Assembly (NCBI GenBank): GCA_021286765.1
Contig: JAJTBS010000001.1
Span: 248,001-312,000, forward strand
Direction of reading: 5' to 3'
DNA length: 64,000 nt
From: Holophagaceae bacterium
Lineage (GTDB): Bacteria > Acidobacteriota > Holophagae > Holophagales > Holophagaceae
Position numbers and translations under genes: made by a program
Shown: piece after piece, positions 1 to 64,000 of the stretch
How positions within the stretch are numbered: position 1 is the stretch's first letter
How the letters are laid out: every line of letters begins with the position of its first letter
The notes under the pieces: model-generated
The model's database searches: none
Told to the model about the DNA's origin: nothing
The model's input: the letters and a program-made list of their open reading frames with translations, nothing else

Positions 1-1
1 C

Positions 2-256
2 GCCACCGGCGCGAAGATCGTGCTGGAGCCCACCTGCGTCGGCTGCAAGGTGTGCACCATCGCCTGCCCCTTCGGCACCATCAACTACGTGGCCCAGACG
101 GGCAAGGTGCAGAAGTGCGACCTCTGCGACGGCGCGCCAGCCTGCGCCAAGGCCTGCCCCACGGCGGCCATCACCTATGTGGACTCCGATTGGACGGGCC
201 TCGACAAGATGCGCCAGTGGGCGGGCAAGACCGACACCAACCAAGCGACGGCGTGA
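2..256 (+). CDS. 4Fe-4S dicluster ferredoxin, C-terminal part (cut by window start)
   Basis: Only the C-terminal 84 residues are inside the window; the frame is open to the first bases, so the true start lies upstream. Two cysteine motifs are visible: CVGCKVCTIACP and CDLCDG followed by CAKACPT. This is the CX2CX2CX3CP pattern of paired [4Fe-4S] clusters. Proteins of this type pass electrons between a catalytic oxidoreductase and a carrier. The stop lies 12 bases before the AOR start, with a good ribosome site (AGGAG) between them, so it is most likely the electron-transfer subunit of that AOR. More clusters could lie in the missing N-terminal part. Confidence 0.9.
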   Translation, partial: ATGAKIVLEPTCVGCKVCTIACPFGTINYVAQTGKVQKCDLCDGAPACAKACPTAAITYVDSDWTGLDKMRQWAGKTDTNQATA

Positions 257-268
257 GGAGAGACTGCC

Positions 269-2119
269 ATGGCATGGACCAAGAACGTTCTCCGCGTGAA
301 CCTTGAAACCGGCTCCTGCACCACGGAGCCCCTGAACATGACCTGGGCCCACGACTACCTGGGCCAGCGGGGCCTCGCCACCAAATACCTGGTGTCCGAG
401 ATCGATCCCAAGGTCGAGCCGCTTTCCCCCAAGAACAAGCTGATCTTCGTGACGGGCCCCCTCACGGGCACCATGGCCGCCACGGGTGGCCGCTACTCCG
501 TGGTGACCAAGGGGCCGCTCACCGGCGCCATCGCCTGCTCCAACTCTGGCGGCTACTTCGGCGCGGAGCTGAAGTTCGCGGGTTGGGACATGGTGATCTT
601 CGAGGGGACCTCGCCGAAGCCTGTCTACCTGCTGATCACGGACGGGAAGGCCGAGCTGGTGGATGCCTCCCACCTGTGGGGCAGGACCGTCTGGGAGACC
701 GAGGAGGCCATCAAGAAACAGCACCAGGATCCCCAGATCCGCGTGGCCGCCATCGGCCGGGCCGGCGAGAATGGCGTGCTCTACGCCGCCATCGTGAACG
801 ACCTGCACCGGGCCGCCGGGCGTTCTGGCGTGGGCGCGGTCATGGGTTCGAAGAACCTCAAGGCCGTGGCCGTGCGGGGCACCCGCACGGACGCCTACCA
901 GGTCGCGGATCCCGACGCCTTCTTCACGGCTGTCGATGCGGGCAAGAAGGTGCTGGCCGGCAACGGGGTGACGGGCCAGGGTCTTCCCACCTACGGCACC
1001 CAGGTGCTGATGAACGTCATCAACGAGCTGGGGGCGCTGCCCACCCGCAACCACCGTGACGTGCAATTCGAGGGGGCCATGGCCATCGGGGGCGAGGCCA
1101 TGCACGAGAAGCGGCCCACGGACGGCAAGGCCAACCTGGTCACCAATGGCGCCTGCTTCGGCTGCACCATCGCCTGCGGCCGTATCTCCCGCATGGATCC
1201 CGGCCACTTCAGCGTCAAGGACAAGCCCCAGTACCACGGCGCCTCCGGCGGCGTGGAGTACGAGGCGGCTTGGGCCCTGGGTGCCGCCAACGGCGTCTCC
1301 GACCTGGAAGCGCTCACCTACGCCAACTTCCTCTGCAATGAGGACGGCTTTGATCCCATCTCTTTCGGCGCCACGGTCGGCGCGGCCATGGAGCTCTACG
1401 ACCTGGGCATCCTCACCAAGGAGATCGTCGGGTTCGAGATCCCCTTCGGCTCCACCGAGGGCATGGTCAAGCTGGCCGAACTGACCGCCAAAGGCGAGGG
1501 CTTCGGCAGGGAGATCGGTCAGGGCTCCAAGCGCCTCTGCGCCAAGTACGGGAAACCCGAGCTCTCCATGACCGTCAAAGGCCAGGAGTTCCCGGCCTAC
1601 GATGGTCGCGGCCTCCAGGGCATGGGCCTGGCCTACGCCACCAGCAACCGCGGCGCCTGCCACTTGCGGGGCTACATGGTGTCACCCGAAGTGCTGGGTA
1701 TCCCCGTGAAGATGGAGCCCCAGGCCACCGAGGGGAAACCCGCCATGCTGAAGGCTTTCCAGGATCTCACCGCCGTGGTGGATTCCAGCGGCCTCTGCCT
1801 CTTCACCACCTTCGCCTGGGGCCTGCAGGACATCCAGCCCCAGCTCCAGGCCGCCTGCGAGGGGGACTGGTCCGAGGAGCGCCTGCTCCTCATCGGCGAA
1901 CGCATCTGGAACATGGAGCGGGAGTTCAACCTCGCGGCCGGCCTCACGGGCAAGGATGACAACCTGCCGCCGCGCTTGCTGAAGGAAGCTGCCCAGACCG
2001 GCCCTCAGAAGGGCGCCGTGTCGAAGCTCGACGTCATGCTGCCCGAGTATTACCGGGTGCGCGGCTGGACGTCGGAAGGCGTGCCTACGGACGAAACGCG
2101 CGTGCGCCTCGGCGGCTGA
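269..2119 (+). CDS. Aldehyde ferredoxin oxidoreductase family protein
   Basis: A 616-residue protein of normal AOR length. AOR enzymes oxidise aldehydes, or run the reverse reaction, using a tungsten or molybdenum bis-pterin cofactor and one [4Fe-4S] cluster in the cytoplasm. The N-terminal domain has the family run TGPLTGTMAATGGRYSVVTK and, near residue 190, RSGVGAVMGSKNLKAVAVRG. The cluster ligands are visible as CFGCTIAC (Cys296, 299, 303), with a fourth Cys at about 510 in SSGLCLF. The ATG start is preceded by AGGAG at the expected distance. The ferredoxin upstream and the oxidoreductase and MoaD-like genes downstream make a complete module. The natural aldehyde substrate cannot be read from sequence. 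Confidence 0.95.
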   Translation: MAWTKNVLRVNLETGSCTTEPLNMTWAHDYLGQRGLATKYLVSEIDPKVEPLSPKNKLIFVTGPLTGTMAATGGRYSVVTKGPLTGAIACSNSGGYFGAELKFAGWDMVIFEGTSPKPVYLLITDGKAELVDASHLWGRTVWETEEAIKKQHQDPQIRVAAIGRAGENGVLYAAIVNDLHRAAGRSGVGAVMGSKNLKAVAVRGTRTDAYQVADPDAFFTAVDAGKKVLAGNGVTGQGLPTYGTQVLMNVINELGALPTRNHRDVQFEGAMAIGGEAMHEKRPTDGKANLVTNGACFGCTIACGRISRMDPGHFSVKDKPQYHGASGGVEYEAAWALGAANGVSDLEALTYANFLCNEDGFDPISFGATVGAAMELYDLGILTKEIVGFEIPFGSTEGMVKLAELTAKGEGFGREIGQGSKRLCAKYGKPELSMTVKGQEFPAYDGRGLQGMGLAYATSNRGACHLRGYMVSPEVLGIPVKMEPQATEGKPAMLKAFQDLTAVVDSSGLCLFTTFAWGLQDIQPQLQAACEGDWSEERLLLIGERIWNMEREFNLAAGLTGKDDNLPPRLLKEAAQTGPQKGAVSKLDVMLPEYYRVRGWTSEGVPTDETRVRLGG

Positions 2120-2129
2120 ATCGGGGCCT

Positions 2130-3374
2130 GTGATGCGACACCTCATCATCGGAAGCGGGCCCGCCGGGGTGGTCGCGGCGGAGACCCTGCGCAAAGCAGA
2201 CCCCGCAGCCGAGATCACGATGCTCTGCGGCGAGGCCGGGCCACCCTATTCGCGCATGGCCATCCCCTACCTGCTGCGGGGGGACATTCCCGAAGCGGGA
2301 ACCCACCTGCGGAAGGATGCGGATCACTACGCGCGCCTGCGCATCCAGCTGGTGCAGGCCAGCGCGAAGGCCGTGGATGCAGTGGCCCGCAAGGTGGACA
2401 TCGGCGGCCGGAGCCTGCCCTATGACCGGCTGCTCATCGCCACGGGCTCCCGGCCCAGCCGGGAGCAGATCCCCGGCATCGACCTGCCGGGCGTCCAGGC
2501 CTGCTGGACCATCGCCGATGCCCGGGCCCTCCTCGCCCAGGCCCGGCCTGGCACCCGCATCGTGCAGATGGGCGCCGGCTTCGTGGGCTGCATCATCATG
2601 GAGGGCCTGCTGTCGCGCGGCGTGGACCTCACGATCCTCGTCCGCAGCGGCTACATGGTGCGTCGCATGATGGATGCCACCGCCAGCGGCCTGCTGCGCT
2701 CCTGGTGCGAGGCCAAAGGGGTGAAGATCCTCACCCACACGCAGCCCACGGGCCTCACCTCAGAAGGGGGCGTCCTCCAGGTGGCCCTGGCGAATGGGCG
2801 TGTCCTTCCCGCGGACATTTACCTCAGCGCCGTGGGCGTGGATCCGAACCTCGACTTCCTGGAGGGCAGCGGCATCGCCCTGGGCCAGGGCATCCTGGTG
2901 GATGCGAACCTGCAGAGCAATGTGCCCGGCATCTACGCGGCGGGCGACGTCGCCGAGGCCACGGATTGCCTCACGGGCAAGCGCCAGCTCAATGCCATCC
3001 AGCCCAACGCCGTGGAGCAGGGCCGCATCGCGGCGCTGAACATGGCCGGGCGGCCGACCCGTTTCAAGGGCAGCTTCGTGTTCAACGTGCTCACCACCCT
3101 GGGCCTGGTCTCCTCGTCCTTCGGGGAGTGGCAGGGCGTGCCCGGCGGCGAATCCACCGAAGTGCTGGACCCGGCCCACTACCGCTACCTCAACCTGCAG
3201 TTCGAGGGGGACCGCCTGGTGGGCGCGAACACGGTCGGCTTCACGGACCACGTGGGCGCCCTGCGTGGCCTCATCGAGGGCCGGATGCGCCTGGGCGTCT
3301 GGAAACAGCGCCTGATGGCGGATCCCACCCAGGTCATGCAGGCCTACCTGGCTGCAGCGCACAGCCTAGTCTGA
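2130..3374 (+). CDS. FAD-dependent NAD(P)H oxidoreductase (pyridine nucleotide-disulfide family)
   Basis: A 414-residue two-dinucleotide-binding flavoprotein. The FAD site GSGPAGVVAAE is at the N-terminus. ATGSRP lies near residue 108. A second Rossmann motif, GAGFVGCIIME, lies near residue 148, and the FAD-binding AAGDVAE is near residue 270. It resembles NADH:rubredoxin or nitrite-reductase-type reductases. It starts at GTG 2130 or ATG 2133, ten bases after the AOR stop. In this operon it probably links AOR and ferredoxin electrons to NAD(P)H, which is inference from context. No redox-active CxxC disulfide is visible, so it is not a lipoamide or glutathione reductase. Confidence 0.9.
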   Translation: MMRHLIIGSGPAGVVAAETLRKADPAAEITMLCGEAGPPYSRMAIPYLLRGDIPEAGTHLRKDADHYARLRIQLVQASAKAVDAVARKVDIGGRSLPYDRLLIATGSRPSREQIPGIDLPGVQACWTIADARALLAQARPGTRIVQMGAGFVGCIIMEGLLSRGVDLTILVRSGYMVRRMMDATASGLLRSWCEAKGVKILTHTQPTGLTSEGGVLQVALANGRVLPADIYLSAVGVDPNLDFLEGSGIALGQGILVDANLQSNVPGIYAAGDVAEATDCLTGKRQLNAIQPNAVEQGRIAALNMAGRPTRFKGSFVFNVLTTLGLVSSSFGEWQGVPGGESTEVLDPAHYRYLNLQFEGDRLVGANTVGFTDHVGALRGLIEGRMRLGVWKQRLMADPTQVMQAYLAAAHSLV

Positions 3375-3393
3375 AAGCATGAGCACGCAGAAG

Positions 3394-3504
3394 AAGCGAA
3401 GGGCCATCGCTGCGAAGCCGGAACTCGCAGGGGCGGGCACTGGGTGCCGAGTGAGCCCGAAGCAGGAGCGAAGGGCCACTTTGGCGAAGCCAAAGCCCGC
3501 AGGG
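3394..3504 (+). repeat. Two-copy imperfect direct repeat between oxidoreductase and MoaD-like gene
   Basis: Two related units, about 3394-3432 and 3466-3504, lie 72 bases apart. Both contain GCGAAGGGCCA, then GCGAAGCC, then CGCAGGG. The region lies between the oxidoreductase stop and the likely GTG start of the next gene. It is open in the frame of that gene but codes only for a low-complexity Ala/Lys/Arg string. I read it as a non-coding, possibly dispersed, repeat. Confidence 0.5.
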
Positions 3505-3524
3505 CGCGGCGCAGGAGGCGACGC

Positions 3525-3779
3525 GTGAAGATCTCCCTCAAGCTCTTCGCCTCGCTGGCCGTCCACCTCCCGGCCGAAGTTCGATCACGCCACCGCCTCG
3601 AGCTCGACGTGGCGCCGGGTGCCACCGTGCTGGACGTGATCCAGGATCAGGGCATCCCGGCGGCCCAGTGCGCCATCGTGCTGGTGGATGGCGTGTGGGT
3701 GGCGCAGGCGGACCGGGCCACGCGTGAACTGGCGGAGGGTGAGATCCTGGCCATCTGGCCGCCCGTGGCGGGAGGGTAG
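3525..3779 (+). CDS. MoaD/ThiS-family small sulfur-carrier-like protein
   Basis: An 84-residue protein beginning VKISLKLFASL and ending in PPVAGG. The beta-grasp fold with a C-terminal Gly-Gly is the hallmark of MoaD/ThiS sulfur carriers, whose terminal glycine is activated and thiolated for pterin cofactor synthesis. The GTG start at 3525 is chosen because AGGAGG sits at 3513-3518, six bases upstream. The longer open frame from 3444 runs through repeat sequence and would add an atypical Arg-rich tail. AOR operons often carry such a MoaD, so a role in building the tungsten or molybdenum pterin of the neighbouring AOR is likely. Confidence 0.85.
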   Translation: MKISLKLFASLAVHLPAEVRSRHRLELDVAPGATVLDVIQDQGIPAAQCAIVLVDGVWVAQADRATRELAEGEILAIWPPVAGG

Positions 3780-3782
3780 GGC

Positions 3783-4064
3783 ATGCACCTGGTCCTGGAG
3801 ATGAGCCTCAGCCGGGAGGACTTCCTCCGGTTGCTGCCCGGAGCCGTGGGTCTGGCCGAAATCCATGAGGAAGATGGCCTCTTCAGCGCCTCCGAAGGCG
3901 CACGGCGCTGGAGCATCCGGCTGTCGCCCCTCGCTCATCGCCGTCTGGGCAGCGTGGTGCTGCCCCGCCAGGCCGTGGAGATCAGCCTTGAGGGGTACTC
4001 GGAGGCTGATGCCGCAGGCTTCCTGGAGCGTTTCCACCGGGGCTTCCAGCGGGGAGGCGGCTAG
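3783..4064 (+). CDS. Small conserved-looking protein of the AOR operon, function unknown
   Basis: A 93-residue soluble protein starting three bases after the MoaD-like stop, so it is almost certainly co-transcribed. No family motif is recognised. It has an amphipathic N-terminus (MSLSREDFLRLLPGAVG), a central strand-rich part and a C-terminus rich in Phe, Arg and Gly. It has no Cys, signal peptide or membrane segment. Its place at the end of the AOR operon suggests a cofactor-insertion or accessory role, but that is guesswork. Confidence 0.65.
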   Translation: MHLVLEMSLSREDFLRLLPGAVGLAEIHEEDGLFSASEGARRWSIRLSPLAHRRLGSVVLPRQAVEISLEGYSEADAAGFLERFHRGFQRGGG

Positions 4065-4103
4065 ATCCGACTTCTCCCGAGGATGGATGGCACGACCGTC
4101 CCG

Positions 4104-4109
4104 TATAAT
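4104..4109 (+). promoter_or_regulatory. Perfect -10 box (TATAAT) immediately before the transporter start
   Basis: TATAAT ends six bases before ATG 4116. Transcription would begin at or very near that ATG, giving a leaderless or nearly leaderless message. No convincing -35 is seen 16-18 bases upstream. The box lies inside the codons of the alternative longer start (ATG 4083). Confidence 0.45.
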
Positions 4110-4115
4110 CGCCAA

Positions 4116-5591
4116 ATGTCGACCCAGCGCCCTTCCGGAATCCTCCGCACCTTCCCGCCCGTCTTCTGGCTGGCCAACGTCATGGAGCTCTTCGAGCGGG
4201 CGGCCTACTACGGCCTCAACTCGGTGCTGGCCGTCTACCTCACGAACAAGATCTCCGAGGGTGGCCTGGGCTTCACGGAGCAGTCCGTGGGCTTCCTGCA
4301 GAGCCTCATCTACGCCTTCACCTATGTGATCCCCATCGCCGGTGGCGCCCTGGCGGACCGCTATGGCTACCGGCGCATGCTGCTCTTCGCCTTCTCGATC
4401 CTCTCGGCGGGCTACTTCGTGGCGGGCAGCGTCACGGCCTACGGCGCGGTGTTCGCGGCCCTGCTCTTCATGGCCACCGGCGCGGGGCTCTTCAAGCCCA
4501 TCATCTCGGGCACCCTGGCCCGCACCACCACCGAGGAGAACTCGGGGTTCGGCTTCGGCATCTACTACTGGATGATCAACATCGGGGCCTTCCTGGCGCC
4601 CCTCGCCGTGAGTGTCCTGAAGGGCTTCTCCTGGCGCTACGTCTTCATCGCCTCGGCCCTCTACTGCGCGGCCATGCTGCTGCCCACGGTGTTCCTGTTC
4701 AAGGATCCGCCCAAGCCCGAAAACACCAAGAGCCTGCGCGAAGTCGCCCACGGCGCGGCCATGGTGCTGGGCGACGCGCGCTTCATGCTGATGATCGTGG
4801 TCTATTCCGGCTTCTGGATCCTCTACTTCCAGAATTTCGGATCGGTGCTCTGGTACCTCCGCGACTTCGTGGACGCCACGCCCGTGAACCGGCTCTTCGC
4901 CTCCATCGGCATCCCCCTGAAGTTCGACGCCGAGCACGTCACGGTGGTCAACGGCGGGACCATCATCCTTCTGCAGGTTCTCGTCAGCCGCATCGTCAAG
5001 AACATCCGACCCCTTCCGACCATGGTCTCGGGCATCGTCATCGGCACCCTGGGCTTCCTCTGCCTAGCCGCCTCCACCAATGTGTGGATCTTCATCCTCG
5101 GCATCTCGGTCTTCTCCATCGGTGAGATGACGGCCCACCCGAAGTACTACAGCTATGTGGGCCTGGTGGCCCCGGCTGACAAGAAAGCCGTCTACATGGG
5201 CTACGCCTTCCTCTATGGCGTCATCGGCAGCCTCATCGGCTCCAGCCTGGGCGGCATGCTCTACGGCTCCATGCTGAAGCCCATGGTGGGTCAGCCCGGC
5301 GCGGCGGCCGCCGCCCGCACCTTCTGGCTGCTCTTCGTGGCGCTGAATGGGGTGGCCGCCATCGGCCTCATCTTCTATGACCGGATCTTTGCCGAGGACA
5401 CGCCGGCGACCAACGAGAAGGCCCGGAAGATCATGCTCGCCATCTACGCGCTGCTGCTCGTGGCGGGTCTGCTCTTCGTCCGCTCGGCGCTCTTCGGCGG
5501 AGCCGAGATCTCCTACAAGACCATGGTCCAGGCGGTGATCATGCTGCTCCTCGGCGCGGGGGGCGCGGCGGTGAGCCTTCGCCGGCGCTGA
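4116..5591 (+). CDS. POT/MFS-family proton-coupled transporter
   Basis: A 491-residue integral membrane protein (502 if started at ATG 4083) with about 12-14 hydrophobic segments. The N-terminal stretch FWLANVMELFERAAYYGLNS carries the ExxERxxYYG signature of proton-dependent oligopeptide transporters. GALADRYGYRRMLLFAFS is the MFS loop 2-3 motif, and GLFKPIISGTLA matches the POT pattern GxGxxKP. These carriers import di- and tripeptides, or related solutes, with protons. Start 4116 is preferred because the upstream ATG would put a TATAAT box inside the gene. It is transcribed separately from the AOR operon. Confidence 0.9.
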   Translation: MSTQRPSGILRTFPPVFWLANVMELFERAAYYGLNSVLAVYLTNKISEGGLGFTEQSVGFLQSLIYAFTYVIPIAGGALADRYGYRRMLLFAFSILSAGYFVAGSVTAYGAVFAALLFMATGAGLFKPIISGTLARTTTEENSGFGFGIYYWMINIGAFLAPLAVSVLKGFSWRYVFIASALYCAAMLLPTVFLFKDPPKPENTKSLREVAHGAAMVLGDARFMLMIVVYSGFWILYFQNFGSVLWYLRDFVDATPVNRLFASIGIPLKFDAEHVTVVNGGTIILLQVLVSRIVKNIRPLPTMVSGIVIGTLGFLCLAASTNVWIFILGISVFSIGEMTAHPKYYSYVGLVAPADKKAVYMGYAFLYGVIGSLIGSSLGGMLYGSMLKPMVGQPGAAAAARTFWLLFVALNGVAAIGLIFYDRIFAEDTPATNEKARKIMLAIYALLLVAGLLFVRSALFGGAEISYKTMVQAVIMLLLGAGGAAVSLRRR

Positions 5592-5682
5592 GTTGACCAC
5601 GCGGATCATAGGCACAAAAAATAAAACAAATGTCTTAAATTTCTTATCGCACTACCTGGAAATGGGGGCATGATGGGCTCCC
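5592..5682 (+). promoter_or_regulatory. AT-rich leader between transporter and SET-domain gene
   Basis: This 91-base gap holds an A/T-rich tract at about 5619-5647, unlike the rest of the window. TTGACC at 5593 could be a -35 element, but no -10 with good spacing is clear. It is the probable promoter region for the SET-domain gene. No obvious ribosome site precedes ATG 5683. Confidence 0.3.
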
Positions 5683-6231
5683 ATGAGCCCTGGCAACCCC
5701 CTCTCCATCAAGATCTCCGATTGGCCCGAACGGGACCTGGTCCGGGTCCAGGCCTCGGCCATCCACGGGACCGGGGCCTTCGCCAAGGGCCCGATCTCCC
5801 GCGGCACCCGGATCATCGAGTACAAGGGGCAGAGATGCTGCAAGGCGGACCTGCTGGCGGCGGCGGAGCGGGGCGAACGGCAGCTCACCTATGTGCTGAA
5901 CCTGGATGAGGAACTTGCCATCGATGGCGCCGTGGCGGGCAATGAGGCCCGGTTCCTGAATCACAGCTGCGCCCCCAACTGCGAGGTGATCATCTTCGGC
6001 GGGATGCCGCACCTCTATGCCCTACAGGACATCCTCGAAGGGGCTGAGCTGACCTTCGACTACCAACTGCAGTCACCCACAGGCCGCCGCCTCTCCCGGG
6101 CCCTGAGCCGCGAGCTCTTCCCCTGCCACTGCGGGGCGCAGGCCTGCCGGGGAACCCTGGTGGCCCTTCGTGGGCGGCCCGCCCGGGCCACTCCCCGGCG
6201 CCCTGCGCCATCTGTTGCGCCGCAGCCTTGA
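5683..6231 (+). CDS. SET-domain protein (putative lysine methyltransferase)
   Basis: A 182-residue protein that is almost entirely a SET domain. The N-terminal strand has GTGAFAKGPISRGTRIIEY. The AdoMet/catalytic motif FLNHSCAPNCE and the core motif ELTFDY follow. A post-SET-like cysteine cluster, CHCGAQACRGTL, lies near residue 147 and could bind zinc with the Cys of NHSC. SET proteins methylate lysine side chains using AdoMet. In bacteria the targets are mostly unknown. The C-terminal tail is Arg/Pro/Ala-rich and likely disordered. It is a single-gene unit and its substrate is not inferable. Confidence 0.9.
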   Translation: MSPGNPLSIKISDWPERDLVRVQASAIHGTGAFAKGPISRGTRIIEYKGQRCCKADLLAAAERGERQLTYVLNLDEELAIDGAVAGNEARFLNHSCAPNCEVIIFGGMPHLYALQDILEGAELTFDYQLQSPTGRRLSRALSRELFPCHCGAQACRGTLVALRGRPARATPRRPAPSVAPQP

Positions 6232-6260
6232 ATTCATCCCACCTCTCATAAGGAGACACC

Positions 6261-6785
6261 ATGACTCGCAAACCAAGCACGGCCACCCTGTTCTCGGCCG
6301 GGATGCTCCTCGCCACCGGGGCGGCGGCCCAGGCTCCCAAGGCCGCCGCCCCCGCCACCAATGCGCCTGCCGCCCCTGCGGCGGCCCCGATGCCCGCCTC
6401 CCCTCCCGCAGCCGGCCGCAGCGTGGACTACCACATCAAGTTCGCCAACACCTTCATCAAGTGGCAGGCCAGCCTTGCCGTGGCGGGCATGCTGAACGGC
6501 AGCCCAGTGTTCAAGACTCCCCAAGGCGAGTTCTTTCAGGTGGAGCCCAACACCGGTGACCTGAAGTGGATGAGCCCCGAGTCCCTGGGTTACATCAAGA
6601 TGGCCGAGGGCCGGGTCTCCTTGACGGGGGCCCGGTCCACCAGCTTCATCAAGTTCGATGGCATCAAGGGCGAGAGCAAGGTCTCGGTCCTGGGCGTAGA
6701 CGCCCATGGTCACGTGCTCCAGCAGAACAGCCGGGGCGAACGGTTCTACCTCTCCCCTGCAGGCGACATGGTGTTCGTGAAGTAG
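6261..6785 (+). CDS. Secreted protein with Ala/Pro-rich linker, function unknown
   Basis: A 174-residue protein. Residues 1-24 look like a signal peptide (MTRKPSTATLFSAGMLLATG, cleavage near AAAQA). They are followed by an Ala/Pro-rich low-complexity linker to about residue 50. The remaining globular part starts near VDYHIKFANTFIKW and has alternating strands, with no Cys and no known motif. A strong ribosome site (AAGGAG) lies just upstream. It is probably periplasmic or surface-exposed. Confidence 0.7.
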   Translation: MTRKPSTATLFSAGMLLATGAAAQAPKAAAPATNAPAAPAAAPMPASPPAAGRSVDYHIKFANTFIKWQASLAVAGMLNGSPVFKTPQGEFFQVEPNTGDLKWMSPESLGYIKMAEGRVSLTGARSTSFIKFDGIKGESKVSVLGVDAHGHVLQQNSRGERFYLSPAGDMVFVK

Positions 6786-6810
6786 CTGCCGGCCAGGACC
6801 TTCCGCTCCT

Positions 6811-7509
6811 TCAGGGCTGTCTGAAGCTCTGGGAGCGGTCGGTGCGCCGGGCCTGGATGAACCGGTGGGTGGGCTCGAGATCGGTATCCGGGCGCGGGTG
6901 CAGCACCACGCCCAGGCGCGTGGGATAGTCCTGGCCCTCGAGGTAGGTGAGGTGCAGCACCTCGCCTGGGCAGCGCAGGACGGCGCCATCCGGCAGCTCC
7001 GCGTCGATGTCCACCTGGGCGTGCAGGTCCACCAGCAGGGGCTCGTTCAGGGCCAGCCCCACGCCGGTTTCCGTGAGGTTGACCAGGAGGGCCTCCAGCT
7101 GCCGCCCAGCCAAGCCCACCCGAACCCTAAGCGGCGTCTGGTCGGGGCCGGCCACACGGACATCACGGCGGCGGTGGAGGCGGGCCGACTCGTGGGGCCA
7201 CTCCAGCTGCAGGAGGTTACCCCCGGCCTCATCCTGGGCCGAGGGGAGCAGGACCGACTCCAGGGTCAGCACCTCCTCGCCGAGCAGGATGGTCAGGGTC
7301 ACGGGCGTCCCCTCCGCGGGGACGGAATCCCGGGCGTGGAGGCCCGCCAGCTCCAGGGCCGAACCCGGGCGGAAGCCATGGATCCGCAGGTCGCCGAGCA
7401 GGCGTGCATTGGCAGCCTGGAGGCGGAGGCTCGCCACGGCTCTGGTGAGGCGCGCCTGATGCAGGAACTGCTCCAGGACAGGTGCGGACAGAAGCGATGC
7501 ATGGCCCAT
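6811..7509 (-). CDS. PilZ-domain protein (putative c-di-GMP receptor)
   Basis: A 232-residue cytoplasmic protein. The middle contains the PilZ signature HRRRDVRV followed by NLTETGVGLAL, which correspond to the RxxxR and D/NxSxxG motifs that bind cyclic di-GMP. Asp is replaced by Asn in the second motif, which other PilZ proteins tolerate. The preceding part has a YcgR-N-like strand pattern. It begins 12 bases after the metallophosphoesterase stop and is likely the last gene of that operon. Confidence 0.75.
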   Translation of the reverse strand: MGHASLLSAPVLEQFLHQARLTRAVASLRLQAANARLLGDLRIHGFRPGSALELAGLHARDSVPAEGTPVTLTILLGEEVLTLESVLLPSAQDEAGGNLLQLEWPHESARLHRRRDVRVAGPDQTPLRVRVGLAGRQLEALLVNLTETGVGLALNEPLLVDLHAQVDIDAELPDGAVLRCPGEVLHLTYLEGQDYPTRLGVVLHPRPDTDLEPTHRFIQARRTDRSQSFRQP

Positions 7510-7521
7510 GGGTCTTGCCTT

Positions 7522-8262
7522 TCAAATGCCTTGGCTCAGCCGGTCCGCCAGGTTGCGGTGCAGTCCGGCGGCTTGGATGGCCTTGGTCGCGCCCTTCACG
7601 TCGTAGTCCAGGCGGTGCAGCCTCAGGCAGCGGCGCTTGGGGTTGTAGGTCATGAAGGACGCGCGCGGATCCCGGTCCCGGGGCTGGCCCACCGAACCCG
7701 GGTTCACCAGATACCGGCAGTGCGGCTGCAGTTGGAACCACTCCCCGGGCTGGAGGCAGATCCAGTTCAGCTGGCCCCGGGCTTCATCCAGCTCAAAGCA
7801 GCCGGGCAGGTGCGTGTGGCCGAAGAAGCACAGCTGACCCTCGAAGGCGTCGAAGGCCTGGCTGATCTCGCGCATGTGGAGGAGGTAGGCGTCCTCGTCC
7901 ATGGGGGAGCCATGCGAAATCTGGTAGTCCTCGCCCACCCAGAGCGGCCCCACCGGCAGGTCCGCCAGGAAGCGCCAGTTGTCCTGGCGCAGGCGGTCCC
8001 GGGTCCAGTCCGCCGCCTGCCGGGCCGGCAGGCTGAAGGAGCCGTCCGGCTCCAGTCCCGCGCAGACCTTGTCGTGGTTGCCGCGCACCATGTACCGCGG
8101 CCGCCACTCCTTCACCTTGTCCAGCAGCTGGTTGGGATTGGCCCCATAGCCCACGAGGTCGCCCAGCATCACGAACCGGTGGATGGCCCGCCGCCGCGCG
8201 AAGCGCAGCACGGCTCGGAGGGCGTGCAGGTTCGAATGCAGATCGGAGAGGATCAGGTCCAA
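7522..8262 (-). CDS. Metallophosphoesterase (calcineurin-like, YfcE/MJ0936-type)
   Basis: A 246-residue enzyme with the binuclear metal motifs in order: LILSDLHSN (DxH), MLGDLVGYG (GDxxxxG), RGNHDK (GNHD), then ISHGSP and FFGHTHLP (GHTH). It hydrolyses phosphodiesters or phosphomonoesters; the substrate is unknown. The TTG start at 8262 is chosen because the metal motif begins five residues later and the upstream fusion gene ends at 8283. An open frame continues into that gene but reads as an Arg/Gly/Pro-rich shadow. It sits between the ThiE-AroK fusion and a PilZ gene. Confidence 0.85.
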   Translation of the reverse strand: MDLILSDLHSNLHALRAVLRFARRRAIHRFVMLGDLVGYGANPNQLLDKVKEWRPRYMVRGNHDKVCAGLEPDGSFSLPARQAADWTRDRLRQDNWRFLADLPVGPLWVGEDYQISHGSPMDEDAYLLHMREISQAFDAFEGQLCFFGHTHLPGCFELDEARGQLNWICLQPGEWFQLQPHCRYLVNPGSVGQPRDRDPRASFMTYNPKRRCLRLHRLDYDVKGATKAIQAAGLHRNLADRLSQGI

Positions 8263-8282
8263 GGGATGTCCGGGGAGGTCCC

Positions 8283-9428
8283 TCAGTCTAGCAAGGCTGA
8301 CGCCAGGTCCCGCGAACTGTGACCAAAGGCGAGAAGCATGTCCGCTTGGGACCACGCCGCCATGCGGCTCCGCCACCGCGCCATGAAGGCGGCGCGGTCC
8401 TGGGCAAGGGGGCGCCTGGGATCCCGTCCCGCCCGCTCCCATGCCCGGGTGGGCGTCTCGGCCAGCCACAGCGCGGCGAAGCCGCTGGCGGCCACGGCCC
8501 GGCGACTGGTTTCGGCCTCCCAGGCGCCCCCGCCCAGAGCCACCACCGCCGGTGCCGCCAGGAGGCCCGGGAGCAGCTCCGACTCCAGGGTCCGGAAGGC
8601 CGCTTCGCCGTGGGTTGCGAAGAGCTCCGCCACCAGGCATCCGGCGTGGCCCTCGATGACCTCGTCCAGATCATGGAAGGGCAGGGCCATGCGGAAGGCG
8701 AGCTGCCGGCCCAGGGAGGTCTTTCCGCCCCCGCTGCCGCCCAGCAGCACCAGGCCCTGGCCGGGGCGGAAGGGGGGACGGACCCGCCAGCGCTCCCGCT
8801 GGACCGCCCAGCCGAGGGCCGAGGGGTCTGCCGTGCGGTGGACCTCGCCCACCATGGCCAGGGACTCGGCGCCCGCCTCGAAGCAGGGCCGGGCGTCCGC
8901 GAGGGTGAGGCCGCCGATGGCGATGGGGGCGAAGCCCCGGGCGCGGAGGGCCGCGCAGCCCGCCCGCAGCCCCTCCAAGCCGATGGGTTCGGCATGGTCG
9001 GCCTTGGAGGGGGTGCCCCGGAAGGGGCCGACCCCGGCATGGTCGCAAGTGCCATCCAGCTCGTTCCACTCGGCCGTCGCGTGGGTGGAGGCGCCGAAAT
9101 GCAGTCCGGCCAGCCCCGGCAGCGCCCGAGCCTCCCCGGCGGGCAGGTCCTCCTGGCCCAGGTGGAGGCCCCAGGGCGCGAGGCCTTCCCGGGCGGCGAG
9201 GATGGCCAGGTCCGCCCGGTCGTTCACGCAGATGAAGGGCCAGCCCCCGTTGGCCGCGGCCTCCGCCAGGGCCGTGCGCAACTCCCTCCATTGGGTCTGC
9301 GGATCCAGCGGCTTCCCCCGGAACTGGACCAGGGGAAAGCCCGCCTCGCCCAGCCGCCGGATCTGCTCGGACAGGGGCTCGGGCCGCGTGGCGTCGGTGA
9401 TGGGATAGAGGGGCGGGAGGCGGAGCAT
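8283..9428 (-). CDS. Fusion of thiamine-phosphate synthase-like (ThiE) and shikimate kinase-like (AroK) domains
   Basis: A 381-residue protein with two enzyme domains. Residues 5-205 are ThiE/TenI-like: LYPITD, VQFRGK (35-39), VNDRADLA (68-75), GLHLGQEDLP (87-96), GASTH (112-116), GVGPFRGTPSK (132-142) and IGGL (171-174). Residues 224-381 are shikimate-kinase-like: P-loop LGGSGGGKTSLG (229-240), FHDLDEVIE (251-259), HGEAAFRTLE (273-282), VVALGGGAW (295-303) and RRPLA (338-342). Both sets of motifs look intact, so both activities are plausible: joining of HMP-PP and thiazole phosphate, and phosphorylation of shikimate. No frameshift separates them. It heads a three-gene operon. AroB is encoded separately at 15543. 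Confidence 0.88.
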   Translation of the reverse strand: MLRLPPLYPITDATRPEPLSEQIRRLGEAGFPLVQFRGKPLDPQTQWRELRTALAEAAANGGWPFICVNDRADLAILAAREGLAPWGLHLGQEDLPAGEARALPGLAGLHFGASTHATAEWNELDGTCDHAGVGPFRGTPSKADHAEPIGLEGLRAGCAALRARGFAPIAIGGLTLADARPCFEAGAESLAMVGEVHRTADPSALGWAVQRERWRVRPPFRPGQGLVLLGGSGGGKTSLGRQLAFRMALPFHDLDEVIEGHAGCLVAELFATHGEAAFRTLESELLPGLLAAPAVVALGGGAWEAETSRRAVAASGFAALWLAETPTRAWERAGRDPRRPLAQDRAAFMARWRSRMAAWSQADMLLAFGHSSRDLASALLD

Positions 9429-9577
9429 GGCTCCAGTCTGCCAGCCCGGGGCCGCGGGCCGGGCCCCCTTGTCACGCCTGCGGATGCGCTACCAAGCTGG
9501 CCGTCGGCACCCATGCCCTCGAGGCATCCGGGCAGTCGCCCGCTGAGGGTCCGCGGCTGCGCTTCGCGCGCCACCAG

Positions 9578-9973
9578 GTGGCGAACCTCGTCGGGTTCCT
9601 GGGCTCGGAACTGCCCGAGGTGACCTGTACCGGCGTCATCGAGAAGGCGGGCCGGGAATGCGCCAAGCTGAGCCAGTTCCACACCCGGTTCTGGCATGAT
9701 CCCGAATGCTATTTTTCCGCAGGCAAGAAGCACTGGGGCACCGATTTCGCGAGAGACCGATCCGCGGGGATCATCACGGTGACCGTAGCGGAAGGTCTCT
9801 GCGGCTGTCCCCTGGTGGACGCGAAGCGGACGCCTGCCCTGTGGTGCAACCGCTCCGTCCGGTACCAGAAGGAGAACTCCGAGCCGGTCTCCGGCCGTCC
9901 CGTGAAGGCCCTCCTGCTGGCCCAGATTCTCACCAGCAGCAAGCCCTGCGTCTTCGAGGTAACGCTCTGCTGA
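9578..9973 (+). CDS. Cys-rich protein, probably 5'-truncated or decayed gene
   Basis: The frame gives 131 residues from GTG 9578, but protein-like sequence continues upstream (for example VGTHALEASG near 9503) to about 9422 with no ATG, GTG or TTG. Eight or so cysteines are spread through it, including CTGVIEKAGREC, GLCGCPL and a C-terminal PCVFEVTLC. The ending GRPVKALLLAQIL resembles small Cys-containing sensor-like domains, but I do not recognise the family firmly. No ribosome site precedes the GTG. It may be the C-terminal remainder of a longer gene whose start has been lost. Confidence 0.45.
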   Translation: MANLVGFLGSELPEVTCTGVIEKAGRECAKLSQFHTRFWHDPECYFSAGKKHWGTDFARDRSAGIITVTVAEGLCGCPLVDAKRTPALWCNRSVRYQKENSEPVSGRPVKALLLAQILTSSKPCVFEVTLC

Positions 9974-10119
9974 GGTCCGACGGACTCACATGCCCATCCT
10001 TCGAGGAACCAGGGCCATCCCGGAGTGATGGGGTGGCCTGGTTCCGATGACTGATTGACCATTGAACCTGGGTGACACCCAGGAATGGGCCACGAAGGTC
10101 CGATGAATGATGAAGCGCG

Positions 10120-11754
10120 CTATCGGAGCGAGCTTGGTGCGCCTGCTTCCGCGGCCCTGGGAGCAGCGGGGACTTCCTTGGCGATTTCTCCCAGCGCGGG
10201 GGGCTGAGGCTGATCGCCGAGGGGCACGAGGCGCTGGGCGAGGGGCCTGCCAAGGAGCGGCTGGACGGTCAGATCCGGGTAGACCACCGACCACATCCCG
10301 ACGGTGGGCTCAATGCATGGGTCAGCCCGGTTCGGATTGGGCGCCCAGGGGCTCCAGGTCAGGGATTCCTTCGGTGCCTTGTCGACATACTCCGCAGGGA
10401 ACCAGGTTAGCCGGGGACCACCCATCGTCTTGGCAGTCCAGGCTTCGCGGCCTCCGGCCACATAGGGAACCCGGGTCGCAGCAAGGGGGCCGAGGTGCAG
10501 CAAGGAGGTCCAGTACACCTCATCGAGGACGGCCCCAGTCTGGGCGTTCAGCACGTAGCGGAAGGGCAGGCTGGGAGCGGAGCGCTGGACCAGCAGGTAG
10601 AACTTCTCAGGCGTCTCGCCCACGACCAGTCCCATCTGGCATTTGCCGATCTTGGTGGCCCAGGCCACCCTCCCGTCTATGCCGACCTTGGACACCGTGT
10701 CTTCACCGAAGGTCGCGTGCCGGTAGGTCAGGAAGAACTTCGGATCCGAAGTGGCCAGCAGGAGGTCGTTCTTGATCTCGTGATGGGCCACCCATTCCGC
10801 TTGGTCCTTGTTGAGCTCCATCCGGTGAACCTTTTTCCCGTCGGTCGCCAGAAGCGACTTCGAGTCCTGGAAGACCACCCTGGGGAAGGTGCTCATGCCA
10901 TTGCGTTCGGCGACCGAGATGCCGCCGTCCGGTTCCACCATGGCGATCGCGTCGCCAAAGACGAACCCGAGGTGCCCTTCGGGCCCTCTCCAGGCCCGCT
11001 CCCCCGGCCGCCCTGGGGTAAAGCTGATCCAGACGGGTGTGAGCGTCCGCGCTTGGGCATCCACCTTGGCGAGGATCCCCCCGGCATGGAGGAGAAACAC
11101 GCGGTCCTTCAGGTGGAACAGCTGGACCCCGGCGCCGGCGGCCTGAATATCCGACACCAGATCCCTGCGTCCCATCCCCTTCAGGCCGGGGGCGGTGTTC
11201 CAGGCGGCGGTGGCCTCCTTGAGGGATTGGGCGTTCCAGAGCACCTCGGATTTGCCCGTCTCGCGATCCCAGAGGGAGAGATCCACGAGGGTGTACTGCA
11301 TGGGCGGCCCGGTGATGCCCGCGGCGATGGCGTTCCCGATGGCGTTGCCCAGGGCCACGGCCAGGATGCCGGCTCCGGGGACCATAACGACTGTCGGCGC
11401 CGCCTGGACGACCTGGGTCTTGAAGGAGAAGAACAGGACCGCCTTGCCATCGGGCGTGGCAGCGAAGGTTCCGAATTCATTCGCCTGGCTGGTGGTGGCC
11501 ACCGGGGGGTCCCCAGGGCCGGACGCAATGACCGTTTCCTTGCCATCGGCCTCACGGAAAATCAGGGAACTGGGAATTTTCTCCACCTTCCGGGTGGAGA
11601 AGACGGCGGACCCGAGGGCCGGATGGGCCTCGATCTTCGCCGGCTTCCCGCTGGGGCTGTCGGGCTTGGGTGTCGGATCGGGGGCTGTCTGCGCCACCAG
11701 GAGGGTGCCAGAGAAGGAGAGCATCCAGAGAAGTCTTCGCATGCGGTTATCCAT
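10120..11754 (-). CDS. Large secreted protein, function unknown
   Basis: A 544-residue protein with an N-terminal signal peptide (MRRLLWMLSFSGTLLVAQT). ATG 11742 is an alternative start to ATG 11754. A Pro/Lys/Ser linker follows. The body alternates short strands with phrases such as ATPDGKAVLFFSF, VDLSLWDRETG and SKVGIDGRVAWA, which suggests repeated beta-propeller-like blades. A Gly/Ala-rich hydrophobic segment near residues 115-145 could be membrane-active. No catalytic motif is seen. It stands alone between a decayed gene and the ABC exporter. Confidence 0.7.
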   Translation of the reverse strand: MDNRMRRLLWMLSFSGTLLVAQTAPDPTPKPDSPSGKPAKIEAHPALGSAVFSTRKVEKIPSSLIFREADGKETVIASGPGDPPVATTSQANEFGTFAATPDGKAVLFFSFKTQVVQAAPTVVMVPGAGILAVALGNAIGNAIAAGITGPPMQYTLVDLSLWDRETGKSEVLWNAQSLKEATAAWNTAPGLKGMGRRDLVSDIQAAGAGVQLFHLKDRVFLLHAGGILAKVDAQARTLTPVWISFTPGRPGERAWRGPEGHLGFVFGDAIAMVEPDGGISVAERNGMSTFPRVVFQDSKSLLATDGKKVHRMELNKDQAEWVAHHEIKNDLLLATSDPKFFLTYRHATFGEDTVSKVGIDGRVAWATKIGKCQMGLVVGETPEKFYLLVQRSAPSLPFRYVLNAQTGAVLDEVYWTSLLHLGPLAATRVPYVAGGREAWTAKTMGGPRLTWFPAEYVDKAPKESLTWSPWAPNPNRADPCIEPTVGMWSVVYPDLTVQPLLGRPLAQRLVPLGDQPQPPALGEIAKEVPAAPRAAEAGAPSSLR

Positions 11755-11877
11755 AGAAGATGCATTTGGCTACAAAACTGCTGAGAAGGCTCTTAGGCTA
11801 CCAGCACCCGGCCGGAAGGGCTGGGAATTCGCATTCAGAGGCGATGCCTGCGCGATCCTGGCGACCAGGCGCTGGGC

Positions 11878-13665
11878 TCAGGCTGCCTCCCCCTCCGCGA
11901 ACTGCAGCCGCACCAGCTTGGCGTAGACGCCGTCCTGGGCGATGAGGCCGTCGTGGGTGCCGCGCTCGACGAGGGCGCCCTGGTCCATGACCCAGATCTC
12001 GTCCGCATCGCGGATGGTGGAGAGGCGGTGGGCGATGGTGAAGGTGGTGAGGCGGTGGCTCACGCGCTCGATGACGGTCTGGATCTTGGATTCCGTCTCG
12101 GAGTCGATGTTGGCGGTGGCCTCGTCCAGCAGCAGCACGGCGGGCTCCAGGTAGAGCATCCGCGCGAAGGCCAGCAGCTGCCTTTCGCCGGCGCTGAGTT
12201 TCTGGCCCCGCTCGCCCACCTGGGTGTCCAGGCCCTGGGGCAGGCGGTCCACCAGATCCTTCAGCTGGCTCTGCTCCAGCACCGAGGCGAGCCGGCCTTC
12301 GTCCAGGAGGCGGTCCAGCACGATGTTGTCGCGCAGGGTGCCGGAGAAGACGAAGACGTCCTGGAGCACCAGGCCGAAGAGGCCGCGGAGGCTGCGCAGG
12401 GTGAGGTGGCGGGCGTCCACGCCGTCCACGGTGATGCGGCCCTCGCTCACATCGTAGAAGCGCATGAGCAGGTTGATCAGTGTGCTCTTGCCGGCGCCCG
12501 TGTGGCCCACCACGGCCACGCGGTGGCCCTTGGGGATGCCGCCGCTGAGGTCCCGCACCACCTTCCGGCCACCTTCCTCGTAGGCGAAGGTCACGCCTTC
12601 GAGCCGGATCTCCCGGGTGAAGCTGGCGGCCTTGGCGCCAGGGAGCTCGGGGATCTCCTCCCGGTTGTCCAGCAGGCGGAAGATGCGCTCACTGGAAGCC
12701 AGGGCGGTCTGCATCACGTTGTAGCGCTCGGCCAGCTCGCGGATCGGGCGGAAAAAGCGGCTGGATTGCTGGATGAAGGCCAGCAGCAGGCCCCAGGTGA
12801 TGGCCCCGGCCTTGAGCTTGATGCCGGCGTAGAAGATCAGCGCCGCCAGGGTGCCCGAGGTGATGAACTCCACCACGGGGAAGAACACCGCGTAGGCGAA
12901 GATGGTGCGGAGGAAGGCCTGGAAGTAGTCCTCGTTGAGGACCTTGAACTGCTGGTCGCTGCGGGTCTCCTGGCCGTTGATCTGCACGAGCCCCATGCCC
13001 GAGATCTGCTCCTGGAGAAAGGCGTTGATGGCGGCGTAGCGGCGCTGGGTCTCGCGGAAGGCCTCGCCTGCGCGCCGGCGGAAGAACTCGGTGGCCACCA
13101 GCAGGAAGGGCAGGATCACCAGGGCCACCATGGCCATGCCTGCGTGGGTCCAGAACATCCAGGCCACGATGGCCAGCAGGGAGAGCGCGTCTCCCACGAT
13201 GGCCACGAAGCCCGAGGCGAACATCTCGTTCAGGTTCTGCACGTCGCTGGTCACGCGGGTCATGAGGCGGCCCACGGGGTTGCGGTGGAAGAAGTCCGTG
13301 CTGCGGCCCATGAGGTGCCCGAAGAGCTGGACGCGGAGTTCGAGCATGGCCTTCTGGCCCACCTTGGCCAGCATGAAGTAGCGGGCGAAGCTCACGAGGA
13401 ACCCAGCGATGAGCACGCCGAAGAAACCGGCCACCATGGGGCCGGCCCCCCTCAGGCTGCCTTCGCCCATGAACCGGTTGATCAGGCGCAGGGTCAGCTC
13501 CGAGGGCAGCACCTCCAGGAAGGCGCCCAGGGCCATGAGGACCAGCAGCAGGAGCAGGGCAGCCCACTGGGGCTTCAGGTAGCTGGCCAGGCGCCAGAGC
13601 AGCGCGTGGCGCATGGGGCGATCATCGGTGCGATCGGACTGGAAGAAGGCTCCCTGTTCGGACAT
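11878..13665 (-). CDS. ABC exporter, fused membrane and ATPase domains (MsbA/MdlB-like)
   Basis: A 595-residue half-transporter. Residues 30-320 carry about six membrane helices. The nucleotide-binding domain shows Walker A GHTGAGKSTL, Q-loop VLQDVFVF, signature LSAGERQLLAFAR, Walker B VLLLDEATANID and H-loop IAHRLST, all canonical. Such proteins form dimers that export lipids, drugs or peptides. The ATG at 13665 is chosen because an open frame extending far upstream overlaps the divergent M28 peptidase on the other strand and reads as shadow. It is monocistronic. LPS-core lipid flipping is possible but not shown. Confidence 0.93.
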   Translation of the reverse strand: MSEQGAFFQSDRTDDRPMRHALLWRLASYLKPQWAALLLLLVLMALGAFLEVLPSELTLRLINRFMGEGSLRGAGPMVAGFFGVLIAGFLVSFARYFMLAKVGQKAMLELRVQLFGHLMGRSTDFFHRNPVGRLMTRVTSDVQNLNEMFASGFVAIVGDALSLLAIVAWMFWTHAGMAMVALVILPFLLVATEFFRRRAGEAFRETQRRYAAINAFLQEQISGMGLVQINGQETRSDQQFKVLNEDYFQAFLRTIFAYAVFFPVVEFITSGTLAALIFYAGIKLKAGAITWGLLLAFIQQSSRFFRPIRELAERYNVMQTALASSERIFRLLDNREEIPELPGAKAASFTREIRLEGVTFAYEEGGRKVVRDLSGGIPKGHRVAVVGHTGAGKSTLINLLMRFYDVSEGRITVDGVDARHLTLRSLRGLFGLVLQDVFVFSGTLRDNIVLDRLLDEGRLASVLEQSQLKDLVDRLPQGLDTQVGERGQKLSAGERQLLAFARMLYLEPAVLLLDEATANIDSETESKIQTVIERVSHRLTTFTIAHRLSTIRDADEIWVMDQGALVERGTHDGLIAQDGVYAKLVRLQFAEGEAA

Positions 13666-13782
13666 GGGCCCATTGTCCCACAGGACGTGGAGAATCCCGC
13701 GCCTACCCTGCTTCTGGCCCAGCGCCGAGCCAAGGAACGGTCGCCGGGGCTCATGTAAACTGGAAGATCCCCCGGAGCCACG

Positions 13783-15546
13783 ATGAACACCTGGACGCCC
13801 GTTTTCATTGCCGCCACCCTCGTGGCCCAAGCTCAGGCGCCCGCCTCCAAGGCCGACGCGGCCCTGGAGAAGCGGCTGCGGCGGGATGTGACCTTTCTGG
13901 CCTCGCCGGAGCTGAAGGGCCGCGGCAACGGCTACCCCGAGCTCGACCGGGCCGCCCGGCGCATCGAGGGCGAGCTCCGGGCCCTGGGCCTCAAGACCCA
14001 GATCCAGCGCTTTCCCTTCATTGCCAAGGTGGTGCGAGAGCGCCAGGAAGCCACGCTCCTCCAGGGCGCCGTCTCCCGGCCCCTGGTGTGGGGGAAGGAC
14101 CTGGAAGCCCTGGGCCTCAGCGGGGATGCCAGCTTCCGTGGCAGGTCCCTGGCCTTCCTGGGGTATGGCGTGCAGGTTCCGGGCGGTTACGACGACCTGG
14201 CCGGCATCGAGTTGAAGGACCGTGTCGTGGTGATCTCCCGCTCGGTGCCAGACCTCGACGCCTTCGCCCACCTGCCCCGCGGTGAGCGGGGTCTGCTGGC
14301 CCGCCTGAAGAAGCTGGAGACCGCCAAGGTGGCCGGCGTCATCGTGCTCGAAGAGAACGGCCTCAGGCCCCTGCAGCGCGAAGAGGGCCCAGTGAAGGTG
14401 GAGATCCCAGTGCTGGGCATGACCAGCGACGCCCTGGGCGGCGCCTGCGGCGACCTGGCGGCCCGGTTCAAGAGCATCAAGGAGACCGGGAAGCCTGCCA
14501 GCCAGGACTTCGCGGCCGCGCCGTCCGTGGCGCTGAACCTGGAGTTGAAGCTGCGCCGCGAAGAGGCACAGGTGCCCAATGTGGTGGCTGTGATCCCCGG
14601 CCGGGATCCCAAGCTCCGGAAGGAATACATCGCCCTGGGCGCGCACATGGACCACCTGGGCATGGGCGAACGCCACAGCATGGGCGGCGCCGAGGCCCGC
14701 GGCCAGGTGCATCCCGGTGCCGACGACAACGCCTCCGGCACGGCCATGGTGGTGGAGCTGGCCCGGGCGCTGAAGCAGGCACGGCCCAAGCGCTCCATCC
14801 TGCTGCTGCACTTCGGCGGCGAGGAGGAGGGCCTGCTGGGCTCCCAGTACTGGGTGCAGCACCCGACGCTTCCGATCGAGTCGGTGAAGTTCATGCTCAA
14901 CTTCGACATGGTGGGCCGCCTCGACCTCAAGGCGCCCAAGCTGATGATGGGGGGCCTGGGGGCCCCGAAAGCGGCGGTGGAAGCGGCCCAGAAATTCGTG
15001 CCGAAAGACTTCGCCGTCAGCGCGGATGTGGGCGCCAGCGTGGGCGGCTCCGACCACATGAGCTTCTCCCAGGCCAAGATCCCGACCTTCTTCTTCTTCA
15101 CGGGCATCCACGGGGAGTATCACCGCCCGACCGACACCGCGGACCGCATCAACTTCCCCGGCATGGTGAAGCTGGTGGCCTTCGGCAAGGCCGTGGCGCT
15201 GGATCTGGCCAACGCGGACACGCTGCCGGCCTTCGATCCCGAGACCGCCAAGCTGCCCTCGCGCGGCGACGGCGGGCCCATGCGCGTCGCCTTCGGCACC
15301 ATACCTGACTACGCCGACAACCCCAAGGGCTTCCGCATCAACGGCGTCTCCAAGGGCGGCACCGCCGAGGCCATCGGCCTTCAGGTCGGCGACATCCTCA
15401 CCCATTTCGGCGACAAGCCCGTGAAGAACGTCTACGACTTCATGGGGGCGCTCGGCGCCTTCAAGCCCGGCGACAAGGTCCTGATCCAGTGGCTGCGCGG
15501 CGACCAGCCCATGAAGGCCGAGGCGACGCTGAAGGGCCGCCCGTGA
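13783..15546 (+). CDS. M28-family metallopeptidase with C-terminal PDZ domain, secreted
   Basis: A 587-residue protein with an N-terminal signal peptide ending near AQAQA. An inserted protease-associated-like region lies around residues 100-230. The M28 zinc site is visible: GAHMDHLG, HPGADDNASG, HFGGEEEGLLGS, FDMVGR and, near the end of the domain, GIHGEYHRPTD. This gives the usual H-D-E-D-H ligands for two zinc ions. The last 90 residues form a PDZ domain (GTAEAIGLQVGDILTHFGDK). It is likely an aminopeptidase acting in the periplasm. Its stop overlaps the AroB start by three bases. Confidence 0.92.
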   Translation: MNTWTPVFIAATLVAQAQAPASKADAALEKRLRRDVTFLASPELKGRGNGYPELDRAARRIEGELRALGLKTQIQRFPFIAKVVRERQEATLLQGAVSRPLVWGKDLEALGLSGDASFRGRSLAFLGYGVQVPGGYDDLAGIELKDRVVVISRSVPDLDAFAHLPRGERGLLARLKKLETAKVAGVIVLEENGLRPLQREEGPVKVEIPVLGMTSDALGGACGDLAARFKSIKETGKPASQDFAAAPSVALNLELKLRREEAQVPNVVAVIPGRDPKLRKEYIALGAHMDHLGMGERHSMGGAEARGQVHPGADDNASGTAMVVELARALKQARPKRSILLLHFGGEEEGLLGSQYWVQHPTLPIESVKFMLNFDMVGRLDLKAPKLMMGGLGAPKAAVEAAQKFVPKDFAVSADVGASVGGSDHMSFSQAKIPTFFFFTGIHGEYHRPTDTADRINFPGMVKLVAFGKAVALDLANADTLPAFDPETAKLPSRGDGGPMRVAFGTIPDYADNPKGFRINGVSKGGTAEAIGLQVGDILTHFGDKPVKNVYDFMGALGAFKPGDKVLIQWLRGDQPMKAEATLKGRP

Positions 15547-16592
15547 GGCTGGCCACGCCGTCCGGATTCGCCACGGAAGTCTTCCTCCTGGAGGCCCCCG
15601 ACCGGGAGCTCCTCCCGGAAGGGGCCTGGACCCTGGTGGGCGACCGGCGGCTGCGCGAAGCCTGGACCCGCGCGGGCATGCCCGAGCCGGAGCATGCCCT
15701 GTGGGTCTCGGTGCCGGAGGAGGAGAAGAAGCTGCGCACGGTGATCCCCTGGCTGGAGCACTGGGCCCAGATTCCGCTGCACCGGGATGCCACCGTGGTG
15801 GCCCTGGGCGGCGGGGTGCTGTCGGATCTGACCGGCCTGGCGGCGGCGCTCTTTCTGCGCGGCATCGCCTGGCAGGTCTGGCCCACCACCCTGCTGGCCA
15901 TGGCCGATGCCGCGCTGGGCGGGAAGACCGCGGCCGATCTTGCGGCGGGCAAGAACCTGGTGGGGGCCTTCCACGCGCCGCGCCGCCTGGTGGCCTGCAC
16001 GGACCTGCTGGCCGGGCTCCCGGAGCGGCACCTGCAGAACGGGCTCTGGGAACTGGTGAAGACGGCCCTGATCCTGGGCGAGATGGCCTGGGCGCAGGAG
16101 ATGCTCCAGGATGGACCGCTGAAGGTCGCCTGGGTGGAGCGCGCTCTGGCCTTCAAGGCCGGTGTGGTGCACCGGGATCCCCGCGAGGCCGGGGAGCGGC
16201 GCCTGCTGAACCTGGGCCACACCCTGGGCCATGCCCTGGAGGCGGCCTCCGGCTACCGCCTGCTGCACGGCGAGGCCGTGGGACTGGGCCTCCTGGCCTC
16301 CTGCCTCCTGGCGGAGGAGCAGGGCCTCAAGGCCTACCCGCCGGGCCTGATCGAGGCGCTGGTGCGTCGCCTGGCGCCGCTGGCGCCCCAGATCGCGCCC
16401 TGGGCCGACTGCCTGCCCCTGCTGGCCCGGGACAAGAAGGCGGCCCGCGCATCCGGCTCCAGCATCGAGATCCAATGCATCCTTCCGCGGCCCGGTGAAC
16501 CCGCCGTGCAGCGGGCGCTTCCTCCCGAGGCCTGGGAATCTTCCCATGCCAGGCTCCTCGCCCTGCTCCACCAGGAGTCCGCCCGTGTCTGA
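15543..16592 (+). CDS. aroB: 3-dehydroquinate synthase
   Basis: A 349-residue enzyme of the shikimate pathway that converts DAHP to 3-dehydroquinate with NAD and a metal ion. NAD-binding VALGGGVLSDLTG, the substrate-binding WPTTLLAMADAALGGKTA and the lysine region GKNLVGAFH are present. The metal ligands lie in WELVKTAL (Glu), GHTLGHALE (His) and LLHGEAVGLG (His). The GTG at 15543 overlaps the M28 stop (GTGA), which implies translational coupling. A longer frame from 15489 would overlap the peptidase further. The shikimate kinase domain is elsewhere, in the fusion at 8283-9428. Confidence 0.95.
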   Translation: MRLATPSGFATEVFLLEAPDRELLPEGAWTLVGDRRLREAWTRAGMPEPEHALWVSVPEEEKKLRTVIPWLEHWAQIPLHRDATVVALGGGVLSDLTGLAAALFLRGIAWQVWPTTLLAMADAALGGKTAADLAAGKNLVGAFHAPRRLVACTDLLAGLPERHLQNGLWELVKTALILGEMAWAQEMLQDGPLKVAWVERALAFKAGVVHRDPREAGERRLLNLGHTLGHALEAASGYRLLHGEAVGLGLLASCLLAEEQGLKAYPPGLIEALVRRLAPLAPQIAPWADCLPLLARDKKAARASGSSIEIQCILPRPGEPAVQRALPPEAWESSHARLLALLHQESARV

Positions 16593-18447
16593 CCTCCGCG
16601 CCTCCCTGCTCGTGGCCCTCCTCGCCGGGGCTCCCGCCTTGGCGGAGGATGTCCGCGCCCTCATGCTCCAGGCCCGGGCCCTCCAGTTGCGGGGCTACGG
16701 TTCCGATCCCGCCGCGGCCGTGGCCATCTACCGGCGGGTGCTGGCCCAGGTCCCTGAAAGCGCTGAGGCCCACCTGCGGCTCTCCGAGGCCCTCCAGGAG
16801 GCCCAGGATCCCGATGCCGCCGTGGCCCCGGCCAGGAAGGCCGTGGAACTGGCCCCCCTGAGCGCGGAGGCCCAGGCCCACCTGGCCCTGCTCCAGTTCC
16901 AGCGCGCGCAGAAGGATGCCGCCCTGGCGCCAGAGGCCATCAAGGAGCTGAAGGCCGCCACCCTCCGCCTGCCCCAGGACCCTGAGCTGTGGCACCGGCT
17001 GGGTGAAGCCTTCGAAATGGTCAAGGACGGGGAGGGGGCCCTGCGGGCCTGGTTGCGTCTGGGCCGGATCCGTCCCAGCTATGGGGCGGCCTGGGAGCGG
17101 GCCTTCATCCACGCCCGCGCACTCCAGAACTACGAGGGCAAGCGGGAGGCCCTGCTGGCCCTCAATGCCCGGCGCCCGGAGGATCGCCACCTCCGGCTGC
17201 TCGAGGAACTGGCCCGGGAGCAGATCAAGGCCGGTTACCTGGCCCACGCCGAGGAGAGCTTTCTCCTGCTGGCCAGCCATGTCCCCCAGGAAGCCGGGTT
17301 GTGGGAGAACGTCTCCCTCGTGCGCATCCAGACGGCGCGCTGGGCCGAGGCCCTGGAGACCCTGGCCAAGGCCGAAGCGCTGAAGCCCAGCCCATCTCTG
17401 AGCTTCAACACCGCCCTGGCCCTCATGAACCTCGGCCGCTTCGAGGCGGCCGAACAGCGGCTCCAGGCCCTGGTGGCCCAGGACATCGAATCGCCGCGCA
17501 TCGCCGATAGCGCGCCCATGCTCTATGCGGAATCCCTCCTGCTCCAGGGCAAGGGGAAGGTCCTCCTGGCCTTCCTGAAGAACCGGCGCCCCCGGCCCCA
17601 CACGGACGGCGAGGCCCAGGTCTTCAAGACCCAGGCCTTCATCAGCCTCAACGACTGGAAGAGCGGCCTGGAGGCCCTCAAGGAGGGCATCGCCCGGTAC
17701 CCCAAGGTGCCCTTCTTCCAGCAAGCGGCCAAGCTGCCGCCCAGGTACCTCGAGTACGCGCTTTTCTCCCGCAAGGAGACGCGGGCCGCGCTGGAGCAGC
17801 TGCACCTCGAAGGCATGGCGGCCCTCTGGCAGGAGTTCCAGCGCTGGGACAAGTGCCTCGAGGCTCTGGAGCGGGCCCGCACCCTCTCCCCGGTGCGCCG
17901 CGTGGACATGCTGATCATGCAGAGCCAGGCCTACGACCAGCTGGACCGGCACGCGGAATCCCTGGCCGTGCTGCGCGAGGCCCAGGCTCTGGAGCCGGCC
18001 AACCCTCTGGTGCAGAACAACCTTGGTTACCTGCTGCTGGAGCAGGATCGCGACCTGGAAGAGGCCGCCGCCCTCATCGAGGCCAGCGCGAAAGCCACGC
18101 CGGACAACGGCAATGTGGTGGACAGCCTGGGCTGGGCCCAGTTCAAGCTGGGCCGGTTCGCCGAGGCGGAAGCCACGCTGCGCCACGCGGCGGAGCTGAG
18201 CCCCTTCAGCCCGGAGGTCCGCAGGCACCTGGGCGAGGTCCTGATGAAGCAGGGAAAGCTGGCCGAAGCGGCCGAGCAGTGGGATCGCGCCCTGGCCTTC
18301 GTGTTCCCGGAACGGGCCGCCCTCGAGAAGCGCCTGGGCGATCTGCGCATCCGCATCGCCAAGGAACAGGCGGCGAAGGTGGAGGCGGCGCCAGCCGCGC
18401 CGGCTGCGCCCGCCCCGAAGCCGGATGACGACGAGGACGACCAGTGA
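16585..18447 (+). CDS. Secreted TPR-repeat protein
   Basis: A 620-residue protein starting at GTG 16585 with a ribosome site (CAGGAG) seven bases upstream and overlapping the aroB stop. Residues 1-18 are a signal peptide (LLVALLAGAPALA). The rest is tandem tetratricopeptide repeats, for example YRRVLAQVPESAEAHLRLSE near the N-terminus, and NNLGYLLLEQ and DSLGWAQFKLGRFAEAE near the C-terminus. It ends in an Ala/Pro and acidic tail. TPR proteins of this size are usually periplasmic scaffolds in envelope assembly. No enzyme motif is seen. The longer frame from 16495 would remove the signal peptide from the N-terminus. Confidence 0.88.
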   Translation: MSDLRASLLVALLAGAPALAEDVRALMLQARALQLRGYGSDPAAAVAIYRRVLAQVPESAEAHLRLSEALQEAQDPDAAVAPARKAVELAPLSAEAQAHLALLQFQRAQKDAALAPEAIKELKAATLRLPQDPELWHRLGEAFEMVKDGEGALRAWLRLGRIRPSYGAAWERAFIHARALQNYEGKREALLALNARRPEDRHLRLLEELAREQIKAGYLAHAEESFLLLASHVPQEAGLWENVSLVRIQTARWAEALETLAKAEALKPSPSLSFNTALALMNLGRFEAAEQRLQALVAQDIESPRIADSAPMLYAESLLLQGKGKVLLAFLKNRRPRPHTDGEAQVFKTQAFISLNDWKSGLEALKEGIARYPKVPFFQQAAKLPPRYLEYALFSRKETRAALEQLHLEGMAALWQEFQRWDKCLEALERARTLSPVRRVDMLIMQSQAYDQLDRHAESLAVLREAQALEPANPLVQNNLGYLLLEQDRDLEEAAALIEASAKATPDNGNVVDSLGWAQFKLGRFAEAEATLRHAAELSPFSPEVRRHLGEVLMKQGKLAEAAEQWDRALAFVFPERAALEKRLGDLRIRIAKEQAAKVEAAPAAPAAPAPKPDDDEDDQ

Positions 18448-18908
18448 TGCCGCTCCAGGCCCCGCCCCCGGTGGTCGCCCCCGCGCCCGCGGCACCCGTG
18501 CGGGCCCAGTACGGCTGGGGCTATGCAGGCGCCGATGGCGAGGGCGTGGGCACCCTCAGCCTGCTGATGGAACCTGCGACCGGGAAGCTCATCCTCGAGC
18601 TGCACGCCCCCGGCGAGCGCCTGCTCCTGCTGGAGGGAGATGCCGCCTCCGGCTACCGCCTGCAGGTGCCGAGGCAGAAGCTTGACCAGCGCGCCGCCTA
18701 TCTTTCCCAGCTGCCGCTGCCCTTCCTGCCCCAGGTGCTCAGCGTGGAGGGCCTGCTCCACCTCCTCCGCACCGGCGAAGGTACCGGCGTCTCCGTGCAG
18801 AAGAAGGACGCCCAGGGCCCCCTCAAGCTCCACTGGCGAGGCAAGGACGCCCGCGGCAAGGACCAGCAGGTGTGGCTGGAGCGGAAGCGGTGGGAGGTTG
18901 GTCGCTGA
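18447..18908 (+). CDS. Small protein coupled to the TPR gene, possibly LolB/DUF4292-like
   Basis: A 153-residue protein whose ATG overlaps the TPR stop by one base (a GTG at 18444 is also possible). After a Pro/Ala-rich N-terminus come beta strands typical of an outer-membrane lipoprotein-carrier fold: TLSLLMEPATGKLILELHA, then LLLLEGDAASGYRLQVP. There is no lipobox and no clear signal peptide at this start. Coupling to a secreted TPR protein suggests a shared envelope task. The family call is tentative. Confidence 0.7.
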   Translation: MPLQAPPPVVAPAPAAPVRAQYGWGYAGADGEGVGTLSLLMEPATGKLILELHAPGERLLLLEGDAASGYRLQVPRQKLDQRAAYLSQLPLPFLPQVLSVEGLLHLLRTGEGTGVSVQKKDAQGPLKLHWRGKDARGKDQQVWLERKRWEVGR

Positions 18909-18929
18909 CGGAGGCTTCCGGACGGGCCC

Positions 18930-19760
18930 CTAGGGCGCTGGTTTCACCGGCGCCGCCGGCTTTCCAGCCACAATCCACGCATTGAGGATGGCGTCACCCA
19001 GGTGCTGGCCGGCGAGCTGAAGCTGCTGCTTCACCACGGGGCCCTGCTTCGACCAGAAGATCATCCAGTAGGCGGCGGTGCGGGTCTTGCCGCGGCCGCC
19101 CAGGGGGGTGCTGCGGTCGGCGTCGCGGTCATCCTCCAGGAGCTGGGGCACCAGGGCATGGGAGGCCTTGACCCAGTCCCAGGGCCGGTAGAAGAAGGCC
19201 TTGTCGGGCTGGGCAGGCAGCACGGTCAGGTCCTCGGCGGCGATGTGCCGTTCCACCAGGCCACTCTCCCAGCGGCTGTGGATGCCCCGCTGATTGGTGA
19301 GCTGACCATCGTGGTTCTCGGTGGTGTGCAGCGGCACGTGGGCATCGCCGATGTAGTGGCCGAGGATGGCGGAGGCGAACGCCACCTTGGCGGGATCCCC
19401 CTCGCGGAACGCATCCACTAGGTCGCGCCAGCGGTCCTGGACGATCCAGGGCACCACGCCGCGGCGGTAGTAGTCGCCGCCAAGCTTGGTCTGGGCCTCC
19501 TCCAAGGTGCGGGGCATCTGGGCCGGGCCGCCGTAGGCTTCCAGGTCCATGAAGTGGCGGGGCCCCTCCTTGCGATCCTGCTTCCAGTGGTCGGGATCGG
19601 AGGCATGGTCGCAGACCTCCGCTTCGCGTCCAGCGAACCAGGCCCGGGGACCCTCCGGCAGGGACCGGAGGGCGAGGGTCGAGACGGTTCGGTGGCCTTT
19701 ATCGCCCCAGGACCAGAGGGGGGAGGCGGCAAGGAGGATCAACAGCGGCAGGGTTTTCAT
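18930..19760 (-). CDS. S1/P1-type zinc nuclease, secreted
   Basis: A 276-residue protein. The ATG at 19760 is chosen because it gives a clean signal peptide that ends just before WGDKGH. In S1/P1 nucleases that N-terminal Trp and the His five residues on are zinc ligands after cleavage. Further ligands are visible in HASDPDHW, HFMDLE, HYIGDAHVPLH and GIHSRWESGL. The last site has Glu where the family usually has Asp (HSxWD), a conservative change. These enzymes cut single-stranded RNA and DNA, or phospholipids, outside the cell. It follows lepB and may scavenge phosphate or nucleotides. Confidence 0.88.
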   Translation of the reverse strand: MKTLPLLILLAASPLWSWGDKGHRTVSTLALRSLPEGPRAWFAGREAEVCDHASDPDHWKQDRKEGPRHFMDLEAYGGPAQMPRTLEEAQTKLGGDYYRRGVVPWIVQDRWRDLVDAFREGDPAKVAFASAILGHYIGDAHVPLHTTENHDGQLTNQRGIHSRWESGLVERHIAAEDLTVLPAQPDKAFFYRPWDWVKASHALVPQLLEDDRDADRSTPLGGRGKTRTAAYWMIFWSKQGPVVKQQLQLAGQHLGDAILNAWIVAGKPAAPVKPAP

Positions 19761-19863
19761 GCGGTTCCGGAAGAGAAGGTCAAGGTTCGCCATCGGATTT
19801 TCGTGGCCCAGGTGAATCCACCGTGCGGGTCGCGCACGGGAAGCGGAGCGGGGCAGCCCACCC

Positions 19864-20736
19864 CTATTCCGGGATGGTCCCGGTGCGCTCCCAGCGGGTG
19901 CGGGTGAAGAAGTGGCGGGCGGTGTCGATGAAGTCGCCCGCCACATCCTGGGGCCCGGTGGGGACGCGCCCGTTGTCGTTGTCGGTGTCGCCTTCCTTGA
20001 AGCTCCACCACACCAGGAAGGGGCGGCCGCGGAGGTGGTCCACGGGCAGGAAGCCCCAGTAGCGGCTGTCCTCGCTGTTGTCGCGGTTGTCGCCCATGGC
20101 GAAGACGTGGCCCGGCGGCACGGTGACGGGGCCCAGGTTGTCTTTGAAGCCATCCTGGCGGAGGCTGTTCATGGCCTGCATCTGGTTGCGGTCATGGAGG
20201 GCCAGCACTTCGGGGTCGGCGTGGCGCCAGAGGCCCACGGGACGCTCGACTTCCCCGGCATCGCGGGTGGGTGGCCAGGGGCCGGGGGTGGGGCCTTCGG
20301 GGCTGCGGCCGAACATGTGCTCGAAGGGGCCGGTGATCTGCTTCCCGTTCACATAGAGCCGCTTGTTCCGCATTTCCAGCGTGTCGCCGGCCAGGGCCAC
20401 GCAGCGCTTCACGTAGTCCTGGTCCCGGTCGAGGGGCCAGCGGAAGACGATGATGTCGCCGCGCTTCACGGCACGCATGGGGAAGAGGGTCTCCTCCCAG
20501 CCCCACTGGGGGGTGGCGAAGATGAACTTGTTGGCCAGAAGGTGGTCCCCGATCATCAGCGTGTTCCGCATGGAGGCCGAGGGGATCTTGAACTGCTGCC
20601 CCACGAAGGTCTTGAAGAACAGGATCAGCACCATGGCGAAGCAGATCACTTCGAGGTTGTCCCGCACCATGCCCTTCTCGGCACCCGGGGGCAGGGCGAT
20701 CTCGAGGTCTTCGGGGGCGGTGGTCGGTTCGGCCAT
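19864..20736 (-). CDS. lepB: Signal peptidase I
   Basis: A 290-residue type I signal peptidase that removes signal peptides at the outer face of the inner membrane. A single N-terminal membrane segment (ICFAMVLILFFKTFV) is followed by the catalytic Ser in IPSASMRNTL, the catalytic Lys in DYVKRCVALAGD and the conserved MGDNRDNSEDSRYWG. It is longer than the minimal enzyme, with a Pro-rich insertion around residues 145-165 (PEGPTPGPWPPTRD). It starts 20 bases after the lipoprotein stop and is probably in the tex-lipoprotein-lepB operon. Confidence 0.95.
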   Translation of the reverse strand: MAEPTTAPEDLEIALPPGAEKGMVRDNLEVICFAMVLILFFKTFVGQQFKIPSASMRNTLMIGDHLLANKFIFATPQWGWEETLFPMRAVKRGDIIVFRWPLDRDQDYVKRCVALAGDTLEMRNKRLYVNGKQITGPFEHMFGRSPEGPTPGPWPPTRDAGEVERPVGLWRHADPEVLALHDRNQMQAMNSLRQDGFKDNLGPVTVPPGHVFAMGDNRDNSEDSRYWGFLPVDHLRGRPFLVWWSFKEGDTDNDNGRVPTGPQDVAGDFIDTARHFFTRTRWERTGTIPE

Positions 20737-20756
20737 GTCGGCTCCGGGGCTGGCGA

Positions 20757-21370
20757 TCAGGGACGCTTGATGGCGGGAAGCGAGGTGAAGCCGCGGGCCA
20801 CCAGGCGGTTGACGGTGACCCAGGCGTCGCCGCGCTCTTCGCGGGTCTCCACCTCGCCCAGGTTGGGCAGGTAGAGGGTCCGGCGCCGGGGGCCCTTGAC
20901 GGGGCGGGATTCCACCCAGATCCCCACCCGGTCGGCGGTCGCGGGCAGCACGCCCGCGCCATCCCAGGTGGCCCGCCCGATGACGCGGAATTCGGTCCCA
21001 CGTTCCTTCCAGGCAGCGGTGGCCGGGAAGCCTGCCGGCAGGGAGACCGAGAGCAGCTGGCCCTGATCCGTCACCAGGGCGACGCCGCCATCCTGATGCC
21101 TGAGGGTCAGCGGCAGTTGGCCCTGCAGGCTGGTGACGTCCACCTGGATGAGGCCCGGAGGGCCGGGCGCGATGGTGGACTTGGCCACCCGCACCTGCAG
21201 GCGGTTGGTGGCGCGCTGGGGCTGGGGTTGCGAGGGATCCTCGAAGGTGAGGGTGAGGCCCTCCTCCCAGGGGCAGTAGACCTTGGGGGCCTCCCGGGGC
21301 TGGCAGGCCAGCGCCAGCAGCAGGGCGGCGGGCACGAGCCGATGGGCAAACGCCGGCAGCAGCCTGGGCA

Positions 21371-21371
<1 letters not shown>
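20757..21371 (-). CDS. Putative lipoprotein, function unknown
   Basis: A 204-residue protein with a lipoprotein signal: a hydrophobic stretch VPAALLLALAC with the lipobox Cys at about residue 23. The ATG overlaps the Tex stop by one base (TGATG). The mature part is strand-rich and includes NRLQVRVAKSTIAPG and GIWVESRPVKGPRRR. No family is recognised. Its position between tex and lepB suggests a membrane-anchored envelope protein. Confidence 0.7.
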
Positions 21372-23926
<2,555 letters not shown>

Positions 23927-23983
23927 ACCTGCTCCTTGCGATCCTTCCCCGACGGGAACTGCGATCATACCAAGGACAGGGTC

Positions 23984-25324
23984 CTAGTGCTTGATGAGCC
24001 CGAAAGTGCGGTCGAGCAGGTCCTTCACCTCGCCGTCGAAGTCCACCGGTAGGTTCACGATGTGGTTGACGCCGGCTGCTTTCACCGAGAGCCGCGTGCG
24101 GACATCCGGATCCTGCATGAACAGGCAGATGGGAACTCCGTCCAGCCGGCCCATCTTCCTCAGCCGCTGGGCCACTTCGAGGCCTGTCAATGGGCCGATC
24201 TGCTGATCGAGGAAGATCATGTCGATCTGCCCTTTCTTCGACAGCTCCAGCCCCTGCACGAGGTTCCTGGCCTCGAAGAAGCTGGCGTACCCACCCACCT
24301 GCAAGGTGGCGACGAAGATGCTCCGGTCGAGGTCGTCCGGCATGATGACGAGGAAGCGTCGGCTGCGTTTCCGCAATCGGGCGAGCCGATCTTCCGCGGG
24401 CGCTTCAGGCTGGGCCGCGGAACCCTCCGGGCCATCTTCCACCAGGAGGCCGGCGAGGGGATCTTCAAAGTCCTGGGAGGGGCCTTCTTCCAGTCCGTCG
24501 CCCTCCTCGCCTTCCTCCTCCACCAGGGCCACCTCTTCCGTGGCGCCGCGTCTCCGTTTCACCGGGAAGGCCCTGGCAAAGGTCGGAAGGCGCCTCAGCA
24601 TGAACCGGTGGAGGTTGGCGGCGTCGCGGCTCTCCATGTCTTCGAGGTGGATGCCAACCCGGACCGGGCCGTCTTGGCTGGAGGTGCAGCTGCGGACCAC
24701 GCCGGAGCACTCGATGGTCGGCAGGTGGGGCAGGTTCATGATCCGCACGATCTGGAGCTTCTGGCCATCCGGGAACAGGCTCGGACTGGAGGCGATGCGT
24801 TTGCCGCTCTGGACGAGGAGGGCCCGCTCCATCCGCATGCAAAGCCCTTCGGTGCTGAGGTTCAGCAGGCGGCCGGAGGCCGCCACCCCTTCGAAGAGGC
24901 TTTCGAAGATGGCCACGGTGGCATTCTCGCGGGAGCCAATGCGCGTCCGCCGGGAGCCGCGGCGGTCCGCGAAGTGGACTGCCCGAGGGAGGCGGAAGAC
25001 GCTCTCCATGTAGCGTCCCCGTCCGAAGTAGGTGATGTCGGCCTGGAATCTCATGCCGGCGAGCGGGAAATGAAACTCCACCACTTCGCCAGGCTTCAGG
25101 CGGGGGACCTGGTGGGGAAAGCTCAGAGAGAAGGTGAGGTCCTGGTCGTTCACGAGCTCGATGCGCGTCCCGAGGCACATGGGCGGGTCGGACCGCAGCT
25201 GAAGGTGCGTGAGGGTGCGCAGGCGCTGGAGCTCTTCAAGGTAGGCCAGGATCTGCTGGACGTCCGTCTGGACCGGTTCGCGGTCGAAGAGGTCGTCCTT
25301 TTTCGCACCCAGCCGCTTGAGCAT
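23984..25324 (-). CDS. YcgR-like PilZ protein fused to a receiver domain
   Basis: A 446-residue cytoplasmic protein. Residues 40-120 resemble the YcgR N-terminal domain. A PilZ domain follows, with DRRGSRRTRIG and then NLSTEGLCMRM, consistent with cyclic di-GMP binding. An acidic linker (residues 265-310, rich in Glu) leads to a C-terminal receiver domain. There, MIFLDQQIGPLTGLEVAQ supplies the phospho-accepting Asp. The conserved Lys of receivers is not obvious near the end (NLPVDF), so phosphorylation chemistry may be altered. It probably joins c-di-GMP and phosphorelay signals in motility control. It stands between CobW and tex with gaps of 76 and 57 bases. Confidence 0.85.
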   Translation of the reverse strand: MLKRLGAKKDDLFDREPVQTDVQQILAYLEELQRLRTLTHLQLRSDPPMCLGTRIELVNDQDLTFSLSFPHQVPRLKPGEVVEFHFPLAGMRFQADITYFGRGRYMESVFRLPRAVHFADRRGSRRTRIGSRENATVAIFESLFEGVAASGRLLNLSTEGLCMRMERALLVQSGKRIASSPSLFPDGQKLQIVRIMNLPHLPTIECSGVVRSCTSSQDGPVRVGIHLEDMESRDAANLHRFMLRRLPTFARAFPVKRRRGATEEVALVEEEGEEGDGLEEGPSQDFEDPLAGLLVEDGPEGSAAQPEAPAEDRLARLRKRSRRFLVIMPDDLDRSIFVATLQVGGYASFFEARNLVQGLELSKKGQIDMIFLDQQIGPLTGLEVAQRLRKMGRLDGVPICLFMQDPDVRTRLSVKAAGVNHIVNLPVDFDGEVKDLLDRTFGLIKH

Positions 25325-25400
25325 GATCTTTCCACCAGCTTGCTGGATCTATCGGGGCGGCGGCGGAAATCTGTAACAACGTCCAAATTTCAGGGAGTGG

Positions 25401-26417
25401 TCAGCCTTTCAGCGGGATTCGCCGGCGGGCTCCTTCCGGCGGGACCTCCAGCCGTCGCAACCGACCCTTCCACTGAGCGGCATCCAGGTTCGTGCCGATG
25501 ACGACCGCCATGCAGGTCGCCGGCATGCCGTTTCCGGGCAGGGGGAGGGGCGCGATCTCCAGGCGGCCGTCCGCCAGCTGGAAGGCCCAGCGGTCACTGC
25601 CGTCGTTCCGCGCCGCCCAGCCCGCGAACACGCAGACGCCCTTGGCCCGGAGCACGTCGCCCTGGGTGGGCGGGGCCAGCAGCAGGGCCTCCAGGGCCGA
25701 GGGATCCACAGGGTGGTCCCAGGTCAGGCTGAAAGAACGGGCTTCGGAGAAGCTGGTGGGGGCTGAGGCCGCCCAGCCATCTGGCAGCGGACGCAGGTCC
25801 CCCAGCCAGGGATCCGGGCTGCCCTCCGGAGCCTGGCCGTGCCGGGTGAGGACCAGTGGGATGTGGCGGAACGCGCTGCGCAGCTCCCCCTCCCAGGCCA
25901 CGGCCGCGGAGGGATCCAGGTCCGCCTTGCTGAGGTGGACGAGGCTGGCCAGGGCCACCTGGCGGTGCAGCAGGGGCTTCGTCTTCAGGTGATCCACGGG
26001 GGACAGGCAGGAGACCACCGTGAGCAGGCCCGCCAGGCGCAGGCGCCCCTCCAGGGCCGCTTCGTGCTCGAGGTCCAGCAGGTCGGTGGGGTCGGCCAGC
26101 CCGGTGGTCTCCAGCACCACGCGTTCGGGGCGCTGGCCATCGGCCTGGTCGCACCAGGCCCGCAGCGCCGCCACCACGTCGTCGCGAAGGCTGCAGCAGA
26201 CGCAGCCGTTCACCAGGTTCTCCACGCCCGCCAGCTCGGGCCGCTCTGCATCGACGAGGGCGCCATCCACGCTCACGGCGCCGAACTCGTTGATGAGCAC
26301 CGCCACCCGCCGCCCGGCGGCCACCTCGGCCTTCAGCAGCCGGTTCACGACCGTGGTCTTTCCTGCGCCCAGGGGGCCGGTGACGATGAGGATGTCCAGG
26401 GGGGCGCGTCCGTCCAT
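25401..26417 (-). CDS. CobW/YjiA-family metal-binding GTPase
   Basis: A 338-residue G3E GTPase. Walker A TGPLGAGKTTVVN, the loop INEFGAVSVDGALV, the metal motif GCVCCSLRDD (CxCC) and ETTGLADPTDLL are all present, along with a GTP-specificity motif LSKADL. CobW-type proteins bind zinc or cobalt and deliver it to client enzymes. The C-terminal CobW domain is shorter and diverged. The ATG at 26417 is used because an open frame reaching upstream to about 27794 overlaps the divergent Kdo transferase gene. No zinc-regulated operator was recognised in the 45-base divergent gap. Confidence 0.9.
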   Translation of the reverse strand: MDGRAPLDILIVTGPLGAGKTTVVNRLLKAEVAAGRRVAVLINEFGAVSVDGALVDAERPELAGVENLVNGCVCCSLRDDVVAALRAWCDQADGQRPERVVLETTGLADPTDLLDLEHEAALEGRLRLAGLLTVVSCLSPVDHLKTKPLLHRQVALASLVHLSKADLDPSAAVAWEGELRSAFRHIPLVLTRHGQAPEGSPDPWLGDLRPLPDGWAASAPTSFSEARSFSLTWDHPVDPSALEALLLAPPTQGDVLRAKGVCVFAGWAARNDGSDRWAFQLADGRLEIAPLPLPGNGMPATCMAVVIGTNLDAAQWKGRLRRLEVPPEGARRRIPLKG

Positions 26418-26462
26418 CCATCCATGATGCCGCCCGCCGGGGAAATGTGAGAGCGTGGAGGC

Positions 26463-27713
26463 GTGGACACCCTCGATCTCAGCTACCGCCTGACCGTTTC
26501 CCTGGTCGGCGCCCTCGCCCGGTCTTGCGCCAAGGGCCTGCCCGCCAGTTGGCGGGTCCGGCTGGAGGCGGAGGCGCCGGAGATGGCCGCGCCGGGCTGG
26601 ATCTGGCTGCATGCCGTGAGCGTGGGGGAGTTGTTGCTGGCCGATGGGCTGGTCGGCCGGCTGCGTGCGGCGGGGCACCGGGTCCACGTGAGCACCGGCA
26701 CGCCCGCCGGTCTTGATCTGCTGGCCCGGCGGCTGGCCGTCTGGGATGCCGGCAAGGGCCTGATCAGTGGCGGGGCCTTCCCCCTCGACGATCCCGCAGG
26801 CTTGGAGTCCTTCCTGCGCCAGCCCCCGGGCGCTTTCATCGCGCTGGAGACCGAACTGTGGCCTGGTCTGGTCGAGGCCCTCGCCGCCCGCGGCATTCCC
26901 CGGCTGGTGGTGAACGGCCGCCTCACGGAGAAATCCCTTGAGCGAGGCGGGCCCTGGCTGCGGCGGGCCGCTGGCCGGCTCACACTGGTGGCGGCCCGGG
27001 ACCAGGAGAGCGCGGAGGCCTTTCGGCGCCTTGGCGCGGCCCAGGTCGCGCTGGGGGGCAACCTCAAGGCGGACCTGCCACCGCCCCGGCCCCTCCCGGA
27101 CCACTGGGCGGCGCTGCGCTCGGCCTGGGCCGGTGATCCGGTGCTGGTCGCGGGGAACACGCTGGAAGGGGAGGAAGATCTGGTCCTGGGAACCTGGTCG
27201 GCGGTCCGGGCCCAGGTGCCGGGCCTCCGCCTCATCCTCGCGCCCCGGCAGCCGCGGCGCTTCGACGCGGTGGCGGCGCAGCTGTCGGGGCGGGGACTTC
27301 CCCATCGACGCGCCAGCGGTCCGTGGCCCGGCGAGGAGGCCTGGCGAGAGACCGGGATCCTCCTGCTCGACACGCTGGGCGACCTCGCTTCGGCCTATGG
27401 CGAGGGAACCCTCGCCCTGGTGGCCGGGGGCTGGGGCCACTCCGGGGGGCACAACCCGCTCGAGCCGGTGCAGGCGGGCGTGCCGACCCTGGTCGGTCCC
27501 GGCTTCGCCAACTTCGCCGACCTGGTGCCGCCCCTGCGGGAGGCGGGCCGCCTCCAGGTGGTCGAGGCGGCGGATCTGGAGCGTGAGGTGCGGGCCCGGC
27601 TGGCGGATTCCCCCCTCCGGCCCAGGTCGGCGCAGCCTCTCCCGGAGTCGCTCACCGGGGCCCTGGATCGGACCTGGGCCTTGATCGCGCCCCATCTGCC
27701 GCTGGTTGGATAG
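26463..27713 (+). CDS. waaA: 3-deoxy-D-manno-octulosonic acid (Kdo) transferase
   Basis: A 416-residue GT30 enzyme that adds Kdo to lipid A precursor at the inner membrane. Family motifs in order: IWLHAVSVGE, ALETELWPGL, VNGRLTEKS, GGNLKADLP and GGHNPLEPVQAGVPT. The N-terminal hydrophobic helix usual for the family is weak. It shows that the organism makes lipopolysaccharide. It is divergent from cobW and likely has its own promoter in the short gap. It starts at GTG 26463. Confidence 0.93.
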   Translation: MDTLDLSYRLTVSLVGALARSCAKGLPASWRVRLEAEAPEMAAPGWIWLHAVSVGELLLADGLVGRLRAAGHRVHVSTGTPAGLDLLARRLAVWDAGKGLISGGAFPLDDPAGLESFLRQPPGAFIALETELWPGLVEALAARGIPRLVVNGRLTEKSLERGGPWLRRAAGRLTLVAARDQESAEAFRRLGAAQVALGGNLKADLPPPRPLPDHWAALRSAWAGDPVLVAGNTLEGEEDLVLGTWSAVRAQVPGLRLILAPRQPRRFDAVAAQLSGRGLPHRRASGPWPGEEAWRETGILLLDTLGDLASAYGEGTLALVAGGWGHSGGHNPLEPVQAGVPTLVGPGFANFADLVPPLREAGRLQVVEAADLEREVRARLADSPLRPRSAQPLPESLTGALDRTWALIAPHLPLVG

Positions 27714-27735
27714 AATCTGCCCATACGGAGCCGCC

Positions 27736-28647
27736 ATGAATCGAAGGGCCGCGCACATCCTGCTGATCGACGACGATCCGGCCGTGCTGGACATGGTGCA
27801 CTCGGCCCTGGCCCACTACGGCATGGAAGTGCATGCCTATCCGAATGCTGTGGAGGCGCTGGACCTCATGCAGAATCCCTCGGCCCCGCAGTTCGATCTG
27901 GTGATCACCGACATCAACATGGAAGGGCTGGACGGCTTCGACGTCATCCACAAGGTCAAGGCCATGCAGCCGCGCCTGCCCGTGGTGCTCATGACCGGCC
28001 AGGCTTCGGTGGACTACGCCATCCGGGCCATGCGCATGGGCGCGGCCAATCTCTTCATGAAGCCCATCGCCATCCGGGAGATGATCCAGAGCGTCTTCCA
28101 CCTCGTGGACCTGCACCGGGACTTCCGGCTGGCGGATGATGGCCTGCGCGGCCTGGTGAACGAGCGGCGCCACTTCCTCTTCCGCTCGGATGAGCTCGAT
28201 GTGCCCACCCTCGTGCGCCACCTGTCGGACCGCCTGGTACCCATGGGCTTCGCCTCCCTGAGCAACCTGGACGTCATCGCCATGGCCTTCCACGAGGCCC
28301 TGGTGAACTCGCTGGAGCACGGCAACCTCGAGCTGGAGTCGAGCCTCAAGGGGGACCTCTTCGCGGAGGAGGACCCCTACGGACGGCTGCGCCAGCAGCG
28401 CATGGCCGATCCCGAGTACGCGGGACGCCTCATCGAGGTGAGGCTGGCCATGGACACCGAGCGCTTCGAGCTGGAGATCAGCGACGAGGGCAAGGGGTTC
28501 GACGCCAGCCGCATTTCGCCCATGACCGGGGATTCCGACATCGTGCCCCATTGCGGCCGGGGCCTTCCGCTCATCCAGTTGGTGATGGACGAGGTCCATT
28601 TCAATGAGAAGGGCAACCAGATCCGGCTGGTGCTCCGGAGGAAGTAG
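27736..28647 (+). CDS. Receiver domain fused to an RsbW-like ATPase/kinase domain
   Basis: A 303-residue cytoplasmic protein. Residues 1-125 are a receiver: LLIDDDPAV, phospho-acceptor in LVITDINMEGLDGF, the switch LMTGQ and MKPIA with the Lys. The C-terminal part is a GHKL ATPase of the anti-sigma kinase type: N-box FHEALVNSLEHGNLE, G1 box ISDEGKGFD and GRGLPLIQLVMDEV. No HisKA dimer domain is present, so it is not an ordinary sensor kinase. It probably controls a partner-switch (anti-sigma-factor antagonist) pathway in response to phosphorylation. The start at ATG 27736 has CGGAG upstream. TAGAAT at 27713 could be its -10. Confidence 0.88.
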   Translation: MNRRAAHILLIDDDPAVLDMVHSALAHYGMEVHAYPNAVEALDLMQNPSAPQFDLVITDINMEGLDGFDVIHKVKAMQPRLPVVLMTGQASVDYAIRAMRMGAANLFMKPIAIREMIQSVFHLVDLHRDFRLADDGLRGLVNERRHFLFRSDELDVPTLVRHLSDRLVPMGFASLSNLDVIAMAFHEALVNSLEHGNLELESSLKGDLFAEEDPYGRLRQQRMADPEYAGRLIEVRLAMDTERFELEISDEGKGFDASRISPMTGDSDIVPHCGRGLPLIQLVMDEVHFNEKGNQIRLVLRRK

Positions 28648-28711
28648 CCGCCGGATCGGCGGATTCAAGACCTTCCCGGGCGGCCCCGATAGGTGCCTCA
28701 AGGATGATCTT

Positions 28712-29602
28712 GTGAATTCTCGGCATGACACTGAGCACCCCCTGGATTCCCCCTGGGGGACCCACGCCGGGGAGGACGCCTCCGGGGCGCCCGGCCGGAC
28801 CGCCGAGACCGTGGAGGCCCAGTCCATCCGCGCCCATCGGAGCGTCTGCCTCTGGCTGGGCCACTATTTCGTTCTGCTGACGCTCTTCCGCCTGCTCTAC
28901 TCCCGGCCCGAGGCGCTGCGGCGGGCCCTCGCCCTGGAATCGCTGGTGGCCCTGGTGCTGTTCTACGGCGCGGGCCTGCTGATCCATCGCCTGGTGCCCC
29001 GGATGGGCGGCCTCGAGAATGTCGGGCTCCTGCTCCTGGGCTTGGCCCTCGGCAACAACGTGTTCCTCATGGCCTGGCTTCCAGGCGACGTGCAGCTGGT
29101 CAACTTCGCCCTGGTCCAGGTGGTGGCGGGGGTGACACTTCGTTCGGCCTGGCGCTTCGCGCTCGCCCAGTGCCTGTGCGCCGGCCTGGCCCTGGCCTCC
29201 CTGGCCCACTGGGTGGGTCCTGAATTCCTCGCGGGCAGCAGCTTCATCATCCTGTCCAGCACCCTGCTCAGCACGTTGATCTGGCGGTACCTAAACCGCC
29301 TGATCGCGGCCCTGTCCCAGCTGCGGGAAAAGGATCGGGTCATCCTGCGGCAGCGGACCCGGCTTGTGCGGGAGCTGCGCGCCTCGCTGGCGAACATCCG
29401 CACCCTCCGCGGCCTCATCCCCATCTGCGCCCACTGCAAGCGGGTGCGGGATGACGCGGGCTTCTGGCAGCAGGTGGAGGCCTATGTCCACGAGCGGTCC
29501 GAGGCCAAGTTCAGCCACAGCATCTGCCCCTCTTGCATGGTGGATGTCGCGGACGACTTCCGGCGCATGGGCATCCCGCTTAAGCCGAGCGGGAAGGCAT
29601 AG
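28712..29602 (+). CDS. Membrane protein with C-terminal CxxC-CPxC sensor-associated domain
   Basis: A 296-residue protein starting at GTG 28712, with AAGGA seven bases before it. After about 40 polar residues come roughly five membrane helices between residues 45 and 190, then a short coiled coil (LREKDRVILRQRTRLVRELR). The C-terminus has ICAHCKRVRDDAGFW and HSICPSCM. This paired-cysteine domain is often found at the end of PAS-type signalling proteins and may bind metal. No kinase or cyclase domain is present, so it looks like a stand-alone membrane sensor module. It ends at a strong terminator. Confidence 0.75.
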   Translation: MNSRHDTEHPLDSPWGTHAGEDASGAPGRTAETVEAQSIRAHRSVCLWLGHYFVLLTLFRLLYSRPEALRRALALESLVALVLFYGAGLLIHRLVPRMGGLENVGLLLLGLALGNNVFLMAWLPGDVQLVNFALVQVVAGVTLRSAWRFALAQCLCAGLALASLAHWVGPEFLAGSSFIILSSTLLSTLIWRYLNRLIAALSQLREKDRVILRQRTRLVRELRASLANIRTLRGLIPICAHCKRVRDDAGFWQQVEAYVHERSEAKFSHSICPSCMVDVADDFRRMGIPLKPSGKA

Positions 29603-29606
29603 AAAA

Positions 29607-29634
29607 AGCGCCGGGCCAGGCCCGGCGCTTTTTT
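29607..29634. terminator. Bidirectional rho-independent terminator
   Basis: A perfect 11-bp inverted repeat (AGCGCCGGGCC) sits around a single centre base, with five A on the left and a T run on the right. It lies between the convergent sensor-like gene (+) and thioredoxin (-) and can stop transcription from both sides. Confidence 0.93.
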
Positions 29635-29648
29635 CTCCCGTGCGGTGG

Positions 29649-29969
29649 CTAGAAGGCGCCTTCCACGAAGGCCTTCAGCTGGGGCTTGGGCTGGCCACCG
29701 ATGAGCTTGTTCACGGGCTTGCCGTCCTTGAAGACGATGAGCGTGGGGATGCTCATGATGCCGAACTGGCCGGCCACCTGGGGATTCTCGTCCACGTTCA
29801 TTTTCACGAACTTGGCCTTGCCGGTCATCTCGGCGGCCAGCTCGTCGAGGACGGGGGCGATCATCTTGCAGGGGCCGCACCAGGGCGCCCAGAAATCCAC
29901 GAGGGTGACGCCCTGGGCGACGGCCTGGGGGAACTCAGCGTCGGTGATGTGGGCTACGAGATCGGACAT
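29649..29969 (-). CDS. trxA: Thioredoxin
   Basis: A 106-residue thioredoxin with the active site WAPWCGPCKM and the conserved cis-Pro loop SIPTLIVFKDG. It reduces protein disulfides in the cytoplasm using electrons from thioredoxin reductase. The start at ATG 29969 has AAGGAG six bases upstream. It is the last gene of a ribBA-like/cyclic-nucleotide-binding/trx group and reads into the terminator at 29607. Confidence 0.97.
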   Translation of the reverse strand: MSDLVAHITDAEFPQAVAQGVTLVDFWAPWCGPCKMIAPVLDELAAEMTGKAKFVKMNVDENPQVAGQFGIMSIPTLIVFKDGKPVNKLIGGQPKPQLKAFVEGAF

Positions 29970-29992
29970 CAGAACTCCTTTCAAGTTCAGGT

Positions 29993-30487
29993 TCAGGGGA
30001 TGGGCAGGGGGCCGTCGGGATTGGCGCCCCCCCATTGGGCGATGGTGAAGATGTTCATGTAGCGCTCGTTCGTCTCTCGCAGGCGCTGGGCGAGGACTTC
30101 GCACAGGGCGTAGAGGATCTTCAGGGCGAGCTTGTGGTAGGCGTCGATGACGGAGCGGAGTTCCTGGAGCGGGATGAAGAACAGGTCCGAGTCCTCATTG
30201 GCGATGGCGTCCGCGGCGCGGGCGGCCGAATCGATGAGGGCCATCTCTCCGAAGAAGGCGGGGGCTTCAAGGACCGCCAGGGCCTCCTCGCCCGTGGCGC
30301 CCTGTTTGGAGATCCGGACGGACCCCTTCATGACCACGTAGAGGCCGTCGCCGGGATCACCCTCCCGGAAGAGGACCTCGCCGGCCTTGGCCGAGCGGAC
30401 CTGGCCGATGATGAGGATCTGCACCCGTTCGGACTCGTCCAGATTCCTGAACAAGGGCGATTGGGTCAAGAAGGCGGCGTCGATCAA
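29993..30487 (-). CDS. Cyclic-nucleotide-binding (CAP_ED) domain protein
   Basis: A 164-residue protein made of one cNMP-binding domain: VLFREGDPGDGLYVVMKGSV, then FFGEMALIDSAARAADA, matching the phosphate-binding cassette. A C-terminal helix follows, but there is no winged-helix DNA-binding domain, so it is not a CRP-type regulator by itself. TTG 30487 overlaps the stop of the ribBA-like gene, indicating coupled translation. It may be a regulatory subunit for a partner encoded elsewhere. Confidence 0.85.
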   Translation of the reverse strand: MIDAAFLTQSPLFRNLDESERVQILIIGQVRSAKAGEVLFREGDPGDGLYVVMKGSVRISKQGATGEEALAVLEAPAFFGEMALIDSAARAADAIANEDSDLFFIPLQELRSVIDAYHKLALKILYALCEVLAQRLRETNERYMNIFTIAQWGGANPDGPLPIP

Positions 30488-31623
30488 CGCTGATCCGTGG
30501 AGAGGGGGGCCGCGGTGGGTTCCAGTGGCACGTGGGCGCAGAGGTCGAGGCCGAAGCCACGGAGGCCAATGTACTTGGTTTCATGCCGGCTGAGGAGGCG
30601 CATTTTCCCGATGCCAAGCTGCCGGAGGATCTGGGCGCCCACGCCGAAATCGCGGTCGCTCATGGCCTGGGGCTGGACTGGGCCTTCGTCGGCCACCCCG
30701 GGGGTGTGGGCATGCCGCCGCAGGTAGACCATGGCGCCGCAGCCGTCCTTGGCGAGCACGGCCATGGCCTTCTGGAAGAGACCGGTCTCGAATCCATGCA
30801 GGTCGTCAGGCAGCGTCTCGACGTGGACGCGCACCAGCGGCGCTTCGGCCTGGGCGAGGTCGCCGTGGACGAAGGCCAGGTGGCTGCCCCCATCTAGCAG
30901 GCTTTGGAAGCGGTGCACTTTCAGCTCCCCCCAGAGGCTGGTCATGGTACGGACCTCCAGCAGCTTCACCAGGGGCTCCTGGCGCAGGCGGTAGGCCACC
31001 AGATCGGCCACGGTCACCAGCAGCAGGTCGTGCTGCTGGCAGAAGGGCACCAGGTCCGGCACCCGGGCCATGGTGCCGTCGTCCTTCATGATTTCGCAGA
31101 TGACGCCGCTGGGGTGGAGGCCCGCCAGGCGGGCCAGGTCCACGCTGGCCTCGGTCTGGCCCGTACGGGTGAGCACACCGCCGGGGCGGGCCCGCAGGGG
31201 GAAGACATGGCCGGGCTTCACGAAGTGCTGGGGCTTGGCGTCCGGGGCGATGAGGGCCTGGATGGTGCGGGACCGGTCCTGGGCGCTGATGCCGGTGGTG
31301 GTGCCCTCCCGGGCTTCCACGGACACGCAGAACGCCGTCTCGAAGGGGCTGGTGTTGTCCCGGACCATGAGGGGGATCTGCAGGCGGTCCAGCGCCGGGC
31401 CTTCGAGGGCCGCACAGATCAGACCCCGGCCGTGGGTGGCCATGAAGGCGATGGCCTCAGGGCTCACATGCTCGGCGGCCAGGGTGAGGTCGCCCTCGTT
31501 CTCACGGTCCTCGTCGTCCACCACCACCACCATCCGGCCTTGGCGGATGGCTTCGATGGCTTCCTCGATGGAGGCGAAGGGGGAGTCGGGACGGGCGCTC
31601 ATAGGACACCCAGCATCGCTCAT
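30484..31623 (-). CDS. ribB: 3,4-dihydroxy-2-butanone-4-phosphate synthase with degenerate GTP cyclohydrolase II domain
   Basis: A 379-residue RibBA-type protein. Residues 15-215 are an intact RibB: VVVVDDEDRENEGDL, THGRGLICAAL, TTTGISAQDRS and HPSGVICEIM. It converts ribulose-5-phosphate to the four-carbon riboflavin precursor. The C-terminal domain aligns with GTP cyclohydrolase II (LVRVHVETLPDDLHGFE), but the zinc-binding Cys of HSECLTGD and the following CDC are absent. The second activity should therefore be lost. An alternative start is ATG 31602. No FMN riboswitch is seen in the upstream 93-base gap. Confidence 0.9.
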   Translation of the reverse strand: MSDAGCPMSARPDSPFASIEEAIEAIRQGRMVVVVDDEDRENEGDLTLAAEHVSPEAIAFMATHGRGLICAALEGPALDRLQIPLMVRDNTSPFETAFCVSVEAREGTTTGISAQDRSRTIQALIAPDAKPQHFVKPGHVFPLRARPGGVLTRTGQTEASVDLARLAGLHPSGVICEIMKDDGTMARVPDLVPFCQQHDLLLVTVADLVAYRLRQEPLVKLLEVRTMTSLWGELKVHRFQSLLDGGSHLAFVHGDLAQAEAPLVRVHVETLPDDLHGFETGLFQKAMAVLAKDGCGAMVYLRRHAHTPGVADEGPVQPQAMSDRDFGVGAQILRQLGIGKMRLLSRHETKYIGLRGFGLDLCAHVPLEPTAAPLSTDQR

Positions 31624-31716
31624 GAGACCTTCTGGGGGAAGGGCGCACCCGGCGGTATGTGCGCAGTCCTATGGTATGGTTGGGCATCCGATTCACCTTC
31701 ACGAGAGGAACAGCCC

Positions 31717-32799
31717 ATGTCACAGGGTGTGATCCAAGGCTCCATGCGCGAGGCGCCGCTGCCCGACATCATCCAACTCGTGAGCCAGGGCGGGAAGTCG
31801 GGTTGCTTCCACGTGCAGCAGGAAGCCTCCAAGGCCCGCATCTACCTGAAGGACGGCCGGATCATCCACGCCGTGACCCACGCCGGCGAAGGCTTCGAGG
31901 CCCTCATGGAAGTGGCGCTTTGGATCGAGGGCACCTACCGCTTCGAGGAAGTGGTGCCGGACGTTCCGAACACCATCACCAAGCCCAATGCTTCCATCCT
32001 GATGGAGCTTGGACGGCGCATGGACGAGTGGCGGGTGATCAGCCAGAAGGTGCCTTCGGTGGACCTCTATCCGGCTTCGACCCTCCTGCCGGGTGAAACC
32101 CCGCACGACGTGAACCCCCGGGAGGCCCGCCTCCTCGGCATGGCGACCGGCTACTACACCGTCTCGGAGCTGGCGGAACTGGCGCAGAAACCCGTGCTCA
32201 CCGTCGCGAAGGATCTCTACGGCCTGGTGATGGCCGGGCACGTGGTGATGAAAGGGCTCCGTTCCGGCAAGCCGCCGAAGGTGGATGCCCCGGCCACGGA
32301 GACCGTGCGGGAACTCACGCCCGTGTCCGCCCTCCTGGGCACCGCCCCGGCCGCCGGGCCGGTCACCCCGGAATCCCGGGAGGACGAGACCGCCATCGTG
32401 CGCCTGCAGGCGCCGCTCCCCGTTCCGCAGATGCAGGGCTTCCCCGAGAGCGACGAGCCCCTTCCGGAGACGGTGGGTGGCGGCGTGGCCGGCGCGCCCC
32501 CGCCCATGGCGGCGCCCAAGCCCGCGCCGGTGGTGGACGATCCCCAGCGCATGGTCAAGCTGATGAACTTCACCCAGCGCATCGCTCAGGCTGCGAAGAT
32601 GGTGCTCCCCGAGGGCCAGCACGAAATGGTCAACCGCCTCCAGGCCAAGGCCACCCAGCAGATCATCTCGGGCGATGGCCCCGAGGCCGTGAAGGGACTG
32701 GCGCTGGCCATCAGCCGCGGCGCGGTGGATGCCGGTTGCGACGCCGACATGGTCCGCACCCTCAACACCCACCTCAAGGCGCTCTTCTCCACCAAATAG
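31717..32799 (+). CDS. DUF4388 (PATAN-type) domain protein
   Basis: A 360-residue cytoplasmic protein. Residues 1-100 match the DUF4388 pattern (LPDIIQLVSQGGKSGCFHV, then IYLKDGRIIHAVT), found in many gliding, motility and signalling proteins. The middle (residues 140-180) may be a winged-helix-like segment (YYTVSELAELAQKPVLTVA). A Pro-rich linker leads to a C-terminal helical region. A GAGAGGA ribosome site precedes ATG 31717. It is followed by a lipoprotein and FtsX on the same strand. The function is likely regulatory; the partner is unknown. Confidence 0.8.
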   Translation: MSQGVIQGSMREAPLPDIIQLVSQGGKSGCFHVQQEASKARIYLKDGRIIHAVTHAGEGFEALMEVALWIEGTYRFEEVVPDVPNTITKPNASILMELGRRMDEWRVISQKVPSVDLYPASTLLPGETPHDVNPREARLLGMATGYYTVSELAELAQKPVLTVAKDLYGLVMAGHVVMKGLRSGKPPKVDAPATETVRELTPVSALLGTAPAAGPVTPESREDETAIVRLQAPLPVPQMQGFPESDEPLPETVGGGVAGAPPPMAAPKPAPVVDDPQRMVKLMNFTQRIAQAAKMVLPEGQHEMVNRLQAKATQQIISGDGPEAVKGLALAISRGAVDAGCDADMVRTLNTHLKALFSTK

Positions 32800-32807
32800 G
32801 CTTCCCC

Positions 32808-33890
32808 ATGATTTCGCGCTTCCTGTTTGGCCTCGTGGCCGCTGTCCTGCTGCTCGCCACCGGATGCAAAGAACCTGATGGCGCCACCGGAGGCACGAGC
32901 GGGGCGGCCCTCTACGCCTACGACAGCGCCACCTCCACGGTGCTCGTCTTCTCCGACCTGAGCACCGTGTACGACGGCACCGCCGCGACGGTAGCGCCCA
33001 GCAAACAGATCACCTCCTCTGTGTTCAGCAGCAAGATCAGCAGCCTCGCCTGGGGCGGCCTCTGCCTGGATTCCACCAACGCCTACCTCTACCTCGTCTC
33101 GGATTCCGGAAACATCGTCCGCGTGCGCAACATGCGCTCCCAGAGCGGGGCGGTGAGCAGCCTGGATGTGGTCTCCTTCAGCCTCTCCAACTCCGGCCGC
33201 CTCTCTGGCTCCACCTTCGGGCAGGCCGCCCTGGATCCTTCGACCGACACGCTGTACATCACCGAGAACAGCGGCAGCGGTACGCAGATCTGGGTCGTGG
33301 CCAATGCCAGCAGCCAGGTCCAGGACGCCTCCGTCACCCTCCAGGCGTTGCAGATGAGCGGCGACAGCGGCGGCACCGGCGTCGCCGCCGGCTCAGGCTC
33401 GGTCTATGCCTTCATGCTGGATGGCAGCACGGTGGGCACCGTGGTGACCTACTCGGGACCCCGTCTCCGCAAGGGCACGGCTTCGGCTTTCACGGATGCC
33501 AACACCCTCATCGGCAGCGCCACCCTCCTCGGGAAATACGGCTCCCTCGCCCTGGACACCAGCGGCAAGCTCTTCGTGGCCCGCCACAACACGGACGCCG
33601 GCGCCACCACGGCGCCCATCCAGGTCTTCACCACGGGGTTGTTCGGGCAGGCCTACAATCAGGCGCCCACCACCACCCTCGGCGATGCCACGGCCCAGGC
33701 CGATCTCCGGGTCATCGCCCATGCCGGCGCGAAAGACTGGCTCGTGGGCCTCCGGGGAAATGGCAGCACCTCGTACGGCACGATCTTCGTCTGGAAGTCA
33801 CCCACCGGGGGCACCGCTGCCAAGACCATCACGGTCTCGCCAGCCAGCTCTCTGTTCAAGGGCGTGGCTGTGGACGGGAACGCCTCGTGA
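32808..33890 (+). CDS. Putative lipoprotein with repeated Ser/Thr/Gly-rich blades
   Basis: A 360-residue protein with a lipoprotein signal peptide (FLFGLVAAVLLLATGCK, Cys at about 20). The mature part is rich in Ser, Thr and Gly with recurring motifs such as YAYDSATSTVLVF, LYITENSGSGTQIWV and SLALDTSGKLFVARHN. This looks like a beta-propeller. No enzymatic motif is seen. It starts eight bases after the DUF4388 gene stop and overlaps the FtsX start by four bases. Confidence 0.75.
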   Translation: MISRFLFGLVAAVLLLATGCKEPDGATGGTSGAALYAYDSATSTVLVFSDLSTVYDGTAATVAPSKQITSSVFSSKISSLAWGGLCLDSTNAYLYLVSDSGNIVRVRNMRSQSGAVSSLDVVSFSLSNSGRLSGSTFGQAALDPSTDTLYITENSGSGTQIWVVANASSQVQDASVTLQALQMSGDSGGTGVAAGSGSVYAFMLDGSTVGTVVTYSGPRLRKGTASAFTDANTLIGSATLLGKYGSLALDTSGKLFVARHNTDAGATTAPIQVFTTGLFGQAYNQAPTTTLGDATAQADLRVIAHAGAKDWLVGLRGNGSTSYGTIFVWKSPTGGTAAKTITVSPASSLFKGVAVDGNAS

Positions 33891-34816
33891 CGGGCCTGCG
33901 CCTGCTGGGTCTCCTGATCCAGGACGTGCTTCGCGACCTCCTCCGCCACCGCGGCCAATACGTGCTGGCGGTTCTCACGCTGGCTTCGGGCCTGCTGCTG
34001 GCCGGGGGCGGCCTGCTGCTGGTGGAGAGCCTCGATCGCTTCGTGGGGCGCCTCGAGGGCATGGCCAAGGTGGTGGCCTACGCCGCCGAGGGCCGCAGCC
34101 TGGACGAGACCGCCGGCCGCCTGAAGCGGGATCCGCGTTTCCGCGAGGTGCGCCGCATGTCAGCCGAGGAGAACCGGAAGCGTTTCCTCTCGGCCACCCG
34201 CGAGGCGGGCCTGCTGCTGGAGAGCGCCGGCCAGGATGCCCTGCCCGAGAGTCTGGAGCTGACCCTGCGCCAGGACCTGGCCTCCGGCGGCAAGGCCGTG
34301 GAGGTGGGCGAGAGCCTGCGGGGCATGCCGGGCGTGGGCGATGTGCTGGTGGACCAGGAGCGCCTGGAGAACCTCCAGCGCATGGCCCGCATGCTGCGCT
34401 CCGCCCTCGCCACGCTCGGCGTGGTGCTGCTGCTGGCCGCCGGCTTCGCCACGGGCAACGTGATCCGCATGAGCATCCTCGCCCGGGAGGAGGAGATCTC
34501 GATCATGCGACTGGTCGGCGCCTCGGAGAGCTTTATTCGCACGCCGCTGCTCATCGAAGGCGCCTTCCTGGGCCTGGTGGGCAGCCTGCTGGCCTTGCTC
34601 GGGCTCTTCGGCCTCTGGTTCCCACTCTCGCGGGGCGTGGGTGGCCTGTCGCCCCTGCTGGTGGAGCTGGCCCGGCTGGGCTTCTTTTCCTGGGGCAGCA
34701 TGGTCCTGCTGGCCTTCGTGGGGGCCGCCACCGGCGCCTTGGGCGCCCTCTGGGCCTTCTGGGCCACCCGCAAGGCCCAGCGCGAGGAAGAGGCGCTCAT
34801 GGAAGGGGCCAGCTAG
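33887..34816 (+). CDS. ftsX: FtsX-family cell-division permease
   Basis: A 309-residue membrane protein starting at GTG 33887 (GTGA overlap). It has an N-terminal helix (YVLAVLTLASGLLLAGG), an extracytoplasmic domain and then three helices at residues 170-300. The FtsX motif region is EEEISIMRLVGASESFIRTPLLIEG. FtsX normally pairs with FtsE ATPase to control septal cell-wall hydrolases. No ftsE is present in the flanking sequence, so the ATPase must be elsewhere. The last residues form a charged cytoplasmic tail. Confidence 0.88.
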   Translation: MTGLRLLGLLIQDVLRDLLRHRGQYVLAVLTLASGLLLAGGGLLLVESLDRFVGRLEGMAKVVAYAAEGRSLDETAGRLKRDPRFREVRRMSAEENRKRFLSATREAGLLLESAGQDALPESLELTLRQDLASGGKAVEVGESLRGMPGVGDVLVDQERLENLQRMARMLRSALATLGVVLLLAAGFATGNVIRMSILAREEEISIMRLVGASESFIRTPLLIEGAFLGLVGSLLALLGLFGLWFPLSRGVGGLSPLLVELARLGFFSWGSMVLLAFVGAATGALGALWAFWATRKAQREEEALMEGAS

Positions 34817-34826
34817 GTCGCCATTC

Positions 34827-35534
34827 TCAGCGCTTCCGGCCCCGCCCGAAGGCGGCTTCGAATTCCGCCAGGGCCACTGGATCGCTTTCGCGCTGGAGCG
34901 GCTCCCAGAACTCCAGGGGGTGGCTCTCGGCGAATTCGCTGCCCTGGGCGATGTTGAAGAAGATGTAGGCGATGAACTCCTCCTGCCGTTTCTGGATGTA
35001 GCTCCGGAACGGACGGCTCAGGAACCCCAGGAGGGCGCTGTCCAGGGCCGTCCAGGTCTGGAGCTCGCCCTCCAGGCCCTTGGGCCCCTCGTGATAGCGG
35101 TAGGCGGTGATCATCTTCGCGCCCACCGCCATCGGGTTGCCCATGCGTCCCCGCTCCACGCGGCCATCCGCCAGGTAGATCCGGTAGCCGGGCCGCTTGT
35201 AGATGAGGGTCATGGTGCCGTGCAGGCCCTTGAGATCATCGACCGTGAAGGAGGCCGGCGGGATCTCGAAGGTGTAGAAGGTGGGCACGAACTGGCAGTA
35301 GCGCCACATGGCGGCGCAGAGACGGGGACGGTCGTAGAGTTTCTCCACCGTGGCCAGGCGCACCTTCCGGGGCGGCGTCTTGATCTGGAAGGTGAAGTCC
35401 AGGCGGTCGAGGATGTCCTGGACCGCGGCCCGGTGCTGGGGCGCCAGGGCATCCAGAGGCAGCCGCTCCTGGGCGCGCAGGCCGGAGGCCAGGAGCAGAA
35501 GACTGAGGAACGGGGGGGCCACCCGACGGCGCAT
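34827..35534 (-). CDS. Secreted protein, function unknown
   Basis: A 235-residue protein with a signal peptide (PFLSLLLLASGLRAQ). The mature part, about 215 residues, contains two Cys (LCAAMWRYCQF) and aromatic-rich strands (VPTFYTFEIPPASF). No family is recognised. It is the last gene of the murC-M14-ubiX-pfkB group, starting 18 bases after the kinase stop, and is convergent with ftsX. Confidence 0.65.
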   Translation of the reverse strand: MRRRVAPPFLSLLLLASGLRAQERLPLDALAPQHRAAVQDILDRLDFTFQIKTPPRKVRLATVEKLYDRPRLCAAMWRYCQFVPTFYTFEIPPASFTVDDLKGLHGTMTLIYKRPGYRIYLADGRVERGRMGNPMAVGAKMITAYRYHEGPKGLEGELQTWTALDSALLGFLSRPFRSYIQKRQEEFIAYIFFNIAQGSEFAESHPLEFWEPLQRESDPVALAEFEAAFGRGRKR

Positions 35535-35552
35535 GGCTCCAGGCTATCCCAG

Positions 35553-36479
35553 CTAGGGCTCTGGTGCCGAAGCCTGGGCCAGCGCCTCAAGGGCCTGGGC
35601 GCCGATGAGGCCTTCGGAGGTGCCCCGCAGCGAGCAGCAGTGCCGCGCGGCGAGTTGGCCGCGGCGGATGGATTCGGCCAGGGGGCGTCCCTCCAGCACG
35701 TGGCTGGTGAGGAAGCCCACGGCGAGGGAATCACCGGCGCCGTTGGTATCCACCACGGGCAGGTCCGAAGGCCCCGGCGGGAAGAACCGGATGCCCTTCC
35801 GGGTGCCCAGGGCGCACCCTTTGGCGCCCATGCCGGAGATCACGATGCGCCCCGGCCGGTCTTGGAGGAAGCACCGGATCAGGGGGGCAGGATCGGCGTG
35901 GTTGGCGGCCGAGAAGAACAGGATGTCGGACTCGCGGATGAAGTCCCGCCGGTAGGCGTCTTCCGGGTCCACCACATCCTGGAGGTCGCAGGCCACCACC
36001 AGGCCCAGCTCCCGGGCCACGGGCAGAAGATGGCGGGCCCAGTCTGCCAGATGCGCATGCACCAGCCTGGCGCCCGCCATGACCTCGCGGCAGCGGACCG
36101 GATCAGGCTGGAGGCCCGAGGCCGCGCGGGCGTCGTAGAAGTTCTTCCGGCGGCCGTCGGGATACATCACGTTGACGCTGCGGGCCGTTCCGGCGGGATC
36201 CGTGAACACGCCACGGACATCGACGCCATCACGGGCGAAGGCCCCGCGCACCAGGTCGCCGCAGGGGTCGTCGCCGAGGTTTCCGATGAAGGCCACGCGC
36301 CGCCCCAGGGCCGCGTAGCCCCGGCTGGCGTAGACGCCCGCCTGGCCGGGCGTGTCGAGGTTCTCGGTGAAGTTGGCCTCGACGCTCCAGTCCACCTCCC
36401 GGCCCGGCAGGAAGACGTTGGTGTCCACCCCGGCGCAGCCGAGAACCACCACTTCCGGGGAGGCCCTCAGCCCTTCCAT
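35553..36479 (-). CDS. PfkB-family sugar/nucleoside kinase
   Basis: A 308-residue ribokinase-fold enzyme. The C-terminal PfkB signature DTNGAGDSLAVGFL carries the catalytic Asp and the anion hole. An N-terminal sugar-binding motif (NFTENLDTPGQAGVYA, then AFIGNLGDDPCG) is in place. The substrate, for example a ribose- or fructose-type sugar, cannot be told. The start overlaps the ubiX stop by 13 bases. That tight link to a prenyl-FMN synthase is unusual. Confidence 0.88.
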   Translation of the reverse strand: MEGLRASPEVVVLGCAGVDTNVFLPGREVDWSVEANFTENLDTPGQAGVYASRGYAALGRRVAFIGNLGDDPCGDLVRGAFARDGVDVRGVFTDPAGTARSVNVMYPDGRRKNFYDARAASGLQPDPVRCREVMAGARLVHAHLADWARHLLPVARELGLVVACDLQDVVDPEDAYRRDFIRESDILFFSAANHADPAPLIRCFLQDRPGRIVISGMGAKGCALGTRKGIRFFPPGPSDLPVVDTNGAGDSLAVGFLTSHVLEGRPLAESIRRGQLAARHCCSLRGTSEGLIGAQALEALAQASAPEP

Positions 36480-37036
36480 CGCCGGATGTCCGACTCGGAG
36501 AGCCCGAGCTGGTCGAGCACGCGGGTCGCAAAGGTGTCGAACAAGTCGTCCAGAGACTTCGGACCGCTGTAGAAGCCGGGCATGATCGGCATGACCACGC
36601 CGCCCGCGTCGTGGACGCGCAGCATGTTCTCCAGGTGGATGCGGTTCAGGGGCGTTTCCCGCAGGCAGACCACCAGGGGGCGGCGCTCCTTGAGGCAGAC
36701 ATCCGCCGCGCGGCTCACCAGGGATTCGCTCACGCCCGCGGCGATGCGGCCCAGGGCGCCTGCGCTGCAGGGCACGATGGCCATGCCGTCGTGGCGGTAC
36801 GAGCCCGACGAGATGTCGGCGCCCAGGTCGCGCTCGTCGCGCAGGCCCACCTTGGGCATGGCCGCGAGGTCCTTCGGCGTCAGCCCCGCCTCATCGAAGA
36901 GGCAGCGCTTTCCGGTGGGGGAGAGCAGCAGGGCGACGTGCTCCACCGCCGGGTTGGCGGAGAGCCGCCGGAGGACGGCCACGCCGAAAGCCGAGCCGGA
37001 AGCTCCCGTGATGGCGAGGGTGAAGCGCAGTCCCAT
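36467..37036 (-). CDS. ubiX: UbiX-type flavin prenyltransferase
   Basis: A 189-residue enzyme that joins dimethylallyl phosphate to FMN to make prenylated FMN for UbiD decarboxylases. The motifs match: AITGASGSAFGVAVL, PCSAGALGRIAAGVSESLVS, RPLVVCLRETPLNRIHLENM and PIMPGFYSGP. It lies five bases after the M14 peptidase stop. No ubiD is within the window. Confidence 0.93.
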   Translation of the reverse strand: MGLRFTLAITGASGSAFGVAVLRRLSANPAVEHVALLLSPTGKRCLFDEAGLTPKDLAAMPKVGLRDERDLGADISSGSYRHDGMAIVPCSAGALGRIAAGVSESLVSRAADVCLKERRPLVVCLRETPLNRIHLENMLRVHDAGGVVMPIMPGFYSGPKSLDDLFDTFATRVLDQLGLSESDIRRWKG

Positions 37037-37041
37037 GGTGG

Positions 37042-39666
37042 CTACTCCACGGCGGGTCGGTAGGGACCGAAGAAGATGGCGTTGAAGAGCAGGCGCCGGG
37101 TGAACGGCGTCTGGGCCCGGAAGACCGGATCGCCCGCCAGCAGGATGACGGTGCCCAGGCCGGACCGCTCGCGGATGGCCCAGGCGGTCTGCTGCAGCTT
37201 GGCTTCCATGGCCTTGGGCAGGAGGCCGGAGACCTTCAGATCCTCCTTGGCGAAGTAGAGGGGGTTCTCGCCGCCCTGGCTCAGCTCGAGGATGGGATCG
37301 CTGGTGTCCAGCACGGCCGCGCCCTGCTCTGCGTGCAGGCCCCAGGCCAGGGGATGGGAGCCGTCCACGCGGACCTTCAGGAAGGCGCCGGGGATGCTCT
37401 CCTCCAGGGCGCGGTCCTCCCGCTTGTCCCAGGGGCGCACCAGCTCGGCGGGATCGGCCTTCGGCGCCTCCCGTTTGGGATCTTTCTCCTTCAGCCGGGC
37501 CTCCTCGGCGGCCTTGGCCAGCAGGTGGTAGCCCGTGGGGGTCAGCCCCGCCCGGGAGGCGTAGGCGGCGCCACCCTGGAAGGCCAGCAGGGTACCGCCC
37601 TCGGCGATCCAGGCCTTCAGCTTGGCCGTGCCGCCCTCGCCGAGCACCTGCTGCCAGGCCCTGCCCTTGGCGCTGTCCTGACCGTGGCTGTCGTCCACCA
37701 GCACCATATGGGTGAAGCGCGCCAGCGGCGTGGAGCCCAGGCGATCCGCCCGCAGCTGCACGAAGGGCAGGCCCGCCTCGGTGAGGGTGTGGGCCAGGGC
37801 GCCGAAGGCCGTGGCATCCGAGGGCCGGTCCATGAGCACGGCCACACGCGGCGCCTTCAGGAGGAGGGCGCGGTTTGAGCCGAGATCAGGCCCAGAGGTC
37901 ATCTGGGCCGTGTCGGTGGGCAGGACGGGATGGCCATTCCGCTGGCCCAGGGCCTCGAGCCGGCCCTTCAGGCCGGGGGGATTCCCGCTCTTCCGCAGGA
38001 CGATGGTGCCCGCGCCGAGCGTCTGGCCGCGGAACTGGGCGGGTTCGGCCAGGGCGGTGGCCTTGAACCCCTCCAGCAGCAGCGTCGCCAGGGTGCGCTC
38101 CGTGCCTTCATGGCCGGCGGGCAGCAGGTAGCCCCAGGCGGCCTCGGCGAGGCCGGTGGGCGCAGGTTCCAGTCGGGCGGCCGTGGCGACCTTGGGCCGG
38201 ACCTTGGCGCGCCAGGCGGGCACGTGGAAGGTGATGGGCAGGCTCCAGGCGGTGATGTCGTAGCTGGGCTTGGGGCCCATGTGGGCCTCGCCTTCGAGCA
38301 GGGCCTGGGCCAGGGCGCCCCTGGGTTGATCCAGCGGCACCAGGTAGCTGCCCGCGGGCAGGCCGGTGGATCGGGCCAGGCCGATGGGATCGAGGCCGGT
38401 GGTGGCCAGCTCGGCGGTGGTGCGCTGCACCTCGATGCCGTTGCGCGCCAGAAGCGCAGCCAGGTCGCGGGCGCGAGCCGGGTCATCCCCTTCGGCGAAG
38501 AGGAAGGCGCCGGCCCTGTCGCCCAGGGCCACCTGCTCGCGCCGGGCCCGCTGGAAATCAAGAAGGAGGTTCTGGCGCTCGGCCGCGGCGGTGGCCACGG
38601 TGGCGAGGCTGGCCGCGGCGTGGCGCTGGACGCGGCTCTCCAGGGTGAGGACTTCGCCATCCGCACGTCGATAGGCCATGCCGCCCTGTCCGGCCACTTC
38701 GAAGGTCATGCCCACGGCGCCCTGGAAGGTGGGCCAGGAATCCCCGTAGCCCGGGTAGAAGAGGTCGAACACGTCGCGGCTGAAGTAGGCCCAGCCCCGG
38801 GTGTCGAAGGCCTGGGCCACACCCTTGCCGAAGGCCGCCTGCCAGCGCCCCGAGAAGGCCTTGGGCAGGGCCTCATGGATGGGCTGCATGGTGGGGGGGA
38901 AGTAGTAGGTCGTCTCCGGCCACATCTCATGGAAGTCCGCCAGCACCTGGGGATTCCATTGGAGGAAGGCCGTGGTCTTGGCGCGCGTCTCGCCCTGGGT
39001 TTGCCAGACCCAGTCGCGGTTCAGGTCGAAGAGGCGGTGGTTGAAGCGGCCGGTGGGCCACCGGGAGGTGTTCTGGGCGTCCACTGGATCGTTGGCGTTG
39101 AAGGGGGTGGTGGCCTCGGCGACGCCTTGGAGGTGACGGGCCCGTCCATCCGGGTTCTGGGTGAGATCCATGAGGATCACGACCTGGTCCAGCTGCTTCA
39201 GCACCTCGGGGCTGCGGGCCGCGGCGAAGTGGTAGGCCACGGCCAGGGCGGCTTCGGAGCCGGAAACCTCGGAACCATGGACGGAATAGCCTAGCCATAC
39301 GAACACGGGACTGGTCTTGGCGATGCGCCGGGCTTCCTCCTCGGAGCAGGTCCGCGGCTCCGCGAGCCTGGCGTTCAGCGCCTTCCATTCTTCGAGGCGC
39401 TTCAGGTTCGCGGGCGAGGTGATCACGAGGAAGGGCTGCTCGCGCCCTTCCTCGGTGGTGTTCAGGGTGCTCAGCTGGACGCGGTCTGGCGCGGCGGCGG
39501 CGAGGCTCCGCGCGTAGGCGAGGAGGGCCTCCTGGCTCGTGTAGCGCTGGCCCAGGCTGGGCTGGGGCACCTCGGGCCGGTGGTCGGAGGGGGGCAGCAG
39601 GCCAGCCGGCAGGCTGGCGGCGAGGGTGGAGGCGCAGAGCAGGGCGGGGAGGTGCCGGGCGCCCAT
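37042..39666 (-). CDS. M14-family zinc carboxypeptidase with long C-terminal region, secreted
   Basis: An 874-residue protein with an N-terminal signal peptide. The zinc carboxypeptidase domain has the HxxE ligands in GYSVHGSEVSGSE, the third ligand in LADFHEMWPETTY, the substrate Arg region NRDWVW and the catalytic Glu in GMTFEVAGQGG. It would act on peptides, or on peptidoglycan peptides, in the periplasm. The second half (about residues 480-850) contains a GATase/ThuA-like region (FTHMVLVDDSHGQD, WIAEGGTLLAFQGGAA), often added to large M14 proteins. It starts two bases after murC. Confidence 0.9.
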   Translation of the reverse strand: MGARHLPALLCASTLAASLPAGLLPPSDHRPEVPQPSLGQRYTSQEALLAYARSLAAAAPDRVQLSTLNTTEEGREQPFLVITSPANLKRLEEWKALNARLAEPRTCSEEEARRIAKTSPVFVWLGYSVHGSEVSGSEAALAVAYHFAAARSPEVLKQLDQVVILMDLTQNPDGRARHLQGVAEATTPFNANDPVDAQNTSRWPTGRFNHRLFDLNRDWVWQTQGETRAKTTAFLQWNPQVLADFHEMWPETTYYFPPTMQPIHEALPKAFSGRWQAAFGKGVAQAFDTRGWAYFSRDVFDLFYPGYGDSWPTFQGAVGMTFEVAGQGGMAYRRADGEVLTLESRVQRHAAASLATVATAAAERQNLLLDFQRARREQVALGDRAGAFLFAEGDDPARARDLAALLARNGIEVQRTTAELATTGLDPIGLARSTGLPAGSYLVPLDQPRGALAQALLEGEAHMGPKPSYDITAWSLPITFHVPAWRAKVRPKVATAARLEPAPTGLAEAAWGYLLPAGHEGTERTLATLLLEGFKATALAEPAQFRGQTLGAGTIVLRKSGNPPGLKGRLEALGQRNGHPVLPTDTAQMTSGPDLGSNRALLLKAPRVAVLMDRPSDATAFGALAHTLTEAGLPFVQLRADRLGSTPLARFTHMVLVDDSHGQDSAKGRAWQQVLGEGGTAKLKAWIAEGGTLLAFQGGAAYASRAGLTPTGYHLLAKAAEEARLKEKDPKREAPKADPAELVRPWDKREDRALEESIPGAFLKVRVDGSHPLAWGLHAEQGAAVLDTSDPILELSQGGENPLYFAKEDLKVSGLLPKAMEAKLQQTAWAIRERSGLGTVILLAGDPVFRAQTPFTRRLLFNAIFFGPYRPAVE

Positions 39667-39668
39667 GC

Positions 39669-41036
39669 TCAGTCCAGCTCGAGGAAGGCCGGGCCGGCGT
39701 TGGTGATGGAACCGGCGCCGAAGGTGATTACCAGATCCCCGTTCTGGGTGTGGCGCTTTAGGGCTTCCGGCAGGTCCTCCACCCGGCCCACCAGGTGGAC
39801 CTCCTTTTGGCCGTGGGAGTGCAGGGCCTCGACCACGGTGGCGCCGTCCACGCCCTGGAGGGGTTGTTCCCCGGCGGGGTAGATGTCCGTGACGAAGACG
39901 GAATCGGCCTCGAAGAAGGCGGTGCCGAACTCGTCCAGGAGGGCCTTCGTGCGGCTGTAGCGGTGGGGCTGGAAGGCGGCCACCAGGCGGCGCTCGGGGA
40001 AGCCGGCGCGGGCCGCGGCCAGGGTGGCCGCGATCTCCGTGGGATGGTGCCCGTAGTCGTCCACCACGAGCACGCCTCCCCGCTCGCCCTTCAGGTGGAA
40101 GCGGCGGTCGGCACCCGTGAAGCTGGAGAGGCTGGCCCGGATGACATCGGGCTCGACATCGAGCTCCAGGGCGATGCCGATGGCCGCCAGGGCGTTCAGC
40201 ACCATGTGGTGCCCGGGGACGCCCAGGCTGAAGGCGCCCAGGTCTGCGCCCTGGGCCGTCACCTTGAAGTGGGTGCGGAAGCCCTCCTGCCGTATCTCCC
40301 GGGCCCGGATGTCCACCTGCGGGTGGGTGCCGTAGGTGCAGACGCGCCGCTTGAGGCGCGGCCGCACGGCGGCGGCGTTGGCATCGTCCAGGCAGAGGAA
40401 GACGGAGCCGTAGAAGGGCACCTTGTTGGCGAAGGCCACGAAGGCCTCCTGGATCTCGTCCAGGTCCTTGTAGTGGTCCAGGTGCTCACGGTCGATGTTG
40501 GTGATGACCGCCAGGGTGGGATTCAGCATGAGGAAGCTGCCATCGCTCTCATCGGCCTCGGCCACCAGGAAGGGGCCCTTGCCGAGCTTGGCGTTGCTGC
40601 CGATGGTGCCGAGCTTGCCGCCGATGACGATGGTGGGGTCGATGCCGCCCTGGTTGAGCACCTGGGCCACCATGCTGGTGGTGGTGGTCTTGCCGTGGGA
40701 ACCTGCCACGGCGATGCCGTATTTCATGCGCATGAGTTCGGCCAGCATCTCGCCCCGGGGGATCACCGGCACCTTGGCGGCGTGGGCCGCCACGACCTCC
40801 GGATTGTCGCCCTTCACCGCGCTGCTGATGACCACGACCTGGGCCCCCTCAATGGCCCGCCTCTCATGGCCCAGGTGCACAGTGATGCCGAGGCTGCGCA
40901 GGCGCTGCGTGGCCGCGCTTTCTTTGAGGTCAGAGCCGGAGACCTGGTAGCCCAGGTTGACGAGCACCTCGGCGATGCCCGACATCCCGATGCCGCCGAT
41001 GCCCACGAAATGGATGTGCTGGATCTTGCCGAACAC
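39669..41036 (-). CDS. murC: UDP-N-acetylmuramate--L-alanine ligase
   Basis: A 455-residue cytoplasmic ligase that adds the first L-alanine of the peptidoglycan stem. Motifs: VGIGGIGMSGIAEVL at the N-terminus, ATP loop AGSHGKTTTTS, EADESDGSF, ITNIDREHLDHY and DDYGHHPTEI. GTG 41036 is preferred because the UDP-binding motif begins a few residues later and a possible -10 (TATGCT) lies between it and the alternative ATG at 41102. It heads a five-gene minus-strand group. Other mur genes are not adjacent. Confidence 0.93.
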   Translation of the reverse strand: MFGKIQHIHFVGIGGIGMSGIAEVLVNLGYQVSGSDLKESAATQRLRSLGITVHLGHERRAIEGAQVVVISSAVKGDNPEVVAAHAAKVPVIPRGEMLAELMRMKYGIAVAGSHGKTTTTSMVAQVLNQGGIDPTIVIGGKLGTIGSNAKLGKGPFLVAEADESDGSFLMLNPTLAVITNIDREHLDHYKDLDEIQEAFVAFANKVPFYGSVFLCLDDANAAAVRPRLKRRVCTYGTHPQVDIRAREIRQEGFRTHFKVTAQGADLGAFSLGVPGHHMVLNALAAIGIALELDVEPDVIRASLSSFTGADRRFHLKGERGGVLVVDDYGHHPTEIAATLAAARAGFPERRLVAAFQPHRYSRTKALLDEFGTAFFEADSVFVTDIYPAGEQPLQGVDGATVVEALHSHGQKEVHLVGRVEDLPEALKRHTQNGDLVITFGAGSITNAGPAFLELD

Positions 41037-41148
41037 CTGGGAGCCCCCATGTTTGAATGGGCCAGCATACCGCCATGCCGGCTGCTCTGAGATGGATGGC
41101 ATGGGTCTGGCATGATGGAGGTTCCATTCCGTTCCAAGGAGGTGTGCG

Positions 41149-41991
41149 ATGCGAACCAGGTTTCCGCAACACCGTTGCATGGCGGCAGTTGCCGCGCTGG
41201 CCCTGGCCTCGGCCCTCTGTGGCGCTTCGCCACAGGAAGGCAAGGTGCCACGCCCACAGCCCATGTCTCCGCGGGACAAGGGCAGCAACGTCACCCTGCC
41301 GGCTCCCACGCCCCAGACCAGCCGGGAGCCTGAGGCCCGGCTTCCCAAGCCCGGCATCATCCACCGGACCACAGATCCCGTCCGGCCACGGGTGAACAAG
41401 GTCAGCTACTATCCCGGCACCCGCACCCTCATCCCGCCCCCGTGGGCCCGGTGCACTTCGATGCCCACCCTGGGCTACTGGCGCGGCCGCGACCTCATGG
41501 CCGAGATCCAGTGGATGTCCCGGAGCGGCTTCATTCCGGTCAGCCCCATCGGGGACAGCGTCGACCTCCTCACCGACTACGTGCAGACACCGGCCGGCTG
41601 GCGCGCCTACGGCATCTCGGTTCCCGCTGGTGGCACCGTCCAGGTGGAGGTCCAGCACCCCAAGACGGCCTGGTTCCGCCTCCTGCTCGTGGACAAGTGG
41701 GGCACCCCCGGGCCCGGGATGTTGCAGGCCGCCATCGCCCATCAGCCCGTGATGGTCACCTACAAGAACCCGAAGGATGAGGCCACGGCCATCTACATCA
41801 TCGTGGACGACCCCGCCTGGTGGTCCGATGCGAAGGATCCCTACACCCTGGCCATCCGCCGGGACTGGGACCCCGCCAAGACGGACCTCAGCCAGGTGAA
41901 GATGGTTGCCGGGCTCTGGGGTGCCAGCCCCAGCGTCAGCGCCGAGTTCCGCGGACCGAGCCTGACCGGGCCGGCGGTCTATCCGCGTTGA
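41149..41991 (+). CDS. Secreted protein, function unknown
   Basis: A 280-residue protein with a signal peptide (MAAVAALALASALCGAS). A Pro/Arg-rich linker (residues 30-85) is followed by a strand-rich domain: IPPPWARCTSMPTLGYWRG, VSVPAGGTVQVEVQHPK-like strands and a final WDPAKTDLSQVK. No known family or catalytic motif is recognised. A likely envelope protein, divergent from murC and expressed alone. Confidence 0.65.
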   Translation: MRTRFPQHRCMAAVAALALASALCGASPQEGKVPRPQPMSPRDKGSNVTLPAPTPQTSREPEARLPKPGIIHRTTDPVRPRVNKVSYYPGTRTLIPPPWARCTSMPTLGYWRGRDLMAEIQWMSRSGFIPVSPIGDSVDLLTDYVQTPAGWRAYGISVPAGGTVQVEVQHPKTAWFRLLLVDKWGTPGPGMLQAAIAHQPVMVTYKNPKDEATAIYIIVDDPAWWSDAKDPYTLAIRRDWDPAKTDLSQVKMVAGLWGASPSVSAEFRGPSLTGPAVYPR

Positions 41992-42039
41992 TGCTGTCCG
42001 GGGGGCCCACGCTGCGCGCATACCCCCGGGACCCCGCGT

Positions 42040-42064
42040 GAAGACCCGGCTGAGCCGGGTCTTC
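42040..42064. terminator. Bidirectional hairpin between convergent genes
   Basis: An 11-bp stem (GAAGACCCGGC with its complement) around a TGA loop, between the secreted protein (+) and lipid kinase (-) genes. No run of T follows on the plus side, so it may act as a weak terminator or RNA-stabilising hairpin. Confidence 0.55.
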
Positions 42065-42093
42065 GCTTGCTCGTTCACCTTCTTCCGTGGGGC

Positions 42094-43041
42094 TCATGTC
42101 CAGGGACACGCCCCGGTCACCTGCATGCGGAAGGCGCGCGGCTCCACGGTGAGTTCGGCGCGATCCCGCTCGGGGACGGGCTCGCCATCCAGATGCCAGG
42201 GCAGGGGGCGTTCTAGGCGGAGGATGGCCTGGCGGAAGCGTCCCTCATGGCGGAGCGCGGTGCGTCCACCCTCGCGGAAGAGGACATGGGCCTCGGTCAG
42301 TAGGTCGAACCAGGAGGGGCGCGCCAGGGTCGCCCACTGCAGGGCTCCGTCCGTGGGATCGGCTCCCGGGGCGATCCACAGGCCTGAACCGTACTGGGGG
42401 AGGTTGGCCAGGCAGAGGCTCCAGGCGGCTTCCGGCAGCTCAGGCTGCGGCCCTTGGAAGGCGGCCCGGATGCGCGCCAGGCGCCCCTGCTCACCAGGCA
42501 TGGACTCAGTCTGGGCCTCCCAGGCGAGCCGGGATTCCGGCCAGCTGCGCCACAGCTGCCAGCAGGCCCGGGCGTAGGTGGCGAAACCCCGGCCGGGCAT
42601 CGCATCGAAGCGGTGGGCCACGGCCGCCTCGAAGCCCGTGCCGCAGAGGTTCAGGAAGGGCTCGCCATCCAGGCGCGGCAGGTCCATGCGCAGCTCCCGG
42701 CCCTCCAGCAGGCGCCGCAGCGCTCCCGCGGGCTCCAGGGGCGTGCGAAGGCCGCGCACCAGGCCATTGCCACTGCCGCCGGGAATCGCCGCCAGGGGCA
42801 CCGGACTGCCGCGCTGGATCAGGGCCTTGGCCGCGTGATGAACGGTGCCGTCTCCCCCCCAGACGAAGAGGGGACCTTCCGCGCGGCGGGCCTGGGCGAT
42901 GGCAGGCTCGAAGTCCCAGGGCGGACCGAAGGGCAGGGGTTCCACCCGTTTTCGCAGCTCCTCCGGCAGTGGGCTCAGGAGGGCGTCGGGATCCTTGGAG
43001 GAGGTGCCGGAAGCCGGGTTGAAGAGAATGGGCAGCTTCAT
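42094..43041 (-). CDS. Diacylglycerol/sphingosine-kinase-type lipid kinase
   Basis: A 315-residue DAGK-catalytic-domain protein. GGDGTVHHAAKAL is the nucleotide-binding loop and AIPGGSGNGLVRGLRTP matches the PxGxGN motif, with Ser where most have Thr. It likely phosphorylates a lipid such as diacylglycerol. The ATG overlaps the pseudouridine synthase stop (ATGA). It is soluble, with no membrane segment. Confidence 0.88.
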   Translation of the reverse strand: MKLPILFNPASGTSSKDPDALLSPLPEELRKRVEPLPFGPPWDFEPAIAQARRAEGPLFVWGGDGTVHHAAKALIQRGSPVPLAAIPGGSGNGLVRGLRTPLEPAGALRRLLEGRELRMDLPRLDGEPFLNLCGTGFEAAVAHRFDAMPGRGFATYARACWQLWRSWPESRLAWEAQTESMPGEQGRLARIRAAFQGPQPELPEAAWSLCLANLPQYGSGLWIAPGADPTDGALQWATLARPSWFDLLTEAHVLFREGGRTALRHEGRFRQAILRLERPLPWHLDGEPVPERDRAELTVEPRAFRMQVTGACPWT

Positions 43042-43907
43042 GCGCGGAACCGCTCTGGCGGCGCCTCCAGCCGTAAATCCTCTCCCGTGACCGGATGCTT
43101 GAGCCCCAGGCGCCAGGCGTGGAGCCACAGTCGGTCCGAGGTGGCGCCACCGTAGAGGGTGTCGCCCACGATGGCATGGCCCAGGTGGACGAGGTGGACG
43201 CGGATCTGGTGGGTGCGGCCCGTGTGGATGCGCGCCACGATCCAGTGGCCGGGCACGAGGCCGGCCGTTTCCCCGGCGGTGGCGGGACGGAAGTCCGTGC
43301 GGGCGGAGCGGGGCTCGATGAGATCCCCCTGGGTGCCGAAGCGGCCGGGATCGGCGCCCCGGATGCGGCCGATGGGGGCGTCCACGGTGCAGGCCTCCAG
43401 GGGCGCGGAGATGCGGGCCAGGTAGAGCTTCTCCAGGTCGCGGCCCGCGAAGGCCTCGGCCAGGCCCTTGTTGGCCTTCGGATCCTTGCCCAGCACCAGC
43501 AGGCCCGACGTGCCCTGGTCCAGGCGGTGGTGGAGGTACAAGGTCAGGTCCGGGTGCTGGGTCTTCAGCAGGGCCAGAAGATCGTGACGGTCCGTGGCCC
43601 AGGTACCCTGGGTGGCGATGCCCGCGGGCTTGTCCACGGCGAGGATCCACGCATCCTCGAACACCACGGGAATGGCCGTGGTGGGCACCGGCGGCAGGTC
43701 GGGATCGAAGGCCACGCGCACCTCGATACCGGGCTTCACCACCTTGCCGGCCACCTTCACGCGCTTGCGGTCCACCTGGACGCCCCCCAGCTTCAGGGCC
43801 TCGCGGGCCGAGCGCCGGGACAGCTCCGTGCGCTTGGCGATGAGCTGATCCAGGCGCAGCTCCGCGTCCTCGGGGTCCACGGTGAAGGTCCATTTGCGCA
43901 GCGTCAT
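43038..43907 (-). CDS. RluA-family 23S rRNA/tRNA pseudouridine synthase
   Basis: A 289-residue enzyme that isomerises uridine in RNA. Residues 15-75 form an S4 RNA-binding domain (LDQLIAKRTELSRRSAREAL). The catalytic motif HHRLDQGTSGLLVLGK contains the active Asp. The RluA hallmark GRTHQIRVHLVHLGHAI is near residue 225. It could be RluD- or RluC-like; the exact target uridines are not inferable. Confidence 0.93.
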   Translation of the reverse strand: MTLRKWTFTVDPEDAELRLDQLIAKRTELSRRSAREALKLGGVQVDRKRVKVAGKVVKPGIEVRVAFDPDLPPVPTTAIPVVFEDAWILAVDKPAGIATQGTWATDRHDLLALLKTQHPDLTLYLHHRLDQGTSGLLVLGKDPKANKGLAEAFAGRDLEKLYLARISAPLEACTVDAPIGRIRGADPGRFGTQGDLIEPRSARTDFRPATAGETAGLVPGHWIVARIHTGRTHQIRVHLVHLGHAIVGDTLYGGATSDRLWLHAWRLGLKHPVTGEDLRLEAPPERFRA

Positions 43908-43934
43908 GGACTCAGGGTACCCGCAAGGGCCGCT

Positions 43935-43953
43935 TGCCTCGAAAAGCGAGGCA
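43935..43953. other. Short hairpin in the rluA/C45 divergent gap
   Basis: TGCCTCG and CGAGGCA are separated by AAAAG. The 7-bp stem lies in the 88-base gap between two divergent genes. It may be part of a 5' leader or an operator. No T tract follows. Confidence 0.35.
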
Positions 43954-43995
43954 CATTGGCCGCGACCTTTGGCATGCTGGAGGGTGGAGGCTCCC

Positions 43996-46900
43996 ATGAT
44001 CCGAATGCTTCACGCCGGGCTGTTGATGGCTGTGACGATGCTGGCCACTGCCGCCGACCTTCCCCTGTCGGGCTGGGCGCTGAAGCCGGGCTCCACGGCG
44101 AGTGTATCGGGCCTGCGCCTGGCGGCCCCCGCCGGGGGAACCGAAGCCACCCTGGCCTCGGGCCCGGTGCCCCTGAAGGTGGGCGAGCTCTACCGACTGA
44201 GCGCGAGGATCAAAGCGGAAGGCGTGACGGCTGATCCGCTGGCCCGCTACCCGACCGCCTTGGGCGCCTGCCTCTCCATGGAGAGCTTCCCCTTCACCAA
44301 CGCCTCGCAGAGCGTCGCGGGCACCTCGGAGCGCCAGGTTTCGCTGCTGTTCCTGGCCACCAGCCCCACGGACCGCGTGCAGCTGCATCTGGGCCGCAAC
44401 GGCAAGGCCACGGGCACGGCCACCTTCAGCGCTGTGAAGCTGGAGAAGGTGGAGGATGTCACGGCCTTCATCCCCATGGAGACCGTGCGCTGGGCGGGCA
44501 AGGGCTTCCGCTACGAGATGGGCGGCTGGACCTTCCTGCACATCGAGGGCGCGCCCTACGCCCGGGGCCGGCAGCACGGCGAGCTCATGGCCGAGGAGAT
44601 CGTGCGCTACATCACCAAGCTGGGTGTGCTGAAGAACACCGCCGACCCGGTGCGGGGGTGGGCCGACCAGCGCCAGACGGCCGATGCGCTCTTCTTCCGC
44701 AAGTACGACGTGGAGTACCTGGAGGAGATGAAGGGCATCGCCGACGGCGCCGTGAAGGCCGGGGCGAAGTTCCGGGGGCGGGACCTCGACCTGCTGGACA
44801 TCGTGACGCTGAACAGTGCCGTGGACATGAGCCAGCTGCAGGAGGGCCTCAACCATGCGGCGCACCCGCTTACCAGCCGCACCTTCATGACCGGCGACGA
44901 CGAGGCGGAGAAAGCCGGGAAAGGCGACCACTGCTCGTCCTTTGTCGCCACCAAGGGGGCCACCCGGAGCGGCCGCTTCATCTTCACCCAGCTGTTCATG
45001 TGGAACGGCTACACCGGCACCGAGTGGGGCGTGATGCTCGACATCGTCCCGGAGAAGGGGCACCGCGTGGTGATGCAGACCTTCGCCGGCGGCATCCACA
45101 GCGGCACGGACTGGTACATCAACGGCTCGGGCCTGGTGATCGGCGAGACCACCGTGGGGCAGACGCCCTTCAATCCCGAGGGCACGCCCCAGAGCAACCG
45201 CATCCGCAAGGCCGCCCAGTACGCCGCCACCATCGACGAGGCCGCCGCCATCCTCTTCAGGCAGAACAACGGCCTCTACACCAACGACTGGACCATGGCC
45301 GACACCAAGACCGACGAGGGCGCCTGCTTCCTGCTGGGCACCGAGAAGACGAAGATGTGGCGCACCGGCACCAAGGGCAAGCCCGCGGACACGCCGGGCC
45401 ATCACCGCGACTTCATCTGGGCCAACAACAACAACCGCGATCTGGATGTGCGCGGCGAGTACGGCGCCAATCCCGAGAACGCACCGGCCGATCTCGCCTT
45501 CAACACCTGGAACCGGGACATCGCCTTCCAGGAGGCCTTCAAGATTCATGGAAAGGGCGGCTTCGACATCGACAGCTCCACCCGCATCCTGGCCAGCAGC
45601 CCCATCAACCGGCCCCATGCCTGCGACGGCAAGCTCACCACCTCGGAGATGGCCGAGAAGCTGGTCTTCATCGCCCACCAGGGCAAGACCACCCTGCGCG
45701 AGAAGCTGGTGGGCGGCCGCTTCATCGCCGACCTGCCCGGCGCCACGCCCCATTTGACCCACGGGTACACCACGTTCAGTCCCATCTGGGTGACGGCGAA
45801 GCTCCAGGCCGCCAGGGCCGCCGGGCGGGAGGAGAAGCAGGCCAAGGCCACGCCTTCGCCGGATGTGAGCGGAATGAAGGACGCGTTCAGCTATGAGGCC
45901 AAAGGCCTCTGGTCCGGTACCGTGAAGCCCGCCAGGGATGCGGAGAATTGGTTCGTGAGCGCCTCCGCGGCCTACTGGCAGCAGCTCAAGGGCTTGCCCG
46001 CAGCGCCTGCCAAAGCCTTCGAGGCCCAGGCCGCCACCCTGGCAGACCTGACCACCCGCCACCTCTATCTGGATGCGAAGGAAGGCGCCCAGGCGCCCCT
46101 GGCCACCGCCACGGCCTACGACCGTTATGGCGCCTATCAGATCCCCCGCATCCGTGGCGTCTTCGCCCTGCACCAGCTGCGGCTGCACCTGGGCAATGCC
46201 GCCTTCGCCAAGGCCATGCGCACGGCCCATGAACGCTTCAACGGGAAGCCCGCCCGCACCGCGGACCTGATCAAGGCCCTCTCCGACGGCGCCGGCCGCG
46301 ACGTGGCGCCCCTCCTGAAACCCTGGCTGGAGCGCGCCGATCTGCCCACGCCCCAGATGAAAGTGGAGATGAAGAAGGCCGAATCCGGCTACACCGTGAC
46401 CCTCACGGTGGACCAATCCGGCTTCGCCTATCCCTTCATCGCCTCCGTGAACCTGGAGACCGCCAAGGGTGCTCGCCTGGAGCGCATCCAGATGACCGGC
46501 GCCACCGGCACCTTCACCTTCCCCAGCGAGGCCGAGCCCACCCGGGTGACCTTCAATGCCGGCCATGACATCCCCATGGCCCGCGCAAACTTCTGGGTGC
46601 TCGGCAATGTGCTGGACGACTGGACGGCCACGCGGCTGATCTATGGCACCGCCCGCGAGGTCGAGGCCCAGCGCACCCTGGCCCTGCAGTACCGCGACAC
46701 CCTGGCCGAACTGACCACGGAAGTGCTGCTGCCCGTCCAGGCCGATGCCGAGGCCAGCGATGCGGACCTGGCCGCCAGCGACCTCCTCGTCTTCGGCGGG
46801 CCCGCCGACAATGGCCTGGCCGCCCGGCTCCAGGCCGAGGGCCGCCTTCCCGTCGAGGCCGGTTCGGGCTGGTTCAAGTGGCAGGGGCGCACCTATGGGC

Positions 46901-47112
46901 GTCCGGACGACGGCCTCATTGCCGCCTTCCCCAATCCCTGGAATTCCAAGCGCATGATGGTCTTGATCTTGGCCAACAGCCGCATCCAGCAGTGGGCCAT
47001 GACCAAGGCCTGGCCCCGGGGCCTGCCGGGCTGGGGGCTCTACCGTGGCGGCGACGTGCAGCTGAAGGGACATGCGCCCCTGGTCTCTCTGGACATCGCT
47101 GGTCAACAATAG
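43996..47112 (+). CDS. Large secreted C45 (acyltransferase-like Ntn hydrolase) protein with M1-like C-terminal region
   Basis: A 1038-residue protein with a signal peptide (MLHAGLLMAVTMLATAA). After a strand-rich N-terminal domain comes a C45-type Ntn-hydrolase core. It begins RGRQHGELMAEEIV near residue 195, and GDHCSSFVATKGATRSG carries the likely nucleophile Cys313. C45 enzymes, such as penicillin acyltransferase and phospholipase-B-like proteins, self-cleave before that Cys and hydrolyse amide bonds. Residues 650-870 resemble the C-terminal part of M1 aminopeptidases (RGVFALHQLRLHLGNAAF, then LLKPWLERADLPTPQ), but the M1 zinc motif HEXXH is absent. The role is probably amide hydrolysis outside the cell. 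Confidence 0.75.
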   Translation: MIRMLHAGLLMAVTMLATAADLPLSGWALKPGSTASVSGLRLAAPAGGTEATLASGPVPLKVGELYRLSARIKAEGVTADPLARYPTALGACLSMESFPFTNASQSVAGTSERQVSLLFLATSPTDRVQLHLGRNGKATGTATFSAVKLEKVEDVTAFIPMETVRWAGKGFRYEMGGWTFLHIEGAPYARGRQHGELMAEEIVRYITKLGVLKNTADPVRGWADQRQTADALFFRKYDVEYLEEMKGIADGAVKAGAKFRGRDLDLLDIVTLNSAVDMSQLQEGLNHAAHPLTSRTFMTGDDEAEKAGKGDHCSSFVATKGATRSGRFIFTQLFMWNGYTGTEWGVMLDIVPEKGHRVVMQTFAGGIHSGTDWYINGSGLVIGETTVGQTPFNPEGTPQSNRIRKAAQYAATIDEAAAILFRQNNGLYTNDWTMADTKTDEGACFLLGTEKTKMWRTGTKGKPADTPGHHRDFIWANNNNRDLDVRGEYGANPENAPADLAFNTWNRDIAFQEAFKIHGKGGFDIDSSTRILASSPINRPHACDGKLTTSEMAEKLVFIAHQGKTTLREKLVGGRFIADLPGATPHLTHGYTTFSPIWVTAKLQAARAAGREEKQAKATPSPDVSGMKDAFSYEAKGLWSGTVKPARDAENWFVSASAAYWQQLKGLPAAPAKAFEAQAATLADLTTRHLYLDAKEGAQAPLATATAYDRYGAYQIPRIRGVFALHQLRLHLGNAAFAKAMRTAHERFNGKPARTADLIKALSDGAGRDVAPLLKPWLERADLPTPQMKVEMKKAESGYTVTLTVDQSGFAYPFIASVNLETAKGARLERIQMTGATGTFTFPSEAEPTRVTFNAGHDIPMARANFWVLGNVLDDWTATRLIYGTAREVEAQRTLALQYRDTLAELTTEVLLPVQADAEASDADLAASDLLVFGGPADNGLAARLQAEGRLPVEAGSGWFKWQGRTYGRPDDGLIAAFPNPWNSKRMMVLILANSRIQQWAMTKAWPRGLPGWGLYRGGDVQLKGHAPLVSLDIAGQQ

Positions 47113-47177
47113 AATTCCAGGATTCATCCAGGAAATCAGCCGGTTTCGTCCAGGTTTCCAAAACGCATGACAAGGCT

Positions 47178-47205
47178 GTTACAACAGGTCCTTCTTGGCT
47201 AGCAT
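47178..47205 (+). promoter_or_regulatory. Putative promoter of the hybrid histidine kinase gene
   Basis: GTTACA (matching TTGACA at four of six) and TAGCAT (four of six to TATAAT) are 16 bases apart, ending 40 bases before the TTG start at 47245. Plausible but not strong. Confidence 0.35.
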
Positions 47206-47244
47206 GGGCTGATCCACCCATGTCAATGCCAGAGGGACCTGCCA

Positions 47245-49295
<2,051 letters not shown>

Positions 49296-49299
<4 letters not shown>

Positions 49300-49724
49300 A
49301 TCGAGTACCCGTGGCTATCCACTTCCAGCGCCTGCTGCCGGGTGGCGAGGTCGGCGAGGGTGGTGGCTTTGAGTACGGCCCGGGCGGCTTCGGTGCTGCG
49401 GGTCCAGAGCTCGCGCACGGCCCGGGCGCCGTGGGTGGCGTCGGGTGGAAGACTCAGGCCGCCGAAGCGCCCTTCCAGGGCTTCCAGCACCTCCAGGGCG
49501 CTGATGTGGCTGGGATGCCGGGCCAGCTCGCAGCCGCCGCTGGGTCCGCGCTGGACCTTCACCAGCCCGGCGGTCTTGAGGCCGCCCAGCAGCACCCTCA
49601 GGAACTTGGGCGGAAGGCCTTGGCGGCCGGCGATGGCGTCCACCAGGATGGGGCCGCGCCCGGACTGCAGGGCCAGCTCCACCATGAGCTGCAATCCGTA
49701 ACGTCCCTTGGCTGAACCCTTCAT
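49296..49724 (-). CDS. Rrf2-family transcriptional regulator (CymR-like)
   Basis: A 142-residue winged-helix regulator. YGLQLMVELAL and VDAIAGRQGLPPKFLRVLLGGLK form the DNA-binding part, followed by LVKVQRGPSGGCELAR. The three clustered Cys of iron-sulfur IscR/NsrR proteins are absent; only one Cys is seen. It therefore resembles the cysteine-metabolism regulator CymR. The ATG at 49724 has GGAGG upstream. It is divergent from cysK, so it probably controls cysK and itself. Confidence 0.85.
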
Positions 49725-49744
49725 GACCGAACCTCCGATGCCAT

Positions 49745-49810
49745 CCTGGCACAAATATATAATCAAAACAATTAACAAACTTGACAATTTTTCATTCCTT
49801 TCCATACTTC
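49745..49810. promoter_or_regulatory. AT-rich divergent promoter region of Rrf2 regulator and cysK
   Basis: On the plus strand TTGACA (49781-49786) is followed after 16 bases by CATACT (49803-49808), which serves cysK. The adjoining A/T-rich block (49750-49780) contains short overlapping inverted tracts (ATTAAC, TAATCA). It also reads as promoter-like sequence in the other direction (TTGTCA on the minus strand), and would suit an Rrf2 operator. It is one of the two most AT-rich stretches in the window. Confidence 0.6.
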
Positions 49811-49846
49811 AGCATCCGCCCGTCAGGGTCGTCGAAGGAGATCGCC

Positions 49847-50803
49847 ATGAGCCGCCCCACTGATCGCCCCAACCGCGTGGAACACGCCTACGAGCTGGTG
49901 GGCTACACCCCCGTGGTGCGTCTGAACCGCATCGTGCCGGCGGGCTCCGCCAAGGTCTACGTGAAGCTGGAGAGCGCCAACCCCGGCGGCAGCGTCAAGG
50001 ACCGCATCGCCTTGAGCATGATCCAGGACGCCGAGGCACGCGGCGCCCTGAAGCCCGGCAGCACGCTGCTGGAAGCCACCAGCGGCAACACGGGCATCGG
50101 CCTCGCCTTCGTGGCGGCGGCCAAGGGCTACAAGATCACCCTGGTGATGCCCGACACCATGACCCAGGAGCGCCGCGCCCTCCTCAAGGCCTATGGCGCC
50201 ACGCTGGTGCTCACGCCGGGCTCCGGCGGCATGAAGGCGGCCGTGGACAAGGCCCAGGAGCTGGCGGATGCCGATCCCAGCTACTTCCTGGTGCGCCAGT
50301 TCGACAACCCCGCCAACCCCGCGGTCCACCGCCGCACCACGGCCCTGGAGGTGCTGGAGCAGGTGCCCGAGCTCGACGCCTTCGTGGCGGGCGTGGGCAC
50401 GGGCGGCACTGTCACCGGCGTGGGCGAGGTGCTGGCGGAGCGGAAGCCCGGCACCCTGGTCGTCGCCGTGGAGCCCGAGACCTCGCCGCTGCTGAGCACG
50501 GGGCAGGCGGGCCCCCACAAGATCCAGGGCATCGGGCCCAACTTCGTGCCCACCATCCTCAACCGGAAGGCTTTCCAGCGTGTGCGGCCCGTGGGCTACG
50601 ACGAGGCCATCGCCATCTCCCGCCGCCTGGCCCGGGAGGAGGGCCTGCTCACCGGCATCAGCACCGGCGCCATCGTCTTCGCCGCCCTGGAGGTGGCGAA
50701 GGAGCTGGGCGAGGGCAAGACCGTGGTGGCCGTGCTCTGCGACACCGGCGAGCGCTACCTGACGCATCCCCTCTTCGCGGAGATCGATGGCCCTGCCATC
50801 TGA
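49847..50803 (+). CDS. cysK: Cysteine synthase (O-acetylserine sulfhydrylase)
   Basis: A 318-residue PLP enzyme making cysteine from O-acetylserine and sulfide. The PLP lysine lies in PGGSVKDRIALS. The substrate loop is EATSGNTGIGLA, the phosphate-binding loop GVGTGGTVTGVG and the Ser near the end GISTGAI. AAGGAG precedes ATG 49847. It is expressed from the promoter at 49781-49808 and ends at a strong terminator (50838-50865), so it is monocistronic. Confidence 0.96.
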   Translation: MSRPTDRPNRVEHAYELVGYTPVVRLNRIVPAGSAKVYVKLESANPGGSVKDRIALSMIQDAEARGALKPGSTLLEATSGNTGIGLAFVAAAKGYKITLVMPDTMTQERRALLKAYGATLVLTPGSGGMKAAVDKAQELADADPSYFLVRQFDNPANPAVHRRTTALEVLEQVPELDAFVAGVGTGGTVTGVGEVLAERKPGTLVVAVEPETSPLLSTGQAGPHKIQGIGPNFVPTILNRKAFQRVRPVGYDEAIAISRRLAREEGLLTGISTGAIVFAALEVAKELGEGKTVVAVLCDTGERYLTHPLFAEIDGPAI

Positions 50804-50837
50804 ACCGGCTCTGATCCGGCACCACTCCGGCACCACC

Positions 50838-50865
50838 CAAGGGCTCTCCGGAGCCCTTGTTTTTT
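50838..50865 (+). terminator. Rho-independent terminator of cysK
   Basis: A 9-bp stem (CAAGGGCTC with its complement) with a TCCG loop, followed by six T. It is a textbook intrinsic terminator located 35 bases after the cysK stop. Confidence 0.93.
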
Positions 50866-50877
50866 GGTCCAGGGGGC

Positions 50878-50926
50878 TTGACGGGGGTTTTATCTGACTT
50901 ACTGTATTAGTTCACTGATACGGTAA
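50878..50926 (+). promoter_or_regulatory. Promoter and 28-bp palindromic operator of the GntR/ABC operon
   Basis: TTGACG (50878-50883) is a -35 element; the -10 region falls at about 50900-50910. The 28-bp imperfect palindrome 50899-50926 covers it: half-sites TTACTGTATTAGTT and CACTGATACGGTAA are inverted copies matching at 11 of 14 positions. YtrA-type GntR repressors bind such sites and repress their own operon. The next gene is exactly that kind of regulator. Confidence 0.75.
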
Positions 50927-50947
50927 CCCCCACCCAGGAGGCACGGG

Positions 50948-51349
50948 ATGAAGGCCCTTCTTCAAGTGGATCCCGCCGAAGCGGCCCCACTCTGGCGCCA
51001 GATCGAGGAGGGTGTGCGCCGCTTGGTGGCCTCCGGGGGCCTCGCGGCCGGAGCCCTGATGCCCTCGGTCCGGGACCTGGCCCGGGAGCTGGGGGTGAAC
51101 CCCAACACGGTGGTGAAGGCGTACCAGCACCTCGTGGAGGCCGGCGTGCTGGCGGTCCGGCGGGGCGATGGCACCTATGTCGCAGACGCGCCCCCGGCTT
51201 TCCGCGCCAGCGAGCGGGCGGCCCTGCTGCGCGAGGGCGCGCTCCGGTTCGCCGCCACGGCCCTGACCACCGGATCGGATCTGCCCGAGGCGACCACCTT
51301 CCTGGCGGCCGCCTGGAAATCCATCACTCGCAAGGGAGGCAAGTCATGA
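50948..51349 (+). CDS. GntR-family regulator, YtrA subfamily
   Basis: A 133-residue protein. The winged helix-turn-helix is GALMPSVRDLARELGVNPNT followed by VVKAYQHLVEAGV and a wing VRRGDGTYVA. The C-terminal domain is short (about 50 residues), typical of the YtrA group. A strong ribosome site AGGAGG precedes ATG 50948. Its stop overlaps the ABC ATPase start by four bases. It probably represses this operon until an envelope or cell-wall stress signal appears. Confidence 0.9.
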   Translation: MKALLQVDPAEAAPLWRQIEEGVRRLVASGGLAAGALMPSVRDLARELGVNPNTVVKAYQHLVEAGVLAVRRGDGTYVADAPPAFRASERAALLREGALRFAATALTTGSDLPEATTFLAAAWKSITRKGGKS

Positions 51350-52251
51350 CGAGCCACCAGGCATTCCCCGCTGTGGACTGCCGGAACCTTAGCGTCCGCT
51401 ACGGCCGGATCCAGGCCCTGGACCAGGCCTCCTTCACAGTGGAGCCCGGCCAGGTCTACGCCCTCCTGGGGCGGAACGGTTCCGGCAAGACCTCCCTGGT
51501 CCGGTGCCTGCTGGGCCACCAGAAGCCCTTCGCGGGCGGGGTCGACCTGCTCGGCCAGGATGTCTGGTCCCGCCGCACGGAACTCATGCGGCGGGTGGGC
51601 GTGGTGGCGGAAGAACCCGACGCCCCCCCGGCCATGACGCCACGCCAGCTACTGAGGTTCTGCGCGGGCCTCCATTCCCGGTGGGATGTCGCTGGCACGG
51701 ACGCGCGGCTGACGCGCTTCCGCGTGCCCCTCGACGTCCCCTTTGGCAAGCTCTCCCGGGGCCAGAAGGCTCAGCTCGCCCTCACGCTGGCGCTGGGGCC
51801 CGGGCCCGAGCTGCTGGTGCTCGACGATCCGACCCTGGGCCTGGACCCCGTGGCCCGGCGCGAGGTCTACGATGAGTTGCTGAGGGAGCTGGCGGACCGG
51901 GGCACCACGATCTTCATCACCACGCATGACCTCGCCGGCATCGAGGGGATTGCCGACCGGGTGGGCATCCTCCACGGAGGCCGGCTCCTGCTGGACGGCA
52001 GCCTGGAAGAGCTCAAGGCCCGCCACCGCAGGGTGAGCTGGGCTCCCTTCCGGGCCCTGCGGCCCGAGGAACTGGCACCCTATGCCCCGCTGAGGGTCCG
52101 GGAAGGCGGGCTCGGCGGCGAGGCGGTGGTGTCCCAGGGCGATCCCACGCGGCTGCTGGATGGCGACCGTCCGGATCTGCAGGTGCAGGCCCTGTCTCTG
52201 GAAGAACTGTTCGTGGCCCTGGTGGGCGCTGAATCGGAGGTAGCCTCATGA
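51346..52251 (+). CDS. ABC transporter ATP-binding protein (YtrB-type)
   Basis: A 301-residue ATPase. Walker A LLGRNGSGKTSL, signature LSRGQKAQLAL, Walker B LLVLDDPTLGLD and H-loop ITTHDL are present. In the Walker B region the catalytic Glu is Asp, as is common in this subfamily. It energises the permease encoded next. The ATG overlaps the regulator stop and its own stop overlaps the permease start. Confidence 0.92.
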   Translation: MTSHQAFPAVDCRNLSVRYGRIQALDQASFTVEPGQVYALLGRNGSGKTSLVRCLLGHQKPFAGGVDLLGQDVWSRRTELMRRVGVVAEEPDAPPAMTPRQLLRFCAGLHSRWDVAGTDARLTRFRVPLDVPFGKLSRGQKAQLALTLALGPGPELLVLDDPTLGLDPVARREVYDELLRELADRGTTIFITTHDLAGIEGIADRVGILHGGRLLLDGSLEELKARHRRVSWAPFRALRPEELAPYAPLRVREGGLGGEAVVSQGDPTRLLDGDRPDLQVQALSLEELFVALVGAESEVAS

Positions 52252-53054
52252 CCACCCTCGCCGTCTTCCGCCGGGAATGGATCGGCCGCCGCAATGTCTT
52301 TCTGCTGGGCCTGGCCATGGGGTTCATCCAGCTCATCGCCATCCGCTTTGACCCCGATGGGGGTTCCGTCCACGACAAGGCCGCCTTCATGGCCATGGGC
52401 ACGGGCACCCTGTTCGCCTGGGTAGTGGCCGCCCTCTTCGGGGCCACGATGGTGGGCCGGGACCTGGAGGAGCGGCGCTTCAGCTTCCTGCTGAACCAGC
52501 CGCTCCAGACCGGCGAGATCTTCGCCGGCAAGGTCGCGGCAGGGATCAGCCTGGCCGTGCTGTCCGCCATCCTGCTTTGCCTCCCGCCGGTCCTGCTGGG
52601 CGGCCTCTGGCGACAGCTCCCCCTGAAGGAGGTCAGCCGGATCGTGGGCCTCTGGCTGGCCGGAGGCACGGTCCTGCTGCTGCTCTTCCACGCCGTATCC
52701 ATCCAGGTCCGGTCCCGGTCTTCCTGGCTGGTCCTGGATCTGGCCACCTGGGCGGGCTTCGCCTGGGGCGCGCGCCTGCTGAGCCGGAGGCTGATCGGTG
52801 GCGGGGCCTTTGAGGAAATGTTGCAGCTGTGGTTGGTGCTGCTAGTGGTGGTGACGCTGGGGCTCGCCGTGGCGGGCTACCTCCAGGTGGCCGAGGGCAG
52901 GGCGGATCTCCACCGGAGCCACCGCTGGGTATCGGTGACGCTGGCCACCAGCCTTGGGCTGGCCCTGTTGATCGGGTGGGTGCAGGCGACCTGGGTGCTC
53001 GGTCACCGGCCTGCGGCCCCCCGGACTCTGACGGCCTCCCCCAGGATCCGCTAG
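52248..53054 (+). CDS. ABC transporter permease (ABC-2 type)
   Basis: A 268-residue membrane protein with about six helices. It starts MTTLAVFRREW, typical for ABC-2 permeases, and contains an extended helix pair at residues 45-70 and EERRFSFLLNQPLQTGEIF. With the ATPase at 51346 it forms a two-component exporter. The ATG overlaps the ATPase stop by four bases. Confidence 0.88.
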   Translation: MTTLAVFRREWIGRRNVFLLGLAMGFIQLIAIRFDPDGGSVHDKAAFMAMGTGTLFAWVVAALFGATMVGRDLEERRFSFLLNQPLQTGEIFAGKVAAGISLAVLSAILLCLPPVLLGGLWRQLPLKEVSRIVGLWLAGGTVLLLLFHAVSIQVRSRSSWLVLDLATWAGFAWGARLLSRRLIGGGAFEEMLQLWLVLLVVVTLGLAVAGYLQVAEGRADLHRSHRWVSVTLATSLGLALLIGWVQATWVLGHRPAAPRTLTASPRIR

Positions 53055-53075
53055 AGTCTCCGTTCAGAGGCACCC

Positions 53076-53732
53076 ATGCGGAAACCCTTCGCCCGTCCCC
53101 TGCGTCCGCTCATGGCGCTCCTGTTCTGGGTCGCTTCCCCCACGGTCCTCCCCGCCCAGGTGCCCGCAGACCCGGCCGTGGATTTCGAACGGGCGGTGGT
53201 GCAGGAAATGAGTGATGCCCGCACGCGCCCCAGAGCCTATGCGCGGCACCTTCGGGAGCTGCGCGAGGGCTTCGAAGGGACCCTCTGGCACCGGCCCGGG
53301 CGGGTGCCCCTGCGCACGGAGGAGGGCGTCGCGGCGCTGGACGAGGCCATCGCCTTCCTGGAGGCCGCCCGCCCGGTGGGGCCGCTCCGTTTCAACGAGG
53401 GGCTCGCCCTGGCCGCGCGCCGGCATGCCCAGGATCTGGGTCCCCGCGGCGCCCTTGAGCACGTGGGCTCGGACGGCGCCAAGCTCTCGGACCGGCTCAA
53501 CCGCCTGGGAGTCTGGCATGGGCTCATCGCCGAGAACATCAGCACCGGCGAGCCAGAGGCGCGGCAGGTGGTGATCCAGCTTCTGGTGGACGACGGCGTG
53601 CCCAGCCGCGGGCACCGGCGCAACCTCTTCCATCCGGAGCTGCACCAGGCCGGGGCAGGTCGGGCGCCCCACCGGGACTACCGCGTCGTGACGGTCATCG
53701 ACTACGCAGACGGCTTCGTCCCGAATCCCTAG
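53076..53732 (+). CDS. CAP/SCP-domain protein, secreted
   Basis: A 218-residue protein with a signal peptide (LMALLFWVASPTVLPAQ). The CAP domain runs over residues 35-205 with LALAARRHAQDLGPRGALEHVG, AENISTG and VDDGVPSRGHRRNLFHPEL, where two His, a Glu and a final His form the usual CAP cavity. Function varies (lipid binding or protease-like). It starts 21 bases after the permease stop. TAGAGT at 53053 may be its own -10. Confidence 0.85.
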   Translation: MRKPFARPLRPLMALLFWVASPTVLPAQVPADPAVDFERAVVQEMSDARTRPRAYARHLRELREGFEGTLWHRPGRVPLRTEEGVAALDEAIAFLEAARPVGPLRFNEGLALAARRHAQDLGPRGALEHVGSDGAKLSDRLNRLGVWHGLIAENISTGEPEARQVVIQLLVDDGVPSRGHRRNLFHPELHQAGAGRAPHRDYRVVTVIDYADGFVPNP

Positions 53733-53774
53733 CGGATTCCTGCTAGCCTGGGCCCATTCCGCGGGTGAATCGTG

Positions 53775-54560
53775 ATGGTCCTTCTAGCCAGGCTGGGTGC
53801 GCCCGTCCGCGGCTTCCTGGAGTTCCTGGGCGACCAGGCGCACCTGGTGCTACGGACACTGAGGGATGCCCTGCTGCTGCGCCTGGATCAGCTGCCGGTG
53901 GTGGGCGGCCAGACCAAGCTGCAGGTGCGCTTCACGGGGCTGGACGCCATGTGGCTGGTGAGCGGCACGGCCCTGCTGCTGGGCGCGGTGACGCTCATCC
54001 AGGCCTTCAGTCAGCTTTCGGGCCTGGGTGCGGAGAACTACATCGGCACCCTCATGGTGCTCATCATCCTGCGGGAGCTGGGCCCGCTGCTCACGGCGGT
54101 GCTGGTCATCGGCCGAAGCGCCACGGCCATCGCCGCGGAACTGGGCGCCATGCAGCTGAACGGCGAGGTGGACGCCCTGGCCACCCACGGCGTGAACCCC
54201 TACCAGTACCTGTTGCTGCCCCGCTGGCTGGGCGTGCTGGTCTCCGTGTTCGCCCTGGTGGTGTTCTTCGACGCCATGGCCCTGGGCGGTGGCTTCTTGG
54301 TGGCCAAGCTCAAGTACGGCCTGACCTTCGGCTTCTACATGGACTCCGTGCGCAAGACCCTGACCAACCGCGACTTCGCGGCCACCCTGCTCAAGGTGGC
54401 GCTCTTCTCCGGGGTCATCGCCTTCCATGCCAGCCACTTCGGGTTGCGCATCCGGCGCAGCCAGACCGAGATCCCCCAGGCTGTCACCAAGACCGTCGTG
54501 TCGGCGCTGGTGGCCGTGTTCTCCCTGGACGGCCTCATCGCAGCCCTCCTCTATTTCTGA
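53775..54560 (+). CDS. mlaE: MlaE-family lipid-transport permease
   Basis: A 261-residue membrane protein (start ATG 53775 or GTG 53772) with about five helices. The family core reads ILRELGPLLTAVLVIGRSAT and AIAAELGAMQLNGEVDAL, with YLLLPRWLGVLVS downstream. With MlaF and MlaD it forms an inner-membrane complex that moves phospholipids between the two membranes. No MlaB or MlaC gene is adjacent. Confidence 0.93.
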   Translation: MVLLARLGAPVRGFLEFLGDQAHLVLRTLRDALLLRLDQLPVVGGQTKLQVRFTGLDAMWLVSGTALLLGAVTLIQAFSQLSGLGAENYIGTLMVLIILRELGPLLTAVLVIGRSATAIAAELGAMQLNGEVDALATHGVNPYQYLLLPRWLGVLVSVFALVVFFDAMALGGGFLVAKLKYGLTFGFYMDSVRKTLTNRDFAATLLKVALFSGVIAFHASHFGLRIRRSQTEIPQAVTKTVVSALVAVFSLDGLIAALLYF

Positions 54561-54570
54561 CGGGGCCGCG

Positions 54571-55230
54571 ATGATCGAGCTTCTGAACCTCGCCCTGGAC
54601 CTCACGGAGGGTCGCCAGCTGGTTCAGGAAATCCAGTTGAGGGTACCCCGGGGCGGCAATCAGTTGATCACCGGCCCCAGCGGTTCCGGAAAGAGCCGCC
54701 TCCTGAAGGTGATGGCCGGAACGGAGCGACCAGCCCACGGCACGGTTCGGGTGGGCGGCCACCAGCTGTGGCCCGGGGATGGCGTCCTTGCCCTGGGCGG
54801 GAAGGTGCGGCTGGGCTTCGCCTTCGCCGCGGGCGGGCTGCTGTCGAACCTCACCTTGCGGGAGAACATGGCCCTGCCGCTCCGCTTCCAGGGGATGCCG
54901 CCCGCGGAGGTGCGGCAGCGGACCGAGGCCGCCCTGGAGCGCCTGGACCTTCTGGCGGTGGCAGAACTCCGTCCCCATGCGGTGAGCGCTTCCGCTCGCA
55001 AGCACGGCAACCTCGCGCGGGTGCTGGCACTGGCGCCTGAGCTGATCCTGCTTGACGACCCCCTGGAGGGGCTCGATGCCGGGGACAGGAGCATCGCACT
55101 GGAGCTGGTGCAAACCTGGGCCGCCGACCCCGACTGTTCCCTGGTCATTGCCGCGGAAGAGCCCCATGCCTTCACCCACCTGAAGGCGGAACGCCTCCAG
55201 CTCAGTCCCGCGCCCGTGGAGTCTCCATGA
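54571..55230 (+). CDS. MlaF-like ABC ATPase with degenerate catalytic motifs
   Basis: A 219-residue protein. Walker A (GPSGSGKSRLL) is intact. The Q-loop Gln is gone (FAFAAGGLLSNLT where FQxGALF is expected). The signature LSGG is replaced by VSASARKHGN. The Walker B catalytic Glu is Asp (LILLDDPLEGLD). The H-loop His is replaced (VIAAEEPH). It should bind ATP but may hydrolyse it poorly or not at all. It lies between mlaE and mlaD with a four-base overlap to the latter, so it is the ATPase position of the operon. Confidence 0.88.
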   Translation: MIELLNLALDLTEGRQLVQEIQLRVPRGGNQLITGPSGSGKSRLLKVMAGTERPAHGTVRVGGHQLWPGDGVLALGGKVRLGFAFAAGGLLSNLTLRENMALPLRFQGMPPAEVRQRTEAALERLDLLAVAELRPHAVSASARKHGNLARVLALAPELILLDDPLEGLDAGDRSIALELVQTWAADPDCSLVIAAEEPHAFTHLKAERLQLSPAPVESP

Positions 55231-56192
55231 ACTTCGAGAAGCAGGATGCCCGTCTCGGTCTGCTCGTCCTCGGGGCCCTGGCCCTGTTCCTTGCGCTGGT
55301 GGCCTACAAGAATGCGGGCGCCGTCACGGAGCGCACCTACCCGCTTGTGGTGCGGCTCGATCAGATGGAAGGGCTGGCGCCCGGCACCGACGTGCAGCTG
55401 AAGGGCTTCCGCGTGGGCTCCGTGGAGCGCGTGGACATGCGGCTGGAGGGGAAGGTCTACCACTTCCTGGCCCGCATCGCCGTCCGCGAGGACATCCGAC
55501 TGTGGCGGGGCACCCGGGCGAACCTGGCCCCCAAGGGCGTGGGCAGCGTGATGCTGGACCTGCGCCTGCCCGAGGTGGCCGACCGGGTGGTACCGCTGGT
55601 GGCCGGGGATGAGCTTCCGGGGGACTCCGGCGTCTCCATCGCCGGGGTGCTGGAGCGCACGGACCACCTCATGGCCAGCCTGCAGGCGGGCGTGGATGAC
55701 CTGCGCGGGCGCCTCGAGCGCAAGGGGCTGGGCGATGTGCTGGAGCACCCATCCGTGCGCCAGGCGCTGGTGTCGCTGGATGGCACGCTGAAGGAGTTCC
55801 AGATTCTGGCCAAGGAGAGCCGGGGCCTGGTGGGCCACGCGGACCGCAGCATGAGCGAGGCGGACAAGGCCCTGGCCTCCCTGGACCGGAGCCTTGGCAC
55901 CGTGCGCAGCCTGATGGAGAGGCGGGGCCCCGAGTTGGATCAGATCCTGGTGAGCCTCGCGGCCACGCTCAAGCAGGCTGAGGCTTTCATGGACCGCTTC
56001 ACGGCCCAGAACCACCCGGAGCTGGAGCAGAGCCTGGGTAGCCTCCGCCGCTCCCTGGCTTCCGTGGAAGAATTGTTGGAACTCCTCAAGCAGAAGCCCA
56101 GCAGGGTGGTATGGGGCACACCCAGCGAGGCCGAGCGGGAGAAGGCCAAGAAGCAGGTGGAGGCCGGGAAGCAGGTTCCACCCAGGCCCTGA
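55227..56192 (+). CDS. mlaD: MlaD-family MCE-domain lipid-binding protein
   Basis: A 321-residue protein with one N-terminal membrane helix (LGLLVLGALALFLALVAY) and a periplasmic MCE domain at residues 40-140 (LAPGTDVQLKGFRVGSVE). A long helical C-terminal part (residues 150-290) with coiled-coil pattern follows and could form a barrel or tunnel. The MCE ring holds phospholipids on their way between the membranes. The ATG overlaps the mlaF-like stop. Confidence 0.93.
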   Translation: MNFEKQDARLGLLVLGALALFLALVAYKNAGAVTERTYPLVVRLDQMEGLAPGTDVQLKGFRVGSVERVDMRLEGKVYHFLARIAVREDIRLWRGTRANLAPKGVGSVMLDLRLPEVADRVVPLVAGDELPGDSGVSIAGVLERTDHLMASLQAGVDDLRGRLERKGLGDVLEHPSVRQALVSLDGTLKEFQILAKESRGLVGHADRSMSEADKALASLDRSLGTVRSLMERRGPELDQILVSLAATLKQAEAFMDRFTAQNHPELEQSLGSLRRSLASVEELLELLKQKPSRVVWGTPSEAEREKAKKQVEAGKQVPPRP

Positions 56193-56200
56193 GGTGATGC

Positions 56201-58462
56201 CTAGGCCCCCAACTCGGTCGAGATGGTCTGCAGCATCTTGCGGAGTTCGACCAGGGAGAAGGGCTTCTGCAAGATGGAGACCGAGGGGAAGTCGGCCAGC
56301 AGGATCTTGAGGTCCGTGTCCAGGAAACCCGTGGCGATGAGCACCCGGACGGCGGGCCGAAGCTGGAAGATGCGCGGCAGGGTCTCGGCGCCAGTCATGC
56401 CAGGCATGTTGTGGTCCAGGATCACCAGGTCCACCTCGAGGCCCGCGCCCAGACGGCGCACGGCCTCCAGCCCAGATGAAGTGGTCTCGACCAGGTGCCC
56501 CAGCTGCTCGAGCATCGGAGGCAGGATGTCCCGGATGAGCTCGTCGTCGTCCACCAGCAGGATCCGGAGGGTGCGGTCCGGCTGGACCGCAGGCGGTTCC
56601 TCAGGCTCGCCCGAGAGGGTCCTGGTGACCAGGGCCGGGAGGTGGAGGCGGATGCGGGTCCCTTTGCCGACTTCGCTCTGGATGTCGAGCGACCCCCCGT
56701 GGGCCTTCACCGTGCCGTAGACCATGGCCAACCCCAGGCCCGTGCCCCGGCCCTGGGGTTTGGTGGTGAAAAAGGGGTCTGTCACCCGGGAGAGGATGTC
56801 CGCCGGGATGCCCTCGCCGGTGTCGGCCACTTCCAGACAGACCTGGTCCCCGACCAGGAAGGTCCTGACCTGCAAGGTGCCGCCCGCAGGCATGGCGTCG
56901 AAGGCGTTGACGGCGAGGTTCATGAAGGCGCTGCCAAGCGAGCTGCGCTCCCCCATGATCGGCGGCAGCATCTCGTCCAGCTGCACGTCGAAGGTGAACC
57001 GCTGGCGGCTGGTGCGGATGAGCAGATCCAGCTCCTCGCGGAGCAGTTCATTGAGATCCAGACGCTGCGCCTGCTGAAGACCCTTGCGGGCGAAATCCGT
57101 GAGGCCCTTGACCAGATCTCGCCCGCGGCTGGCGGCGTGCTCGATGGTGCGCAAGGGTTTCAGGATCGCCTCGTCTCCCTCGCGCTTCAGCTGCAGGAGG
57201 GTCGCCATGCCGAGAATGGCCCCTAGCACATTGTTCATGTCGTGGGCGATGCCGCCAGCCAGGCTCCCGAGACTCTCCAGCTTCTGCGCATGCTGGATCT
57301 CCGCCTCCATCTTGCGGCGTTCCTCTTCGGCCCGTCGGCGTTCGCTGAGGTCCTGGGCGAAGACGAGGATGGCGGGGCCGCCCGGCAGTTCGATGGCGGC
57401 AGTCTGGACCTCCACCCAGACCTCCCGCCCCCGATAGGTGAGGAAGACTTCCTCGATGGCCGGGGCCGCCTGCCCCGTCTGCTCCACCGTGTGGATGCGC
57501 TCTCCCACCAAGTATCGGTACTCCGGGTGGATGAAGGACAGGACCTCCAGCCCCACGAGCTGTTCCGGAAGGTCGGCATCCAGGAGGTGGGCAGCCGCCA
57601 GGTTCACCTCGATGAAGCGGCCGTCGCGGTGGATGAACATGGGTGCGGGGGAGGACTGGAAGAGCTGGTGGAAGCGCTGGGAGCTCTCTTCCACCTCGGC
57701 CACCATAGCCTGTTGGGTCTTGGCGGAGCGAACCAGCCGGCTGGTCCAGATGAGGATGCCGACGCAACCCAGTAGCCAGAAGCCGGCGATGGCCAGATTG
57801 GAAATGTCGTTGTGGCTCAGACCGATGGCCCCGGTGCCCGAGCCGACGGGAACCGTGACGCTGATGCCTCCCCGGATGTCTCCAACCTTGTAGCCCTGGC
57901 TGGCGTGGCAAACCAGGCAGCTTGATTCGACCGGGAAGGCGCCCATGAAGCGGAGGACTTTCTTCCCATCCTGCCGGACCACTTCGGAGTATTGGCGGGC
58001 CCCCTGCTCGAAAGTTTTGAGCGCCTGTTGCTCCCATGCATCTGGCGCGTTCTCGGGGCGGATGGGATGGAGGCTGGTGATGTGCCCTTTGAGCCCGTAA
58101 TCCCTCTCACCTAGCTCGTGGACCATGCGGGTCATGTAGGCAGGGTTCACCAGGGTGAACCGCTTTCCGTCGGTCGAGGTGATATCCCGGTTTGGACGGT
58201 GGGCCAGGTAGGGGTTGGGCGGGGTGGTCCCATCCAGAGGCACGTAGACTCCGCCACGCTGGGAAGCCCAGCGGCGGTAGGCCAGGTCCTTGTGGTAGCT
58301 GTCCATGGCCCGGTTCAGCGCAATCTCTTGGGCTTCCTTGACGTCGAAGTAGTCCGATACTCCCATGACGACCGAAATGAAGGCGGTCCAAATCCCGAGC
58401 AGCACCAGCGTCGCCCGGGTGGTGCCGGACTTGGCGAGGATGGTGGGTAGCCGGAGGAGCAT
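56201..58462 (-). CDS. Heme-type membrane hybrid histidine kinase
   Basis: A 753-residue kinase. A membrane helix at residues 16-36 and another at about 225-245 flank a periplasmic domain of the DUF3365/Tll0287 type carrying the c-heme motif CLVCH (Cys182, Cys185, His186). A PAS domain then leads to the phospho-His box GGIAHDMNNVLGAI, ATPase boxes (NLAVNAFDAM, ADTGEGIP, GLGLAMVYGT) and a C-terminal receiver (LVILDHNMPGMTG, LQKPFS). It should sense redox state or a gas via heme. It follows cheB by 30 bases on the same strand. Confidence 0.93.
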   Translation of the reverse strand: MLLRLPTILAKSGTTRATLVLLGIWTAFISVVMGVSDYFDVKEAQEIALNRAMDSYHKDLAYRRWASQRGGVYVPLDGTTPPNPYLAHRPNRDITSTDGKRFTLVNPAYMTRMVHELGERDYGLKGHITSLHPIRPENAPDAWEQQALKTFEQGARQYSEVVRQDGKKVLRFMGAFPVESSCLVCHASQGYKVGDIRGGISVTVPVGSGTGAIGLSHNDISNLAIAGFWLLGCVGILIWTSRLVRSAKTQQAMVAEVEESSQRFHQLFQSSPAPMFIHRDGRFIEVNLAAAHLLDADLPEQLVGLEVLSFIHPEYRYLVGERIHTVEQTGQAAPAIEEVFLTYRGREVWVEVQTAAIELPGGPAILVFAQDLSERRRAEEERRKMEAEIQHAQKLESLGSLAGGIAHDMNNVLGAILGMATLLQLKREGDEAILKPLRTIEHAASRGRDLVKGLTDFARKGLQQAQRLDLNELLREELDLLIRTSRQRFTFDVQLDEMLPPIMGERSSLGSAFMNLAVNAFDAMPAGGTLQVRTFLVGDQVCLEVADTGEGIPADILSRVTDPFFTTKPQGRGTGLGLAMVYGTVKAHGGSLDIQSEVGKGTRIRLHLPALVTRTLSGEPEEPPAVQPDRTLRILLVDDDELIRDILPPMLEQLGHLVETTSSGLEAVRRLGAGLEVDLVILDHNMPGMTGAETLPRIFQLRPAVRVLIATGFLDTDLKILLADFPSVSILQKPFSLVELRKMLQTISTELGA

Positions 58463-58492
58463 TCAGATGATCCGAAAAAGAGGGAAGCAGGC

Positions 58493-59548
58493 TCAGGCTT
58501 CGCGCTCGCACCAGGCGACGAGGTGCTTCGCGATGGCGCCCAGGGGTGCCTGTTCTTCAACGCCACCGCGCATGAAGGCGGCGCGGGGCATGCCGTAGAC
58601 CACGCAGGTGGCCTCGTCCTGGCCCAAAGTGCGGGCGCCCTTCTGGCGCATCTTCAGCAGGCCGCGGGCGCCGTCGTCGCCCATGCCGGTGAGGATGACG
58701 CCCATGGCGTGAGCCCCGCAGGTGGCGGCCACGGAGTCGAAGAGCACGTCCACCGACGGGAGGTGGTGCGATACCCGCTCTCCGGCCTGGAGGATGGCCA
58801 CCAGGCCCGCGGCGTGCCGGCCAACGGTGAGGTGGGCCTCGTTGGGTGCGAGGTAGACGGTGCCGGCCCGCAGCGACTCGCCATCCTCGGCCACCTTTAC
58901 CCGGGCCCGGCAGCTGTGGTCCAGGCGCTCCGCGAAGGCGGCTGTGAATCCAGGCAGCATGTGCTGGACCACGGCGATGGGGGGCAGGTTCTCGGGAATC
59001 GATTCGAAGACCTGGCGCAGGGCCTCGGTCCCGCCGGTGCTGGACCCGATGGCGATGAGGGCCCGGCCGGCCTTGGCGCGGGAGGCCAGGGAGGCCAGCG
59101 AGGGCGGGGCCTGGAGCGGGGGCCGGGGGCTCCCCACCCGCGCCAGCGAGGCGGCGTACACGGTCTGGGCGATTTCATGGCCCATGCGCTCCAGGCCCGC
59201 AGCCTGGTCCATGGTGGGCTTGCCGATCACGTCCACGGCGCCCAGGTCCAGGGCATCCAGGGCCGTGGTGGTGCCTTTGGCCGTGAGGCTCGACAGCATC
59301 ACCGCGGGCATGGGGTGGGCCTTCATGAGCTTGCCCAGGAAGGTCAGGCCGTCCATGCGGGGCATCTCGACGTCCAGCGTCAGCACGTCCGGATCCAGCT
59401 CCTTGATGCGCTCGCGGGCATCATAGGGATCCTTGGCGGTACCCACCACTTCCAGCAGGGGATGGCGGGACAGGATGTTGGTCAGCACCTGGCGGACCAG
59501 GGCGCTGTCATCGACCACGAGGACTCGGCGCTTTTTCTCCATGCTCAT
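58493..59548 (-). CDS. cheB: Chemotaxis methylesterase/deamidase
   Basis: A 351-residue protein. The N-terminal receiver has VVDDSALVRQ, the acceptor in LTLDVEMPRMDG and the Lys in IGKPT. The methylesterase domain has the catalytic Ser in GSSTGGTEAL, His in QHMLPGF and Asp in GMGDDGARG. It removes methyl groups from receptors when phosphorylated by CheA. The start ATG 59548 overlaps the cheD stop. Confidence 0.95.
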   Translation of the reverse strand: MSMEKKRRVLVVDDSALVRQVLTNILSRHPLLEVVGTAKDPYDARERIKELDPDVLTLDVEMPRMDGLTFLGKLMKAHPMPAVMLSSLTAKGTTTALDALDLGAVDVIGKPTMDQAAGLERMGHEIAQTVYAASLARVGSPRPPLQAPPSLASLASRAKAGRALIAIGSSTGGTEALRQVFESIPENLPPIAVVQHMLPGFTAAFAERLDHSCRARVKVAEDGESLRAGTVYLAPNEAHLTVGRHAAGLVAILQAGERVSHHLPSVDVLFDSVAATCGAHAMGVILTGMGDDGARGLLKMRQKGARTLGQDEATCVVYGMPRAAFMRGGVEEQAPLGAIAKHLVAWCEREA

Positions 59549-60156
59549 GTAAACAGCTCCACGTCGCCATTCATGGGCCGGCCGACCACTTCCTGGATGT
59601 AGGTGAGTTCGCGGTTGAGCACGGTGTCGTTATGCGTGCTCTCCATGCGTTTGACCAGCACCTGGCCGGTGTGGGGGAAGAAGTAGACCTTGCGGGGATA
59701 GGGGCCGCCCATGTCCTCGCTCCAGAGGGGAATGCCTTCATTGCGCAGAAACTCCCGGACGAAGTCGACATTCTGACCGCCCACGTCCGTCGACATGCCG
59801 CGCATCACCTTGCCGCCGCCGAAGGCCTTGGCCACCAGGCGGTCCCGCTGCGCCCCCAGGTGCAGCAGGTTGTTGATGAGGTATTCCATGGCCGCCGCGC
59901 CGTACCGCGCGGCGAAGAACACGTCCGGGTCGCGCTCGCCCTGCTTCACCGGGAGCATGAAGTGGTTCATGCCGCCCACCATGGCGATGGGGTCCATGAC
60001 GCAGGCGGCCACGCAGCTGCCGAGGACGGTGACGATCACCTCGTCCTCGGCCGTGGCGTAGAACTCGCCGGGCAGGATCTTCATGGCCTGGCGGTTGAAG
60101 TTGCGGTCCAGGTACTTGGAGGCCCGGCCGTGGACCAGGGGGACAGGGGGGCTCAT
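59545..60156 (-). CDS. cheD: Chemoreceptor glutamine deamidase
   Basis: A 203-residue CheD. The catalytic Cys is in TVLGSCVAACVMD, the His in GGMNHFMLP and the Thr region is later. It deamidates receptor glutamines and can interact with CheC/CheX-type phosphatases. The ATG overlaps the cheR stop by four bases. It sits between cheR and cheB. Confidence 0.95.
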   Translation of the reverse strand: MSPPVPLVHGRASKYLDRNFNRQAMKILPGEFYATAEDEVIVTVLGSCVAACVMDPIAMVGGMNHFMLPVKQGERDPDVFFAARYGAAAMEYLINNLLHLGAQRDRLVAKAFGGGKVMRGMSTDVGGQNVDFVREFLRNEGIPLWSEDMGGPYPRKVYFFPHTGQVLVKRMESTHNDTVLNRELTYIQEVVGRPMNGDVELFT

Positions 60157-61016
60157 GCGCCTGTCTCCCGGCGCCGGTAGATGGTTTGGCCCAGGGACTG
60201 GAAGCCCAGGGTGGTATCCAGCAGGGCTTCGGAATGGCCCACGAAGAGGAGCCCATCGGGTTCCAGCAGCTCGTGGTAGCGCTTCAGGAGCCGGCGCTGG
60301 GTGGGCTTGTCGAAGTAGATCATGACGTTGCGGCAGAAGATGGCCTGGAAGGGCGCCTCGGGCACGGACCAGCGGTCCTCCAGCAGGTTCATCTGCCGGA
60401 AGGAGACCAGCTGCCTCACCTCCGGCCGCACGCGCACCTGGCCCTCCTGCGCGCCGGATCCCTTGAGGAAGGCCATCCGTTTCCAGGACTCCTCCAGACC
60501 TTCGATGCGGGCCATGGGATAGACCCCGCGGGCGGCGGTCTCCAGCACGGCCGTGTCCAGGTCCGTGGCCAGGATCTGGATGTTGGCCGCAGCGCCGAAC
60601 CCCTGGAGCAGGGTCATGGCGAGGGTGTAGGGCTCCTCCCCGGTGGAGCAGCCGGCGCTCCAGACCTTGATGCGGCGGGAGGCGGCGTGGAAGGGCTGCA
60701 TGAGCGGCACCAGCCGGGTGAAGTGATGGCCTTCGCGGAAGAAGCTGGTGAGGTTGGTGGTGAGGGCGTTGATGAACTCGGACCATTCCGGGGATTCGGG
60801 ATTCTCCAGGCGCTGGAGGTATTCCTCATAGGTCTGGATGCCCAGGATCCGCAGGCGCTTGGCCAGGCGCGACTGCACCATGGTGATCTTGTGGGCGGCC
60901 AGGGCGATTCCCGAGTGGGCGTGCAGCAGGTCGCGCAGGGCCGTGAAGGTGGCCGTGGACAGCGGCTCCCGGCCCTGGTTCAGGGCCTCGAGATCGGCGC
61001 CGCGAAAGCGGTTCAT
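60153..61016 (-). CDS. cheR: Chemotaxis protein methyltransferase
   Basis: A 287-residue AdoMet-dependent enzyme that methylates receptor glutamates. The N-terminal helical domain ends at TTNLTSFFREGHHF. The AdoMet site is WSAGCSTGEEPYTLAM, and FCRNVMIYFD and FVGHSEALL follow. The start overlaps the cheA stop. Confidence 0.95.
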   Translation of the reverse strand: MNRFRGADLEALNQGREPLSTATFTALRDLLHAHSGIALAAHKITMVQSRLAKRLRILGIQTYEEYLQRLENPESPEWSEFINALTTNLTSFFREGHHFTRLVPLMQPFHAASRRIKVWSAGCSTGEEPYTLAMTLLQGFGAAANIQILATDLDTAVLETAARGVYPMARIEGLEESWKRMAFLKGSGAQEGQVRVRPEVRQLVSFRQMNLLEDRWSVPEAPFQAIFCRNVMIYFDKPTQRRLLKRYHELLEPDGLLFVGHSEALLDTTLGFQSLGQTIYRRRETGA

Positions 61017-63115
61017 GCCCCGACCGCGGCGGCCCCCGCCTCCAGCCGCATGAGACCCGGCACGTCGAGGATGAGGGCCACGCGGCCGTCCCCGAGGATG
61101 GTGGCGCCGGAGATGCCTTCCACGCGGCGGTAGTGAGTCTCCAGGCTCTTGATGACCACCTGCTGCTGGCCCAGTAGCTCGTCCACGGCCATGGCCGCGC
61201 GGCGGCCTTCGGACTCGACCAGCACCAGGAGGGTCCGGTCCGAGGTCTCCTGGCCTGAGCCCACGGTCAGCAGGCGCTGCAGGCGCACCACCGGGATGAA
61301 CTCGCCCCGGAGGCTGATCACCTCCCGGTCGCCCTTCACGGTCTGCACGTCGGTGCCCCGGGTCTGGAAGCTCTCCAGCACCGAGGCCAGGGGGAACACG
61401 TAGGTCTCCTCCGCCACGCGGACGGTGAGCCCATCCAGGATGGCGAGGGTGAGGGGCAGCACCAGGCGGATGAGGGTGCCCCGGCCGGGCTGGCTCTCCA
61501 CCTCGATGCGACCCCCGAGCGCCCGCACATTCTGCTTCACCACGTCCATGCCCACGCCACGGCCGGAGAGGTCGGAGACCTGCTCCACGGTGGAGAAGCC
61601 GGGTTCGAAGATGAGCAGGTTCAGTTCCTCATCCGAGGGGCGGGAACCCGGCTGGATCAGCCCGCGGTCCAGGGCCTTCTGGTAGATGCGGTCGCGGTTC
61701 AGGCCCTTGCCGTCGTCCTTCACCTCGATGTGGATGTGGCCGCCCCGGCTGGAGGCCCGGAGGGCGATGGTGCCCATGGCGGGCTTGCCGGTGCGGAGGC
61801 GCTCCGCCTTGTCCTCCATGCCGTGGTCCACGGCATTGCGCACCAGGTGCGTGAGGGGGTCGACGAGCATCTCGATGAAGGTCTTGTCCAGTTCCGTGGC
61901 CTGGCCCTCCATGACCAGCTCCACGTCCTTGCCCAGCTGCTTGCCCAGCTCGTGGACCATGCGCGGGAACCGGGAGAACACCATCTCGACGGGCACCATG
62001 CGGATGCCCATGACACGCTCCTGCAACTCCCGGGTCTGCCGGTCCAGCTGCAGCAGGGCGGCGCTCATCTGCTCCTCCCCCTGCATGGTGTTCGACTGTT
62101 GCGAAGCCTGGGCCAGCATGGCCTGGGTGATGACCAGCTCGCCCACCAGGTTCACCAGGCGGTCGATCTTGTCCGTGGCCACCCGCACCGTGGAGGCCTC
62201 GGCCTGGTTGCGCTTCTTCTGCTGCTGGTCGAGGGCCTTGTTGACCGCCTCGGGCTTGACCTTGCCCATGTCCACCAGCAGCTCACCCAGGCGCTTCTGC
62301 TGGGACAGGGCCTCGCGGATGTCGGCGGGGCTGACGCCCGCCTCGGTCTGGAGGATCTCGCCCAGGGTGGGCACCGTGCCCTCGGGGCTCAGGGGCTGGA
62401 TGCGCAGATTGTCGCCTTCCGCCACGAACTCGAAGATGTCGTCCACGTCGATTTGCGGGTGCGCGGTCTCCAGCCGGATGTCCCAGGCCAGGTGGCAGTC
62501 TTCGGGGTCCATCTGCTCGAAGGCTGGGATCCGCGTGAGGTCTGGCCAGATCTGCAGCGTGCCGAGCTTGGCCAGGTCACGGAAGAGCCGCTCCAGGTTG
62601 ATGCCCCGGCGGAAGGAATCCGTGGGTGCTTCGAAGCGGATGGAGAAGCCGCGGCCGCCCTTCATGGCCACGGAGCGGGCCGGGGTCTGCATGTCAGGGG
62701 CGGGTGGTGGCAGCGGGGCGGCGGTGGCGTCCTCCTGCAGCTTGGCCACGAGCATTTCCTGAAGTTGCTGCTCCTTGGCGGGAAGCGGCTCCTCGCGCCG
62801 GGCGTGGTGCAGGTGGCTGCGGATGAGATCCACGCCCTGCAGCATCAGCTCCCGCAGATCCGGCGTCATGGGGCGGGTGCCCTGGCGGACGGGTTCGAGC
62901 GTGCTCTCCAGCTGATGGGTGAAGGAGGCGACCGCCGGGAAGCCGAAGGTGGCGGCATTGCCCTTGATGGAGTGGGCCGCCCGGAACAGGGTGTGGAGAT
63001 CCTCGACCTCGACCGAAGCCAGGTCCATGGAGAGCAGGGTGGCCTCCATGCCGTCGGCGAGCTCGGTGGCCTCTTCAAAAAAGGCGTCTCGGAATTGGGC
63101 CATCGCATCGGACAT
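61013..63115 (-). CDS. cheA: Chemotaxis histidine kinase
   Basis: A 700-residue CheA. The P1 domain has the phospho-His in FRAAHSIKGNAATF. A long linker/P2 region follows, then dimerisation P3. The ATPase P4 has NAVDHGME, a G1 box in VKDDGKGLNRDRI and GRGVGMDVVKQNV. The CheW-like P5 domain ends the protein. No separate cheW is seen in the window. It transfers phosphate to CheY and CheB. Confidence 0.95.
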   Translation of the reverse strand: MSDAMAQFRDAFFEEATELADGMEATLLSMDLASVEVEDLHTLFRAAHSIKGNAATFGFPAVASFTHQLESTLEPVRQGTRPMTPDLRELMLQGVDLIRSHLHHARREEPLPAKEQQLQEMLVAKLQEDATAAPLPPPAPDMQTPARSVAMKGGRGFSIRFEAPTDSFRRGINLERLFRDLAKLGTLQIWPDLTRIPAFEQMDPEDCHLAWDIRLETAHPQIDVDDIFEFVAEGDNLRIQPLSPEGTVPTLGEILQTEAGVSPADIREALSQQKRLGELLVDMGKVKPEAVNKALDQQQKKRNQAEASTVRVATDKIDRLVNLVGELVITQAMLAQASQQSNTMQGEEQMSAALLQLDRQTRELQERVMGIRMVPVEMVFSRFPRMVHELGKQLGKDVELVMEGQATELDKTFIEMLVDPLTHLVRNAVDHGMEDKAERLRTGKPAMGTIALRASSRGGHIHIEVKDDGKGLNRDRIYQKALDRGLIQPGSRPSDEELNLLIFEPGFSTVEQVSDLSGRGVGMDVVKQNVRALGGRIEVESQPGRGTLIRLVLPLTLAILDGLTVRVAEETYVFPLASVLESFQTRGTDVQTVKGDREVISLRGEFIPVVRLQRLLTVGSGQETSDRTLLVLVESEGRRAAMAVDELLGQQQVVIKSLETHYRRVEGISGATILGDGRVALILDVPGLMRLEAGAAAVGA

Positions 63116-63122
63116 GGGAACC

Positions 63123-63485
63123 TCAGAGGACTTTGTTCACAACGTCCAGCAGCTTTTCGGGGCTGAAGGGCTTCACGATCCAGCCCGTGGCGCCGGCTTC
63201 CTTGCCCTTCTGCTTCATGGAGGCGTCGGATTCGGTGGTGAGCACCAGGATCGGGGTGAACTTGAACTCGGGAAGGGCGCGGAGGCGCTGCACCAGCGTG
63301 ATGCCGTCCATGCGGGGCATGTTGACATCGGTGATGATCAGGTCGAGCTTCTTCCCGGCGGCCACGCCCAGCGCCTCCACACCATCGCCCGCCTCCAGGA
63401 CGTCGAAGCCCGCCCCCTTGAGCGTGAAGGTGATCATCTGGCGCATCGTGCTCGAGTCATCGACGGTGAGGATGAGACGGCCCAT
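63123..63485 (-). CDS. cheY: Chemotaxis response regulator
   Basis: A 120-residue stand-alone receiver. VDDSSTMRQM has the acidic pair, the acceptor Asp is in IITDVNMPRMDG, the switch Thr is in LVLTTES and the Lys is in IVKPFSPEK. It binds the flagellar switch (or another motor) when phosphorylated. It starts 14 bases after the stop of the upstream gene. Confidence 0.95.
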   Translation of the reverse strand: MGRLILTVDDSSTMRQMITFTLKGAGFDVLEAGDGVEALGVAAGKKLDLIITDVNMPRMDGITLVQRLRALPEFKFTPILVLTTESDASMKQKGKEAGATGWIVKPFSPEKLLDVVNKVL

Positions 63486-63499
63486 CGTTAGGCTCCTGG

Positions 63500-64000
63500 T
63501 CAGAAAAGGTCGACTTCGCCGGCGGCGAGCGAACCGCTCTTCACCGCACGGAATTGCACACGGGCCGCTTCGATCTGGCCCAGGGTGGCTTCCAGCGCCG
63601 CCAGGGCGGGGCCCTCCGGCTCGCCGGCCTTCAGCCGCACTTCGAGGGCCTTCCAGGCCTGGGACTGCTCCAGCAGGTTCCCCAGCTCCTTGAGGCAGGC
63701 CATGAGCGTCTGGTGCACCAGATCCTCGAACTGGAGGCTGCGCACCACGTGGCCCACCTGCTCGGTCACCCTGCGGGCGTTCTCCTCGAGCTGCGCGACC
63801 AGGTCTTTCACGACCCAGTTGGAGGTGCGGAGGGACATGACAAGCGCTTCCGACTCGCCCCGGGAGGCCAGGGCCACGTTCATGTCCTGGCTGGCGATGG
63901 CCTTCACGTGCGCGTCCGTGCGCTCGAGGGCCTGGCGGGTGCCGACCACCTGTTCCTGGATGGTGTTGCTCAGTGCCGTGCTTCGGTCGGCCAGTTTGGA
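63500..64000 (-). CDS. Chemotaxis-associated protein, C-terminal part (cut by window end)
   Basis: The frame is open to the last base; 166 residues are visible (149 from the first in-window start codon at 63949). It is helical, with SLQFEDLVHQTLMACL. The DxxxQ core (D-L-V-H-Q) matches the catalytic pair of CheZ-type CheY-P phosphatases. The remainder has coiled-coil features and no receptor signalling tip is seen. It is likely a chemotaxis component upstream of cheY. Its N-terminus lies beyond the window. Confidence 0.7.
   Translation of the reverse strand, partial: SKLADRSTALSNTIQEQVVGTRQALERTDAHVKAIASQDMNVALASRGESEALVMSLRTSNWVVKDLVAQLEENARRVTEQVGHVVRSLQFEDLVHQTLMACLKELGNLLEQSQAWKALEVRLKAGEPEGPALAALEATLGQIEAARVQFRAVKSGSLAAGEVDLF

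Follow-up and report, generated by a model that had tools for sequence, protein, structure and literature searches.

Does a single gene give Holophagaceae both their thiamine-phosphate synthase (ThiE) and their shikimate kinase (SK, or AroK), enzymes of two unrelated pathways? The question was raised by a first-pass annotation of a 64,000-nucleotide stretch of a Holophagaceae genome (assembly GCA_021286765.1, contig JAJTBS010000001.1, positions 248,001 to 312,000; hereafter the window), which described one frame of 381 residues carrying a ThiE/TenI-like and an SK-like domain. Pfam confirmed both domains. The frame lies on the minus strand, which the annotation had left unstated, and runs from an ATG at 9428 to a stop codon at 8285-8283 (381 codons); stops interrupt the plus strand across 8283-9428. 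The gene divides into the following parts, in window coordinates.

8283..9428, minus strand: thiE-aroK fusion gene, 381 aa, stop codon included; supported as an open reading frame, by Pfam and by being kept across the family

8844..9410, minus strand: ThiE (thiamine-phosphate synthase) domain, residues 7-195; supported by Pfam, by alignment and by active-site residues that 55 of 57 fusions keep

8733..8843, minus strand: linker, residues 196-232; its end runs into the beginning of the SK P-loop

8388..8732, minus strand: shikimate kinase domain, residues 233-347, with P-loop, DxD, R279, GGG and R339

8286..8387, minus strand: C-terminal part of SK, residues 348-381, past the Pfam match, with R351 and R355 conserved

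The TMP-TENI profile (PF02581) matched residues 7-195 at 99.8 bits against a cut-off of 27, covering profile positions 1-179 of 180, and SKI (PF01202) matched residues 233-347 at 90.2 bits against a cut-off of 22.1, stopping at position 116 of 159 in the profile. As had been claimed, the catalytic motifs were intact in both domains: Q35/R37/K39, N69-D70, Q92/D94, S114, T139/K142 and G172-G173 in the ThiE half, and G230/G233/G235/K236 (Walker A), D253/D255 (DxD), R279 (substrate arginine), G299-G301 (GGG), R339 (lid arginine) and R355 (C-terminal arginine) in the SK half. Across the 57 aligned fusions, SK motifs were intact in every one and ThiE active-site residues in 55. The linker, for which a helix is predicted at residues 202-216, was also constrained: W207 and Q210 were invariant in 57/57 fusions and R213 was kept in 55/57. 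Both halves scored under the curated cut-offs of the corresponding NCBIfam equivalog models, which are naming thresholds (TIGR00693 for ThiE, 92.9 bits against 145.1; SK, 96.6 bits at best against 186), and by this measure both are divergent sequences.

Alignment placed the ThiE half on the barrel of the stand-alone B. subtilis thiamin phosphate synthase (2TPS; PF02581) over residues 13-206, where the catalytic residues are retained, and the SK half on the solved E. coli and M. tuberculosis shikimate kinases, sharing with stand-alone AroK of the latter (1L4U; PF01202) the P-loop, DxD, substrate arginine, GGG and lid arginine. The fusion differs from stand-alone ThiE in its SK partner, its score under the equivalog cut-off and short insertions that carry conserved, fusion-specific tryptophans (W63, W86, W121), and from stand-alone AroK in its N-terminal ThiE domain and the early end of its Pfam match. 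The small residue past the last barrel strand is Gly in most fusions versus Ser in most canonical ThiE. We built a structure model from eight sequences (mean pLDDT 70.8, with a weak stretch over residues 107-147); each half retrieved its own fold in the PDB, with TM scores by target that carry the moderate confidence of the model (0.72 to 2tps, thiamine phosphate synthase; 0.79 to 1l4u, shikimate kinase).

As TenI and ThiE have a common fold, the ThiE half might be a genuine enzyme of the TenI type, a thiazole tautomerase that makes no thiamine phosphate, and the conserved H116 sits where TenI has a catalytic residue. However, the same histidine is found in the aligned S-x-H of B. subtilis ThiE, the NCBIfam TenI model gave 18.2 bits where the ThiE model gave 92.9, and the ThiE residues R37, K39, N69, D94 and K142 were all kept. 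The family also has a separate TenI-like paralogue. We therefore regard a tautomerase as highly improbable.

We searched 77 Holophagaceae genomes for the same architecture and for separate genes. ThiE and SK occurred in a single stop-free frame in 71 of them, spanning 11 genera; of the other six, five were truncated at contig ends and the last, from an assembly 77% complete, gave no match. Identity was lowest, at 43-44%, in the 1.2-Mb members of genus g16. The fusion was the only shikimate kinase in nearly the whole family, and in the two other families of the same class SK and ThiE were located apart. Neighbouring thiE and aroK genes separated by one in-frame stop do occur (G158, below), which is what a sequencing or assembly artefact fusing two genes would need, but the same open frame recurred in 71/77 genomes from different assemblies, with its linker conserved; the chance of an artefact is negligible. 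The frameshift that the first-pass annotation had named as a possible refutation was rejected for Holophagaceae, the frame being conserved down to 43-44% identity. The fusion is fixed in Holophagaceae and stable. A scan of the genome collection with exact peptide patterns from the window protein returned only close relatives and one SK-only match. Three g16 genomes (G060, G061 and G062) are reduced, at 0.9-1.2 Mb, and kept the fusion, ThiC and ThiG.

The window's own genome (3.15 Mb, 8 contigs, 96% completeness) contained the fusion as its sole SKI match, in keeping with the earlier suggestion that this may be the organism's only shikimate kinase. Its TMP-TENI matches numbered two, the fusion and a TenI-like 187-aa protein, and this second match (G000:C6:144275-144730) was without the ThiE N-D and Q-x-D residues; the search for separate, complete copies thus turned up no aroK and, on the ThiE side, only this degenerate protein. 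As a candidate for the missing ThiE it was rejected on the absence of N-D and Q-x-D. The TenI-like paralogue (L003 1438-2001, minus strand; about 187 aa, weakly scoring, likewise without N-D and Q-x-D) was present in most family genomes and adjoined an aldo/keto-reductase-like gene in the window's genome. ThiC was found there, as was a ThiL-type protein below the curated cut-off; ThiG was looked for in this 96% complete assembly and not found. With ThiC present and ThiG not found, de novo thiamine synthesis in this genome is not supported in full.

Family-wide, no canonical ThiE (that is, separate and full-scoring) was found in 67 of the 77 genomes, and ThiC, ThiG and a ThiL-like protein were found in most. 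In most Holophagaceae genomes with the rest of the pathway, the fusion would thus supply the ThiE that is otherwise missing. The ten genomes with a canonical separate ThiE (199-227 bits) belonged to genera g17, g21 and g23. Genera g2 and g6 of the same class had no ThiE and also neither ThiC nor a real ThiG, as expected if these genes go together.

We reasoned from the exceptions to the conserved active site. In G095 the ThiE half carried R37N, K39E, N69K, Q92R, D94G and K142E while the SK residues were kept, and its genome had no ThiC, no ThiG and only weak ThiL-type matches; in an assembly 89% complete single absences could be gaps, but the three absences and the decayed site agree. In G074 the ThiE active site was broken, the SK residues were again kept, and the genome held two other ThiE-type genes. 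Median dN/dS in the window's genus, by a simple pairwise estimate, was lower in the ThiE half (0.19) than in SK (0.32); between G074 and its sister, dN was 0.48 in ThiE and 0.20 in SK, a ThiE/SK ratio of 2.33 that reverses the genus pattern. In these two broken Holophagaceae cases the ThiE half appears to have decayed where it was dispensable, a pattern that speaks for a bifunctional enzyme at work. Decay did not follow in every such setting: the ThiE site was intact in 6 of the 7 aligned fusions whose genomes also own a canonical ThiE. Outside the family, G458 (f34; L099 1477-2640, plus strand) encoded a fusion without ThiE catalytic residues and with SK intact, the sole TMP-TENI match in its genome, showing that the two halves are separable for selection. 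Such cases of a decayed ThiE half beside a retained kinase are a natural experiment on the loss of one function in fused enzymes. Conservation, the decay pattern and dN/dS together form what we consider the strongest argument that the ThiE site would be a working one.

These observations also bear on whether the ThiE domain is instead a sensor or regulator that binds a thiamine intermediate and tunes SK without making thiamine phosphate, a role that the first-pass annotation had entertained. The two pathways are unrelated at these steps, and general knowledge offers some metabolic logic for regulation: TPP-dependent transketolase makes the erythrose 4-phosphate used by the shikimate pathway, and ThiH uses tyrosine. 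SK domains have, moreover, been turned into parts of regulators elsewhere, as in BzdR (PMC3602430). A sensor, however, would not account for a full catalytic set that is conserved and then lost in genomes that make no thiamine or own a second ThiE, and it would leave most genomes with ThiC and ThiG yet no enzyme to join their products. A purely regulatory ThiE domain is very unlikely.

We consider it highly probable that the gene encodes a bifunctional ThiE-AroK with independent active sites, which would have arisen by the joining of neighbouring genes; the bifunctional enzyme first proposed for this locus holds as far as sequence can show. The N-terminal ThiE barrel would combine hydroxymethylpyrimidine diphosphate and thiazole phosphate into thiamine phosphate, and the C-terminal kinase would phosphorylate shikimate with ATP. 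No intermediate is common to the two pathways at these steps; the active sites are therefore probably independent, and channelling is not expected. They would be tied by a shared transcript, a shared polypeptide and a fixed 1:1 ratio. We infer that both activities operate, independently, in the cell. Each half would be an ordinary enzyme, and it is their pairing that looks real, stable and undescribed. A functional tie between thiamine and shikimate through transketolase or ThiH is conceivable from general knowledge. That such coupling selects the fusion, for instance by cross-talk between active sites, that it accounts for the repeated joining, and that the fusion connects TPP supply with aromatic synthesis in a regulated way, seems to us unlikely.

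The fusion is not confined to Holophagaceae; neither its fixation in that family nor its recurrence in others had been anticipated by the first-pass annotation. A phylum-wide draw of Acidobacteriota genomes identified four further genomes with both domains in line, of which three (G265, G340 and G193) were fusions. The fourth, G158 (L092 3582-4916, minus strand), had thiE and aroK in one frame split by a single TGA, an arrangement that could be a natural unfused pair, a split fusion or a read error. A further draw, from the class to which G265 belongs, yielded G446, G443, G444 and G458. In many genomes of that class (L114-L133) thiE lay upstream of aroK on the same strand, the two genes touching, overlapping or within about 2 kb. 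In the SK tree, the Holophagaceae fusions grouped with their own class and the other fusions lay among the unfused genes from a different class. That tree rejected one clade of all fusions (p-AU 2.5e-6), and with it a single ancient origin shared by every fused lineage. The ThiE tree did not reject such a clade (p 0.46), and the count of fusion events therefore depends on the SK half. By that half, thiE-aroK fusion appears to have happened more than once in the phylum (Holophagaceae, f67/f78, f34, f54). Together with the position of thiE just upstream of aroK in one class, the SK tree points to repeated fusion of neighbours, and the thiE/aroK pairs and the in-frame pair of G158 suggest the likely path. 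Most likely, then, neighbouring thiE and aroK genes were joined, and the fusion, fixed in Holophagaceae, would have arisen separately in other families; thiE-aroK adjacency in the Holophagaceae ancestor itself we infer. With fusion of neighbours recurring, why these two enzymes in particular becomes a testable question.

Each enzyme is already known from fusions with other partners. SK is likewise a module in AroK-AroB (NCBIfam PRK14021), in the AROM polypeptide and in the AroE-AroK fusion of Methanomicrobiales (PMC11237513), whose partners come from the same pathway, and in HTH-SK regulators such as BzdR (PMC3602430), whose partner is DNA-binding; the partner here belongs to thiamine synthesis. 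ThiE is a module in yeast THI6 (3NL6) and ThiE-ThiD types (NCBIfam PRK09517), where the partners act on thiamine intermediates, and in Nudix-ThiE (NCBIfam PRK08999), none of which includes SK. We found no ThiE-AroK fusion in the open-access literature, although automatic architecture listings of the pair may exist; the pair looks undescribed. It is a stable fusion of enzymes from unrelated pathways, kept through a whole family even in 1.2-Mb genomes. Annotation that assigns each gene a single function would be misled by it.

The surroundings of the gene were also conserved, the order in most genera being ABC transporter, fusion, metallophosphoesterase and PilZ protein. In the window, the genes downstream of the fusion are as follows.

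7522..8274, minus strand: metallophosphoesterase gene, downstream of the fusion; start codon inferred; adjacency kept in most family genera

6811..7509, minus strand: PilZ-domain gene, third member of the conserved row

No thiamine or aromatic gene adjoined the fusion in the window, and neither a TPP riboswitch nor another known RNA was found near the gene at a meaningful score. Between the fusion and the ABC transporter, the window holds about 700 bases with no clear gene (9429-10119) and a 544-aa gene without any Pfam match (10123-11754, minus strand). In congeners the gap between fusion and ABC transporter was about 20 to 260 bases, and 1.2 kb in L046.
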